NCBI GenBank assembly: GCA_960531495.1
Contig: OY482866.1
Location: forward strand, 8,534,207 to 8,598,206
DNA: 64,000 nt
Reading direction: 5' to 3'
From: Zeus faber
Taxonomy: Eukaryota; Chordata; Actinopteri; Zeiformes; Zeidae
The notes below the pieces were generated by a model. It did not search any database. It was not told where the DNA came from and saw only the letters and a list, made by a program, of their open reading frames with translations. Made by a program: the position numbers and the translations under genes. Position 1 is the stretch's first letter. Every line of letters starts with the position of its first letter. Positions 1 to 64,000 of this stretch are shown piece by piece.

Positions 1-140
1 TTATTATTATTATTATTATTATTTATCTGCATTACTAAACTGCATGCATGGTTATATTCATACACAGCCACATAAAAAAAGTTATTTGGGATAAGCTAAA
101 TGTAGTGGTTTCCCTAAAGCCATGTGAAAAAACCATTATA
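1..140 (+). repeat. Interspersed repeat copy headed by (TTA)n, inverted partner of 8268-8411
   Basis: A TTA run (about 1-23) is followed by roughly 110 bp of complex sequence. That sequence reappears in reverse complement at 8268-8411 with about four mismatches over 105 aligned bases. Both copies carry the trinucleotide run at the same end, which suggests a mobile element with an ATT-type tail or an inverted duplication. The left end is cut by the window edge. Family unknown. Confidence 0.75.
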
Positions 141-194
141 CTTCATATTTAAAAAGATGCTCCGGATGCCAGTTCAAATAAAGAAAAGTACAAA

Positions 195-610
195 GATGAG
201 ACAACATCACAAATGACACAAGATGAGAAAAAATAACAAAATAGCATAACACAAGACAAGATAAACCAAGATTAGATAAAATAACACAACATGGGATCAG
301 ATAATAGCACATAATGTCAGATAAGATAAATAACACAACATGAGATAAGATAAGATAAGATAATATCAGTTAAAAAAACGTAATATAGCATCACATCAAA
401 AAGGCGAACGTGACATGAGGTAAGATGAGATAAAGTAAGATAAGTGCAAATAATATGAAATAACATATTTAACATGAGATAACACAACATAACATAACAA
501 AACACGAGGCAGGATGAGAATGTAGGAAAATCCTTTATAAATCCCCAGGGAAATTCAGCGGGTACTGTAAACTGGTTTATAATAAAAAATAAAATGAACA
601 ACAAAAACAC
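195..610 (-). repeat. Degenerate GATAA/ACAAC pentanucleotide tract, decayed relative of the 18-20 kb satellite
   Basis: The stretch is built from imperfect GATAA, GACAA and ACAAC words, with a clean GATAA run at about 344-362. Its minus-strand translation gives the same LSCLVL/LSDIILS-type periodic peptide as the satellite at 18261-20030, so it is an older copy in opposite orientation. No coding function is implied. Its right edge is diffuse. Confidence 0.6.
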
Positions 611-3203
<2,593 letters not shown>

Positions 3204-3261
<58 letters not shown>

Positions 3262-3262
3262 T
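3204..3262. repeat. (AAT)n microsatellite
   Basis: About 19 uninterrupted AAT units. A C-rich run follows at 3369-3392. Both lie just 3' of the hmx4 stop codon. Confidence 0.95.
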
Positions 3263-3466
3263 TTCGGTGGGGAAAGTGGCACATGCGTATCTTGAAATAG
3301 CCTATATGTGATTTAAAAATAAAATAAAATTTAAAAAAAGATGTGTGACCCTCTTATGAGAAGCAAGTCCCCCCCCCCCCCCCAACCCCCCCAGAAAAAA
3401 GATGACTGTATTGTCACCAAGTCAGTGGGTGTTGACATCCCAGCCAGTCAGAGCCTCCTTTTGGAG

Positions 3467-4971
3467 TCATGATCCGTCCGAGTCCAACAGGCTGAAATAC
3501 TTACCGGCGTTGGAGAAGTAGATGTAAGGCGCGGTGTTCGCGGTGGGGTACATGACGGGGAAGTGCACTGGTAGTAAGCATCCGCCCAGTAGACCTCCGC
3601 CGCCTCCACCGGTACCATCCTTGTAGAAAGTCTGCAATTGCACGTTTTTCCCGGCGTCCAGGGCATAGTGGTCCGCGGCCCCGGGCCCCTCCAGCTCCAC
3701 GGTGAGCTGCCGCTTCAGCTTGTTGCGCCGGTTCTGGAACCAGATCTTCACCTGCGTCTCGGTGAGCTGCAGGGCGCGCGCCAGGCACGCGCGCTCGCCG
3801 CTGCTCAGGTAGCGCTTCACGTCGAACGTGGCCTCCAGCTGGAAGATCTGGCGCTTGGAGAAGATGGTGCGCGTCTTCTTTTTCACCGCCGCCGCCGCCG
3901 CCTTGGCGTCCGCGTCTGTTTGGGGGCCCGCGTGGGCGTGAAGCTCGGACGCGTCGTCGGAGCTGTGCGCGCTCTCGGACCGCGGCAGCGGCGAGTCCGT
4001 CTGCAGCAGCAGCGCCGCGCCGTCGCCGCGCGCGGCGGGCGCACCGCGGTGGGAGCCGTCCGAGCGCACTGCGGAATGAAGCGGTGGCGACAAACGAGAA
4101 GACCGGTTGTGAAGTGTTTCTGAGCTGATTACAAGTCTTAAAAAGAGGTTTGCGTCGAGTTCGGAAGCAGGGGAAAAAAAAAAAATTGATTGTGATAGAT
4201 TACACGAAAGTTAGTTTAGAGGAGGGAGACCGATTTATAGCCATCGGGCGAATTAAATCCCGTGACTATGAGGAATAATATCAAATATCACTTTTTGGAC
4301 TAATACCTCGATATCGACAATTTGACGATATTTTGGGGGGGGGGGTGACTATCATTAGACGTCACGTGCAATCACACGAGTACGGTGCAGTGAAGGATGA
4401 GGGCTGTGCAAAAACAAAGTCTAAAAGAGAATAAAAAAAACTAAAAAAGTAATAATAAATCGGAAAAAAAATATATGCACCAAGAAGCAAGAACGTGAGC
4501 ACACAAAAATGATTCGTGTGTGCGTGCGTGCGTGCGTGCGTACAGTAGTGCAACGGGCAATACTATGTACAGTCGGTCCGCAGATTATATAATAATGTCA
4601 TGTGGACGCTGTGACCGACATGGTAGAGGCGCTGATCGGAACAGCTCGTTCAAAACAGTTGCATGGCTGTGAGCTCGTCGCCTCATCGCGATACCGCAAG
4701 AACAAAGATACATTTAAAAAATTAAATTGAAATCGCAGGCGATTATCGACGACGAGTCTCATACCGCGACGTCGACGTGACACCGACCGCTGCAGACGGA
4801 CTCACCTTGATCGCGGCGCGCGCTGTCGGAGCCGTGTCGCCTCCTGGCGCCGTGCTCCTCCCGGGGTTGGAAGGGGTTCCTACCGGCACCGCTCTGCTTC
4901 AGGTTCAGGATGTTGTCGATGGTGAAGGCAGATGAGGCGTGAGTCCGACACGGGATGTCCTCTTTGTTCAT
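3467..4971 (-). CDS. hmx4: hmx4 (SOHo-type) homeobox transcription factor, two exons
   Basis: Exon 1 is 4971-4806 and exon 2 is 4068-3467: 166 + 602 nt, or 255 codons plus TGA at 3469-3467. The start ATG (4971-4969) opens MNKEDIPC and is followed by the HMX-type N-terminal motif [10 protein letters not shown] (about residues 16-25). The donor reads CAAG/GTGAG and the acceptor CCGCAG/TGCG. One leftover base in exon 1 completes a codon in exon 2, so the frame closes exactly. The homeodomain is at about residues 118-177, from [10 protein letters not shown] to NRRNKLKRQ, with recognition helix [10 protein letters not shown]. The RTIFSK start and the NKLKRQ end point to the Hmx4/SOHo subtype; hmx1, hmx2 and hmx3 have NKWKRQ. 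From family knowledge it is a nuclear DNA-binding factor of eye, ear and cranial sensory development, lost in mammals but kept in fish and birds. Its tandem neighbour is hmx1. Symbol inferred from the homeodomain and linkage. Confidence 0.9.
4069..4805 (-). other. hmx4 intron
   Basis: A 737-bp intron with GT donor (4805-4804) and AG acceptor (4070-4069). It contains an A run near 4172, a G run at about 4336-4345 and a short TGCG repeat at about 4518-4541. I see no other gene inside. Confidence 0.85.
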
Positions 4972-5152
4972 CGTCTCTGTAATTCCGCGAGATCGGTTGG
5001 TGATGATGACGACGACGACGACGATGGTGATGTTTATGGCGATGGTGATGAGGGGGGATCCTAAATCCCAGAGCAGGTCCGTCCTGGTGTGGCGCTCCAA
5101 GCACCATTGCTCCAGGATGGGGACTGGAGCTCCGTAGCTGCTGCGCCCTGGT

Positions 5153-5197
5153 CCAATCACCCGGAAGGAAGACTGAGGTTCAGCAGCCTGTGATTGG
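5153..5197. promoter_or_regulatory. Inverted pair of CCAAT boxes upstream of hmx4
   Basis: CCAAT is on the plus strand at 5153-5157 and on the minus strand at 5197-5193 (ATTGG on plus). They lie about 180-225 nt upstream of the hmx4 start codon. Paired CCAAT elements are typical NF-Y sites in vertebrate promoters. No convincing TATA box is seen nearby, and the transcription start is unknown. Confidence 0.4.
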
Positions 5198-5822
5198 TGA
5201 GGTCGCTTTGCAGAGTGACGCCAGACGCTCCTCGGATGAGGGCGGGAAGCGCACTACGTTGAAAAGTTACCACTTTTTTTTTTTTGCAGTTAACGCTTTT
5301 CGGTCTGAGCGCAGAGGTGATCCCCTATTTGCGTAATGCACACAAATAGATAGGCCCATCTATTATTCATCGGCATTGGTTCCACATGGTAAGCAAGATC
5401 AACCTTTTGTTTTATGTTTTTTCTTTTTGGATTTGTTTGTCATGCAGCGGCCTCCTGGGCTCATCCTTGAGATCCATTCATGTAATATCTCCCTACTACT
5501 CTGCTTTGCACAGTAAATGAAGAACAATGTCGTTCTGCAAATAAATGGGTTTTATAATGGAAAAACGCATCCTAGGCCAATTGCGTGAACGTCTGATCAA
5601 ATATAAACAAAGGCAGTGTTTGTGTTCCCAGAGGGCCAAATGGCGGCTGCATCAGCTACAGCCTCTATTTAAGAACGAAAATGGAAGACATGGGGTGATG
5701 TGTGACGAAATATTTTATTCACAAGTGGATATTAGAGTGTACAAAAGTTTGTATGAAACCTTAAAAAAAATGTGACAGGCAAACCATAATTCATCGCGTG
5801 ACTCGTTTGCACATGTTTTATT

Positions 5823-5891
<69 letters not shown>

Positions 5892-6085
5892 TAATCATAC
5901 AAATTCAAAAATATTATCATTATATATTATTATACATATTTTCATCTTGTAATTTTTTTAATAGAAAAATCATACAAATTTAAAATGGTGTCAAGTGGCC
6001 TGCAGTATCTCCAGGGTCAGGCCTAAGGTTCGACTTATTTTTTAATTGTTCATCCAGTGTCCAACGTGTCAATTCAACCTCGACT
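5198..6085. other. hmx4-hmx1 intergenic region with (AAT)n microsatellite
   Basis: An AAT run occupies about 5827-5889. A short GC-richer patch near 5170-5260 belongs to the hmx4 promoter side. The rest is AT-rich unique sequence without a recognisable gene. The compact spacing means hmx1 3' sequence and the hmx4 promoter share this region. Confidence 0.5.
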
Positions 6086-6091
6086 TTTATT
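6086..6091 (-). terminator. Candidate AATAAA polyadenylation signal of hmx1
   Basis: AATAAA on the minus strand (TTTATT on plus) lies about 10 nt beyond the hmx1 stop codon. This would give a very short 3' UTR, so a more distal site may be the real one. Confidence 0.35.
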
Positions 6092-6100
6092 TACACTTCT

Positions 6101-7391
6101 TCACACCAAACCAGTCATTTGTGATGTCAGGAAAGACAAGTGCGTGAGGTTGCTCAGTGGGTAGTTGAGAGCACCAGGGAATCCGAGCACGGTCGGAGAC
6201 ACGGGAGGCAGGTTGGTCAGTGCGGAGTTCTCATGGTACAAGATGGGCACCCGGACTATCCTCTGGCCGGAGGAGAAGGGCGTGACCCCGGCAGCGGCGG
6301 CCGCGGCAGCGCCGGCCTCCAGCTCCGCGGCGATCTGCCTCTTCCACTTGTTCCTGCGGTTCTGGAACCAGATCTTGACCTGGGTCTCGGTGAGCTGCAG
6401 GGAGGCGGCCAGGCCGGCCCGCTCCGAGCTGCCCAGGTAGCGCTTCACGTCGAAGGTGGACTCCAGCCGGAACACCTGGCTGCGGCTGAACACCGTGCGT
6501 GTCTTCTTCTTGCGTGACGCCCTCGCGTCGGCGCAGCCGTCGTCCCGACCCAGGCAGAAGGAGCGGCTGTCCCGGCTGTCTTCGTCCCTGCCATCCGTCG
6601 AGCAGCAGCCTCCGCCTCCTTCGCCGTCGTCCGGCTCGTCGGTGTCGTCCGCAGGTCTCGGTAAAGTCGGGGAGTCCCGGTGGGGACTGGCGGACAGGGG
6701 ACACCGGTGTGACTCCGTTGGGTTCCTGGGATGTTGCTGTAGGCCTGGTGCAGGGTAACCCACGAGGAAGTCATTGTAGTAGTAGTAGTAGTAATTAAAA
6801 TAAAAATATATATTTAATAATAATAATAACAACAACAATTTTAATTTCAAGAAACCCATTGTCACGGTGCACTGCCTGTCTTAGAAAGCCCTTACATCCT
6901 TATCATAACTGCGCCTTTTACGCACGCCACAGAAGTCCCTGGAGCCCAAAAGGTAGTGTATATATATATATTATTATAATTATTCTTTATTTTTTATTTT
7001 TTTGTGAACTATTACAAAAGTTATTGCATGCATCTGGACAGGCGACTCCAGGGTGTAGTTTTATCCCCATGTTGCCAGGAATCCTTTGCACCTCCCACCC
7101 ATCCGTCCCCATCCAAGACCGTTTGCACCTTACGGTGTGGATGGAATAAGGAGCACACACATGACATGACTCACTTATCAGACCATAGGCGGTGTTGGGG
7201 GACGTCCCGGACCATCCCAGTGTCTCGGTGTGGTTTACCGGTCTGGTCTCCGGTCCCACAGAGAGCTGGGGCTCCTCCACGGAGCCCCTCGCGCTGGTCC
7301 GTGTGGAGCGAAGTAGATTCTCAATGAAAAACGACGAGCCCCTCGCGGGGGACCGTGGGTACGGAGACGTCGGCGCTTTATCTTCGAGCAT
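6101..7391 (-). CDS. hmx1: hmx1 homeobox transcription factor, two exons
   Basis: Exon 1 is 7391-7175 and exon 2 is 6744-6101: 217 + 644 nt, or 286 codons plus TGA at 6103-6101. I start at MLEDKAP (7391) because it is followed by [11 protein letters not shown] (about residues 19-29), the N-terminal motif typical of HMX1/3. The donor is ATAA/GTGAGT. The acceptor is CACCAG/GC, the first one in matching phase. An acidic stretch ([11 protein letters not shown]) lies at about residues 104-115. The homeodomain is at about 151-210, from [10 protein letters not shown] to NRRNKWKRQ. After it comes [13 protein letters not shown], and the protein ends in SQMTGLV, the HMX1-type C-terminus; HMX2 and HMX3 end differently. 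From family knowledge HMX1 is a nuclear repressor of eye, external-ear and cranial sensory development that binds CAAGTG-type sites. Helix 1 reads [16 protein letters not shown], unlike the usual VFQLESTFD-KRYLSS. Confidence 0.93.
6745..7174 (-). other. hmx1 intron
   Basis: A 430-bp intron between GTGAGT (7174-7169) and CACCAG (ending 6745). It carries a TAG run near 6776-6793 and AAT/AAC units close to the acceptor. The open frame into the intron on this strand is not coding. Confidence 0.8.
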
Positions 7392-7506
7392 CTCGGGCTC
7401 CTTCCCTCCTGCCTCTCGGTGAGAATCTGAGTTAGAGAGACATTTCTGAGAATACACCCCTTCCCGGCCGTGCAAGGTCTTCTTCAGCCGTGTGTGGGAA
7501 TATACA

Positions 7507-7545
<39 letters not shown>

Positions 7546-7800
7546 TGTGTGATCCACGGCCAGAAAACGAGGGGAAATGACGGCAGAAAAAAAGCACCGA
7601 ACCCGCGGAGATCCTACTCCTCCACTGTGGGATCATCGGTGAGACCCCCTCCCTCCTTCTCTCCCTCCTTCTCTCTCTCTCCCTCTCTCCCTCCTTCTCT
7701 CTCTCTCCCTCTCTCCCTCCTTCTCTCCCTTCCTCTCTCCCTCTCGCCCTCTTTCTCTACCCCCCCCCCTCCCCCCTCCCCTCGCTCTCTCTCTGTCTGA
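7392..7800 (-). promoter_or_regulatory. hmx1 5' flank with (GT)n and a long polypyrimidine tract
   Basis: The region directly upstream of the hmx1 start codon contains a GT run (7509-7551). A CT/CCT tract of about 160 bp (7636-7798) follows, purine-rich on the gene strand. Such mirror-like tracts can adopt non-B structures and are common in vertebrate promoters. No TATA box recognised. The promoter role is inferred from position only. Confidence 0.4.
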
Positions 7801-8267
7801 TGCTTTATTTAGGTCAATTAGGGAGCAGCGCAAGCCGGAGACGCAGCCATGTCCCCGGGCACGGAGGAGCCAGAGCAGCTCCGTGCGCGCTGTAGAATGG
7901 CACAGTACCGCCTGTTGGTTATATCTGTCCACGCACCCCGGCAATGTGCGAGAATGACAGCGCGTTCGATTCGGGGATTGAACTCCGTAGCATCGAATTA
8001 AGTCGAATGGAATGGAATTGAATTTCTTCCATCAATTCCTCTGACCAGATAGGGGTGTTGGCTCGATCTCCAACGGTAGAGTATATAGGCAATTCTCAGA
8101 TCTAAGACAATAACTTTATTTAGTTGTATTATTATTATTATTTTTAAATTTAGTATGCCTTTTGGAAAGTATATATGAGATTTTATTGTAAAATCTCATA
8201 AATACTTCCCCCTGGTGTATAATAACAATAACAATAATAATAATATAATGACAATGACAATAATAAT
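7801..8267. other. Gene-free stretch
   Basis: GC-moderate unique sequence up to about 8000 passes into AT-rich sequence with scattered AAT and AAC units. No gene recognised. Confidence 0.4.
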
Positions 8268-8387
8268 AATGATAATGTTTTTTTCACATGGCTTTAGGGC
8301 AACCACTACATTTATCTTATCCCAAATAACTTTTTTTATGTGGGTGTGTATGAATATAACCATGCATGCAGTTTAGTAATGCAGAGA

Positions 8388-8411
<24 letters not shown>
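8268..8411 (-). repeat. Inverted second copy of the repeat at 1-140
   Basis: The reverse complement of this segment matches 1-140 at roughly 96% over 105 bp, and both copies border an AAT/TTA run. The pair flanks the whole hmx4-hmx1 block. Boundaries are estimated by eye. Confidence 0.75.
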
Positions 8412-8475
<64 letters not shown>

Positions 8476-8556
8476 GTAATAATAATAATAATAATTATTA
8501 TTATTAGTAGTAGTAGTAGTAGTATTCTTATAATAATAATAATTATTATTATTACT
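8391..8556. repeat. Compound (AAT)n/(AAC)n microsatellite with AAT/ATT switch points
   Basis: AAT units, then AAC units, then AAT units are followed by ATT and AGT units. Two AAT-to-ATT switches (around 8494 and 8541) make perfect small hairpins. Confidence 0.9.
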
Positions 8557-10000
8557 CAAGTTTGTCGCCCTGTCATTTAATGTGATCATTATTTGGACAC
8601 TGTTCATGGTTATTATTTTATCACCTATTCTCAGACGTTATTACTCCTGGTTTTCACTTATTTCCGTTCGTTTGCAAGCACCAAATTCTCCATGAAATAT
8701 AATTTATGCGTATTTTTAGTGTTTTCTTTACACTAATTGAACCATCGTCCGGCGGCAACAGCTGACACTGGAGATTGAAGTTTTAAATCTTCACTCATTG
8801 TCAACTGTTGCCGTCGCGAAAATGGAAGTTAGGGAAAAACCTCCTCAAAGAGTTTGTATGCTCTCATGTTGGAGATTTTATTTCTATATCTATTTCAATG
8901 AATATAATATTTATTGATTCTATTTTGAGAAAAGTGGACGCTCAACAACTCTCCGTGGCTCTTCAAGGAAGGTTTTACTGGATCAGAGGTGTCGCCCAAA
9001 AGAATCCTCTCTCATAACACAGTTTATATGAACTTTTCTGTTTCTGTTTTATTGTTTAAAGGGTGTTTTTCTTTTTTTTTCTTTTTGTTTCGAGCACCAG
9101 TCCCTCAAAGTGCACCCAAATAGTATATTACTATATTTTAATAGCTCACAGGGAGGCAGTTGAACACGCGTATGTTTATTTTGGATACATAGAATACCAT
9201 GCCTATCAAGCGTCAGTATGATTTGTTTATTTACACTTTATTTCTGTTTATTTCTGTTTGACTTTTTCAATGTTTGGTTTATTTTTCTTCTGCTTCAGAG
9301 CTTTTGGTTGGGTTAATTTGCTGTTCAATAGAGAATTTGAAAAAAATAAATAAATAAATAAAAATAAATAATATATATACATAACATAAATAAACTTCAA
9401 TAAACCTAACAATGCAATATATGACCCCTTGGACAATAAAGTTTTGCACCATAACTGGACAGAACATTTGACAGCAACGTTGGGGTAGAAAAAGTTGTAA
9501 TTCTTTTCTCAATGCTTGAGAAACTTGCATAGGAAGAAGAAAAAAGAAAAAAAAGGAAAAGTAAAATAAAACTGAAATGTTGCCTTTAAACTCAGCGTGC
9601 GGTTCAGAATTCAGACCCTTGCTTGGCCTGAGTTCCCGGAGAAAAAAGGTCCCAGACCCCGCCCTGTGTTTATCTCATGGACTCCATCCAAACAATAATT
9701 CACACAGACATGTTTTCGTGTGAACTGGAGGCAACCTAGAAGTGATCTCATTCCATTTCTGCCCCCATCACCAAAAGAACAACTCTTTATGTCCTTTATT
9801 GTCTCACATTGTACGATGCAAACCCTGCTTTTTTTTTTTTCTGGAAACGTTATCTTTCCTTCGGGAACTAATTCGAAAAAAAAAAAAAAAAAAAGAAGAT
9901 CCCGATCTCAATGGGGCTTTACCTGTATAAATAAAGGACAAAAATAACGATGGAGTTCTAAAATATGTTGGTCGGAGAAATGATCTAGGTTCTAAGATGG
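8557..10000. other. Gene-free AT-rich stretch
   Basis: Mostly unique AT-rich sequence with an A-rich tract at about 9536-9570 and an A run at 9876-9894. No gene, RNA or recognisable element. Confidence 0.4.
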
Positions 10001-10046
10001 GATAAGATAAGATAATCACTTTATTAATCCCCGCAGGGAAAAAATC
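10001..10046 (-). mobile_element. LINE 3'-end remnant with (TTATC) tail
   Basis: On the minus strand the sequence reads CCCTGCGGGGATTAATAAAG followed by TTATC units. This is the conserved end and pentamer tail seen in many fish non-LTR elements. The element at 51077-51540 shows the same order, with reverse transcriptase coding upstream. Only the last few dozen bases survive. Confidence 0.5.
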
Positions 10047-11900
10047 CAGGCGTCTGACTGCGATGATCGGTGGAGCCCAGGTCGGAGAACAAGATAATTA
10101 TCAAATCGAATAATCCCCTTCATCGTTCACGGTGGACATAAAACGCACGGGTAGCATCTCTTGTGCATTGTTATTTTCATTTGGGCAGCTCGTCCATCAT
10201 GGATCCCTCCCTGGTCTCATCCAGATGTTGTTCCGTCCCCGTGTCATTAGTTCCGCGCACGCTTGTCCCCCCCCCCCCCGTCCTCGTCGCTGATGAGCAT
10301 CCAGGGAAGCGCATTCACAGTCCTCCCGGGGAACCCCTCGAAGACGAGCGGCAGTAATAGGTCACCGCGGCGGTACGGGCGGCTGGGGTCAAGGCCGCAA
10401 CCCACAATGCAATAGTGGATGCGGGGTCGACGAGGGCCAGACATCTTGGATCGGCCTTTAGCGGGAGCGGTCAACCAGAAGGCCCCTAATGCTGCCTCCG
10501 AGCGTGGGGCCATTGACGACGCTGACTGATTTCGCGGGGCCGTGGCCCCGCGTCTCACGTCGAGTGCTTTCAACCCCCACCCCACCCCCCCCCCCAACCA
10601 CCCCCCACCCCTCTTTTTTTTTTTTTGTCAGCTCACACCAATTTAGGCCGTTTTTGTTCAAACTTTAAGATGTATTTTCCCTGGAGAGCCCTCTTTAATC
10701 TGCCTCGCGGTGCTCTCTCTCGAAAGAAAAAAACAAACCCTCCAGATCACAACCGTTCAGGGTGACACATACCTCTCCCGCTTAATCCCCCCATTACCTC
10801 TCACCCCGGTGCACGCACGGCCGGCCCGATTCATCCGGACAGGCCAGAGAGGCGCTCTTTGCGTTGGCCTCCCGATCCTGCATATCGCTCGAAATCTTGC
10901 GGTGGAAACCGCGGCCCGCCGACCGGCTCGAAGGAGAGACCTCGCCCACCCCCACCCCCCCACGCCCCCACCTTTTTTTTTTTTTTTGTGACGTTTAAGT
11001 CTGAACTTTAAGCAGAAGGGCCTGGAAAGGTGGCGCGCGGAGGGGAGGGGGTGGCGCTCTGTGGCATGATCTATTAATGCCAGTTTGTTTAACCCTTTAA
11101 CAGCAAATTAACCCCAGTCACAGCCAGCTCATCAGTTCAGCACAAAGAGGAAAGGCTTGATATTTTAAGCATGTCACAGCTTAATGCCACCGCCCCCGCC
11201 CCCCGGGGGGAGCCCCCACCCGCCTACAACCGCCGTGTCCCCCCACTTGTCTCACCACAATACCAGATCAGCCGCTTTCCAAGCAGGAGAACACGGGCGC
11301 AAGACTTTGAAAAACAAACCAACCCCACTGCTCCGCCGACGCACATATCTGCTCTTGTAACGTGCGCGGGGACTCTTTTTTTTTTTTTTGCGTGTTTGCT
11401 TTCCCCCGCACAGTGAATCGGCGTGGAGGCTTTGGGTCTGCGTGCCTCCACCTTTGAAGCTATGGCTTTAGCAATCATTAGCTCTTTCCATGTGTGCGAG
11501 CCAAAGCGAGAAAGGTTAATCACATGAGATAAGTGCAGCCGCCAGCAGGTACAATATACACAGGAAGCTGTATTATCCCTCCAGGGCTGGAACAAAGGAG
11601 CACTTCTGATGGATTACAGGTCCGCCGCGAAATACCTCAGCTTATGGGGCATCAGATCAATGAGCCAACATCAGCATTAGTTCCCCCGGCCAGACTCGCA
11701 CTCCATAATTTCACTAATGCCTTTGGCTGGAGCCTGTACCGGGAACCCGGGTCAACCGCTTCCATGTTTCTTCTCCGTCCGTGGAGGGAGGGGAACGCGG
11801 TCCCACGCCCCGGCGCTGTGGTGTTTGTGTGGAAAAAATGAATTTACAGTTGCAGTGTTCTGCGTTGAGCAATGGGTGAATGAAGAAACCCGCCCCCACA
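10047..11900. other. Gene-free stretch, candidate regulatory sequence
   Basis: This is mostly unique sequence of higher complexity and GC content than its neighbours. Short homopolymers occur (C run near 10267, T runs near 10614, 10973 and 11375). The segment at about 11090-11720 is rich in TAAT/ATTA words and repeat-free, which resembles the non-coding elements usually found around homeobox genes. No conservation data are available, so this is inference. Confidence 0.3.
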
Positions 11901-12032
11901 CACACTATCTCTCTCTCACAAACATTCTCTTTTTCTCTCTCACACACACACGTTCTCTTTCTCACTCTCTCTCTCACACACACACACACACTCTCATTCT
12001 GACTCTCTCTCACACACACATTCTCGTTCTCA

Positions 12033-12072
<40 letters not shown>

Positions 12073-12113
12073 CTTTCTCACTCTCTCTCACACACACACA
12101 CACACACAGGAAT
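11901..12113. repeat. Compound (CT)n/(CA)n low-complexity tract
   Basis: Alternating short CT and CA blocks make up about 210 bp. This explains the HTHT/SLSLT frames. No function inferred. Confidence 0.9.
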
Positions 12114-12367
12114 CAGAAATCGCGTGAGAAAGAGGCAGAGTACACTCAAGGTGCACTTCAGAGTGCACTGCCCCCCAAGGTCAAAGCACTTCTGTCATAT
12201 TAGCTTATACACGGGGCCCATATTTTTCAATAAATCATGGCCCTGGAGGAGGGCCGTGTGGGAGCCATTACCGCTCGGTGCAGGCCCGTGAGCTTGACTC
12301 GTCTCCCTCCTGCAACATCACAATCTGATGGAAAACAATGCATCAACCTTGTGTTTAGTATGAGATA

Positions 12368-12409
<42 letters not shown>

Positions 12410-14822
12410 AGGTATCCCCTCTTCTTGTATCCTAAGTAAAATAATTAGCAAAGTTTAAAACAAAAAATATTTTTACTTTATAAAATACTAGTGGAGAAAA
12501 GTTTTGCTTCACTTAATTGTTTATTTAATTGAGTTATTTTGATATTTTGCTTGCTTATTTAAAATAGATCAGGCACATTTGTGTTCATAATGTGTTTTCA
12601 CAAACACATTCTATCTTTTTTTTTTTTTTTTTTTTTTTTTTTCAATAAGAGTGTTAAGAGTGTTGATGAGAATGGACTTTCGGATCAAAGTAAAAGAACA
12701 GAAAAGAAAAAGAAAATCCAAAATATCTGTAAAATCTGATATTTGTGGAGCCTGCACTATCAAGTTATTTGAAATCCTTGTACCTAGTTGGGTGTTTGGT
12801 GTGATTATAAGTTTCCGAATTTTCCTCCTTCCTTCCTATCCTTGATATGTTTTATTGAATTTGATTGTCGCCTTGTAAAAAATAATGTGAAGATAAAATG
12901 CATTTTCCCAATAACTGGAAGGCGGCGATGCAGAGGAGGATCCTTCCTTCCAATCAGCAGCTGATGAAACATGCATGCTAGTGGAGCAGCGTGAAAGATG
13001 GAGGAGAAGCTACACTTTTATTTTAATGTATTTAATGTCGACCTGCAGGAAAGAAGCCTTTTCTCTCCACTTGTCACGCAAGTTTACATATATATATGAT
13101 ATGCATTTTTAATATGTAATATTTTTGTATATTTATTTGTTATTTAATAATCTAATCATCTTACCATGCTTTTAGACTATGTAGACTAGAATATATATGC
13201 GCAATAAATTATAATTATTTAATTGTTTTGTATTATAATTATAATTAATTATAATTAATATTGTAGAACGCGTTAAATCGTCGTATGCTTCTATAATGGT
13301 CAAGATGGTAATTTCGTTTATAATTATAGAAACAAAAGCAGACAAACACATTTTAACAAACAAAAATAAATGGCTTTATTTTCTTAAATAAACAATAAAT
13401 AATAAATAATATTGACTAAATATTAAGTTGCCATGAATGATATTTACGAGTTATTTTGATTTATAATCAATTATAGCTACAAGCAAATTAAGTTTAAAAA
13501 ACGTATTGTCACTGACGTGTTGAAATTATATAAACGATGCATTATTATATGTAACTTAATACATAGGGATTTAATGATTATTGAGCAAATCGATTCTGAA
13601 GAAGTTGTTAGAAACTTCTTGTTGGTCATTTATATAGAATGTTAAGTTTGTTTATTTTATTTTTTTCGCTTGGAGCAAAAGCCTTTTCAGAACTTTAAAC
13701 CGCACTTGAACTTTAAGACTCTGAGCATAACTTTAGGATAGGGAGGAGTTTTGAGCAAGTTGTTTTTTTATGATTTCCCTGAGTGAAAATCAATAAAATA
13801 ACGTTCTATTTGATAGTTGTTTTGTTTGATATTTGATAGAAATAGTTGTTCGTGTTTTTATTTTTATCTTCGTAGGTATCGGTTTGAGAGTTTGTACACT
13901 CAAATCTATAGTTTAATGGGCAAATATATAGAGTGTCAAAGTGCATTGTTAATTAAATTCGGGAAAGTTCTGAAACAAACTTCTCTTCGGTTCGGTGCAT
14001 CTCAAAATGAGCTTTAATTATCACTATATGTGTAATCATGTGAACGCATAAACGGATTTTGTAATAAAGATAACATCGAAATTTCCAAACATTTTTCATC
14101 CACAAGTGTATTTATGTATGTCTGCAAAACTATAATGCATGGGAGTATCCTGGTCCATTCAGACTGGTAAGTTAATAAATACATAAATAGATTTAAAAAA
14201 AAGATAAACAATAAATACAGAAAAAAATAACATTAAATTGCAGAATTATCTAAAGGCGACTCAATGCCGATTGATCCATTACGTTTTTCCTTCAATTCTT
14301 ATTGAAGAATTATAGAAAAATTGCAATTACAATTCTTGACTGATGTTGTCATGATAAGAAATGAATAAAATGTGAATACAGATATGGCTAAGGCCAAAAC
14401 TGGCAATGAAGTAGATTTGGGCCAACACTATAATGAATCATTTATTTATTTATTTAGCAATTGTAATGAATGAGTTGAAGAAACAACAATACCCAAAACT
14501 GTATCAAAACATCTGAAAGGGGCTCCATAAATATGCTTCACGAAACCCTGTTGTAATACAATCCATCCACAATCCATCAATGCACACACCGGTACTTCCT
14601 AGAAAATGCAGAGAAGTAACTTTGCATCCAATCAGTCTGTTGAGGGCAGCAGAGTAAACCCCCCATATAAGTCTCAGAGTTCAGTATCACCATTTTTATT
14701 TTCACTTAACGTCTGTTAAAATGGTTTGTGTAGAAAATACTTTATACATTAAATGTCAATGTATACAATATACAATACATTTTCTAAATTCTAATACATT
14801 TGATGCTGCTTCAACATCAGAG
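12114..14822. other. Gene-free AT-rich stretch
   Basis: It holds a CAA run (about 12368-12409), a T run (about 12617-12641) and very AT-rich DNA at 13080-14500. No coding exon or RNA gene recognised. Confidence 0.4.
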
Positions 14823-14823
14823 C

Positions 14824-14860
<37 letters not shown>

Positions 14861-14885
14861 TGGTAGATAGATAGATAGATGGGTA
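14823..14885. repeat. (GATA)n microsatellite
   Basis: About 15 GATA units with two interruptions. Confidence 0.93.
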
Positions 14886-16628
14886 GATAGATTGATAAAT
14901 ACTTCAATTTAGAAAATATTTATATGATAAACTATGATATATGCCAATGATAAACTGTTGTTTTGCATGGAGGGCAAAATATTTATGCTCAAATGTATAC
15001 TTACCCAATTATTGAGTGTATACAATAGATATATGTCCTCCTAAAATCCTTCTGGGATCCTTCGGGGGTCGCGAACCCTAGTTTGGGAACCCCCTGCTCT
15101 CGGTCATGGGTACTGATCACTTCCCCCCCCCTTGTGGCGCAGCTTTTTTTTGCAGACTGTAATATCTAGATGCAACCTCTAGATGGTAGTGTTGCATTGC
15201 GGTGCATTAAACACCCCCCAATCATGTGGCCTATCAGCTTGATCCAATGCAGGGAACCAGATGCAAATCAGATGCTCTGTATAACCCTCTGTGCTCAACC
15301 TTACCATATCCATTGCATGTTTTTGATTTGTGGCCACGTGCGGCAGTTCTGATTCACGAATTCCGTACGATCGTCAAACGTTTATCTTGGGCGTCAGGTG
15401 TTTAAAGGAGGTGTTTCGTCTTTCTTGCCCAGATCCAGAGAGGAGGTGAACACCGATTTCGGTCCCTGCGCGTCCGGTACTGAGACAGCGATGGGGCTGC
15501 ATGCGCACTGGGATCAACGAGTCTAGCAACCTGTGAAACGAGGGAAATACCCCAACTAGGATCTAATTTTCAAGTTCTACCTGGATCGTGTGTTTGCCAT
15601 ATCCCTGCTACGGCACGATGCGATGCCGTTCTTATGGACACCGCACGACTTCCGAACAACTATTTGGATTGCTGAGTTTACTTTCCATTTCAGAGGCAGA
15701 GTAATGCTTTCCTCTCTCTGCTGGAGAGCCATAAAGCTCCAGTGGAACCCCCAAAGCAAATCGATAAGCCCTCATTAGGCCGACTAGAGAATTCACTCAA
15801 GGAAATCAGGATTACGTTACGCCTTTTCCCCTGAAAGTCACATCATTACATCGCGCCATCCAAGAGGATCTCACACTAGGCTATGCTAATTTTCGCCTTG
15901 TTAACGAGTTTGACTTTATAAATGGAGCTCAAAGGGACAGTTCAGTATATTTCATCCGTGTCGTTATTTTGTCCTAAAACGATGCATTCACTTTATCAAC
16001 CCAGACCTCATTAAAATGTTGGTTCCCATCATTAATAACCGTTACTGTTTACTATGGAGAAATGTACCACTCGGCTGCAGCCTGTCACTGCGCTTCAATG
16101 CAGTCCAATGGGGCAAACGTTTAAAAAAACGTTACCTTCACCCTTTGTGAAACAGGAAGCTCAACAATATAGTCAGACAGTCTTGATACAGTATGTGACA
16201 CTGGTGAAATATTTGGAAACTGTGCATTTGGTCAGGTTTTTTAGGGTTATAGAGACTCCTACTTTCCAGCTCTTTTGAGAACGTCCGCGCTAACATAAGA
16301 GACCAGAAACCACGAAGCGGTGAAATAGGCAACATCCATACAACTTCAATTTGTTTTCCTGTCTGTCAACCATCGTCTATAAATCAATGGAGTCAGTACT
16401 CTTACCATAACATTTTTTTTTTCAAGATAAGATACGGGAAGTTCAGGACTGTAAACTGTTTGAATACAGCTAAATACCACATCCAGCCATTTAAAATATT
16501 GTTTTGCCCTCAATATTTTGCCAAAAGGAAAAGTTAGGGAGTAGTTACGAGTTGAATAATATAGATTTTGTCGCCATATTGCAAACAAACAAAGCCAGTT
16601 CTCCCCAATGCATCAATAATAGAGAGCC
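14886..16628. other. Gene-free stretch with a DNA-transposon-like end
   Basis: Around 15050-15105 a GGGGTCGCGAACCC / TTTGGGAACCCCC motif resembles the ends of hAT-type elements in fish. From about 15400 to 15930 the sequence is unique and repeat-free. A 60-bp segment at about 16240-16297 recurs near 17590-17645. No gene recognised. Confidence 0.35.
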
Positions 16629-16822
16629 ATAGATAGATACGTACCTGTAGATGGATAGATAGATAGATAGATAGATACATAGATAGATACATAGATAGAT
16701 ACATAGATACATAGATGGATTGATGGATACATAGATAGATACATAGATACATAGATGGATTGATGGATACATAGATAGATTGATGGATACATACATACAT
16801 ACATACATAGATAGATAGATAG
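16629..16822. repeat. Compound (GATA)n/(CATA)n/(GATG)n tetranucleotide array
   Basis: About 190 bp of interleaved GATA, CATA and GATT/GATG units. It explains the ISLYLSIYLS-type frames on the minus strand. Confidence 0.93.
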
Positions 16823-17049
16823 ACAGAGGAAGCATATTCATTTCACAAAGTTTTGTATTCAATTTCTTCCAGGTAGGGGTTTCAAACCTGACTTAGGTCA
16901 GGGGTGGTCAGTCTGTGTTGGCCGGGTGCATGGAGAAACGGAGAAATCCCAATTTGGATAGAGTTTCTACGGCCGAGGTGCCCTGGTTGCTATTCACACC
17001 GCACGAGTCCGGGCCAAATGCTCCGGCAACAAACTCGAGGAAAATTCTA

Positions 17050-17125
17050 TAATCTCCGGGACATTCCACTGCATATGTGTATGAACGTATGTATATGTAT
17101 GTGACAAAATAATTGAATCTTGAAC
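17050..17125 (+). mobile_element. LINE (L2-like) 3'-end remnant
   Basis: A CATTCCACTGCATATGTGTA-type end followed by TGTATGTGACAAAATAATTG and a TTGAATCTTGAAC tail. A second, better preserved copy is at 49080-49170 and an inverted one at 42855-42930. Family assignment is tentative. Confidence 0.5.
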
Positions 17126-17696
17126 TAACATCATTCAGGGACAGAGGGGCTGCCCCAAATCCCCCGCGCTGTTGGATCACATTAGAGCTTTGGTGTCGTC
17201 GACCCCGAGTGCCTTTCTACGGAAGTAGTCGCATACGTACTCATATACATACTGTACCTCTAGTTAGGCCGAGAGAACAACATCGGCGGCATCATGCAAA
17301 TCGGCTTTCACATCAATCGGGTTTCACGTCGACGTGTGGGTGAGTCGCGCTGGCAGCCGGTTCCTACGAGGCTAGTTAGAGCGCAGAGTTATTTGCAGCA
17401 GACGCCCTCCATAAACCCAAACCAACATTATGTATCAGGAAGAAGCCTGAAGTCATTTCATAGTTAAAAAGAGTGTGAGTGAGAGTGCTTCTTTCTTCTG
17501 GAAAGAAAACACACGCACGCACCCACGCAAGCACGCACGCAGAGTAAGAGCGTAAACCCTCAAGCATAATTAATGATCTTGATTTTTTTAAGGGTTTTGT
17601 TGACTCTTGCAAACCGGCTCTTTTGAGAACATCCGCGTTAACATGCGACAGCATGCTGTGGCCAGTTAAGAAGCAACTTCGACACGCACGCATCCA

Positions 17697-17740
<44 letters not shown>

Positions 17741-18260
17741 CAGCGGGAGCGTAAACCCTCAGCATAATTAAGTATCTTGTTAAGGGTGTGTGTGTGTGTG
17801 TCGTGTTTTTCCGAATTACAACCCCGATGCGCTCCGTGTGATTAAGTTTCCGTCCCCGACGTTGAATTTAAATGAGGTGTTTGTTGATGTTTTTGTTCCG
17901 GTTTTCTGTCCCCCGCTTTGCCCCCCCCCCCATCTTGGAATTAATTCACATCTCCGTGGGATACGTGATCAGGGCTCAGGAATTTAATCACAAAACATAA
18001 CAGTAATTTGGGGATGCTAAATATTTATCGTATATCAAACGTTATTCAGGGTTTTTCTTGAAGCGTTAGACATGGCAGCTATTAATGATGTAGTTTGCTT
18101 CATAATTATACTCATTTTTTTTGTTTTTAATTTCAGGAGTAGTTATTAGAATATATACATCACAAGCCTTCTTCTCGGTGAGATATTTGGGTGCGGCCGT
18201 GCACCAGGGGCCCTAACCTCCTCGGCGCTGCGCCATCTGCCACGGAACACTCACACGTTG
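17126..18260. repeat. Gene-free region with (CGCA)n runs and short duplicated blocks
   Basis: Two CGCA-rich runs (about 17509-17545 and 17687-17740) are each followed by the same segment, AGCGTAAACCCTCA(A)GCATAATTAA. The stretch at 17590-17645 matches 16240-16297. A C run is near 17922. No gene seen. Confidence 0.55.
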
Positions 18261-20030
18261 CGCTATTGTCTTGTCTTATCTTATCTTGTCTTGTCTTGTC
18301 TTCTCTTGTCTTGTCTTGTCTTGTCTTATCTTGTCTTATCTTGTCTGATATAATCTTGTCTCGTCTTGTTTTGTCTTGTCTTGTCTTATCTTGTCTTATC
18401 CTGTCTGATATAATCTTATCTCATCTTATCTGGTCTTGTCTTGTCCTGTCTTGTCTAGTCTTGTCTTGTCTTATCGTATCCTGTCTTATCTTTTCTTATG
18501 CTGTCTTGTCTTGTCTTGTCTTATCCTGTCTTATCTTGTCTGATATAATCTTATATCATCTTATCTTGTCTTGTCTAGTCTTGTCTTATCTTTTCTTATC
18601 CTGTCTTGTCTTGTCTTATCCTGTCTGATATAATCTTATCTCATCTTATCTTGTCTTGTCTTTTCTTGTCTTGTCTAGTCTTGTCTTATCTTATCCTGTC
18701 TTTTCTTTTCTTATCCTGTATTGTCTTGTCTTGTCTTATCTTGTCTGATATAATCGAATCTCATCTTATCTTATCTTATCTTATCTTGTCTTGTCTTGTC
18801 TTGTCTTGTCTTGTCTTGTCTTGTCTTATCTTTTCTTGTCTTATCTTGTCTTATCTTGTCTGATATAATCTTGTCTCGTCTTGTTTTGTCTTGTCTTGTC
18901 TTATCTTGTCTTATCTTGTCTGATATAATCTTATCTCATCTTATCTGGTCTTGTCTTGTCCTGTCTTGTCTTGTATTGTCTTATCTTATCCTGTCTTATC
19001 TTTTCTTATGCTGTCTTGTCTTGTCTTGTCTTATCCTGTCTTATCCTGTCTTATCTTGTCTTATCTTGTCTTATCTTGTCTGATATAATCTTGTCTCGTC
19101 TTGTTTTGTCTTGTCTTGTCTTGTCTTGTCTTGTCTTATCTTGTCTTATCTTGTCTGATATAATCTTATCTCATCTTATCTGGTCTTGTCTTGTCCTGTC
19201 TTGTCTTGTCTTGTCTTGTCTTATCCTGTCTTATCTTTTCTTATGCTGTCTTGTCTTGTCTTGTCTTATCCTGTCTTATCTTGTCTTATCTTGTCTTATC
19301 TTGTCTGATATAATCTTATCTCATCTTATCTGGTCTTGTCTTGTCCTGTCTTGTCTTGTATTGTCTTATCTTATCCTGTCTTATCTTTTCTTATGCTGTC
19401 TTGTCTTGTCTTGTCTTATCCTGTCTTATCCTGTCTTATCTTGTCTTATCTTGTCTTATCTTGTCTGATATAATCTTGTCTCGTCTTGTTTTGTCTTGTC
19501 TTGTCTTGTCTTGTCTTGTCTTATCTTGTCTTATCTTGTCTGATATAATCTTATCTCATCTTATCTGGTCTTGTCTTGTCTTGTCCTGTCTTGTCTTGTC
19601 TTGTCTTGTCTTATCCTGTCTTATCTTTTCTTATGCTGTCTTGTCTTGTCTTGTCTTATCCTGTCTTATCTTGTCTTATCTTGTCTTATCTTGTCTGATA
19701 TAATCTTATATCATCTTATCTTGTCTTGTCTAGTCTTGTCTTATCTTTTCTTATCCTGTCTTGTCTTGTCTTGTCTTATCCTGTCTGATATAATCTTGTC
19801 TCATCTTATCTTGTCTTGTCTTGTCTTATCCTGTCTTGTCTTATCCTGTCTTTCTTGTCTTATCTTGTCTGATATAATCTTATCTCATCTTATCTTGTCT
19901 TATCTTATCCTATCTTGTCTTGTCTTGTCTTATCGTATCCTGTCTGATCTTGTCTGATCCCATATTGTCTTGTCTTATCTTATCTTGTCTTATCCTCTCT
20001 TATCTTGTCTTATCTTATCTTATCTCATGT
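18261..20030 (+). repeat. Pentanucleotide satellite (TTGTC/TTATC/CTGTC)n with higher-order structure
   Basis: Nearly 1.8 kb is built from five-base units, mainly TTGTC, TTATC and CTGTC, almost without indels. A ten-base marker, TGATATAATC, recurs at least 15 times (from 18346 to about 19870). Its spacings are multiples of five, often alternating 60-75 and 150-160 bp, which implies a higher-order repeat of about 220-235 bp. None of the unit words gives a stop codon in plus frames, so long LSCLVLSCLIL frames arise that are not genes. The unit equals the tail word of LINE 3' ends in this window. Confidence 0.97.
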
Positions 20031-20700
20031 CAAGGAGGGATTGTGGAATTGTAATATTTGCTTAATCTCATTCATGTCGCATGTAAAATGACCCAGATTA
20101 CCAATGAAGTCCCAACACAAATATCACAAAGGAAAATGCAAATGACTTTACATTCAGCTTGAACTCAATTACACAGAGGTCAATTAAAGGAGCTTCATCG
20201 AAACTGCCTGTTTCGAAGTAGTGACGGCTGGTTTTATCGCAGTTTAATCCCTTGATGATGATAAAACCGCTTCAATCGCGTCTTTACACGTTCGCTGGGA
20301 AATGCGTGACATGCACATCTGCAGCTGTTTCACTGTGATAAATTGTTTTCATTCACTGTAGGTTCAATAGCTCTTCAATATTGATTTCCTTTTCCTGGCT
20401 CACTCCATTTGACCAAACCTGCACCTTGAAGTGAAGTGGCTACTCAATTATTAACCAATTCTTTTTGTGGAAGCAAACGTTATGTTATGCATGACAGGTT
20501 CAAAGGATGGCATTATGGGTGTACAGTAAACACTCCAAAAGGCAGATTGCCATCCTGCCTTCCATCATTTCATTATCAAGTGAACACCCAGTTTTCATCC
20601 CGCTGGGGTTGTTCCATTAGTTAAATCCAAACTGTCGATTTACAGGAAAGTGATTTGTGGGAAAAGGAAAACACCAAAGCTGAAACAGGTGCTGAACTAC
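20031..20700. other. Gene-free unique sequence
   Basis: No repeat or gene recognised. It contains several ATTA/TAAT words and an AATTGT-rich patch but nothing diagnostic. Confidence 0.35.
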
Positions 20701-21140
20701 GGCCCTATGACTATAGGGCCATAGCAAAAAATAAAAAATAAATCGATATTAATACCCCTGTGTTTCGAGATTAAACTTGGAATTCCCAGTTTAAAGTCAA
20801 AGTTTCGAGAATAACGTCGGAATTCCGAGATTAAAGACAAAATACATTGAGAGAATACAGCGGGAACACACCACATCCCATATCAGAGAGGGGTGAGAGA
20901 GAGAGAGAGGGAGAGAGGGGGAGGAAACAGAGAGAGAGGGGGAGAGAGAGACAGACAGAGGGTGAGAGAGACATGGCAGAGAGGGAATAAGGGGAGAGAG
21001 AGAGAGAGAGAGACAGGGTGAGGGAGAGAGGGAGCGTCACAATGTAAGTCAGAATTCCGACTTTATTCCCGAAATAACGATTTTAAACTCGGAATTCCGA
21101 GTTCATTCTCGAAACATTTTTTTTTTACATAGCCTCTTCC
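20701..21140. mobile_element. Foldback (inverted-repeat) element with GA-rich core
   Basis: The left arm (about 20715-20850) contains two direct copies of a roughly 40-bp unit, TTTCGAGA...GGAATTCC...AAAGTCAAA. The right arm (about 21040-21130) is its reverse complement at around 80% identity. Between them lies a GAGA-rich tract (20875-21035). An 8-bp perfect hairpin, GGCCCTAT/ATAGGGCC, sits at 20701-20720. The structure suggests a non-autonomous foldback transposon. Family and target duplication were not identified. Confidence 0.6.
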
Positions 21141-21504
21141 CTACTGAACTAATAGTGCTTTCCTAATTCCTATTTCCTATTCCTAGTTTATAAGCAATAT
21201 AAAAATACTATCCCACTAACTCATTTGTAATTACATTTAGCGTAAAGATTAATAAGAAATGAATGCAATTAACAAATTAATCTACTTAATGTAGTAATTG
21301 GTTGTTTAATTAATTTCCCATAGAAATCAACGGCATCCTCCGAGTCGGAACCCTCATCCAGGCGAGGAAAAACTCCCAGAAAACCGTTTTGGGAAAAAGG
21401 AAGAAACCTTGAGAAGGGGCCACAGAAGGAGGAATCCCCCTTCCAGGGTGACCGGCCTGCAATGGAGGCCGAGCGGGCAACAACAATAATAATGCAATAT
21501 GAAT

Positions 21505-21548
21505 AAATTATAGGATATTGTACTTTCCTATACAATATCCTATAATTT
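21505..21548. repeat. Perfect 18-bp inverted repeat with 8-nt loop
   Basis: The arm AAATTATAGGATATTGTA (21505-21522) is exactly complementary to 21531-21548, with loop CTTTCCTA between. It lies next to a second inverted repeat (21555-21648), probably as parts of one palindromic miniature transposon. Confidence 0.9.
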
Positions 21549-21554
21549 CATAAT

Positions 21555-21648
21555 GCACAGCGAGCCGGTCATTATCGAAAACTAACCCCAACAGCGTGAT
21601 CCGGTCTTGTATCTCTCTGATTTAGCGATAATGACCGGCTGGCTGTGC
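21555..21648. repeat. 23-bp inverted repeat (one mismatch) with 48-nt loop
   Basis: Arms 21555-21577 and 21626-21648 (core GCCGGTCATTATCG) pair with one mismatch. With the adjacent 21505-21548 hairpin it forms a 144-bp double-hairpin module typical of MITE-like elements. Confidence 0.8.
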
Positions 21649-22499
21649 CTTATCTAATCATAGGATTACATAACATTCCACTTATTACACATCTACTTAC
21701 CAAATATAATAATACATAGGGGTGGGATATTGTTTTGAAATTATTTTATGATTAGTATGGCAAGTTTGAGAGCTTCCGCTCGTAGGCGGAGTGGAGTTGT
21801 CGCCTGTGACAGCGGTTATTAAGAACACACATCGGCCCTTATTCGGAAATAACCGATGGGCGATTGCCGCCATTGACCAATCAGAATTGAGTGTTCCACA
21901 GAGCCGTGTAAGCCACTCCAGCAAGTCAATGGCTTAAAAAAAAGACAAACGGTGGCGTTGTCTACGACTCCTCCGCGATTATCCAATCGATGACCAAAGG
22001 CCAACTTTCATTTTGTTCTCATCGGGATGAGAATTGGCAGATAATGGGTCCGTGTGTCACCTGCTCCGCGGCGTTCGGCCTGTTGACCCAAAACCCAATG
22101 ACTTTCATTTCATTGACTGGACAAATCTGAGCGCACGGCCCTGAAACACGCTGCTGCCGAAGAGTAGGAACGCTGTCTTTCACGTTTTATCCCGAAGGGA
22201 TGAGGTGCTAGTTCAAATAGTTTGCCTTTGCCTTAAGCAACTTCAAGGCCCAAAACTGTTTTGTGTAAAAAAATAAATAAAAAATGCAGGTCCCCATAGC
22301 GTTTACGTTGTGTCGAATGTGTCGTTATTATACAATATGAAGCAAAAAATACCTGCGTGACCCAAAGTGCCGTGAAGGGGCTTTGTTTGATTTGCGATTC
22401 CCACCTACATTCCCAACATTTCAACTAGCACTTTTCCGGTATTATTATCCCCATCATTACATCACTGTGCACTCAGCGTGTAATGCAATATTTGGTATG
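21649..22499. other. Gene-free stretch
   Basis: Unique sequence without recognisable exon, RNA or transposon. Open frames here lack domains. Confidence 0.35.
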
Positions 22500-22571
22500 T
22501 CCTATCTCTCTTTGTCGCTCTCTCTCTTTGTCTCTCTCTCTCTCTCTCTCTCCCTCTCCCTCTCTCTCGCT
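22500..22571. repeat. (CT)n tract
   Basis: A CT-rich run of about 70 bp with a few interruptions. Confidence 0.9.
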
Positions 22572-23569
22572 CCCTGCATGGCTGCAGGGCCATTTCCAGG
22601 TGGATTACACGCTTCTAATGGTTTCTGTATTACTGGAGATGCTCCCAGAGAGCAAACACAAGCTTTTTCTTCCCCCGGAACCTTAATTGAGCGTTTGAGC
22701 GATCTCTGCCTGCGATACTGCGTGACGTGCCTGCGGGGGGCTCTCCGGGGCTGATAAACTTTGCTTTTGCAGGTCGTGATTAAGGGACTCGTCTGTCTCT
22801 GCTCAGCCTCAACCTTCCCGAGTGGTGGGGGTGGGGTTGACTGAAGACTTTCATCCGGACGGTGACCCCCCCCCCCCCCCTCACACAGATGCTTTCCATA
22901 TGCGAGGCTGTAGCAGCGGTGGACATGGGCGCTCTCATAGAAATTGTGATGGATTTGACTCGTTTTCCTCTGTTTTATGTAAGAGCAGGAGCACGGCCGC
23001 CCCATGCTTTTATGTTGCCCTAAGCAGCGGGGAGGAGGTGCAATCATTATTATTATTATTATTTTGTTTTTGAGAACCGGGAGGAGGGGGAGGGGGAGGG
23101 GGGTCTGTTGGAGAGGTTGCAGCAGCTTGGTAGAGAGGAGCGGAGACGGGGACGTCACACTCATCACGGCGCAGAGTGTTGTTTACGCCGCAGGGCCGGC
23201 CCCGAGGAGGAGGGCGAAAAGAAACCCACGTCATCGACGACGGCCCCCGCGTCTCTATTTATTCATCACTCAAAGGGCCGCGTTTGTTCCGACTTCCTTC
23301 CATTCGAAGCTGATTCAAAATTTCTGACCTAAAATGACGTGAAAAGTCTGCGTCTGATGAAGAAACTATTTCCGAACGAGAACAGTTCCCCGATTTTTTG
23401 TCGGCGCTGCACGCCGGCATTTTCAATGACTTTCCATCCAGGGCCCGAATGATCCAATGTCCAATTATTATTTTCTTATTTAAATTTTATGTACATACAC
23501 TGCGACCTCTTGCCCGTATTTGTAACTCGACTCTTACTTTTTTTATATTCGACTCTTATTTTATTTAAA
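22572..23569. other. Gene-free stretch, unique and moderately GC-rich
   Basis: The 22580-22800 segment is repeat-free and of high complexity. A C run (about 22867-22880) and an ATT run (about 23046-23063) follow. No gene recognised. A regulatory role is possible but unsupported here. Confidence 0.3.
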
Positions 23570-23706
23570 AAAATGTATGTCTTGTTAGTTTATCTTTTCA
23601 TGCACACTACGTAGTTGTTGCCTGTCATGCCCCAAGAAATTTCATTGTACCGAATGACCTTGTGTTGTAATGTACACCTGACAATTAAAACACTTTGAAC
23701 TTTGAC
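23570..23706 (+). mobile_element. LINE 3'-end remnant
   Basis: A segment containing AAATTTCATTGTACCGAATG, then TGACAATTAAAACACTTTGA and a TTGAAC-type tail, matches the usual 3' end of fish L2/Rex-type LINEs. No coding part remains. Confidence 0.5.
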
Positions 23707-24519
23707 CTTTAATGGTGGTAAATAAGCCACACTTTTTAATCCAAAGTCGAAATATTGAAAATGATCACTTTTTTTCCATCACTTTTCCAAAGTTTAGTTT
23801 GATACTGTAGCCATGCTTGACATAAAGAAAAAGATTTTTTTTTTCAAAACATAAATAAAAACACAACCTAAATTCAGATTTTACGATGACACGTCGGGGG
23901 GGGGTTCCACAGGCGAATCCGAGCTAATACGGCGATCATCTTGTCCTTTTTAAAACTTTGTTAAATTAAGTTATATTATTCTTTTCATGATTAAAGAGCC
24001 CGTTTTGTTTTGGATCGCTGTCATTTTGTTGACAAACTCCGTCGACATTGAATGTATTTAACACATCTGCGATTTAATCGGCAAAACTGTTTATAATGTG
24101 CGAAGGTTTTTTAACCGAAGAATTAAAAAAATAAACTGTACTTCAATCAATGAGATATTTTCCAGTTCAGCAGAGTTCAGAGTTTGTCGTGAGAGCGGAA
24201 CAGTAGTTGTCGGTGATTTACGTTTTGGAGAGAGAGAGAGAGAGAAGTAGAGGACAAATGGTCGACCATCTGGGAAAATCAACAGGATTCCAGATTTGAA
24301 AGTTCTGTGGATGTGACTCATTTTTTTTCCCCAGAAAGTTACTTCGGGGCCAATGATTTTTTTTTTGTCGTTGATATATTTGTTATTTGCTTTGATCATC
24401 GGGTTTTCAAGGAATACGTCACTGAGCAGCCAACCAAATCGACAGTACCGATCCATTAATATTGAATTCCACACTGGTCTGCCGTCGCCGGTGCAATCGG
24501 CTGGTGATGCTAGAGATGA
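23707..24519. other. Gene-free stretch
   Basis: AT-rich unique DNA with a G run (about 23898) and a GA run (about 24229-24244). No gene recognised. Confidence 0.35.
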
Positions 24520-24630
24520 CGCCCTCACCATCTCTAACCTTATACCTAAACTTAACAATCTCCAACCAGATTTTTCAGACTATTGGTGTTTCGGAATAAC
24601 GGGGCGTTGTGACAATGGGCTGTCCCCGTC
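24520..24630 (+). repeat. Dispersed repeat copy 1 (partner at 27810-27935)
   Basis: The ordered words CCATCTCTAACCT, AAACTTAAC, TTTTTCAGACTATT and CAATGG are shared with 27810-27935. This copy has a short extra segment near 24597-24611. Probably an old DNA-transposon end. Confidence 0.45.
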
Positions 24631-24639
24631 GACCCTCCC

Positions 24640-25000
24640 TCCCTATTGTATTTAGTGTGTGTGTTCCCCTCTCTCTCTGCGCCACTTGGTCTTTGCACCA
24701 TGTGTCAAGCGTTCCAGCGTTATTCCCTAGTTTCTCCGTCTCCTGGTGTTTTTGATTCCCGGCTCCGCTTTCTGGACCTCGCCCTTTGCCTTCTCCCCGC
24801 CGGAATGTTTGTCCGATCCACTGACCGCCTGTGTACCCAAGCGCCCCGCCTTGTCCCCTCCCTGTCGGATTGTTTGCTCCACTGACCGTCTGCCTGTGTA
24901 CCGAACCTGTTCAAGTAAAGACTGTTTTCTTTGAACCAAAGTTCCTGTCTCTGAGTCCCGCTATTGAGTCCTCTTGCCTGTCTTTCCACCAGTCGTTACA
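24640..25000 (+). mobile_element. Probable solo LTR (Gypsy-like) fragment
   Basis: A pyrimidine-rich segment runs through CAAGTAAAGACTG to CCTGTCTCTGAGTCCCGC, TATTGAGTCCTC and a terminal CGTTACA at 25000. That order resembles the 3' part of fish Gypsy/Ty3 LTRs. No gag or pol coding sequence is next to it and no target duplication was found, so the left boundary is approximate. Confidence 0.45.
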
Positions 25001-27809
25001 CCGATCCTGTCGATATTACCGTGATGCCATGAGACCAACGCATTGCTTTGTGTCCAATCATTCTCCATTTAGTGATGAATCTCCAATCTGAGACCTCATA
25101 TATTTGTTTGTGATCACGTCTGTCTGAATTGGTTCTCTTTTCATGGTAGAGAGTGCAATGTTTGTAGGGTGCACACTGCATTTGATTAGAACATACTGTA
25201 TAGTCATGGATTTTTGAACCAATATTTGACTATTAGGAGACATATGCCTCAAATCGACCCCCCTGTGATCTCTAGCAATCCCCTTTGGGGGTCTGGCTCC
25301 CCAGGGTGGGAACCCGGGCTACCGAACTCTGTATGCCTGCTTGAAATGAAATACATTTAGTTCTCCGTGTTACGCAAATAATCATAGACAATGAAGTGAA
25401 AGCGGGAAACCCCCAAAATAGACCTGAGTCACGTGTTAATAAAAAAAACTTTTTCAGTTTTTGTCACAGCTCTTTCAATCAATCCGATAACGTCGCGCCA
25501 CCGATGGACCGGACACCACTGATTTCCCTCGTGGCTGGGTCTGTAATAGGACAAGATGATATTCAATTTGGGGTGAAGCATTTCTTTCAGCAGCAAAAAC
25601 CGTCGATGGCGGGCGGACACCGATGCGCTGCGTTACCTCAGACATGAGCTCCCATTAAGACGGAGAGCCGCCAATTGGCAAAAACAGCCAGATCAATAAT
25701 TCCTCCGAGGTCCCAGAAGAATTTTGACCTGGTCGGCGTGTGCTTGCCCTTTTCAATCATATCGCGAGAAAATTAAGCCAATAAACTTTTCACTTTTCTT
25801 CAAAACCATTTTCTGAGCCGAGCAATTTTGCAAAAAGGAAATTTGAAAAGGAACGGACTGATAAAAGGACAAACACTAAAAGCATATTTTTCATAAAAGA
25901 AAATGAAAGAAGAAAACACTCGTGTTTTTGCAACGGGGCTGTAAATTTGCGTAAAGGTGCAATTGGTAAGATTGGACGATTGTTTCCCCCTAATGGAAGC
26001 CATAGGAACTACACCGCTACTGCCGAACATATTTCCACAGGGCTCTTGCAGGAAGTGAGTATCTTGGATGAAAGAGGAGAAAAAAAATGGCCTTGCATTT
26101 TTGGAATGAATTCTCAGACTTGCAGCCAACCGTCACAGATAATCTCATGGATTACCACTTTAATGTCTGTCAAAAGTAGCTCCTTGGTGCCACTTTTCAG
26201 AGGCTCCGCCGGATGCCGCTGTGCACTGACCTTCCAAGACAGGGGGTCACCGATAAAGAATGACAATTTCCACTAAGCCATTGCACTAACACAAAATCTA
26301 CGATTCACCAATCCTTATGTCAAACCATAAAAGCTGTATTGGTGCTGAACGCCTCACGAATGGCTCACTTTGTCCTCGACCTGCAAGCGACGGCGCCCAT
26401 TTCTCCCCGGAGCAGTCGCAGTTTGAGATGAGGTTCGGTGCCCCAGCGTCCTTGAGAGACGGGTCCACGTGTGAGAAGCGTGGCCCTTGACTTTAATGGA
26501 CCATACCGCGAGCTGCGCGGATAATAACTGTCCGTCACCGTGACAGATGATCCCCGCCACGAGCGAGCGAGGTCTATTAGCCACATGCCCACAAAACCTT
26601 GCTCCCATCTTTCCGTCGGAATGAAACGCTCAAATTTACACTTTGGAGGAAACCGATTTTTGCTCCCCACATCCGCGGAAAATGCTGTCTTTTTGGGAGA
26701 CGGAGGTGGGTGTCACGGAAACAAGTCTGTTAACTTGATGTGCTATCGCAAACTTCACGTTAAACCTACTATCAGCTATGTTATATTTTGAATGATTACT
26801 CTTTACAGGTTAATTATAAGACCTTTTTGGAAGATTTTTCTTTCCGCGTGAGTAAATAGTAGAGCAATGAAATGACACTTGATAACTGGGTGGGAATATC
26901 CAGGTACCACTCTCGAGCTGACATGCATTCTAATACCTCCACCACGCTGTGTAATTAGGAGGAGACGCTCATGCGCTCTTCAAATCGCTCGGCAGGAGAA
27001 GCGATTTAACTTATTTTTTCCCGCTTAGAAATAAGACATTGAAAGCCCCGGGCGTTTTTTTGGAATGCATACTGTATCATTTGTTGAGGTAGTCCCTCGG
27101 GGGGGGGGGGTCTTCAACCGGAGGTCCGCGACCCGGCCCCCCAGCAAACCTACAGAGGTGATGTAGGCGTCTGGGAAATTTGAAATTAAACTTTTATAAC
27201 TTTTTTCAAGTTTCATTGTTGATTTTAGTTAAATATTTTTTCATCATGAATTGATAATTCTTGTTATTTATGTTAAAAAGCCATTCAAATTGAGGTCATA
27301 GTGCCCATGGGCTAAGCCCAAGTGCTTTTTAGAAACATCTGTGTTTCATCCTTCTTTTTCCCTTTGTTTTGTACTTTCTGATAATGACATAATTCAAATT
27401 ACCTCTATGGTTTACATTTATTATCAGACATCTGTAATTTATTTTTATCTCTTGATCCATTGTAAAGGCCTATTTTCATTTTATTTGTTTGTTTGTTGGC
27501 ATGACCACCTTCAAACTTAATACAGATGTCAATGGAATTAAAAGCCTGAATCAAGATCTTCAGATCTAAAGAGCTGCAACAACGTCAGTAATTAATAGTT
27601 ATATTTGATATAAGTAATATAGTACAAATGTAATTTGTACCCAATAACCTATCCTTTGCATAGAATCACATTTGTATATTCTGTGTATTTTTATATATTT
27701 TGCTATTTCTGGTTTGTATTTTTCAGCTATTTGTGTATATTTGACATTTTTTTATTATTTATTTTACTCTTTATTAAATGTAATATTTTATATTAATATT
27801 TGAACATGG
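25001..27809. other. Gene-free stretch with DNA-transposon scraps
   Basis: Near 25255-25325 (CCCCTTTGGGGGTCTGG, AGGGTGGGAACCCGGG) and 27100-27150 (TCTTCAACCGGAGGTCCGCG) are scraps resembling hAT-type ends. The 25930-26560 segment is repeat-free and of high complexity. No exon recognised. Confidence 0.35.
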
Positions 27810-27935
27810 ACGACCCCCTTACCCCTAACCCTAACCATCTCTAACCTCATAGCGAAACTTAACCATCTCTAAGCCAACATTTTTCACTTTTTCGGACTAT
27901 TCGGCTGTCGGAACAATGGCCAGTCCCCCCATACT
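27810..27935 (+). repeat. Dispersed repeat copy 2 (partner at 24520-24630)
   Basis: Shares ordered blocks with the first copy. It begins with a short CCCCTAACCCTAACC string that is not telomeric, being only about three units long. Confidence 0.45.
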
Positions 27936-28102
27936 TCTATGGGCAAATGGAGGAAATAAATAAACAATTTTATGTTTTGTTGGGTTTATGCACAATGCCC
28001 TAAAAAAAGATATACTTGTTGGTCCACAGCAGTGACCACAAACCACCGGGGGAAAAGGGGCAGAACATGTGTGTGTGTGTTTGTTACATTCGCTCGAGGT
28101 GC

Positions 28103-28141
<39 letters not shown>

Positions 28142-29887
28142 CAGTCAAGGACAGACGCCGCTCAGAAAGGGAGTGAATTGATGATGATAGGACATTGTTT
28201 TTTTATCAGCTTTATAGCTGACTTGCATGGATGGTACGGGTTGAGGGATTGTAAAATCACCAAACGAGGCAGTTTGGGTGCAACTGGCAAAGCCAACAGT
28301 GCTCAAATCCTCCTTTAAAAAAAAACCAGTGGGACAGGAAATGTGTGGACACGGTTCCGTCTGTTCTCATTTGAGCAATTTGGCCGAAGCTGGGCGGTGT
28401 GGAGACCCCAACTAAAGAAACTACAACCGCACTGCCAGGCATCAGTGTCTCAGGTCAACCCCCTGCCGGGATGATCCCGCATACAATTCACATTGACAGG
28501 AAAATCTTAGGGAACGTGGGCTCAGTAGACGCTGCCAAATCACATTAAACCACGTTTTAAAACTCAACCGTAGAATAGATGCTTTTTCCTTTATTTAACC
28601 AAAGGGTAATAAGTTAAACTTTAATACTCCAAGTAAAATTGTATATGAAACATGCCACAGCTCGTCAAAACATTTGAATAAATCCATTATCCCTTTATCC
28701 AGAATATAAAGGTTACGGGTAAAATTGTTACCTGTCTGTTTTTCTTTTAAACACTGCAGTTTTTTATAAATACAGGCTGATGACTTTTTTGAAAAGGGCT
28801 CAACCGCCAAATTGCTTAATTGGGTTTGCTTTGCAACCGTGTCGTTCCAAGGCCATTTTCGATTTCTTCATATTTTACATTTCTCCCAGGACTCGACGCC
28901 TCGCAATAAATTGAAACCTGTCAGGCCCAAATGCCTGCAAGGCTCTCCGTCCTCATGTCCTCGCAGGAACATTTGCCAAATGTATTATTGACAGCGGTGA
29001 GAATATTCCCAGATTGCATATCCAGATTTGAGTAAATTGGATTGAGGGGAGCAACCACGGAAATGATATGCATAAATGATATGCATGAATTGACATGAAA
29101 CATCGTTTTCAAGCGCTGTGACCCACTTGACCCTACACTGCGATCCTGCAGTGGGTCGCAAACCCATAGCTTGAACATCAATGCCCCTCGATCAGAGAGG
29201 AACATTGGAATGATCGCCATCTTTAATAATTCACAACAAACTGGAGCCCGCTGCCTCGCTACTAAATTCAACTATAGACACACACTACACTAAACAGTTG
29301 TACCGTGCTGGTGCTGCTGCGAAGACAGAGCTACCTTACAGCTTTTTGGCAGCTTTAATTTCAATCAAATGAAATCAAATGAATTGCAAAGGAACACCAC
29401 ACTGACCAGAGCAGAGAACGTATTGGCATTGTTTTTATTTGACTTAGCGACCAGCTGTGCCAGCTTAGTCAGCCCCCCCGAAGCCAAAAACTCCCTCCAC
29501 CCACCGTCCAGATCGAACGCCGAGGACTGTTGACCAAGTGTGCAACCAAATGACAATAATTCAACGGACTGGATAGGGATTGATCTTTCTTGAAGATGAG
29601 AGTGGTAGGTTTCTCAAAATTAGGAATCCCATTAATGTCAGATAGACTGATGCTTCGATCTTCGCTTCAAAAAAGCAACGTGTGGCACTGTTATGGCGCC
29701 AGAATACCACCACGAAAAAAAAGAGCCGGTTGAGCTTCAGTTCCACGTTTCGGCCAGTTGCAGGCTTTTTCAATTAGCGGCTAAAACCACATCCTTATAA
29801 TCGTACATTTCATTCAGAAGAAGATTGATGGAGCAACCCCTGTGAGTGGTTGTTCAGTTACATGTCTGTCTCTTTGTGGGAGTCATT
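27936..29887. other. Gene-free stretch with (CT)n
   Basis: A CT run occupies about 28106-28139. The rest is unique sequence. No gene or RNA recognised. Confidence 0.35.
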
Positions 29888-30028
29888 AGACTGCATTTTA
29901 TATAACGCTCATCTGTCGTGACCACTCTACGACACGTGCCTCACGTTCACCAACGAGGAGCTCGGGATCAAACCGGGAACTCTGTGATTACTGGATGACC
30001 CGTACCACCTCCTGCGTCACGCCGCCCC
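29888..30028 (-). mobile_element. tRNA-derived SINE remnant
   Basis: The minus strand opens with GGCGGCGTGACGCAGGAGGT, like the A-box region of a widespread teleost SINE. It continues to GGTTTGATCCC (a degenerate B box) and ends in GCGTTATATAAAATGCAGTC, like the family's 3' end. The middle is shortened, so this is a dead copy. Confidence 0.55.
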
Positions 30029-31540
30029 CAGCTGATCGAAACGCGCCACACCCCGTGTACACAGAAACAAACAAGCCTGTGAAAAATGTGTGTTTCCTCC
30101 GCGCAAACCTGCATTTGTCTTCCCTGCATCAATTCGCCGTCCCGGGCGCTCACTCTCTGCTCTTCACTCAAACGACGGAACGGACCGCAGTGCTGTATTT
30201 CCTCTCCTTCACTCTGACATAAATCAAATTCCATGTGGCAGTAAACGGCAAGCGGAACAGCAGCGGAGGGAGCGGTTATCCATTACCAGTGGCTTTGGGG
30301 CCCCCAGGCTCAGCCACGGGAGAAAGAAAGAGCCGGGGAAACAACGAGGGAATTCTGTTTAGGCCCATTCTTGCCCACGGGCACTGTGGAGAGTATTCGA
30401 TTATGAGGCCAGGCCCGACATTAACCCCTGTGTGCTAAGAGGTAATTTATAAAAGAAAAGTCCCCCCAGACTAGCGCGGGCACCGTCCACCAGAGGGAGC
30501 AAACCTTAATTTGACCCCATTTGCTGCATCCCATCATTGATTTCAGCTTCAACCGGAGGCGGCTGAACGGACGAGCCTGCACCTTCTTCAGCTTATGTGC
30601 TCGTGCCCGGTGTCACAAAGGCACGTCGGACTTCTGAACACCCCACTAAATGGTGATTAAAATGTACAAGTCACCATGCAAGACAAATAACTACACAAAC
30701 TTAATTGCTTGGCGAAGCGTTGAATTCCCAGCCTCGACAGCCTTTTCATGGTTCAATCTCTATTAATTAACCTGACAATGAAACGGCACAATGAGGCCCG
30801 ATGAACTGAACTCATCGTTCACGACGGAAACGTAATCCAATCCAACATCTCAAACACAATGAAAATAACCGTTTCTTTGCAGCGACATCGCCGCAGATGT
30901 ATTCGTCGGATCACTTCAGCCTTTTTATTGTTCATAACAGCAGACAGGGCAAAGAGGGGGGAATAAAAAGTACTTTGTTTTTCAAAAACCCGAACAAAGA
31001 CCACCAAAAACAACAACCGAAATAAAAACAGTAAAACATACAGAAACAAGAAAGGTGTATTGAAAGTTGAATGAATACCTCGGTTTGGCTGTTAAAGGCG
31101 TAATGTGCAGTGGTTTGAAGAATTGTAATGCACTTTTCAATCTTTAATACACTGCGAAATAAATCTATGTTGATAATATCCCTTTACTGCCTCCTCCACA
31201 GTCAAACAGCGACCAAAACAAAGTGGCATCTCGGGGTGGTTCTGTGGTGATATACTGTAGTTCACCTGATGACTAAATGAAAGCAGAGGTGACCGTTTGT
31301 GCCTTCATTTAAATGCATTCGGGCCAAAGAGAGTTGCCCTGGCAATGGCGGATGTAGGGAAAATACGCAAATACAGTGAATGCCCCATAAAAATAAAGAA
31401 AATAAATAAAGGCACACAGGGCTCATTCGGAGACAAGAGTGAACCAGGGTTTGGCTCCACCTCTCAAATGAGGGGGTGGACATTTAGGAGTAAACACGGA
31501 TCAAAACAACAGTTTGCCTGTAATCTCGTTAGATTAGGGC

Positions 31541-31572
<32 letters not shown>

Positions 31573-32200
31573 ATATAAACCATCTGAAAATCCAGTGTTT
31601 CTAATCTCAGAGCACTTTAAGTGCTTGTGCCTCGCGGGAACTTCACGTCTTCTCAAAAAGATAAACGACGGTGACAACATGCCACAGTGGACAGGTCCTG
31701 CATGATCTGCATCACCGTGGTCAGATCAGCTGTGGAAACACTCTCAGTTTTGCAGCAGAACATCCGGGTACTGGGGAGAGGGTAACTCCCTTGTGCTGTG
31801 GCAAATAAGTCCTAAGTGCAGGTGAACCAACCAGTTGTTTATTGTTTTTCAGTCGTTACCAGAGCTGTGCAAAGATTGAAATGCCTACAGTGGTGGAGTT
31901 GGAAAAAAAAGCTTTTTGGCAAAAACGTGAAGCATTACCACACACTGGTATGAGAACTGTTGCACACTGTAACGTGAAGAAGGTTAAAACTGTGACTAGA
32001 CAGTATTTATAATGCAAATACAAGCTGTTGGGAGGTGGTGGCTGGGTGTTGGCTGGTTTCAGCAGCACGGAGAGACTGAACAGTGAGTGGAGGGTTGTAG
32101 TGAAGGGCACAAAGATCTTATTCTGAGCTTTGATATTCCGTTAGTGTCATGAAGCCGAGAGATCGTCACGCCGGCACGGTCGTATCCCCTCCGCCCCCGT
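30029..32200. other. Gene-free stretch 3' of adra2c
   Basis: Unique, moderately GC-rich sequence, repeat-free at about 30240-30800. A CA run lies at 31546-31572. An AATAAA hexamer on the minus strand (31843-31838), about 360 nt beyond the adra2c stop, is a candidate polyadenylation signal. Confidence 0.35.
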
Positions 32201-33568
32201 CTAGAACGACTTTTTCCACGATTTGCACAGAATCTTCTGGAAGGCCCGTCGGAAATCCTGGTTGAAGATGGTGTAGATGGCAGGGTTGAGGGAGCTGTTG
32301 CAATAGCCAATCCAGAAGAAGAACTTGAAGAGCGGCTCGGGGATCTTACAGGAATCCCTGCACATCCCGTACAAGCTGTAGCTGAAGAAGAAGGGGAACC
32401 AGCACACCACGAACACGCCCATGACGACGGCCAGGACGAAGGTGAACCTCTTCTCCCGGGCTTGGGAGACCTTCTTTCTGGAGGCCGAGCTCCGCCGGCG
32501 TTTCCTCCTGGAGGTAAAGAGCTCCATGGATTTGTTGCTGGTCCTGGAGATGGGGTGTTGTTTGGAGAGGGAGCTCTCCTTTCTGGAGATGGGGTGTTGT
32601 TTGGAGAGGGAGCTCTCCTTTCTGGAGATGGGGTGTTGTTTGGAGAGGGAGCTGTCCTTTGGACTGACCTCCTCGGCTCTCCTGGAGTTCAGGTTGTGGG
32701 GTTTGTGATCTTTCCCCTCTGAGGAGGAACTCTCCTCCAGGTCCGCCTCCTCGGTCGGGTGGTGCCCGGCGGTGGCGTGGGTGGACGGATGCTGGCAGTG
32801 TCCGTTCTCTCGCTCCCCGTGGAGAGGGGAGGTGGCTTTGCTCAGCCCGTTCTCAGTCTGGGTGGTGGCATCCGGCCCCGACTTGCTCTCTGACATGCTC
32901 CTGGTCCTGGTTTTGGCCACCTGGTAGATCCTGACGTACACCAGGATCATTATTACGCACGGCGCAAAGAAGGAGGCGATGCTGGAGGACAGAATGTACC
33001 AAGTGTCATCGTTGAGCACACACTGGGGCTGAGAGGGGATTTCACTGTTACTCTCTATGGTCAGCAGCGGTGGAGAAGATATAAAGGCAGATATGAGCCA
33101 CACGATCAGGATAATACACTTTACGCGTTTGGGAGTCCTCTTAAGGTTGTACTCCACAGCCTGCGTAACGGACCAGTACCTATCCAAACTGATGGCGCAC
33201 AGATGAACGATGGACGACGTGCAGAACAACACATCCAAAGCCAGGTAGATGCCACACCAAACCTTCCCGAAATACCAGTAGCCCATCAGCTCGTTCGCCA
33301 GAGAGAACGGCATCACCAAAGTGGCCACCAGGATGTCCGCGGTGGCCAGAGACACCAGAAACAGGTTCTGGGGAGCCTTCAGTGCCCTGCTGGTGAGCAC
33401 CGCGATCACCACCAGTACGTTCCCCACGACGGTGAAGAGGATGAGGAAACTCACAAGAGCCGCGATGCTGGAGACGGTGGCCAGAGCATAGCCTCCGTCC
33501 GGGCTCCGGGACGAGTTGAAGTGGATCACCGAGAGCGCGTCCATCGCGCTGGAATTAAGCGCGTCCAT
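32201..33568 (-). CDS. adra2c: Alpha-2C adrenergic receptor (adra2c-type), single exon
   Basis: This is an intronless 455-aa class A GPCR that binds adrenaline and noradrenaline at the plasma membrane and, in this family, couples to Gi/o. The short N-terminus has two N-glycosylation sequons (N5, N18). Seven membrane segments run from about residue 32 to 433. Visible landmarks are D112 (amine-binding Asp 3.32), DRY at 129-131, the disulfide pair C105-C183, S195 and S199 in TM5, CWFP at 389-392 and NPAIY at 428-432. The third intracellular loop (about 218-370) is long and Ser-rich. It holds TENGL and ENGHC, motifs of the 2C subtype, which is why I prefer adra2c over adra2a, b or d. A 13-residue tandem repeat lies at about 304-342. 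Residue 196 is Ser where human alpha-2C has Cys, and C448 near the tail could be palmitoylated. The start is the first in-frame Met; Met9 is an alternative. Confidence 0.92.
32544..32660 (-). repeat. 3 x 39-bp in-frame minisatellite inside adra2c
   Basis: Unit starts are at 32544, 32583 and 32622. Two copies are nearly identical and the third differs in a few bases at one end. Each encodes 13 residues of the [13 protein letters not shown] type in the third intracellular loop. The length is a multiple of three, so copy-number change keeps the frame. Confidence 0.95.
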
Positions 33569-33874
33569 CCGGGAGGCGCGTTAAGGGTTTGTATTCCAGT
33601 GTTTGAACCAAAGTCCAGGCTCCGATGAGGAGTAAACCATAAAACACCCCAAAGTCCCACAGAACTAACCCTGCTGTAGGAGACGCGGAGGTATACGCGT
33701 GATCCACGACCAATCAAGCGCGAAGCTCCAGAATTAAAGATGTGACATTTGGAAGTAAATCTGCCAAAAGGGGTGAAATCAAATTTCAGTTTTTTTTGTT
33801 CCTTCCATCTGCTGTGTGGCATGTTGAGTCCCCTCTCTCCATCCAGTGCGCTCCGTGCGCTCCATGTGCGGCTC

Positions 33875-33884
33875 TTATAAAAAA
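33875..33884 (-). promoter_or_regulatory. Candidate TATA-like box of adra2c
   Basis: TTTTATAAG on the minus strand lies about 307 nt upstream of the start codon, in otherwise GC-moderate sequence. This fits a promoter position, but no transcript evidence exists here. Confidence 0.3.
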
Positions 33885-34054
33885 AACCCACTCACCCACT
33901 CCACACCCGCCACGCCCCCGGTGCTGAGCGGGGCAGTGGTGTCTGTGCCCATATCAGAATAAACCGAAATGGGACTAAATTCACTTCCCATTCAGCACAG
34001 AATGGCTTTTAGGTAAAAGGTAAAATATAAATCTATACATCATGGTCAACAACC
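33885..34054. other. adra2c upstream flank
   Basis: A CCACGCCC/CACCC-type GC-box-like segment (about 33895-33925) precedes AT-rich DNA. Nothing else recognised. Confidence 0.3.
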
Positions 34055-34098
34055 TAACAAACACACACGCACACGCACGCACGCACGCACCCCCCCCC

Positions 34099-34150
<52 letters not shown>
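34055..34150. repeat. Compound (CACG)n - poly(C) - (CA)n repeat
   Basis: A CA/CGCA block is followed by about 26 consecutive C and then a CA run of about 36 bp. The poly(C) stretch can form i-motif/G-quadruplex structures and is prone to sequencing error. Confidence 0.92.
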
Positions 34151-34154
<4 letters not shown>

Positions 34155-34754
34155 CTCGCGGAACATAATGTGCAGAATATTAATAAATATATAAATAATA
34201 ATAGTATTGTATGATAATAACACTGTAATAACGTAGACTTTAGAGACGGTAATAATTCGTAACAACTTCACATTAATTTAGCCCCACTTATCATGCCCAT
34301 AATTTTCATTTTGTACATAATTTCCCATCTACATTTTCATTGATACCCAAAGCCAATACAAGCAACCATACTGCCACACTGCCACACTGCCACACCCTTT
34401 CATTTACTTTAGCCTGTGCATAGAAAATATTTTGTATCTTCTCTATATTTTGGTATTTTTTTAATTTATTTCTTCCTTAATCGTGTTGCCTGTACAACAA
34501 TGCGCTAACCCTTACCAAGAAAATATCCTATTGTCTATGAAAATGTACTTGGCCCAAGATTCTGATTCAGATATTATGAGGCAGTTGCAAAAACTTCATC
34601 AACTAACAAATGAATCATGAATAAACCCAAACCGGGGATCAATAATGCGTCTCCATAGCTGGGATTGGCTCCAGCCCTCCCGCAACCTGGGGGGGGGACA
34701 AACACGATTTTTATCTTGTTTGCCCCCCCCCCCCGCAACCCCACGAGGGGAAGC
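34151..34754. other. Gene-free stretch
   Basis: AT-rich sequence with a triplicated CCACACTG (about 34373-34398). A segment at 34400-34580 resembles the AT-rich 3' untranslated end of L2-type LINEs. G and C runs occur near 34691 and 34724. No gene. Confidence 0.35.
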
Positions 34755-35045
34755 GATATACATTATTAGGTACACCTTGCTAGTACCAGGTTGGACCAAG
34801 GCAGGATGGATCCATGCTTTCATGTTGTTTACGCCAGATTCTGACTCTACCGTCTGAATGTCGCAGCTGAAATGGAGACTCATCAGACCAGGCAACGTTT
34901 TTCCAATCTTCTATTGTCCATTTTTAGTGAGCCTGTGCCAATTGTAGCCTCAGTTTCCTGTTCTGAGCTGACAGGCGTGGCACCCGGTGTGTTCTTCTGC
35001 TGCTGTAGCCCATCTGCCTCAAGGTTCCACATGTTGTCACGCTTG
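34755..35045. mobile_element. Fragment of a widespread fish interspersed repeat
   Basis: Successive blocks GATGGATCCATGCTTTCATG, CAGATTCTGACTCTACC, GAGACTCATCAGACCAGG and TCTATTGTCCATTTTTAGTG match a high-copy teleost repeat I recognise by its wording but cannot name. The copy is truncated, ending near CCACATGTTGTC. Confidence 0.5.
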
Positions 35046-35461
35046 GCACAACAAGAGAGAAAGTATCTGCAGAGGTTTTTAGGATTATAAAAATGTGTCA
35101 AACCCAATAAAGCAAAGATTTTTATCTTGTTTGCAAGCACAATATCCCATTCCATTGTTACAAGTAAGTACAGAAAGTAGTTCAGGCAATTTCTTCCAGC
35201 CAAGGTGGCTATCTAGAATAAGGTTGTTTCAGTCCGCCACGGTAACCTTGGGGAGGTAATTTCGGCTTTAATTATACCCTCCGCTTGGATTTTTATTTTG
35301 TAATTCCCTGATCTGCTGAAGGGGCTAGAAATCTCCCATCTGCAGCTGTACACAGCGCACAATACAGCTGCACTAATTTTAACCATCCCCAAACTGCACG
35401 ACCATGTCTTCCCCATCCCTTCCTCACTACCACTTGGCTACATCTTACATTTAGAACTGGA

Positions 35462-35462
<1 letters not shown>
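35046..35462. other. Gene-free unique sequence
   Basis: The 35210-35420 segment is repeat-free and contains TTTAATTA-type words. No exon recognised. Confidence 0.3.
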
Positions 35463-35509
<47 letters not shown>

Positions 35510-35549
35510 ATAATAATAATAATAATAATATCAGTAGTAGCATCAGCAC

Positions 35550-35595
<46 letters not shown>

Positions 35596-35634
35596 GTAAT
35601 TGCAGCAGCACTATTTTATTATTTTTGTATCATT

Positions 35635-35687
<53 letters not shown>

Positions 35688-35691
35688 GTAT
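35463..35691. repeat. (TTA)n/(TAA)n compound microsatellite with a palindromic junction
   Basis: About 45 bp of ATT units switch directly to TAA units at about 35508, giving a long AT hairpin. Further ATT blocks follow, with AGT/AGC interruptions. Confidence 0.93.
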
Positions 35692-37539
35692 TGTCATTAT
35701 TAAGGAACCATTGTAGTTATTAGACTGGCCTGTGATGATGCTGATGCTGATAGTTGTTGACAATGAACAGAAGGTCACCACGTTAGATTAATTCACCAAA
35801 TACAATAATAAAATGTCATAAGCAACCTGGATGAGGTTGAAGAGTTCAAAAAGTCAAAGGTTTTACACATGTCCTTGCGTGCAGACACCCCCCCCACACA
35901 CATACACACACACACACACACAAACACAAACACGCACACACTCAATCGTTTTTCGAGCTGTTGCTGCCATGACAACGTGGCAGGGTTTAGCTCGTACGGC
36001 TCACAGGGACAAAGGGATCGAGCCTTCCCTTAAAACTCTTGTACTGTAACCGCCACTTCCCAATCAGTTGTTGTATTCAATAGATTTGAGGCTCACCTGG
36101 ACACCCTTCAGAATATCTACCTTGCATGTGACCGTGGTCTGTGTGGCATGGTAAGTTTTTCTTTCTTGTGTGATCTAAATTTCGAATGAAAATAGAACAA
36201 TTTGGTGTCGCCGTGTGTGGTTTCTCAAAGATGCTTTTTTTTTGTAAAGGTACAAAAAGTCACATTTCATGTCAAGTTGTCTTGAAGCAGCTCCTATGAA
36301 GAACACAAGATACTCCACCAAGTAGGATTCACTGTAAAAACCTGTGATCATGCCTTGATTTTCCTTGTTAAAGAGGATGGATGGATTTTAAAGACTTATC
36401 CAAAGACCTCAGGGCTGGTGGAAAATGAACGCTTTCTTTTCTTACCAACAACAGATGTGTTATTGAATGTTCCTCTCCAAATAACAATAAAAGAAAATAA
36501 TTAATTGCAGGAGGTTTAAATGTTAATTGTTATTGAAGAATCTTAGCGCCGGATGCAATGCTTGGTGACGAACGGCTCCCAATGTAGAAGGAGTTAAGCT
36601 GATTTCAAATCCATATGCATTATAGTGGTCAGTGACACGGTGCACAGAAGTATACTTGCACAGTCTAGACCTTATTTGAGGCATCATGGTGGTTATCCTT
36701 GAAAGCAAAATAGTCCAAAAATAAAGACCTAAATTCAGATGTTTTAAACAGCTTGTATCGGTCCCATACGCTTACACATAGTATGAAGGATTCTTTTCAC
36801 TTATTCAAAACTCTTCACACAGCTAGCACAACTCTTTGAAATTGTCCTTATTCATTTTGCGTCGTTTGGCCTCGGGGCTCTACTGGTCATCACTCCTGGC
36901 GAGTCGTGCAGCAAGCATGTGCATACTCAGTGAGCTAGAACTATAGGAGTGATGAGTGCAAATCCGCCCACTGGATAGCAGATTTGAGCCCAGCATGCAG
37001 GGGAGGTCGAGGGAGCGCAGCAAAGCAGGCAGCAAAGCAGGATGCAAAGCAGGTAGGGCAGGAGGTTTTGGCTGCTTAAACAGGCCATGAGGGCGTGGAA
37101 GCGAGGGGCGCCGTCGAGTTGTCCGACAAAACTAACTACGCCTCATATGTGTACTAAAGTGTGGATGATTTGTCAACGCCTTCACCCAAAATGCACACTT
37201 CAATGACAAAATCTTTCAAGGCTCATGATTTATTTCCTCACTCACACCTCAATGCATCTACAAAACCCGGAAAACTCAATACATTTCGATGTACAGATTC
37301 GAAAGGAACGAATCAACCAAAGGAGTCGATCGGCCAAAGACGACAAGACATTTCAGTTGAAAACATAAGACGTGCATAATATAAAATAGAATTAACAGCA
37401 TTTTGCTAAACATCTTAAGTAAGAGTGTGTGGACTCACATCCAAAATCTAAAAAGAATAATCAGATCCAAAAGGCACAGAAGGTACACAAATCACGGAAA
37501 TGTCTTCTGTTTATTTTACATAATAAACCCGGCCGAGGG
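35692..37539. other. Gene-free stretch
   Basis: It contains a CA run (about 35898-35940) and a small tandem repeat of GCAAAGCAGG units (about 37018-37055). No gene recognised. Confidence 0.35.
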
Positions 37540-38612
37540 ATGGAGAAATGTCTGCGAGAGAGGGAGGAGTACTGCCGGGTGGAAGTCTGAGGCTGGGAGG
37601 GAGACCAAGGGCTGTAGTCTGAGATGTGATTAGTGCTGCTGTAATTGATCTTGTTGTAAGTCACGCTCTATCAAAGAGGGAGGCCGGTTTCAGAGTGCAG
37701 CCGTTCGTGGCGTCAAGAGAGCCGGCAGGTAAAAACTGCATGTTACTGTCGTGTATTGAGCAAAGCCACTTGTGTGCAATTGTTTTTGTATTTCTGAGGT
37801 GGGATTTTGCACTGCTGAGAAAGAAATGGCGACCGTTCATGTGGCGATCACCAACGGCGGCGTGAGAACTTGGGAGAACTTCAGGACAGAGTGTCAAGGA
37901 AGGTACAGTATCAACATGTCCTGGTAAGATGGTATTAACTAAACCAAATCAGCAGGCACTACCTTTTTTTGGAGGCAGAAAGTACTACTGTTATACTGTG
38001 ACTCTTATGCTGCTCTGTGGATTTATTTCAGGGACATGGAGCTAGAAGCCAGGCAAACACCCAGAGATTGATCTTTGTGGATGAGGCTGGTTTCAGCTTG
38101 ACGCTAGTGGGGAAGGAATGTGCAGAATGGGACAGGAGCACCGGGGTCAGACAAATCATCGGGGGTCGGAGTTAACGTCACAACATGTGAAGCCGTATCC
38201 TCTGATGGATTGCTGTTACATAATCCGTTAACCGGCGCCTCATTTCATTCCTGGACGGCCTCAATGGAAGCGCTGTGCCAGGTGAGGAGAGAGGGCGCCC
38301 GAGGGCCAAATGCGCAGACATTTGTAATTGTATTGTATGGGACAATGTGGCATTTCGACAAATCCCAGGACGGTGTCACTTATCGCCCTTCCCACCTCGC
38401 TCTCCATTCCTCGAACCCATCAAGGAATTGTTTTCCTCCTGCACCATCCACACGACTGGAGGAGGTCACTCCTGGACGCTGTGAATGCTGGGTGCCCGGA
38501 CGCATCTGCGGAAGGTTTCCAGACACGCAAAGAGACTTCTTCCCGGGTGTTTAGAGAGACAACATATGGTGTGAGGCGGATGAGAACTTGTTCAGAAGAC
38601 AGAGATGATTAG
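37540..38612 (+). pseudogene. Frameshifted IS630/Tc1-mariner-like DDE transposase relic
   Basis: Pieces of one transposase lie in order but in different frames. An N-terminal helix-turn-helix-like block (VIDLVVSHALSKREAGFRVQ) is at about 37638-37700. LIFVDEAGFSLT, with the first catalytic Asp, is at 38068-38103 (Asp codon 38080). SSDGLLLHNPLTG follows in another frame near 38196-38235. IVWDNVAF, with the second Asp (codon 38341), and PFLEPIKE, with the Glu (codon 38425), share a frame. LLDAVNAGCPDASAEGF comes in the third frame near 38465-38515. At least three frameshifts and a shortened Asp-to-Glu spacing show it is dead. A GTAAGA...TTTCAG pair (about 37924-38031) before the DEAGF block may be a remnant intron. 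Terminal inverted repeats were not found. Confidence 0.8.
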
Positions 38613-41600
38613 CATTGATCAGTGTACGTATACATTGTGGCAGACTCGGGGGCTTCTTACGTGTCCTTGTCTTGCAGGGAGGGGGCTATGGCAGGGCACG
38701 TGCGGGGAGAGCTTGGGAGCCAAAAAGCTCCGGACCACAGAACCTGGTCTCATCTTTAAGTTGTCTTTTTTGATTTCCTTTTCCCCACTTGAGCGCCGTT
38801 CAGTTGTGAACTATTTTGTGAATAAAACCCGCCGTGCTGGCACCACCTCACCTCTCTCTCCAAGTCCTTTATTTTTTGTTAGTCACATTTTGTGTATTTC
38901 GGAATCACACCATGCAAACCTCTTCGGGCTGATAGACAGAGAATAACAATGTATGATGCTCAATGCTCAAACTAATATGAAAAACGGAATAAAAACACAA
39001 AAGAAATCACTGTAAATAAAAACGATTTATAATCTTCAATTAATTTTAGGCAGGGAATGCTCTGTCATTACGCTGCATTGGATGACACGCCGGTCCGTTC
39101 GGACCCCAGCGACCTTCGTCTTCCAAAGCGGCTTTTGAACTTCGTCAAAAACAAAAACCTAAGTCGGCTCCACTTAATTACAGTCACGTTCACCTTGAGC
39201 GGAATAAAAGGCAGGACGGGAACGGTTAAAATGCCTGGTGCGTAGCAAGAGCACACGTGTGAGGGGGGCGTCCGTGGCACGTATCAAAAGTGTGTTTGTA
39301 TGTATGTAATGTTGATGTGTGTGTGTGTGTGTGTGTGTGGGAAGGTGGGTTTACTGCCTCTGCTGGGGATGAAGTCATAGCAACAGTCATCCTTCTGTGG
39401 CCAGTAGCGCCGGCGGGCAGCGAAGAGGAACCAGATGAACATGGCCTCAACCGGGGGGGGGGCTTCCTCTGCTAAACGCTGGCAGAAAATCCACTTGTGG
39501 GGCTGGAGGAGGCGTCCTGAAGGGCAGAAAGGACTCCTCCGCGCCGCCACATTATTCCCGTTTATTGCCCGATCGCCACGGGCTATTAGACAGAAAAATT
39601 AATTCGCATGATATCAGCCTTGGGATTGCGACCCCACGTAGGCCCGCTTGCCATGCACATGGAGTGGGACATTTCTAAAACTGATGTATTGATGTTTGAT
39701 ATTGAGATATTTTTGTGAAAGAAATATGTTAAATAGGTTTGAAATATATCATCATTTTGTAATTTGTAGTGCCGTGCAACAAGTTCATTATCTATTTTGC
39801 TTATTCACCTGGTTTATTTATCTTATGTTATGCATTCGGACGAAATACGTACATTTGGTTTGTTGTGTGAGGCATGCATTAGAATAAAAACTCTGAATTG
39901 AGCCCAGCAGCCTTTGACAATTCCACTCACAGAGCAGAATCTCTATAAAGAGACAAACTTTTCATCACCAAAGGCCCAACACTACAAGTCTGTGCTTCCT
40001 CTCCAGTGTCCACGTTCGCTCAGGACCTTTTTTTTTGTTATTCTAATTATTCGGATACTTGCGACGTGAGTGATGCACAGCGCTGATCGCTGTGCCCCTA
40101 GCATAGCGAGGCTCCAGGTAATTACCTAACTATGCCATATGGAAAGACCCGCATGTGTCCGCGGGGGCGAGGCGTGTTTGGATCTCACGGACGAGACTCG
40201 TGAGAGCCGATGAGCAACGCCTCAATCTGCCAACAGCCCTAAACAATCCCTTGGCGTCAGGCTAGCCGGCAGCATCGGAAAGAACGGTCGGCAGTTTGGG
40301 CTGCCGTGCGCCAGTGTTTAGTAGGATTTAATTAGAAGGGAAACAGACCGTTTGCTCAGCCACATGGCGATCGCTCTGGCAAGCTGCCGGGACCTTTAAT
40401 GACATGGTTTGTCCGTCGCTCCCCGTCGGTGGTCGAACAAGTGCGAATGTAACCTGCGGCGGTGATGCTCGCACCTCGAGGATGATTGAGGATTTGGAAG
40501 TGAGAACACTTGTCACTTTCCTTAATACTGAAGTTGTCTTCGAGTTGTCTCGAAAAAAAAAAATCTGTTTTATTGATGCAATCAAGCCGAATTGTGATGG
40601 AGACAATCATTTTGCACCATAGTAGGGAAATTTTCTATTTTTGTTTGTGCTTTTCTCGTCCTTGCAAGGAGATACTCTACAACTCGAATCGATTCATGTT
40701 TTTCGTTGTAAGTCTGTCAGAGATGCTCTGCCTGTGACATGTCTGCGGCCCGACGTCGGAGATAACTAATGCAAACTGACACAGGACACAATGTGCTGTG
40801 GCAAAAAAGAAAATAGCCATAAATAGCGCTGCCGGGATGACTAGGCACTAACTTATTCCGGTTTCACAGAAAAGCAGATGGGGGAGATACAAAAGCGGCT
40901 CAAAAACAGGCAGTCATTCCAAAAGGCGTCTTATTGTTAAACTCAAACGGCAGTTGACTGCTGAGGCGCCAGGAAAGAAACACGATAACATTCCAGTTTC
41001 GTGGAAAGCGTCAATAATTAAAGAGTTCTCGTTGAGCACAGTTTCTTTCCCCACTTTTTGGTAATGAATCTAGTCGTGATGATCGACGACACCGCAGCTG
41101 GTGAACCTTTGACGGAATTGGTGCCAAAATTTCCCCTTTGACTCTCTTACTACTGACGCCACAATGTTTGGCCCTTTATTACCATCGGCATTCTTCATTT
41201 TTTTCCCGTCATCAGCCGGTTATTGTTAATTCCACAGCTGTAATGGCTAAAAACGCAAAACCCGATCGAAGACGTCTGGCACCGGCAGAAGTTCATTCCT
41301 TATTCATTTGAAGGAATGTTCTATTCTGCTTTCAGAGGCTGTTTTCTAATTAGAGTCTCGGCCTCTCAGACGGTCCTCCCATCCATCATCCTCCGTCAAA
41401 GAATTTGTAACGCGGAATGCTGAAACGCTCAAATCTTAAATCTGAATGGGTGCCATTTCCACACACTGAAGCAACCGAGGAGACTATTTCTCAGACCGGG
41501 ACAAAGGAGCGGCAAAGACAAAGTTGATCCCCCGTTAATCCGCCCCAGTCGCCGAATCGGCCTCGCTAAACGCTGAGTTTGTTCATCATCGAATGCCACA

Positions 41601-42775
41601 AATCACCAGTGGCACAGAAAGACGTAGCGACCTGATCACACGGGCTATAAATGACGTTCCATTTTTGAAAAGCCCAAAGGTTGTTAGAGGTTCCACACGA
41701 GGCAAAAAAAAAAAAAAAAAAAAAAGCGTGTGGGGAGTGACGCCGGCGTGGAGGGGGTGGGGGCGGGGATGGAGGAGCTTTTTGATCAGTCTTTTTCGCG
41801 CCGCTTTCAATTGACTGTAATATCCCACAGAATGGACTCCTATTCAACAGCAAGGCCGTGCTGCGGCTCGTTACCATAATTACAACATAAATCCCGAATG
41901 TGCAGCTGAGAAGTGACTCTGTGCAGCCATGGAGCACGTCGGGTACTTTGGGTTAATTTCAAGACAAAGAAAAAAAAAGAAATGTCCCATTCAAGATTGA
42001 TGATTACGGTAGATTGAGATTTGAATGACGTTGATATTGGAAACGAGTGCATTGGAAATGAGTGCGTTCAATTGACTCATTAGTTCCCTCTATTGTGTAT
42101 TTTCAAATGAATCGATCCCAACAGGCGGACAGAAATCATATACATGTCATTCGACCACTTCTGAGGCCGTTCCCTTTCGCTTTGTTATGATAAATTACGT
42201 ACATACACGCTCCATGGAGCAGCCTGGCGTGCAAATATATGCGTATTTTGTTTATGCTGTTCATTTCCATCTTTTTTTTTTTTTTTTTTTTTCAAGTGGA
42301 TCAGTTCAAGGCGTGTTAAGCTTTGGTTATTTCATGCATTTATTTATTTATTTATTTATTTTTGTCATCAACGACCCCTGTCCGTGTGTTCGAGTTTGAA
42401 CAGGAAGAGATGAAGTCTGCGTTATTCATGCCTAATTTAATTCGCCCAAATGGCTGAGCGATTCTCTTTCAGTCGCAAAGGTGTAAAACATGACCGGCTT
42501 AATGAGGGAGCCTGGCGTCCTGTCGCCTATGTGAGTAATAGGCGGTGGTTTCGCTTATGGTATGTTGTCTTGGCTGTCCTCGCTCATCAATTGTATATTT
42601 TAAAGCCGTTAAACACTTTGGGGAAATACCTTCTCCATTACCAAGGCTGGGGTGTTGCTCTTTATAATGACAAATGAATATCACATGTAAACTGACCTTC
42701 ATTTAATGTTAGTGGCATGAACTCCATGTTTATAATCCGTCACGCTAGCCTATGTCTCACCGCTAATGGGTTGGG
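38613..42775. other. Gene-free stretch, partly unique high-complexity sequence
   Basis: A GT run lies at about 39317-39338, an A run at 41704-41724, a T run at 42271-42292 and a TTTA run at 42338-42362. The 38640-38880 segment, with AATAAA at 38820, may be 3' sequence of the adjacent transposon relic. The 39900-41560 segment is repeat-poor and AATTA-rich, a possible regulatory region without direct evidence. Confidence 0.3.
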
Positions 42776-42960
42776 CCGGACTTTATTGATCTATATTGAA
42801 GGGAAATTCATTGTCCATGTCATATGGCCATAGGAATCGGAATAACACGAACATTTCAAGTTCAAGTTCAAGTTCAAGAGATTATTTGTCACATACATAT
42901 ATACATACGGTGAAATGTGATGACACCCGCTGATTTAACAGCAATACTGTTATAATAACA
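42776..42960 (-). mobile_element. Two LINE 3'-end remnants
   Basis: On the minus strand, GACAATGAATTTCCCTTCAA then ATCAATAAAGTC (about 42829-42778) is one LINE end. CACATTTCACCGTATG, TGTGACAAATAATC and repeated CTTGAA (about 42925-42855) form another, of the same type as 49080-49170. Both lack coding sequence. Confidence 0.5.
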
Positions 42961-45019
42961 AATATACAATACAAATTAATATATATATATTATTATTATT
43001 TTTTAAATCTCATGTAAGGAATGCATGTGCCTGTTATACAAGGTAAAAACTTTGTTATGAAGAGCATTTCAATGTTTCAGATGACTGAGAATTTATACAT
43101 TTAATAATATGTCGGAATGATTGTCTGAACCTTACAGTCCGACAATTAGGGGTGAAAATAAATCTATAAGTAAAAAAAAACACATTTGTTTATCTAGAAC
43201 ATTGTGTTGTTATTTATAAGAAAATTCACCTCAGCTGCCTGGGATGGCGGACCCCGCCTCCAAACACTGGAAACAGCCTATAGAGGAGCACATGAATTAA
43301 TAAACAGATAATTTAATGGCTTTTCCTTAAGGAGTGCCAGTTTTAAAAATATATACTGTATATATAAAATACGGCATTTCTTAACAAAATGATGTTACGG
43401 ATTACCACTTAAATATGCCCTGATATTTTGTCCTTCGTTCTTTTTTAACCATGGAGGTGTCAGGTGGCAGAGAATGAGTGAGTAGAGCAAGAAAAAAATG
43501 AATACGTTTTACGAATGAGTTCGGAATGCAATTGAAAGAAATCGAGGAATGGATAGAATCTGGGAACTGGCCGTCAACCCCAGTGGGTTGTGGATGTCCA
43601 GTGTTTTGTAACTTTTGGGACTTATTCGATGCGTTGTTCCTTGCGGGCAGGATTATTATTTTTCAAGGCAGGAATAACAAACACAATTCAGTTTGAATTT
43701 AGGGGGATTACCTTGCCAAAAAACACAACGACATCACTGCCCTTCATTAAAACAGTCCACTGGCCACTTACCGAGCTCTAAATAAAACATTACCACATTA
43801 TCAATTCTGGAGAAGAACAACCCCAATGACATTGCAATGATTTTAATCAAGCTTGTGGTCAAATGGTCTTCATTTGCCTTACAAATCACCACCAGAGTAA
43901 ATCGGAGCCTGAACTGCAGGGGATTTTTAATCCAGGCAAATCCAAAAAAAAAAAAAAAAGAGTTAGGGAAGAAAATAAAAGTCATATAGTGCAAAACTAG
44001 CCTATCCTGTAGTGAGACTTTAGACGCCATGACCCCATGACCTTAGGATGCATGACAAAATGTTAGTTGGACCAGCAAGGTATCGACAGTTTTCTTATGA
44101 TATTCCAGATTCCACAGTCACCATCATACAAGTAATTTGAGCCTCTAAAGTTCAACTAGGTACTTGGAATGGTGATGGTATTTCAATGATGGCATGATTA
44201 TTCACGATTGCAGACTCACTCACTGTGAAATTGAATTATTCCTTCACACTTCACACTCAGCCGGTCCCCATGCCGACACGTTCATTGAGTCATTCGGCTC
44301 AATCTTCATTTTCAGGTGAAGGCGGCGGAGAAAAGTCCTTCCACCCCAAAACATTTAAGGTGAGTGCTGGCTATGTTCACCTGGGCTCGGTGACGCCAAC
44401 GAATCGGCTCTGTTTACCCTCCGGTCGCCTGCCATGGTGATGTTCAATTACTGATCATGTTATGAGGGACAATGCATTGCAAATGGAAAATCAACGTGCA
44501 ATTTGCTGTTGATATCGACAACATGACAACCCAAGAATAAATTATTATATAGCGACATGAACTCCAAATCTCAATCTATTCTAAGCATCTGAGCAGACAG
44601 GCGTCTATGGGGCTGCAAACCCAAAGCAACACATCACACCAGATTTTCTTTTTTTGTTTGTTTTTTTTTTTTCATTTTTCTGTCAACACTCATATCAACA
44701 CTGTGCTAATGGGCCGAAGTGCCGACCCTGCGGCTCGAAAAAACCACAAATGGGGAACAAACAAACGGTTGAAGGGCTTGTGCAGCGCAGACCCCACGCC
44801 GTACCAGGAAAAGACTAACGACTGAAGCGTGGCGAGCAAACAACACTTTGTCGCGGCTGGAAGTATAGGAAGATGAAATACAGAGACAGAAATTTTACTT
44901 ATACAATTCTGCTGAGTTTGTTGGTGCAATCGTTGGTCGTCCCGGACAAGAGATTCTACATTCAAGAGATGTATCAACATCGGCCTTATGTGCTTAAATT
45001 AAAATCTAGACAAAAAGAA
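42961..45019. other. Gene-free stretch
   Basis: AT-rich sequence with an A run at about 43947-43961 and a T-rich tract near 44650-44675. No gene recognised. Confidence 0.35.
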
Positions 45020-45090
45020 TATGATAATACAAGGTAATGAAAGACAAGATAAGATAAGCGACAACTTTATCGATTGCCATGGTAGAAATT
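45020..45090 (-). mobile_element. LINE 3'-end remnant with TTATC/TTGTC tail
   Basis: The minus strand reads ATCGATAAAGTTGTCG, then TTATC, TTATC, TTGTC. This is the same end and pentamer tail as at 10001-10046, here with both pentamer words of the 18-20 kb satellite. Confidence 0.45.
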
Positions 45091-48000
45091 GGCCACAAAT
45101 ACCAGTAACATTGTAAGATGTTTATTTGGGGATTCGTTATATATCTTACAAAAAAGTCTTCATGCAAATTGAACAAAACCCCCCCATAATAAGTACATTC
45201 CTAAACCATGGTACATTATTATAACACCATTCCCTGTAGTGGAAGGGTCTTCAATGACCAAACCCCTTAGAGTGGAGGCGTCATACCCATTCAAGCTGGG
45301 AGTGGGGCGGGGTAGATATTTTATATCTAGATTTTTTATCATTACATTTTATTTTATTACTATTATTTGTTATAAAATATAGTTATGATCATTTACCGTA
45401 TATCATGAGTCAAACGTGTTGTTCTAATTTTTTCATAGATCATACATCAAAAAGTCACACACCCCCTTTGCCTATGGTATTGGTTCCTTCCAAAAGTTGC
45501 AGGATGATATCAGTTGGTACACAGGTATGTGACAGAGTTGCCAAGTCTGCTTATAATATGTGACTTTGGGCTTGAAAATTAAAATGTAACTAGTTGAACT
45601 AGTTGAAGTTGAACTAAGAATCTATAGAAGAAATAATCATCTATACATAGGGAAGTTCACTGTTCACTTCCCTCTCTCATGTCCCTCTGTGCGTAAAAGC
45701 CCAGTCACATACGACAGGGAGGAGAAGTATAAAGTTGCTCCAGTCTTAAAATGGAAATAAGCGAAATAGGAGAAGTCAGGAATTGACAAATTGAAGAAAC
45801 GTGCAACTTGCATGCACACGCTCCGGCTCCTAGTCACCCCCTCCCTCCGCAGAGCGCTTTTTTGCGCAAAATCAAATGCACCGAATTGTTTTTTCCTGGT
45901 TCTCTGTAGGTTCAAAACCAAAGGGAACGTTGTTCACTGTTAAGGCAACGCACCTTCATGTTGCCGTGACATGCCAGAGAAGAGATATATATAATCCCCC
46001 CTCCCCTTTGCTTGCATGGCGCCCCTGCCATGGAGGCATGATTGCTTTGAAACATCAATGGTTATTACTGCATAGTATGTAGAGGAGCAAATATTTTCGA
46101 ATTTTGTTGGCAGTTTGGTGATGGGAGGGAGGGCGTTGAGTGCCTAACTTTGGCGAGGAACAGAGGGTAATGGAAACAGAGCAATGTGCGGCGGCATAGC
46201 TGCACTTATCAGTTCAATGAGCTGTGAGCCGCTCAGGCTCAGGCCTACATCAGTGGATCTCCGAAACCCATCTGTGTAAATAACGTCTCACACCGCGCAA
46301 AAAACTATATAATCATGAATCACCACTGTCGTCTCTCTGAAGGCCTTTACAGCAATAAATCTGCACTCCCAGGCGGAGTAGGACAACAAGAGTACGAGAG
46401 CCAGGCTAAAGAATCCTCCCTCCCCGCCCTCGCACGCCGTGAAAGGCCAAATCTGAAACCTGAAACGGCTCGCATCACAGCACAGAAGTCTCAAAAGTGA
46501 AGGTTAATAGAAACGCCAAGTCCAAAGTTAACCCGCTACTTTCTGGCTGCAACATAATCCAGCACAAATCAGAGGCTGATTGCCATTGTCTCACCGAAGA
46601 TTTAAGACTGGAGCGAAGATGGAGAGGGTTTTCTATGTTTCAATGTTTTCAACTAGGTTATTATTGGCGCTCATATCAAAAACCACCAAATGATAATGTA
46701 TCAGCATCCCTTAAATTGGTTAGGTGCTGCACGTATAACTGATATACTATTGTACATTTTGTATACTATTTGTATATGTATTATATATTTTATAGCTTAT
46801 AATTTGACTTTTCTTTGTATATTGGCAATTTTTGTGCTTTTATTGGGCCGTTTTTGAATATTTGGCTGTTTTATGTTATTTTATTTATTTGACTGTTTTT
46901 GAATACTTGATTCTTTTTTCCCACGTGGTAAATTATTTTTAATGCTAATTTATCCTGCACCAATCCTCGATTGTTGGAGAAATACGACAATAGGCATTGT
47001 TTTGGAAACAGTCTCTTCATATGAACTCTGAGAGACTCATTAAAACCCAGAGGCAATGTGTTTTAAAGGCTACATAACATACAAAAGGCTATTGCCCTAC
47101 ATAGAACATGTAAAACATCATTCACAAGATTGATAATGTGCATTTTTCTCTCACACACCACAACAAATTTCTCATACATGTCAATTTACCGATATAAGAG
47201 GCAGAATAAATTGTGATTCTAAAATCACATTTTACAACCGATCTCCAAAAGTTTGATGACTGGGACTTCCTTCTTGATTTGGAAGTTTATCACGTGTTTA
47301 AAGAATCGAATCATATACATTTCTCGATTATCCCCCAAACAGAAACACATACGCCGCGCGCGCTTCCTACAGTCAGTCAGCAAAAAAAACGCCCATTTCA
47401 TGTCGGCTAGAAATGTCACGGATTCCAAATTTGTGTGCCCTTTGTGGGATTGAAAACTCAGCGTGTGCTCTGGGCTTCCTTGTAGGCACACAGGTCAAAT
47501 TGAAAGGGACAAGGGGAGCGGAGGATGGCCAGAGAGCACACAAGAGGTTAGAGCACCTCCTCTGCTTTAACCAGTCGGACCAGGGATAAATGCCAAGCTG
47601 CTGAAAGGCCAAGCTCAGCCAAAAAACTGAGGGGAGTTGTTTAGTCTGTGAAATGTCGGCAGCTATATCGCCGTCGTCGCAATCCTTCTACAGGAAATTT
47701 AAAGAAAATCAGAGTAAAGACGTTGGGATCAATTGACCCTATCGAGGCCCGGCATTATTATTTTTGGCTGGCCATTAAAATCTCTTTCTCTCGACCATTT
47801 CTACACCCACCCAACATCCCTGAAGTTTTTCGAAAATAAAACAACCATTTAGCTGTAGCAGGTGTTGAATCGGATTTGAAATGGCCTCTTGTGCATCCCA
47901 TCTTATTTTGGTCGTTTGACCAACTTGGGTCAAGCGTTCGTATTGAATTGTAATTAGATGGTGGAAAAGTGCGATACAAAATACAAGTCCCCTGTCATTT

Positions 48001-48879
48001 GTTGATGATTATAGAATCGGATTCTGTAAGCTCAGAAAGCCTGTGAAAAGTACAGCTATTACTCTTTGGTAATGCTAAGTTTGTAAAACGCAGGGGCGGT
48101 GCTGACGGGGAGAGGATCATTTGCCTTAAGCATGAAGAATCACCCTGAGTCCAGCGCGTGGGGGAGCCTGAATAGGATCCATACCTCAAGCTTCCTCTGG
48201 CCCTCGTCCCAGATTTTGTCCCGACGCAGACGCGAGCTTCTTGACGGGCGACTTCACTGATCCATGAAAACGCTGCCATAGGGACACGGGGAAAGGGCAA
48301 CACAAATGATTTGGACTATATTGCTGTGATATTGAACGACTCTTCAAAACAGATAATTCATGTTAGTCCATCGGGCTGGGGGCCTGATATCAGCACGTGC
48401 AACGCACACAAGATCCAGCATTTTCTCTTCGGGGGATGTTGCTCATGTCTCAGTTTGGACCGTGTTACTCAGACCATTTTTAATTCCCTTGTGGGAGATT
48501 TGAATATATAAAAATATGATATTGAGTATTATATATAATACATGACATGCTTAATGTTTCAGTGTATATATGTTTCGCTTGAATGTATTGTTGTGACCGA
48601 TTCTTTTACAGCTGCAATAAGCAAAAATCAAGAGAATGATGATTGATGTGAACAAACTGACTTTCCACGCTCTCTTCCAGGAAATCAAATCATTAATCAA
48701 CCTAAGGTGGCCCAAAAGTACATGGTAAAAGGCTTGGGCAGATTTACGATTAAATCGTCAATCGATTTGATGGCAAATCGATTTCTCTTTTTTTTTTTTG
48801 TGGCCGCAATATTGGGGAGGTGTATTCAGTTGGCTGAGATCTGCAACCAAACCACTTAAATGCACATATCTGTATATAC
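45091..48879. other. Gene-free stretch
   Basis: Mostly unique sequence. The 46100-46290 and 47460-47830 segments are of high complexity. No exon, RNA gene or clear transposon recognised. Confidence 0.3.
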
Positions 48880-49170
48880 ATAGCCATATTCCTTCAACCT
48901 ATTCCATTTTATTTCAATTTATTTTTTATTGTATTTTATTCTATATATTTTTTATCTTATTCTATAAGTATTCCACTTACTGTATTACGTTTTAGGAGTC
49001 AGTTAGTCGGTCTATTAGAAAGGAATTTTCTACTATTTATTTTATTTTGTTTTTGTACTTTTTCCTAGGACTTATTGTGTGCTATCACCGGGTGCGTTGC
49101 ATTACATTTCACTGCATATATGTATGGAAGTATGTATATGTATGTGACAAATAAAAATCTTGAATCTTGA
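48880..49170 (+). mobile_element. LINE (L2-like) 3' untranslated end
   Basis: An AT-rich 3' region passes into CATTACATTTCACTGCATAT, TGTATGTGACAAATAAAAAT and a CTTGAATCTTGAA tail. It is the longest copy of this type in the window. No reverse transcriptase coding remains. Confidence 0.5.
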
Positions 49171-50265
49171 AAAACTTGATGCCACTAAATTCTTCTCAGT
49201 GAACTTTAATTTGCATGTTTTTAAATTCCCAGAAAACATTTTTTCCCACCTCCGGCACCAAAGCCTTATTTCTATCATCCATTACACATGCATTACTTGT
49301 GACAACGGGGAACGTGACATTTTAACATTTTCTCATATAATATGCTAATAACGAACATTAATTTAATAGTTTTTAGCTTGGCACATATATTAGCAGATTT
49401 TTGGGGTTTTATGTAGCCAAATGGCACTCCTTTCATGGAATTACTCTTTCTTCAGTTTTATATTATTTATGGTATTCTGTCAGAAATTCAACATCATTCT
49501 CTTTTGCTGTTTTTGGGAACTCCCCCATGATCGGTTTTCATGGCCTGGAGCGTGGGGACTTCCGTATTGATTCCGTCCCTCCACTGCATCCATTATCAGG
49601 CCTTTATCAGCACGGCCAGGAAGCTTGTGGTTATCTATTATCGCATTTATAGCCAGCCCCCAAACTTTCCAATTATTCTAATGTCTGTGTGCGTTTCAGG
49701 GACAGGATTTCCTGTGTGACACTTACTGTAAATGACAAAACGACAATAGTCATTTTTGAAAGAACGTGAATCTCATTACCTGCCAACAGGTTGGATGTTC
49801 ACATATTTAGATATTTATTCCTGTTAACATGTGTAAAAATGTGTCCACAGGTGCCCAAACCCGAAAGTACATACCCAGTGGAAAGAGCTCTATAGTCTAT
49901 GTATAGTACATGCAGATAACATATTATAGTCATCCAGAGTAATAATAAATATTATTACAATATTTAATCTAATTGTATTCCATCTTATTTTACTTAACCC
50001 CTCAGTCTTTTGACTTTTCTGTCATTCTTTGTCTTATTGTTTGAACTTGTTTTATTTCACTGAATTTAAAGCAGTTTTATTGAAAAGCACTTTTTCTGAA
50101 TGGTGCTATACGAAAAGCTCAGAAGAAGGCTTTTTTAAATGATTATAATGCAATTAATGCAAGTGAGTATGCAATAGGCTTAATACTTTCATAATTTTTT
50201 TTATTATGATCTTGCATTTACTTTTGTCAACCTTACTTTAATCTTGGTAATTGTACGCTTAATTC
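49171..50265. other. Gene-free stretch
   Basis: AT-rich unique DNA. The segment at 49500-49700 is of higher complexity. No gene recognised. Confidence 0.3.
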
Positions 50266-51060
50266 GGTATTGCAGGGACATTAAGCACTGGGGTTTCCGG
50301 GGTGGGTGGTGCGCTGGCGGGTTGGTGTGGGATGTGGTTGGCCGGGGGGCGACTGATTGCCAGGTGCTTTGCAGGGCCCCTGGGTGGCAGCTCGTCGTCG
50401 TGTGTCTGGGTTGCAGTGGGGGTTGAAGTGTGAGGGGGTGGCTGTCGGCCTTGCTCCTGCTGCACATCCTTAATGCGACGGGTGGACCAGTGCCGGGGCA
50501 GGTGGAGGGGCCGCATGTCAGGCTGTCTGCAGGTGTTGGCAGGGCTCTGTTCACCCCAGGGAGGTTGATGTTGAGGTGCCCTGTGTCCGGCGTACATGGC
50601 TACATGGGTGTGTGCCCGGGGCTTGTGGCTGAGTGGGGCATCTCGCCGGTTGCAGTATGCAGGCCTTGCTGTTTCACGGGGAGTGGATGAGCCTGGATAT
50701 TAGTCTAGTCCCACTGGCTGGCCCGCTGGGTGGATGGTATTGACGGGGTGGTGGTCTCTCGGCCGCAGGGCCTGGCTCCAGGCCTGTGAAGCGGCGCCTG
50801 CGGCCAGGGTTCTGCACTTGCAAGCGTGTCTTGTGCCTGCGCATTGGGGGTGGTTGTATGTGTGCACTTCAGGAGTGCAGGGTCATTTTGTGCTTTCTGA
50901 GACTGGTTTGTGCACCTCGGGGTCGTACATGGGTGTTGCTCTGCTGGTTCTTGACTTCTCTGTGGGTTTGGGGTTCTTCTGTGGCCACGGTGCAATGTGC
51001 TTGCAGTGTTCTTGCAGCCGTGGGTTGTCTATACAGCTGCAGGCATCGTAGTTGGCTGCT
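50266..51060. repeat. G-biased GC-rich block of unknown origin
   Basis: About 800 bp with a strong excess of G over C on the plus strand, sharply bounded by AT-rich DNA on the left. Frames on either strand are Pro/Thr/His- or Gly/Trp/Val-rich without known domains. It looks like a single inserted element, perhaps part of a retroelement or a satellite. I cannot name it. Confidence 0.4.
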
Positions 51061-51076
51061 AGGCCTATTTTACTTG

Positions 51077-51540
51077 GATAAAATAAGATAAGATAAGATA
51101 AGATAAGATAAGATAAACCTTAATTAGTCCCACACCGGGGAAATTTGCATTGTTCCAGTAGCAAAAAGGGGACAGCAGAAAATAGAGAGCATATCAAGGT
51201 AAGCACTATAAACAATATAAAATACATAGAAAAAAACCCTGCCATAAATAGGAACCAGAGTACTAAGTGTATTGCACATATCTTGACACAATGCCCATCA
51301 GGCATTGCACTGTCTTTCTTTTTTTTTTATTTTATATATAAAAGCATTACACTTGGATTTTTCACAGTGTGTGTGTGTGTGTGTGTGTGTGTTCTACTGG
51401 CTGCGCTGTTGGTTATACAGTAGACAGCCGCAGGAGGGAAGGACATGCGATAGCGCTCCTTCCCACACTTTTGGTGAAGCAGCCTATCGCTGAAGGAGCT
51501 CTCCAGTGCCATCGGAGTCTCACTCAGGAGGTGCTACAAT
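51077..51540 (-). mobile_element. 5'-truncated LINE: reverse transcriptase C-terminus, 3' UTR and (TTATC)n tail
   Basis: Reading the minus strand from 51540, a frame with ALESSFSDRLLH and KERYRMSFPPAAV matches the C-terminal end typical of fish LINE ORF2 proteins. A GT/AC microsatellite (51368-51391) interrupts the region just after it. Then come a 3' UTR, GTGTGGGACTAATTAAGG and about eight TTATC units (51116-51077). The 5' side is lost where the tRNA satellite begins. This element orients the other TTATC-tailed fragments in the window. Confidence 0.65.
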
Positions 51541-51679
51541 AAAATTCTGACCTTGAATTATGTGATTTCGTCGTTAACCCGATCACTGCTTAGAAGGGGT
51601 AATTGTAGAAGCAACCACGATTCGATGAAGCAAGGAATATGTTTGGGTTGAAGGGCTACTCAACACGCTGAAAGCAGTG

Positions 51680-51960
51680 CGTCCTGTGTGGCCTGACTAT
51701 GCAGGTACTACCCCACCTTGCTGGTGATAAAATGATTCTGTCTTCCACCTGTTCAATGCTTAGAAGCACAAAGTAAGGTGGGGGTAGCCTAACTGTGCGG
51801 ATACTATTCCATCTGGCAGGCTACTGCGCAATTTTGTCGTTGACCTTTTCACTGCTTAGAAGGGGTAGTAGTTGAAGCCACCAGTATTCAATGAAGATTG
51901 GAAGATGTTTGGGTCCACAGGCTACTCAGCACACTGAAAGCAGTGTGTCCCTGGTGGGCG
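51680..51960 (-). pseudogene. Two A-type monomers with tRNA head deleted
   Basis: At 51680 CGTCCTG runs directly into TGTGGCCTGA, so almost the whole tRNA is missing. At 51946 TGTCCCTGGTGGGCGTGACC joins the tRNA 3' end to downstream spacer. The hexamer GTGGGC, present both in the tRNA and in the spacer, is at the join, pointing to deletion between short direct repeats. Confidence 0.75.
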
Positions 51961-52324
51961 TGACCGGACGATGCAGGTACTATCCAACCTTGCTGGTGAT
52001 TAAATGATTCTGTCTTACACCTGTTCACTGCTTAGAAGCCGTTGAGTTGGTGATACCGCAGAAGCAACCAATATTCGATGAAGCAAGGAAAACATTCAGT
52101 TAGACTGGTTACTCAGCACACTGAAAGGACTGCATCCCTGGGTGAAGGAAGTAAGGTGGGGGTGGTTGAACTGTGGGGGAGCTAGTCAATTTTGCAGGCT
52201 ATTGCATGATTTTGTCATTAACCTGTTCACTGCTGAGAAGGTGTTAAGAGTTAAAGCCACCAGCATTCGAGGAAGCTCAGAAAATGGTTGGGTCCACAGG
52301 CTACTCAGCAACCTGCAAGCAGTG

Positions 52325-52388
52325 CGTCCCTGAACCACCATCCTTTCGGTTAACAGCCGAACGCGCTGACCGATTGCGCCACAGAGAC
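52325..52388 (-). pseudogene. tRNA-Asn(GUU) pseudogene, 10-nt deletion in the T arm
   Basis: The copy is 64 nt long. Acceptor 5' half, D arm and anticodon arm (loop CTGTTAA) are unchanged, but ten bases of the T loop and 3' T stem are gone. That destroys the T arm and the B box. Confidence 0.9.
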
Positions 52389-53015
52389 TGGGTGGTGGTG
52401 AAGGTGGGCGGGGCCTGATGATGCAGGTACTATCCCACCTTGCTGGTGATTAAATGATTCTGTCTTACACCTGTTCACTGCTTAGAAGCCGTTGAGTTGG
52501 TGATACCGCAGAAGCAAGGAAAACATTCAGTTAGACTGGTTACTCAGCACACTGAAAGGACTGCACCCCTGGGTGGGCTTGAACAAAGATCCTTGTGTCA
52601 CAGAGACTTGCATTAAGTAAAGTGGGCCTGGCCTAACTGTGCTGGTACTATTGAATGGTGCTGGCAATTGTATGATTTTGTTGTTAACGTGTTCACTGCT
52701 CAGGACGGGTTATTGTAGAAGCAACCATTATTCGATGAAGCAGGGAAAATTTTTGGGTTGACAGGCTACTTAGCACGCTAAAAGCTATGTATCCCTGGGT
52801 GGGCTTGAACCAACATTGTTCTGCTACAGAAACTTGAGAGATGTAAGGTGGGGGTGGTTGAACTGTGGGGAAGCTAGTCAATTTTGCAGGCTATTGCATG
52901 ATTTTGTCATTAACCTGTTCACTGCTGAGAAGGTGTTACAGTTAAAGCCACCAGCATTCGAGGAAGCTCAGAAAATGTTTGGATCCACAGGCTACTCAGC
53001 ATCCTGAAAGCAGTG

Positions 53016-53089
53016 CGTCCCTGGGTGGGCTTGAACCACCATCCTTTCGGTTAACAGCCGAACGCGCTGACCGATTGCGCCACAGAGAC
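53016..53089 (-). tRNA. tRNA-Asn-GTT: tRNA-Asn (anticodon GUU), reference copy
   Basis: A 74-nt gene. The acceptor stem GTCTCTG pairs with CAGGGAC (one G-U pair). The D stem is GCGC/GCGC, the anticodon stem TTCGG/CCGAA with loop CTGTTAA, the variable loop AGGAT, the T stem GGTGG/CCACC and the discriminator G. Pol III A box (TGGCGCAATCGG) and B box (GGTTCAAGCCC) are intact. No CCA is encoded and no intron is present. It is nearly identical to vertebrate cytosolic tRNA-Asn. The nearest 3' T run is CTTTC (7-9 nt downstream); a TTTT lies 41 nt downstream. Confidence 0.96.
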
Positions 53090-53703
53090 TGGGTGGTGGT
53101 GAAAGTGGGCGTGGCCTGATGATGCAGGTACTATCGCACCTTGCTGGTGATAAAAGGATTCTGTCCTACACCTGTTCACTGCTTAGAAGACGTTGAGTTG
53201 GTGACACAGCAGACGGAACCAATATTCGATGAAGCAAGGAAAACATTCAGTTAGACTGGTTACTCAGCACACTGTAAGGACTGCATCCCTGGGTGGGCTT
53301 GAACAAAGATCCTTGTGTCACAGAGACTTGCATTAAGTAGAGTGGGCCTGGCCTAACTGTGCTGGTACTATCGAATGGTGCTAGCAATTGTGTGATTTTG
53401 TTGTTAACGTGTTCACTGCTCAGGAAGGGTTATTGTAGAAGCAACCATTATTCGATGAAGCAGGGAAAATTTTTGGGTTGACAGGCTACTTAGCACGCTA
53501 CAAGCCTATACACTGCAAAACCCACAATGAATAAGGTGGGGGTGTTTGAACTACGGGGAAACCAGTCAATCTTGCAGGCTATTGCATGATTTTGTTGTAA
53601 ACCTGTTCACTGCTGAGAAGGTGTTATAGTTGAAGCCACCATCATTCGAGGAAGCTCAGAAAATGTTTGGGTTCACAGGCTACTCAGCATCCTGAAAGCA
53701 GTG

Positions 53704-53777
53704 CGTCCCTGGGTGGGCTTGAACCACCATCCTTTCGGTTAACAGCCGAACGCGCTGACCGATTGCGCCACAGAGAC
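53704..53777 (-). tRNA. tRNA-Asn-GTT: tRNA-Asn (GUU)
   Basis: Identical in all 74 positions to 53016-53089. It is preceded on its 3' side by a C' monomer that lost its own tRNA head. Confidence 0.95.
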
Positions 53778-54178
53778 TGGGTGGTGGTGAAAGTGGGCGT
53801 GGCCTGATGATGCTGGTACAATCCCACCTTGCTGGTAATTAAATGATTCTGTGTTCCACCTGTTCACTGCTTAGAACCCGTTGAGTTGGTGATACCGCAG
53901 AAGCAAGGAAAACATTCAGTTAGACTGGTTACTCAGCACACTGAAAGGACAGCATCACTGGGTGGGATTGAACCAAGACCCTTGTGTCACAGAGACTTCA
54001 ATTAAGTAAAGTGGGCCTGGCCTAACTGTGCTGGTACTATCGAATCGTGCTGGCAACTGCATGATTCTGTCAGTTGCCTGTTCACTGCTGAGAAGGTGTT
54101 AGAGTTAAAGCCACCAGCATTCGAGGAAGCTCAGAAAACGTCTGGGTCCACAGGCGACTCAGCATCCTGAAAGCAGTG

Positions 54179-54252
54179 CGTCCCTGGGTGGGCTTGAACC
54201 ACCATCCTTTTGGTTAACAGCCAAACGAGCTGACCGATTGCGCCACAGTGAC
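54179..54252 (-). tRNA. tRNA-Asn-GTT: tRNA-Asn (GUU), variant copy
   Basis: The full 74 nt with anticodon GTT kept. Differences from the reference are a compensated pair in the anticodon stem (TTTGG/CCAAA), one D-stem change (GCTC) that unpairs a base, and GTCACTG in the acceptor stem, which turns a G-U pair into a mismatch. It may be weakly functional or decaying. Confidence 0.8.
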
Positions 54253-54884
54253 TGGGTGGTGGTGAAAGTGGGCGTGGCCTGATGATGCAGGTACTATCCC
54301 ACCTTGCTGGTGATTAAATGATTCTGTCTTACACCTGTTCACTGCTTAGAAGACGTTGAGTTGGTGACACAGCAGACGGAACCAATATTCGATGAAGCAA
54401 GGAAAACATTCAGTTAGACTGGTTTCTCAGCACACTGAAAGGACTGCATCCCTGGGTGGGCTTGAACAAAGATCCTTGTGTCACAGAGACTTGCATTAAG
54501 TAAAGTGGTCCTGGCCTAACTGTGCTGGTACTATGGAATCGTGCTGGCAATTGTGTGATTAACGTGTTAACTGCTCAGGACGGGTTATTGTAGAAACAAC
54601 CATTATTCGATAAAGCAAAGAAAAATTTTGGGTTGACAGGCTACTTGGAACGCTAAAAGCTATGCGTCCCTGGGTGGGCTTGAACCACCATTCTTCTGCT
54701 ACAGAAACTTGCAGCAAGTAAGTTGGTTGAACTGTGGGGAAGCTAGTCAATTTTGCAGGCTATCGCATGATTTAATTATTAACCTGTTCCCTGCTGAGAA
54801 GGTTTTAGAGTTAAAGCCACCAGCATTCGAGGAAGCTCAGAAAATGTTTGGATCCACAGGCTACTCAGCATCCTGAAAGCAGTG

Positions 54885-54957
54885 CATCCCTGGGTGGGTT
54901 TGAACCACCATCCTTTCGGTTAACAGCGAACGCGCTGACCGATTGCGCCACAGAGAC
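54885..54957 (-). pseudogene. tRNA-Asn(GUU) pseudogene, 1-nt deletion beside the anticodon loop
   Basis: 73 nt. One G of the anticodon stem is missing (TTCG-CTGTTAA). Single changes also occur in the 3' acceptor end (GGGATG) and the T loop. Probably not functional. Confidence 0.75.
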
Positions 54958-55392
54958 TGGGTGGTGGTGACAGTGGGCGGTGGTGACAATGGGCGTGGCC
55001 TGATGATGCAGGTACTATCCACCTTGCTGGGGATAAAATGATTCTGTCTTACACCTGTTCACTTCATAGAAGACGTTGAGTTGTTGACACCGCAGAAGGG
55101 ACCGATATTCGATGAAGCAAAGAAAACATTCAGTTAGACTGGTTACTCAGCACACTGAAAGGACTGCACCCCTGGGTGGGCTTGAACAAAGATCCTTGTG
55201 TCACAGAGACTTGCATTCGGTAAAGTGGGCCTGGCCTAACTATGCTGGTACTATCGAATCGTGCTGGCAACTGCATGACTTTGTCAGTAAACTGTTCACT
55301 GCTGAGAAGGTGTTAGAGTTGAAGCCACCAGCATTCGAGGAAGCTCAGAAAATATTTGGGTCCACAGGCTACTCAGCATCCCGAAAGGAGTG

Positions 55393-55466
55393 CGTCCCTG
55401 GGTGGGCTTGAACCACCATCCTTTCGGTTAACAGCCGAACGCGCTGACCGATTGCGCCACAGAGAC
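55393..55466 (-). tRNA. tRNA-Asn-GTT: tRNA-Asn (GUU)
   Basis: Identical to the reference copy. The 3' flank reads CGGGATGCTGAG rather than CAGGATGCTGAG. Confidence 0.95.
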
Positions 55467-55886
55467 TGGGGGGTGTTGAAAGTGGGCGTGGCCTGATGAT
55501 GCCGGTACTATCCCACCTTGCTGGTGATAAAATGATTCTGTCCTTCACCTGTTCGCTTCCTAGAAGACGTTGAGTTGGTGACACAGCAGACGGAACCAAT
55601 ATTCGATGAAGCAAGGAAAACATTCAGTTAGACTGGTTACTCAGCACACTGAAAGGACTGCATCAATGGGTGGGCTTGAACAAAGATCCTTGTGTCACAG
55701 AGACTTGCATTAAGTAAAGTGGGGCTGGCCTAACTGTGCTGGTACTATCGAATCGTGCTGGCAATTGCATGATTTTGTCATTAACCTGCTCACTGCTGAG
55801 AAGGTGTTGGAGTTAAAGCCACCAGCATTCGAGGAAGCTCAGAGAATGTTCGGAGCCTCAGGCTACTCAGCATCCTGAAAGCAGTG

Positions 55887-55960
55887 CGTCCCTGGGTGGG
55901 CTTGAACCACCATCCTTTCGGTTAACAGCCGAACGCGCTGACCGATTGCGCCACAGAGAC
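55887..55960 (-). tRNA. tRNA-Asn-GTT: tRNA-Asn (GUU), lacks the distal TTTT
   Basis: Identical gene body. In its 3' flank the usual AAAATGTTT (plus strand) is replaced by GAGAATGTTC, so the distal terminator is gone and only CTTTC remains nearby. Confidence 0.95.
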
Positions 55961-56574
55961 GGGGTGGTGGAGAAAGTGGGCGTGGCCTGATGATGCAGGT
56001 ACTATCCCACCTTGCTGGTGATTAAATGATTCTGTCTTACACCTGTTCACTTCATAGAAGACGTTGAGTGGGTGACACCGCAGAAGGAACCAATATTCGA
56101 TGAAGCAAGGAAAACATTCAGTTAGACTGGTTACTCAGCACACTGAAAGGACTGCATCCCTCGGTGGGCTTGAACAAAGATCCTTGTGTCACAGAGACTT
56201 GCATTAAGTAGAGTGGGCCTGGACTAACTGTGCTGGTACTATCGAATGGTGCTAGCAATTGTGTGATTTTGTTGTTAACGTGTTCACTGCTCAGGAAGGG
56301 TTATTGTAGAAGCAACCATTATTCAATGAAGCAGGGAAAATTTTTGGGTTGACAGGCTACTTAGCACGCTACAAGCCTATACACTGCAAAACCCACAATG
56401 AATAAGGTGGGGGTGTTTGAACTACGGGGAACCCAGTCAATCTTGCAGGCTATTGCATGATTTTGTTGTAAACCTGTTCACTGCTGAGAAGGTGTTATAG
56501 TTGAAGCCACCATCATTCGAGGAAGCTCAGAAAATGTTTGGGTTCACAGGCTACTCAGCATCCTGAAAGCAGTA

Positions 56575-56648
56575 CGTCCCTGGGTGGGCTTGAACCACCA
56601 TCCTTTCGGTTAACAGCCGAACGCGCTGACCGATTGCGCCACAGAGAC
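56575..56648 (-). tRNA. tRNA-Asn-GTT: tRNA-Asn (GUU)
   Basis: Identical gene body. It lies 420 bp from the preceding B head, with a C' monomer between. Confidence 0.95.
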
Positions 56649-57222
56649 AGGGTGGTGGTGAAAGTGGGCGTGGCCAGATGATGCCGGTACTATCCCACCT
56701 TGCTGGTGAATAAATGATTCTGTCTTACACCTGTTCACTTCATAGAAGACGTTGAGTGGGTGACACCGCAGAAGGAACCGATATTCGAAGCAGATATCCT
56801 TGTGTCACAGAGACTTGCGTTAAGTAAAGGGGGCCTGGCCTAACTGTGCTGGTACTATCGAATGGTGCTGGCAATTGTGTGATTTTGTTGTTAACGTGTT
56901 CACTGCTCAGGACGGGTTATTGTAGAAGCAACCATTATTCGATGAAGCAGGGAAAAATTTTGGGTTGACAGGCTACTTAGCACGCTAAAAGCTATGTGTC
57001 CCTCGGTGGGCTTGAACCAACATTCTTCTGCTACAGAAACTTGCAAGATGTAAGGTGAGGGTGGTTGAATTGTGGGGAAGCTAGTCAATTTTGCAGACTA
57101 TTGCATGATTTTGTCATTAACCTGTTCGCTGCTGAGAAGGTTTTAGAGTTAAAGCCACCAGCATTTGAGGAAGCTCAGAAAACGTGTGGGTACACAGGCT
57201 ACTCAGCATCCTGAAAGCAGTG

Positions 57223-57296
57223 CGTCCCTGGGTGGGCTTGAACCACCATCCTTTCGGTTAACAGCCGAACGCGCTGACCGATTGCGCCACAGAGAC
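57223..57296 (-). tRNA. tRNA-Asn-GTT: tRNA-Asn (GUU)
   Basis: Identical gene body. The distal TTTT in its 3' flank is kept (GTTTTC). Confidence 0.95.
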
Positions 57297-57697
57297 TGGG
57301 TGCTGGTGAAAGTGGGCGTGGCCTGAGGATGCAGGTACTATCCCACCTTGCTGGTGATTAAATAATTCTGTCTTACACCTGTTCACTGCTTAGAAGCCGT
57401 TGAGTTGGTGATACCGCAGAAGCAAGGAAAACATTCAGTTAGACTGGTTACTCAGCACACTGAAAGGACTGCATCCCTGGGTGGGCTTGAACAAAGATCC
57501 TTGTGTCACAGAGACTTGCATTAAGTAAAGTGGGCCTGGCCTAACTGTGCTGGTACTATCGAATCGTGCTGGCAATTGCATGATTTTGTCATTAACCTGC
57601 TCACTGCTGAGAAGGTGTTGGAGTTAAAGCCACCAGCATTCGAGGAAGCTCAGAGAATGTTCGGAGCCTCAGGCTACTCAGCATCCTGAAAGTAGTG

Positions 57698-57771
57698 CGT
57701 CCCTGGGTGGGCTTGAACCACCATCCTTTCGGTTAACAGCCGAACGCGCTGACCGATTGCGCCACAGAGAC
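57698..57771 (-). tRNA. tRNA-Asn-GTT: tRNA-Asn (GUU), lacks the distal TTTT
   Basis: Identical gene body. The 3' flank carries the same terminator-less variant as the copy at 55887, showing that the flanking haplotype was duplicated along with the gene. Confidence 0.95.
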
Positions 57772-58162
57772 TGGGTGGTGGTGAAAGTGGGCGTGGCCTG
57801 ATGATGCAGGTACTATCGCACCTTGCTGGTAATAAAATGATTCTGTCTTACACCTGTTCAGCCGTTGAGTTGGTGATACCGCAGAAGCAAGGAAAAGATT
57901 CAGTTAGACTGGTTACTCAGCACACTGAAAGGACTGCATCCCTGGGTGGGCTTGAACAAAGATCCTTGTGTCACAGAGACTTGCATTAAGTAAAGTGGGC
58001 CTGGCCTAACTGTGCTGGTACTATCGAATCGTGCTTGCAATTGCATGATTTTGTCATTAACCTGTTCACTGCTGAGAAGGTGTAATAGTTGAAGCCACCA
58101 GCATTCGGGGAAGCTCAGAAAATGTTTGGGTCCACAGGCTACTCAGCATCCTGAAAGCAGTG

Positions 58163-58236
58163 CGTCCCTGGGTGGGCTTGAACCACCATCCTTTCGGTTA
58201 ACAGCCGAACGCGCTGACCGATTGCGCCACAGAGAC
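58163..58236 (-). tRNA. tRNA-Asn-GTT: tRNA-Asn (GUU)
   Basis: Identical gene body. First gene of the two perfectly regular 720-bp trimers. Confidence 0.95.
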
Positions 58237-58882
58237 TGGGCGGTGTTGAAAGTGGGCGTGGCTTGATGATGCAGGTACTATCCCACCTTGCTGGTGATAA
58301 AATGATTCTGTCTTACACCTGTTCACTGCTAAGAAGACGTTGAGTTGGTGACACAGCAGACGGAACCAATATTCGATGAAGCAAGGAGAACATTCAGTTA
58401 GACTGGTTACTCAGCACACTGAAAGGACTGCATCCCTGGGTGGGCTTGAACAAAGATCCTTGTGTCACAGAGACTTGAATTAAGTAAAGTGGGCCTGGCC
58501 TAACTGTGCTGGTACTATCGAATGGTGCTGGCAATTGTGTGATTTTGTTGTTAACGTGTTCACTGGTCAGGACGGGTTATAATAGAAGCAACCATTATTC
58601 GATGAAGCAAGGAAAAAATTTGGGTTGACAGGCTACTTATCACGCTAAAAGCTATGTGTCCCTGGGTGGGCTTTAACCACCATTCTTCTGCTACAGAAAC
58701 TTGCAAGATGTAAGGTGGGGGTGGTTGAACTACGGGGAAGCTAGTCAATTTTGCAGGCTATTGCATGATTTTGTCATTAACCTGTTCACTGCTGGGAAGG
58801 TGTTACAGTTGAAGCCACCAGCATTCGAGGAAGCTCAGAAAATGTTTGGGTCCACAGGCTACTCAGCATCCTGAAAGGAGTG

Positions 58883-58956
58883 CGTCCCTGGGTGGGCTTG
58901 AACCACCATCCTTTCGGTTAACAGCCGAACACGCTGACCGATTGCGCCACAGAGAC
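58883..58956 (-). tRNA. tRNA-Asn-GTT: tRNA-Asn (GUU), one substitution
   Basis: A single change in the 3' D stem (GCGT for GCGC) turns a G-C pair into G-U. Fold and anticodon are otherwise intact. Confidence 0.93.
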
Positions 58957-59602
58957 AGGGTGGTGGTTAAAGTGGGCGTGGCCTGATGATGCAGGTACTA
59001 TCCCACCTTGCTGGTGATTAAATGATTCTGTCTTACACCTGTTCACTTCATAGAAGACGTTGAGTGGGTGACACCGCAGAAGGAACCGATATTCGATGAA
59101 GCAAGGAAAACATTCAGTTAGACTTGTTACTCAGCACACTGAAAGGGCTGCATCCCTGGGTGGGCTTGAACAAAGATCCTTGTGTCACAGAGACTTGCAT
59201 TAAGTAAAGTGGGCCTGGCCTAACTGTGCTGGTACAATCAAATGGTGCTGGCAATTGTGTGATTTTGTTGTTAACGTGTTCACTGCTCAGGACGGGTAAT
59301 TGTAGAAGCAACCATTATTCAATGAAGCAAGGAAAATTTTTGGGTTGACAGGCTACTTAGCACGCTTAAAGCTATGTGTCCCTGGGTGGGCTTGAACCAC
59401 CATTCTTCTGCTACAGAAACTTGCAATATGTAAGGTGGGGGTGGTTGAACTGAGGGGAAGCTAGTCAATTTTGCAGGCTATTGCATGATTTTGTCATTAA
59501 CCTGTTCACTGCTGGGAAGGTGCTACAGTTGAAGCCACCAGCATTCGAGGAAGCTCAGAAAATGTTTGGGTCCACAGTCTACTCAGCATCCTGAAAGCAG
59601 TG

Positions 59603-59676
59603 CGTCCCTGGGTGGGCTTGAACCACCATCCTTTCGGTTAACAGCCGAACGCGCTGACCGATTGCGCCACAGAGAC
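59603..59676 (-). tRNA. tRNA-Asn-GTT: tRNA-Asn (GUU)
   Basis: Identical gene body. It ends the second regular 720-bp trimer. Confidence 0.95.
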
Positions 59677-60303
59677 TGGGTGGTGGTGAAAGTGGGCGTG
59701 GCCTGATGATGCAGGTACTATCCCACCTTGCTGGTGATTAAATGATTCTGTCTTACACCTGTTCACTGCTTAGAAGCCGTTGAGTTGGTGATACCGCAGA
59801 AGGAAGGAAAACATTCAGTTAGACTGGTTACTCAGCACACTGAAAGGACTGCATCCCTGGGTGGGCTTGAACAAAGATCCTTGTGTCACAGAGACTTGCA
59901 TTAAGTAAAGTGGGCCTGGCCTAACTGTGCTGGTGCTATCGAATGGTGCTGGCAATTGTGTGATTTTGTTGTTAACCTGTTCACTGCTCAGGACGGGTTA
60001 TAATAGAAGCAACCATTATTCGATGAAGCAAGGAAAAAATTTGGGTTGACAGGCTACTTAGCACACTAAAAGCTTTGTGTCCCTGGATGGGCTTGAACCA
60101 CCATTCTTCTGCTACAGAAACTTGCAAGATGTAAGGTGGGGGTGGTTGAACTACGGGGAAGCTAATCAATTTTGCAGGCTATTGCATGATTTTGTCATTA
60201 ACCTGTTCACTGCTGGGAAGGTGTTACAGTTGAAGCCACCAGCATTCGAGGAAGCTCAGAAAATGTTTGCTTCCACAGGCTACTCAGCATCCTGAAAGCA
60301 GTG

Positions 60304-60377
60304 CGTCCCTGGGTGGGCTTGAACCACCATCCTTTCGGTTAACAGCCGAACGCGCTGACCGATTGCGCCACAGAGAC
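60304..60377 (-). tRNA. tRNA-Asn-GTT: tRNA-Asn (GUU)
   Basis: Identical gene body. The next full gene is 1.2 kb away because the intervening A head is deleted (only CACAGAGAC remains at about 61086-61094). Confidence 0.95.
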
Positions 60378-61530
60378 TGGGTGGTGGTGAAAGTGGGCGT
60401 GGCCTGAGGATGCAGGTACTATCCCACCTTGCTGGTGATTAAATGATTCTGTCTTACACCTGTTCACTGCTTAGAAGCCGTTGAGTTGGTGATACCGCAG
60501 AAGCAAGGAAAACATTCAGTTAGACTGGTTACTCAGCACACTGAAAGGACTGCATCCCTGGGTGGGCTTGAACAAAGATCCTTGTGTCACAGAGACTTGC
60601 ATTAAGTAAAGTGGGCCTGGCCTAACTGTGCTGGTACTATCGAATCGTGCTGGCAATTGCATGATTTTGTCATTAACCTGCTCACTGCTGAGAAGGTGTT
60701 GGAGTTAAAGCCACCAGCATTCGAGAAAGCTCAGAGAATGTTCGGAGCCTCAGGCTACTCAGCACACTGAAAGGACTGCATCCCTGGGTGGGCTTGAACA
60801 AAGATCCTTGTGTCACAGAGACTTGCATTAAGTAGAGTGGGCCTGGCCTAACTGTGCTGGTACTATCGAATGGTGCTAGCAATTGTGTGATTTTGTTGTT
60901 AACGTGTTCACTGCTCAGGAAGGGTTATTGTAGAAGCAACCATTATTCAATGAAGCAGGGAAAATTTTTGGGTTGACAGGCTACTTAGCACGCTACAAGC
61001 CTATACACTGCAAAACCCACAATGAATAAGGTGGGGGTGTTTGAACTACGGGGAACCCAGTCAATCTTGCAGGCTTGCTGGTACCCACAGAGACTGGGTG
61101 GTGGTGACAGTGGGCGGTGGTGACAATGGCCGTGGCCTGATGATGCAGGTACCATCCACCTTGCTGGGGATTAAATGATTCTGTCTTACACCTGTTCACT
61201 TCATAGAAGACGTTGAGTTGTTGACACCGCAGAAGGGAGCGATATTCGATGAAGCAAAAAAAAACATTCAGTTAGACTGGTTACTCAGCACACTGAAAGG
61301 ACTGCATCCCTGGGTGGGCTTGAACAAAGATCCTTGTGTCACAGAGACTTGCATTCGGTAAAGTGGGCCTGGCCTAACTGTGCTGGTACTATCGAATCGT
61401 GCTGGCAACTGCATGACTTTGTCAGTAAACTGTTCACTGCTGAGAAGGTGTTAGAGTTGAAGCCACCAGCATTCGAGGAAGCTCAGAAAATATTTGGGTC
61501 CACAGGCTACTCAGCATCCCGAAAGGAGTG

Positions 61531-61604
61531 CGTCCCTGGGTGGGCTTGAACCACCATCCTTTCGGTTAACAGCCGAATGCGCTGACCGATTGCGCCACAG
61601 AGAC
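61531..61604 (-). tRNA. tRNA-Asn-GTT: tRNA-Asn (GUU), one substitution
   Basis: A single G-to-A change at the D-stem/anticodon-stem junction (position 26 region), a site where both purines are tolerated in tRNAs. Confidence 0.93.
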
Positions 61605-62492
61605 TGGGGGGTGTTGAAAGTGGGCGTGGCCTGATGATGCCGGTACTATCCCACCTTGCTGGTGATAAAATGATTCTGTCCTTCACCTGTTCGCTTCCTA
61701 GAAGACGTTGAGTTGGTGACACAGCAGACGGAACCAACATTTGATGAAGCAAGGAAAACATTCAGTTAGACTGGTTACTCAGCACACTGAAAGGACTGCA
61801 TCCCTGGGTGGGCTTGAACAAAGATCCTTGTGTCACAGAGACTTGCATTAAGTAAAGTGTGCCTGGCCTAACTGTGCTGGTACTATCGAATGGTGCTGGC
61901 AATTGTGTGATTTTGTTGTTAACGTGTTCACTGCTCAGGACGGGTGATTGTAGAAGCAACCATTATTTGATGAAGCAAGGAACATTTTTGGGTTGACAGG
62001 GTACTTATCATGCTAAAAGCTATGTGTCCCTGGGTGGGCTTGAACCACCATCCCTGGGTGGGATTGAACAAAGACGCTTGTGTCACAGAGACTTGAATTA
62101 AGTAAAGTGGGCCTGGCCTAACTGTGCTGGTGCTATCGAATCGTGCTGGCAACTGCATGATTTTGTCATTAACCTGTTCACTGCTTAGAAGCCGTTGAGT
62201 TGGTGATACCACAGAAGCAAGGAAAACATTCAGTTAGACTGGTTACTCAGCACACTGAAAGGACTGCATCCCTGGGTGGGCTTGAACAAAGATCCTTGTG
62301 TCACAGAGACTTGGATTAAGTAAAGTGGGCCTGGCCTAACTGTGCTGGTACTATCGAATCGTGCTGGCAACTGCATGATTTTGTCAGTAAACTCTTCACT
62401 GCTGAGAAGGTGTTAGAGTTGAAGCCACCAGCAATCGAGGAAGCTCAGAAAATGTTTGGGTCCACAGGCTACTCAGCATCCCGAAAGGAGTG

Positions 62493-62566
62493 CGTCCCTG
62501 GGTGGGCTTGAACCACCATCCTTTCGGTTAACAGCCGAACGCGCTGACCGATTGCGCCACAGAGAC
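62493..62566 (-). tRNA. tRNA-Asn-GTT: tRNA-Asn (GUU)
   Basis: Identical gene body, with a 3' flank variant shared with 55393 and 61531. Confidence 0.95.
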
Positions 62567-63527
62567 TGGGGGTGTTGAAAGTGGGCGTGGCCTGATGATG
62601 CCGGTACTATCCCACCATGCTGGTGATAAAATGATTCTGTCCTTCACCTGTTCACTTCATAGAAGACGTTGAGTTGGTGACACAGCAGACGGAACCAATA
62701 TTCGATGAAGCAAGGAAAACATTCAGTTAGACTGGTTACTCAGCACACTGAAAGGACTGCATCCCTGGGTGGGCTTGAACAAATATCCTTGTGTCCCAGA
62801 GACTTGCATTAAGTAAAGTGGGCCTGGCCTAACTGTGCTGGTACTATGGAATCGTGCTGGCAATTGTGTGATTAACGTGTTAACTGCTTAGGGCGGGTTA
62901 TTGTAGAAACAACCATTATTCGATGAAGCAAAGAAAAATTTTGGGTTGACAGGCTACTTGGAACGCTAAAAGCTATGCATCCCTGGGTGGGGTTGAGCCA
63001 CCATTCCTCTGCTACAGAAACTTGCAAGAAGTAAGGTGGTTGAACTGTGGGGAAGCTAGTCAATTTTGCAGGCTATCGCATGATTTTGTTATTAACCTGT
63101 TCCCTGCTGAGAAGGTGTTAGAGTTGAAGCTGCCAGCATTCGAGGAAGCTCAGAAAATGGTTGGGTCCACAGGCTACTGGCAATTGTGTGATTTTGTTGT
63201 TAACGTGTTCATTGCTCAGGACGGGTTATTGTAGAAGCAACCATTATTCGATGAAGCAAGGAAAATTTTTGGGTTGACAGGCTACTTAGCACACTAAAAG
63301 CTATGTGTCCCTGGGTGGGCTTGAACCACCATTATTCTGCTACAGAAACTTGCAAGATGTAAGGTGGGGTTGAACTGTGGGGAAGCTAGTCAATTTTGCA
63401 GGCTATTGCATGATTTTGTCATTAACTTGTTCACTGCTGAGAAGGTGTTAGAGTTAAAGCCACCAGCATTCCAGGAAGCTCAGAAAACGTGTAGGTCCAC
63501 AGGCTACTCAGCATCCTGATAGCAGTG

Positions 63528-63582
63528 CGTCCCTGGGTGGGCTTGAACAGCCGAACGCGCTGACCGATTGCGCCACAGAGAC
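63528..63582 (-). pseudogene. tRNA-Asn pseudogene, 19-nt deletion removing the anticodon
   Basis: 55 nt. The deletion joins GAAC in the T loop to CAGCCG in the anticodon stem (plus strand), flanked by an AAC microhomology. Anticodon, variable loop and half of the T arm are lost. Confidence 0.92.
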
Positions 63583-64000
63583 TGGGTGGTGGTGAAAGTG
63601 GGCGTGGCCTGATGATGCAGGTACTATCCCACCTTGCTGGTGATTAAATGATTCTGTCTTACACCTGTTCACTGCTTAGAAGCCGTTGAGTTGGTGATAC
63701 CGCAGAAGGAACCAATATTCGATGAAGCAAGGAAAACATTCAGTTAGACTGGTTACTCAGCACACTGAAAGGACTGCATCCCTGGGTGGGCTTGAACAAA
63801 GATCCTTGTGTCACAGAGACTTGCATTAAGTAAAGTGGGCCTGGCCTAACTGTGCTGGTACTATCGAATCGTGCTGGCAATTGCATGATTTTGTCAGTAA
63901 CCTGTTCACTGCTGAGAAGGTGTAATAGTTGAAGCCACCAGCATTCGGGGAAGCTCCGAAAATGTTTGGGTCCACAGTCTACTCAGCATCCTGAAAGCAG

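Follow-up and report, generated by a model that had tools for sequence, protein, structure and literature searches.

In teleosts, tRNA genes and pseudogenes stand largely in clusters (65% in zebrafish, 87% in stickleback), a cluster being formed by neighbors that lie within 1000 nt of each other and run mostly parallel; clusters of fifty and more members are known (PMC2888827). In Arabidopsis, the tRNA-Cys cluster on chromosome 5 consists of single-isoacceptor genes in 4-6 tandem units of about 420 bp with 84-94% unit identity, has a pseudogene at one of its edges, and carries three genes out of four that are unique to it (PMC10701932). The SYY cluster of the same plant covers almost 40 kbp (PMC10701932) with 27 units of one Ser and two Tyr genes; it is silenced in most tissues and active in the root cap (PMC12308677). 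The human VNTR at 1q23.3 is a tandem repeat of variable copy number that binds CTCF, with several tRNA genes in each 7.3-kb unit (PMC4041453). Tandem tRNA genes are also described as oocyte-specific in Xenopus (PMC11500080), and in Entamoeba almost all tRNA genes are arrayed, with up to 5 genes per unit and microsatellite-like repeats between them (PMC2652664). In squamates, SINE-derived satellites have monomers holding tRNA-like or SINE sequence (PMC10702118).

The array described here begins in a window of 64,000 nucleotides of the Zeus faber genome (contig OY482866.1, here C22, positions 8,534,207 to 8,598,206; coordinates below are in window numbering). The receptor gene has its best relative, at 80%, in Polymixia lowei. 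Compared by description with the clusters of zebrafish and stickleback (PMC2888827, PMC11075544), it differs in being built on one isoacceptor with a period of 226-268 bp, in alternating the gene with a defined deleted derivative, and in having a private isodecoder. It shares with the tRNA-Cys cluster the single isoacceptor, the tandem units, the edge pseudogene, and the genes unique to the cluster, but reaches 171 units, and the part of the plant description considered here names no interleaved deleted class. With SYY it shares the length, with the human VNTR a vertebrate host and tandem units that bear tRNA genes, and with the Xenopus and Entamoeba systems the arrayed tRNA genes, the Zeus faber array being known from sequence alone. 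Unlike the tRNA part of the squamate satellites, as far as the latter are described, that of the C22 array is a complete gene whose score is close to those of the tRNA-Asn genes on C12. Nearer to the human VNTR than the C22 array is a 7.96-kb repeat that the Zeus faber genome has on C12.

The original prediction held that large tRNA gene clusters occur in fish, as the teleost survey bears out, and that this one belongs to no described family. The latter view stands in so far as no satellite with such a monomer occurs among the literature matches listed, a scope outside of which the Repbase and Dfam repeat libraries lie; it is weakened by the teleost clusters of at least fifty members (PMC2888827).

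Extent and gene content of the array

Matches to one A unit and one B unit (blastn, E <= 1e-5, target of 124 kb) form a single block of 40.9 kb at 51556-92476 (ending at C22:8626682), all on one strand, with the genes on the minus strand; the window holds 51556-64000 of it. The predicted one-strand, head-to-tail array of at least 12.4 kb is thus confirmed, and runs past the window end at 64000. It contains 171 units and 58 genes resembling tRNA-Asn. The length is 74 nt in 52 of these genes, of which 28 are identical, and the other 24 differ from this commonest sequence, two with one end scrambled. Of the 15 genes that ARAGORN reports in the window, 14 are Asn and one has a 4-base anticodon; in the 124 kb it reports 52 (50 Asn, the one with the 4-base anticodon, and one read as His), all on the minus strand and inside the 40.9 kb, with a few neighbors more than 1000 nt apart; a search with Rfam RF00005 finds 16 tRNA genes in the window. 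The anticodon is GTT in 50/50 of the best full-length array genes, 8 of the 58 A-like genes falling below that selection, and the commonest gene scores 68.3 bits with the Rfam model, against 68.4 for the genes on C12. As in a tandem tRNA gene cluster, many intact genes of one kind run parallel and score like functional tRNAs.

Within the window, all on the minus strand, the array starts with degenerate units that have no recognizable tRNA gene (51556-52296), followed by a broken tRNA-Asn gene that has lost part of its T arm (52315-52388). The commonest tRNA-Asn(GUU) sequence occurs at 53016-53089 and identically at 53704-53777, 55393-55466, 55887-55960, 56575-56648, 57223-57296, 57698-57771, 58163-58236, 59603-59676, 60304-60377, and 62493-62566, so that, as predicted, 11 of the 14 full-length window genes agree at 74/74 positions. 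Two tRNA-Asn(GUU) genes have one substitution each (58883-58956 and 61531-61604) and a further tRNA-Asn gene has four (54179-54252); a copy of 73 nt lacks one base of the anticodon arm (54885-54957), and a broken gene with an internal deletion scores 30.0 bits (63528-63582).

Unit classes and their order

The anatomy of the units supports the predicted monomer, in which spacer accompanies a tRNA-Asn gene or a version of it with a deletion. A units carry the intact gene (for example 52988-53255, 268 bp). B units (53256-53481, 226 bp) and C units (52762-52987, 226 bp) carry 44-nt remnants with one 30-bp deletion in common; in B the T stem has decayed, while acceptor and T arm remain paired in the consensus of C. 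In a fourth class, D (53482-53675, 194 bp), the tRNA part is replaced; of its 13 members, 9 measure 194 or 186 bp, and it often occupies the place of C. The fixed register of 268 + 226 + 226 bp originally proposed does not hold, given these D units and an A length that is 268 bp in 20/59 units, 249 bp in 19/59, and other in the rest. The proposed A-B-C nesting holds in part: neighbor information between units is 0.867 bit, against at most 0.176 in 1000 shuffles, and their order is thus far from random, but it is not always ABC (ABC 23 times, ABD 11 times, AB directly before A 15 times). As in a satellite with higher-order repeats, the head-to-tail units are non-randomly nested; one fixed higher-order unit throughout the array is absent. 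A longer period of 3398 bp is present at 72316-85266, with 97.9% identity over 9578 bp, pointing to recent exchange.

In 50/58 genes the first T4 downstream is 40 nt away. As a conserved terminator it was rejected, since T4 is kept in 55/59 A units and flank 4-mers at large are equally well kept (median 51/59, with 25/120 kept better).

Relation to other loci

A search of the genome with the monomer, which the original prediction had proposed as a check, turned up a decayed sister array on C11, of about 6 kb, with 27 units and 5 damaged genes. Those listed of the 181 matches to a 211-bp query, in a search that skips very common words, lie on C22 and C11, with a single piece of 63 bp on C21; no dispersed family with the array body, of the kind to which a SINE-derived satellite would be related, is among those listed. 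A piece on C16 begins at -6 relative to the tRNA 5' end, the one on C21 at about -1, and the latter ends about 4 nt beyond T4; these were rejected as retrocopies of array transcripts because two pieces are too few and a target-site duplication is not seen by eye. Flanking sequence common to the array and to Asn genes elsewhere was likewise rejected: a profile of the A unit matches seven loci (L015, L017, L018, L019, L034, L045, and L048) mainly over the gene, extending further at L015, and local alignments of the flanks of seven loci (L015-L020 and L034) give no excess on the 3' side, where at least 45/200 shuffles reach the score in each, and on the 5' side only L019 lies above all 200 shuffles, 1 of 14 short comparisons.

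Selection and homogenization

The identity of the genes had been taken to mean either recent homogenization or selection on the gene body. Within the array the two are undecidable, because the A genes are no more uniform than the dead B remnants (pi = 0.027 against 0.024); uniformity is therefore no sign of selection, and was rejected as proof of it. This is what would be expected if the tRNA gene had only seeded the repeat and unequal exchange and conversion homogenized its copies, none of them needed. The strong recent duplication of 3398-bp blocks, the altered sequence of 24/52 of the 74-nt copies, and the decay of the C11 array also fit such a neutral satellite, which we consider unlikely, though by no means negligible.

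The comparison between the arrays points the other way. Homogenization alone is not expected to slow divergence between arrays. The A gene, however, differs between C22 and C11 at 1/72 consensus sites, against 27/141 in its flanks (Fisher p = 8e-5; only 5 A units are available on C11, three of them with deletions inside the gene), whereas the B remnant differs at 4/44, against 14/153 (p = 1); compared directly, A gene and B remnant give p = 0.07. The gene has no C22-specific substitution, for which the chance is 0.0008 at the A-flank rate and 0.034 at the slower B baseline. As judged from these consensus sequences, a gene that changes slowly beside a remnant that keeps pace with its flanks favors a reading in which the intact gene would be under purifying selection. 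CpGs, too, speak against neutrality, being kept in C22 A genes (393/408, against 10/29 in C11 A genes) and gone at the two ancestral sites of C22 B remnants (0/122); against selection counts that two flank CpGs of A units are also little lost (110/118 kept). The 3' flanks of C11 A units are nearer to the flanks of C22 B, and mostly of C22 C, than to those of C22 A, so that part of the flank distance may reflect exchange between unit types.

B boxes in truncated units

B boxes recur at intervals of about 226-268 bp through units of classes A, B, and C, and the array could be a chromatin element, a dense row of putative TFIIIC sites acting as insulator or boundary, with any tRNA made being secondary. 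Sites bound by TFIIIC only (ETC-like) retain the B box and have lost the A box. An intact B-box core is found in 50/59 units of class A, 58/61 of class B, and 23/32 of class C, and in B units it is among the best-kept 9-mers (3 of 193 windows are better); in C units (87 of 212 windows better) and A units (52 of 232) it is not specially kept, and we find this explanation quite improbable, even with the human tRNA tandem repeat as a proposed boundary element (PMC4041453). An assembly artefact, to which tandem repeats known from assembled sequence are prone, is very improbable, given zero N over 124 kb, flanks free of array sequence at either end within the same contig, units that differ among themselves, 3398-bp blocks that are 97.9% and not 100% alike, and the existence on C11 of a second array that has diverged further.

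Private bases

The array genes carry C20a (52/52 of the 74-nt copies) and A47 (51/52), where all 20 other Asn genes of the genome in the comparison set, which leaves out two listed C12 copies, have T at both positions. The C11 copies carry the private bases as well (position 48 in 5/5, position 21 in 4/4, the fifth being deleted there); they are thus older than the split of the arrays, and gene conversion from other Asn genes would have wiped them out. Human tRNA-Asn has acp3U at position 20a (PMC6895100), and m7G sites have the motif RAGGU (PMC11473147); a tRNA with the array sequence would lack U20a and could not carry acp3U20a, and its A47 would break the motif. In predicted folding of the unmodified RNA, the cloverleaf is the best fold for the array sequence and not for the Asn sequence closest to it elsewhere in the genome (probability 0.094 against 0.0002). 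Among 1080 loop doubles the pair of changes takes rank 78, so that chance may account for it, and the predicted fold advantage is suggestive only.

An array-specific variant, as C20a and A47 form, is a trait expected of maternal (oocyte-type) arrayed tRNA genes. That the array is a germline or maternal source of a tRNA-Asn in which private bases replace modified uridines, possibly folding without those modifications, is nevertheless a distinctly doubtful proposal; if true, such folding would be useful where huge amounts of tRNA are needed fast, for example in the oocyte.

Discussion

We favor, with a probability of roughly 0.6, a reading of the array as tandemly clustered tRNA genes with a short period, the intact copies of which are kept by selection and sustain an isodecoder of tRNA-Asn particular to the array. 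The anatomy and extent of the array, its sister array, its private bases, and the slower between-array change of the intact gene are direct observations. An old monomer of a tRNA-Asn gene and about 190 bp of spacer would have spread by unequal exchange along with a derivative whose gene is 30 bp shorter, and the A-B-(C or D) runs would be the outcome. RNA polymerase III would transcribe the A copies from their internal A and B boxes, purifying selection would retain enough of them to keep producing the private tRNA-Asn(GUU) isodecoder, and the truncated units would be passengers carried by exchange. We infer both that the array is transcribed and that its tRNA output is what selection acts on.

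A satellite in which a gene alternates with a gutted version of itself is a natural control for telling selection from homogenization, and the dead sister array on C11 provides an internal comparison. As the array differs by two bases from the other Asn genes compared, its product could be distinguished in tRNA sequencing. The tRNA genes of zebrafish chromosome 4 have been proposed to be maternal, a point their authors call not yet studied (PMC11075544). The C22 array bears on why fish and frogs retain large tRNA arrays and is a test case for a possible special job of arrayed tRNA genes.

Extent and gene content of the array

The tRNA-Asn satellite runs from position 51556 beyond the window end to 92476 (window numbering), its downstream end being read from 60 kb fetched 3' of the window (C22:8534207-8598206; the genome comprises 803 Mb in 153 contigs). 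It covers 40.9 kb in a single orientation, bearing out the original prediction of a head-to-tail array of at least 12.4 kb on one strand, with 0 N bases across the 124 kb containing it. In these 124 kb, ARAGORN finds 52 genes, of which 50 are Asn, one has a 4-base anticodon and one is read as His; nhmmer with a single-gene query yields 82 matches that lie without exception on the minus strand. Of these, 58 score at least 40 bits and are treated here as A-like genes. Fifty-two of the 58 are 74 nt long (28 of these are identical and two have a scrambled end), and the 50 best full-length genes carry a GTT anticodon. The predicted 11 identical among 14 full-length genes in the window is exact.

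Elsewhere in the window, the ORF at 32201-33580 encodes an alpha-2 adrenergic receptor: it carries the Pfam domain 7tm_1, its best PDB relatives are alpha-2A and alpha-2C receptors, and among the best 120 of 2449 hits the top named ones are fish proteins, led by Polymixia lowei at 80%. Two neighboring minus-strand homeodomain ORFs (3467-4210 and 6101-6880; Pfam Homeodomain) look like HMX-type genes, and a TTGTC-type repeat array occupies 1.76 kb at 18266-20025, with periods of 10 and 75 bp.

Unit anatomy and order

Cut at a conserved spacer motif, the array resolves into 171 units: 61 B, 59 A, 32 C, 13 D (in which the tRNA part is replaced), and 6 of no assigned class. The tRNA remnant of B and C units measures 44 nt, versus 74 nt in A; as we read the sequences against the gene, both remnants have lost an identical stretch of 30 nt that begins in the D loop and takes in the anticodon arm. 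The C consensus can still form the acceptor and T stems; the T stem is unpaired in that of B. B comes next after A in 52 of 58 cases and A after C in 28 of 32; the unit after B is C (23), A (21), D (12), or B (5); neighbor information is 0.867 bit, versus at most 0.176 in 1000 shuffles. Since several strings are frequent (ABC 23, AB before A 15, ABD 11), the nested order originally proposed holds, but not as a single A-B-C higher-order unit. A block duplication at 72316-85266 (lag 3398 bp, 97.9% identity over 9578 bp) is accompanied by others at 93-99% identity (search floor 93%); duplication is recent in places.

Teleost tRNA clusters with fifty and more members exist (PMC2888827), and Arabidopsis has a tRNA-Cys cluster of 420-bp units (PMC10701932) and the SYY cluster of nearly 40 kb, silenced in most tissues and active in the root cap (PMC12308677). 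Among the entries listed by searches of open-licence literature, none describes a satellite in which a tRNA gene is interleaved with its own deleted form.

The array gene and its private bases

A second, classical tRNA-Asn cluster lies at G000:C12:26290541-26420444 (L016, L017, L020-L033, L045), much of it with a ~7.96-kb period, and takes 18 of the 40 tRNA-Asn matches listed, of 94 candidates. Its one unit read whole (L045) holds one Asn and one Asp gene; at other loci Asp lies ~0.4-0.7 kb off, accompanied at one by tRNA-Ile. The 50 bp 5' of the tRNA-Asn gene at L019 (C6) resemble the array-gene 5' flank, beating all 200 shuffles; as one of 14 comparisons, this may be chance.

The array gene has C at sequence position 21 and A at 48, where 20/20 other tRNA-Asn genes have T (L015-L034: 16 from the C12 cluster and one each from C13, C9, C6, and C4, drawn from 40 scored of 94 candidates). 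By our own count, we take these to be standard positions 20a and 47. tRNA-Asn is a target of Mettl1 m7G methylation, and the array gene reads AAGGA where an RAGGU motif would stand. The RAGGU motif is the mark of m7G sites that disappear when Mettl1 is lost (PMC11473147), and human tRNA-Asn(GTT) carries acp3U at 20a, made by DTWD2 (PMC6895100). Exact copies of the array core occur at 39 places, 38 in the array and one on C16.

Folding predicted with RNA parameters, for unmodified RNA and secondary structure alone, gives the array sequence a cloverleaf as minimum fold with probability 0.094, versus 0.0002 for the closest other Asn sequence of the genome and 0.006 for the commoner one. The observed double change ranks 78 among 1080 doubles at 16 loop positions treated as unconstrained once the conserved ones are set aside; among 48 single changes C20a ranks 8 and A47 20. 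A fold advantage of the array sequence is suggestive only.

By sequence motif, internal A and B boxes are present, and in 50 of 58 array genes the first T4 follows at a distance of 40 nt. The C16 piece (L048 1846-1911; C16:3417346-3417411) is identical to array genes over 66 bp, from -6 to nt 60, and is joined to unrelated, repeat-like sequence, which we take to resemble a common fish repeat (...ACAGGGAGAACATGCAAACT). On C21 (L047 1065-1167), a lone B-unit piece extends from about -1 to ~4 nt past the T4 in AT-rich DNA. These pieces hint at traces of transcripts, though two prove little.

A decayed sister array

Among the matches listed of 181 to a 211-bp query of spacer plus B unit are C22, the short C21 piece, and a cluster at C11:16497114-16503027. 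This C11 array has 27 unit matches, two inverted, including five A units each followed by B. Its string, CBBBBBBABABBCBCABBABBBBABCB, contains ABC once and shows no regular ABC order across the 27 units; that order therefore either originated or disappeared once the two arrays had separated. All five A genes are damaged, and ARAGORN calls one tRNA, with anticodon ATT. Where covered, the copies carry the private bases (5/5 at position 48, 4/4 at 21); these are thus older than the C22/C11 split. A foreign sequence of ~550 bp interrupting one B unit (L046, about 5986-6537) looks like an insertion.

The observed/expected CpG ratio is 0.37 in the C22 array spacer and 1.02 in the gene bodies; the sequence preceding the array has 0.78 and that following it 0.73. 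C22 A genes keep 393/408 CpGs (0.96), about level with five other dinucleotides (0.97-0.98). In C11 A genes 10/29 survive (0.34), versus 0.64-0.90 for other dinucleotides, and 15 of the 19 lost have become TG or CA. At the two CpG positions expected to have passed to the B remnants, C22 B units retain 0/122, with 120 now TG or CA. The pattern is consistent with long-standing germline methylation of the spacer, with gene bodies spared or selected; two A-unit flank CpGs likewise show good retention (110/118), and this weakens any claim of present-day protection.

Selection and homogenization

The original prediction explained gene identity by either recent homogenization or selection. Within C22, the A gene shows a nucleotide diversity of 0.027 versus 0.076 and 0.085 for its flanks (0.021 versus 0.054 and 0.081 for the 50 best-scoring genes, a choice favoring low values), the dead B remnant 0.024 versus 0.073 and 0.039, and the C remnant 0.061 versus 0.077 and 0.082. 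As the B remnant is as uniform as the A gene, identity within the array fails to set the intact gene apart and does not settle that choice.

Between the arrays, consensus differences number 1/72 in the A gene versus 27/141 in its flanks (p = 8e-5), and 4/44 in the B remnant versus 14/153 (p = 1); gene and remnant compared directly give p = 0.07. The sole gene difference is assigned to the C11 side because the base found in C22 is also that of other Asn genes, and the chance of zero C22-specific gene change is 0.034 on the slower B baseline and 0.0008 on that of the A flanks. Conversion from other Asn genes would have erased the private bases. Homogenization spreads variants, and should not slow divergence between arrays. 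The comparison is carried by five C11 A units, whose flanks stand no closer to those of C22 A units than to those of B or C units; read with that caution, the slow change of the gene between arrays and the survival of its private bases favor purifying selection on the intact array gene.
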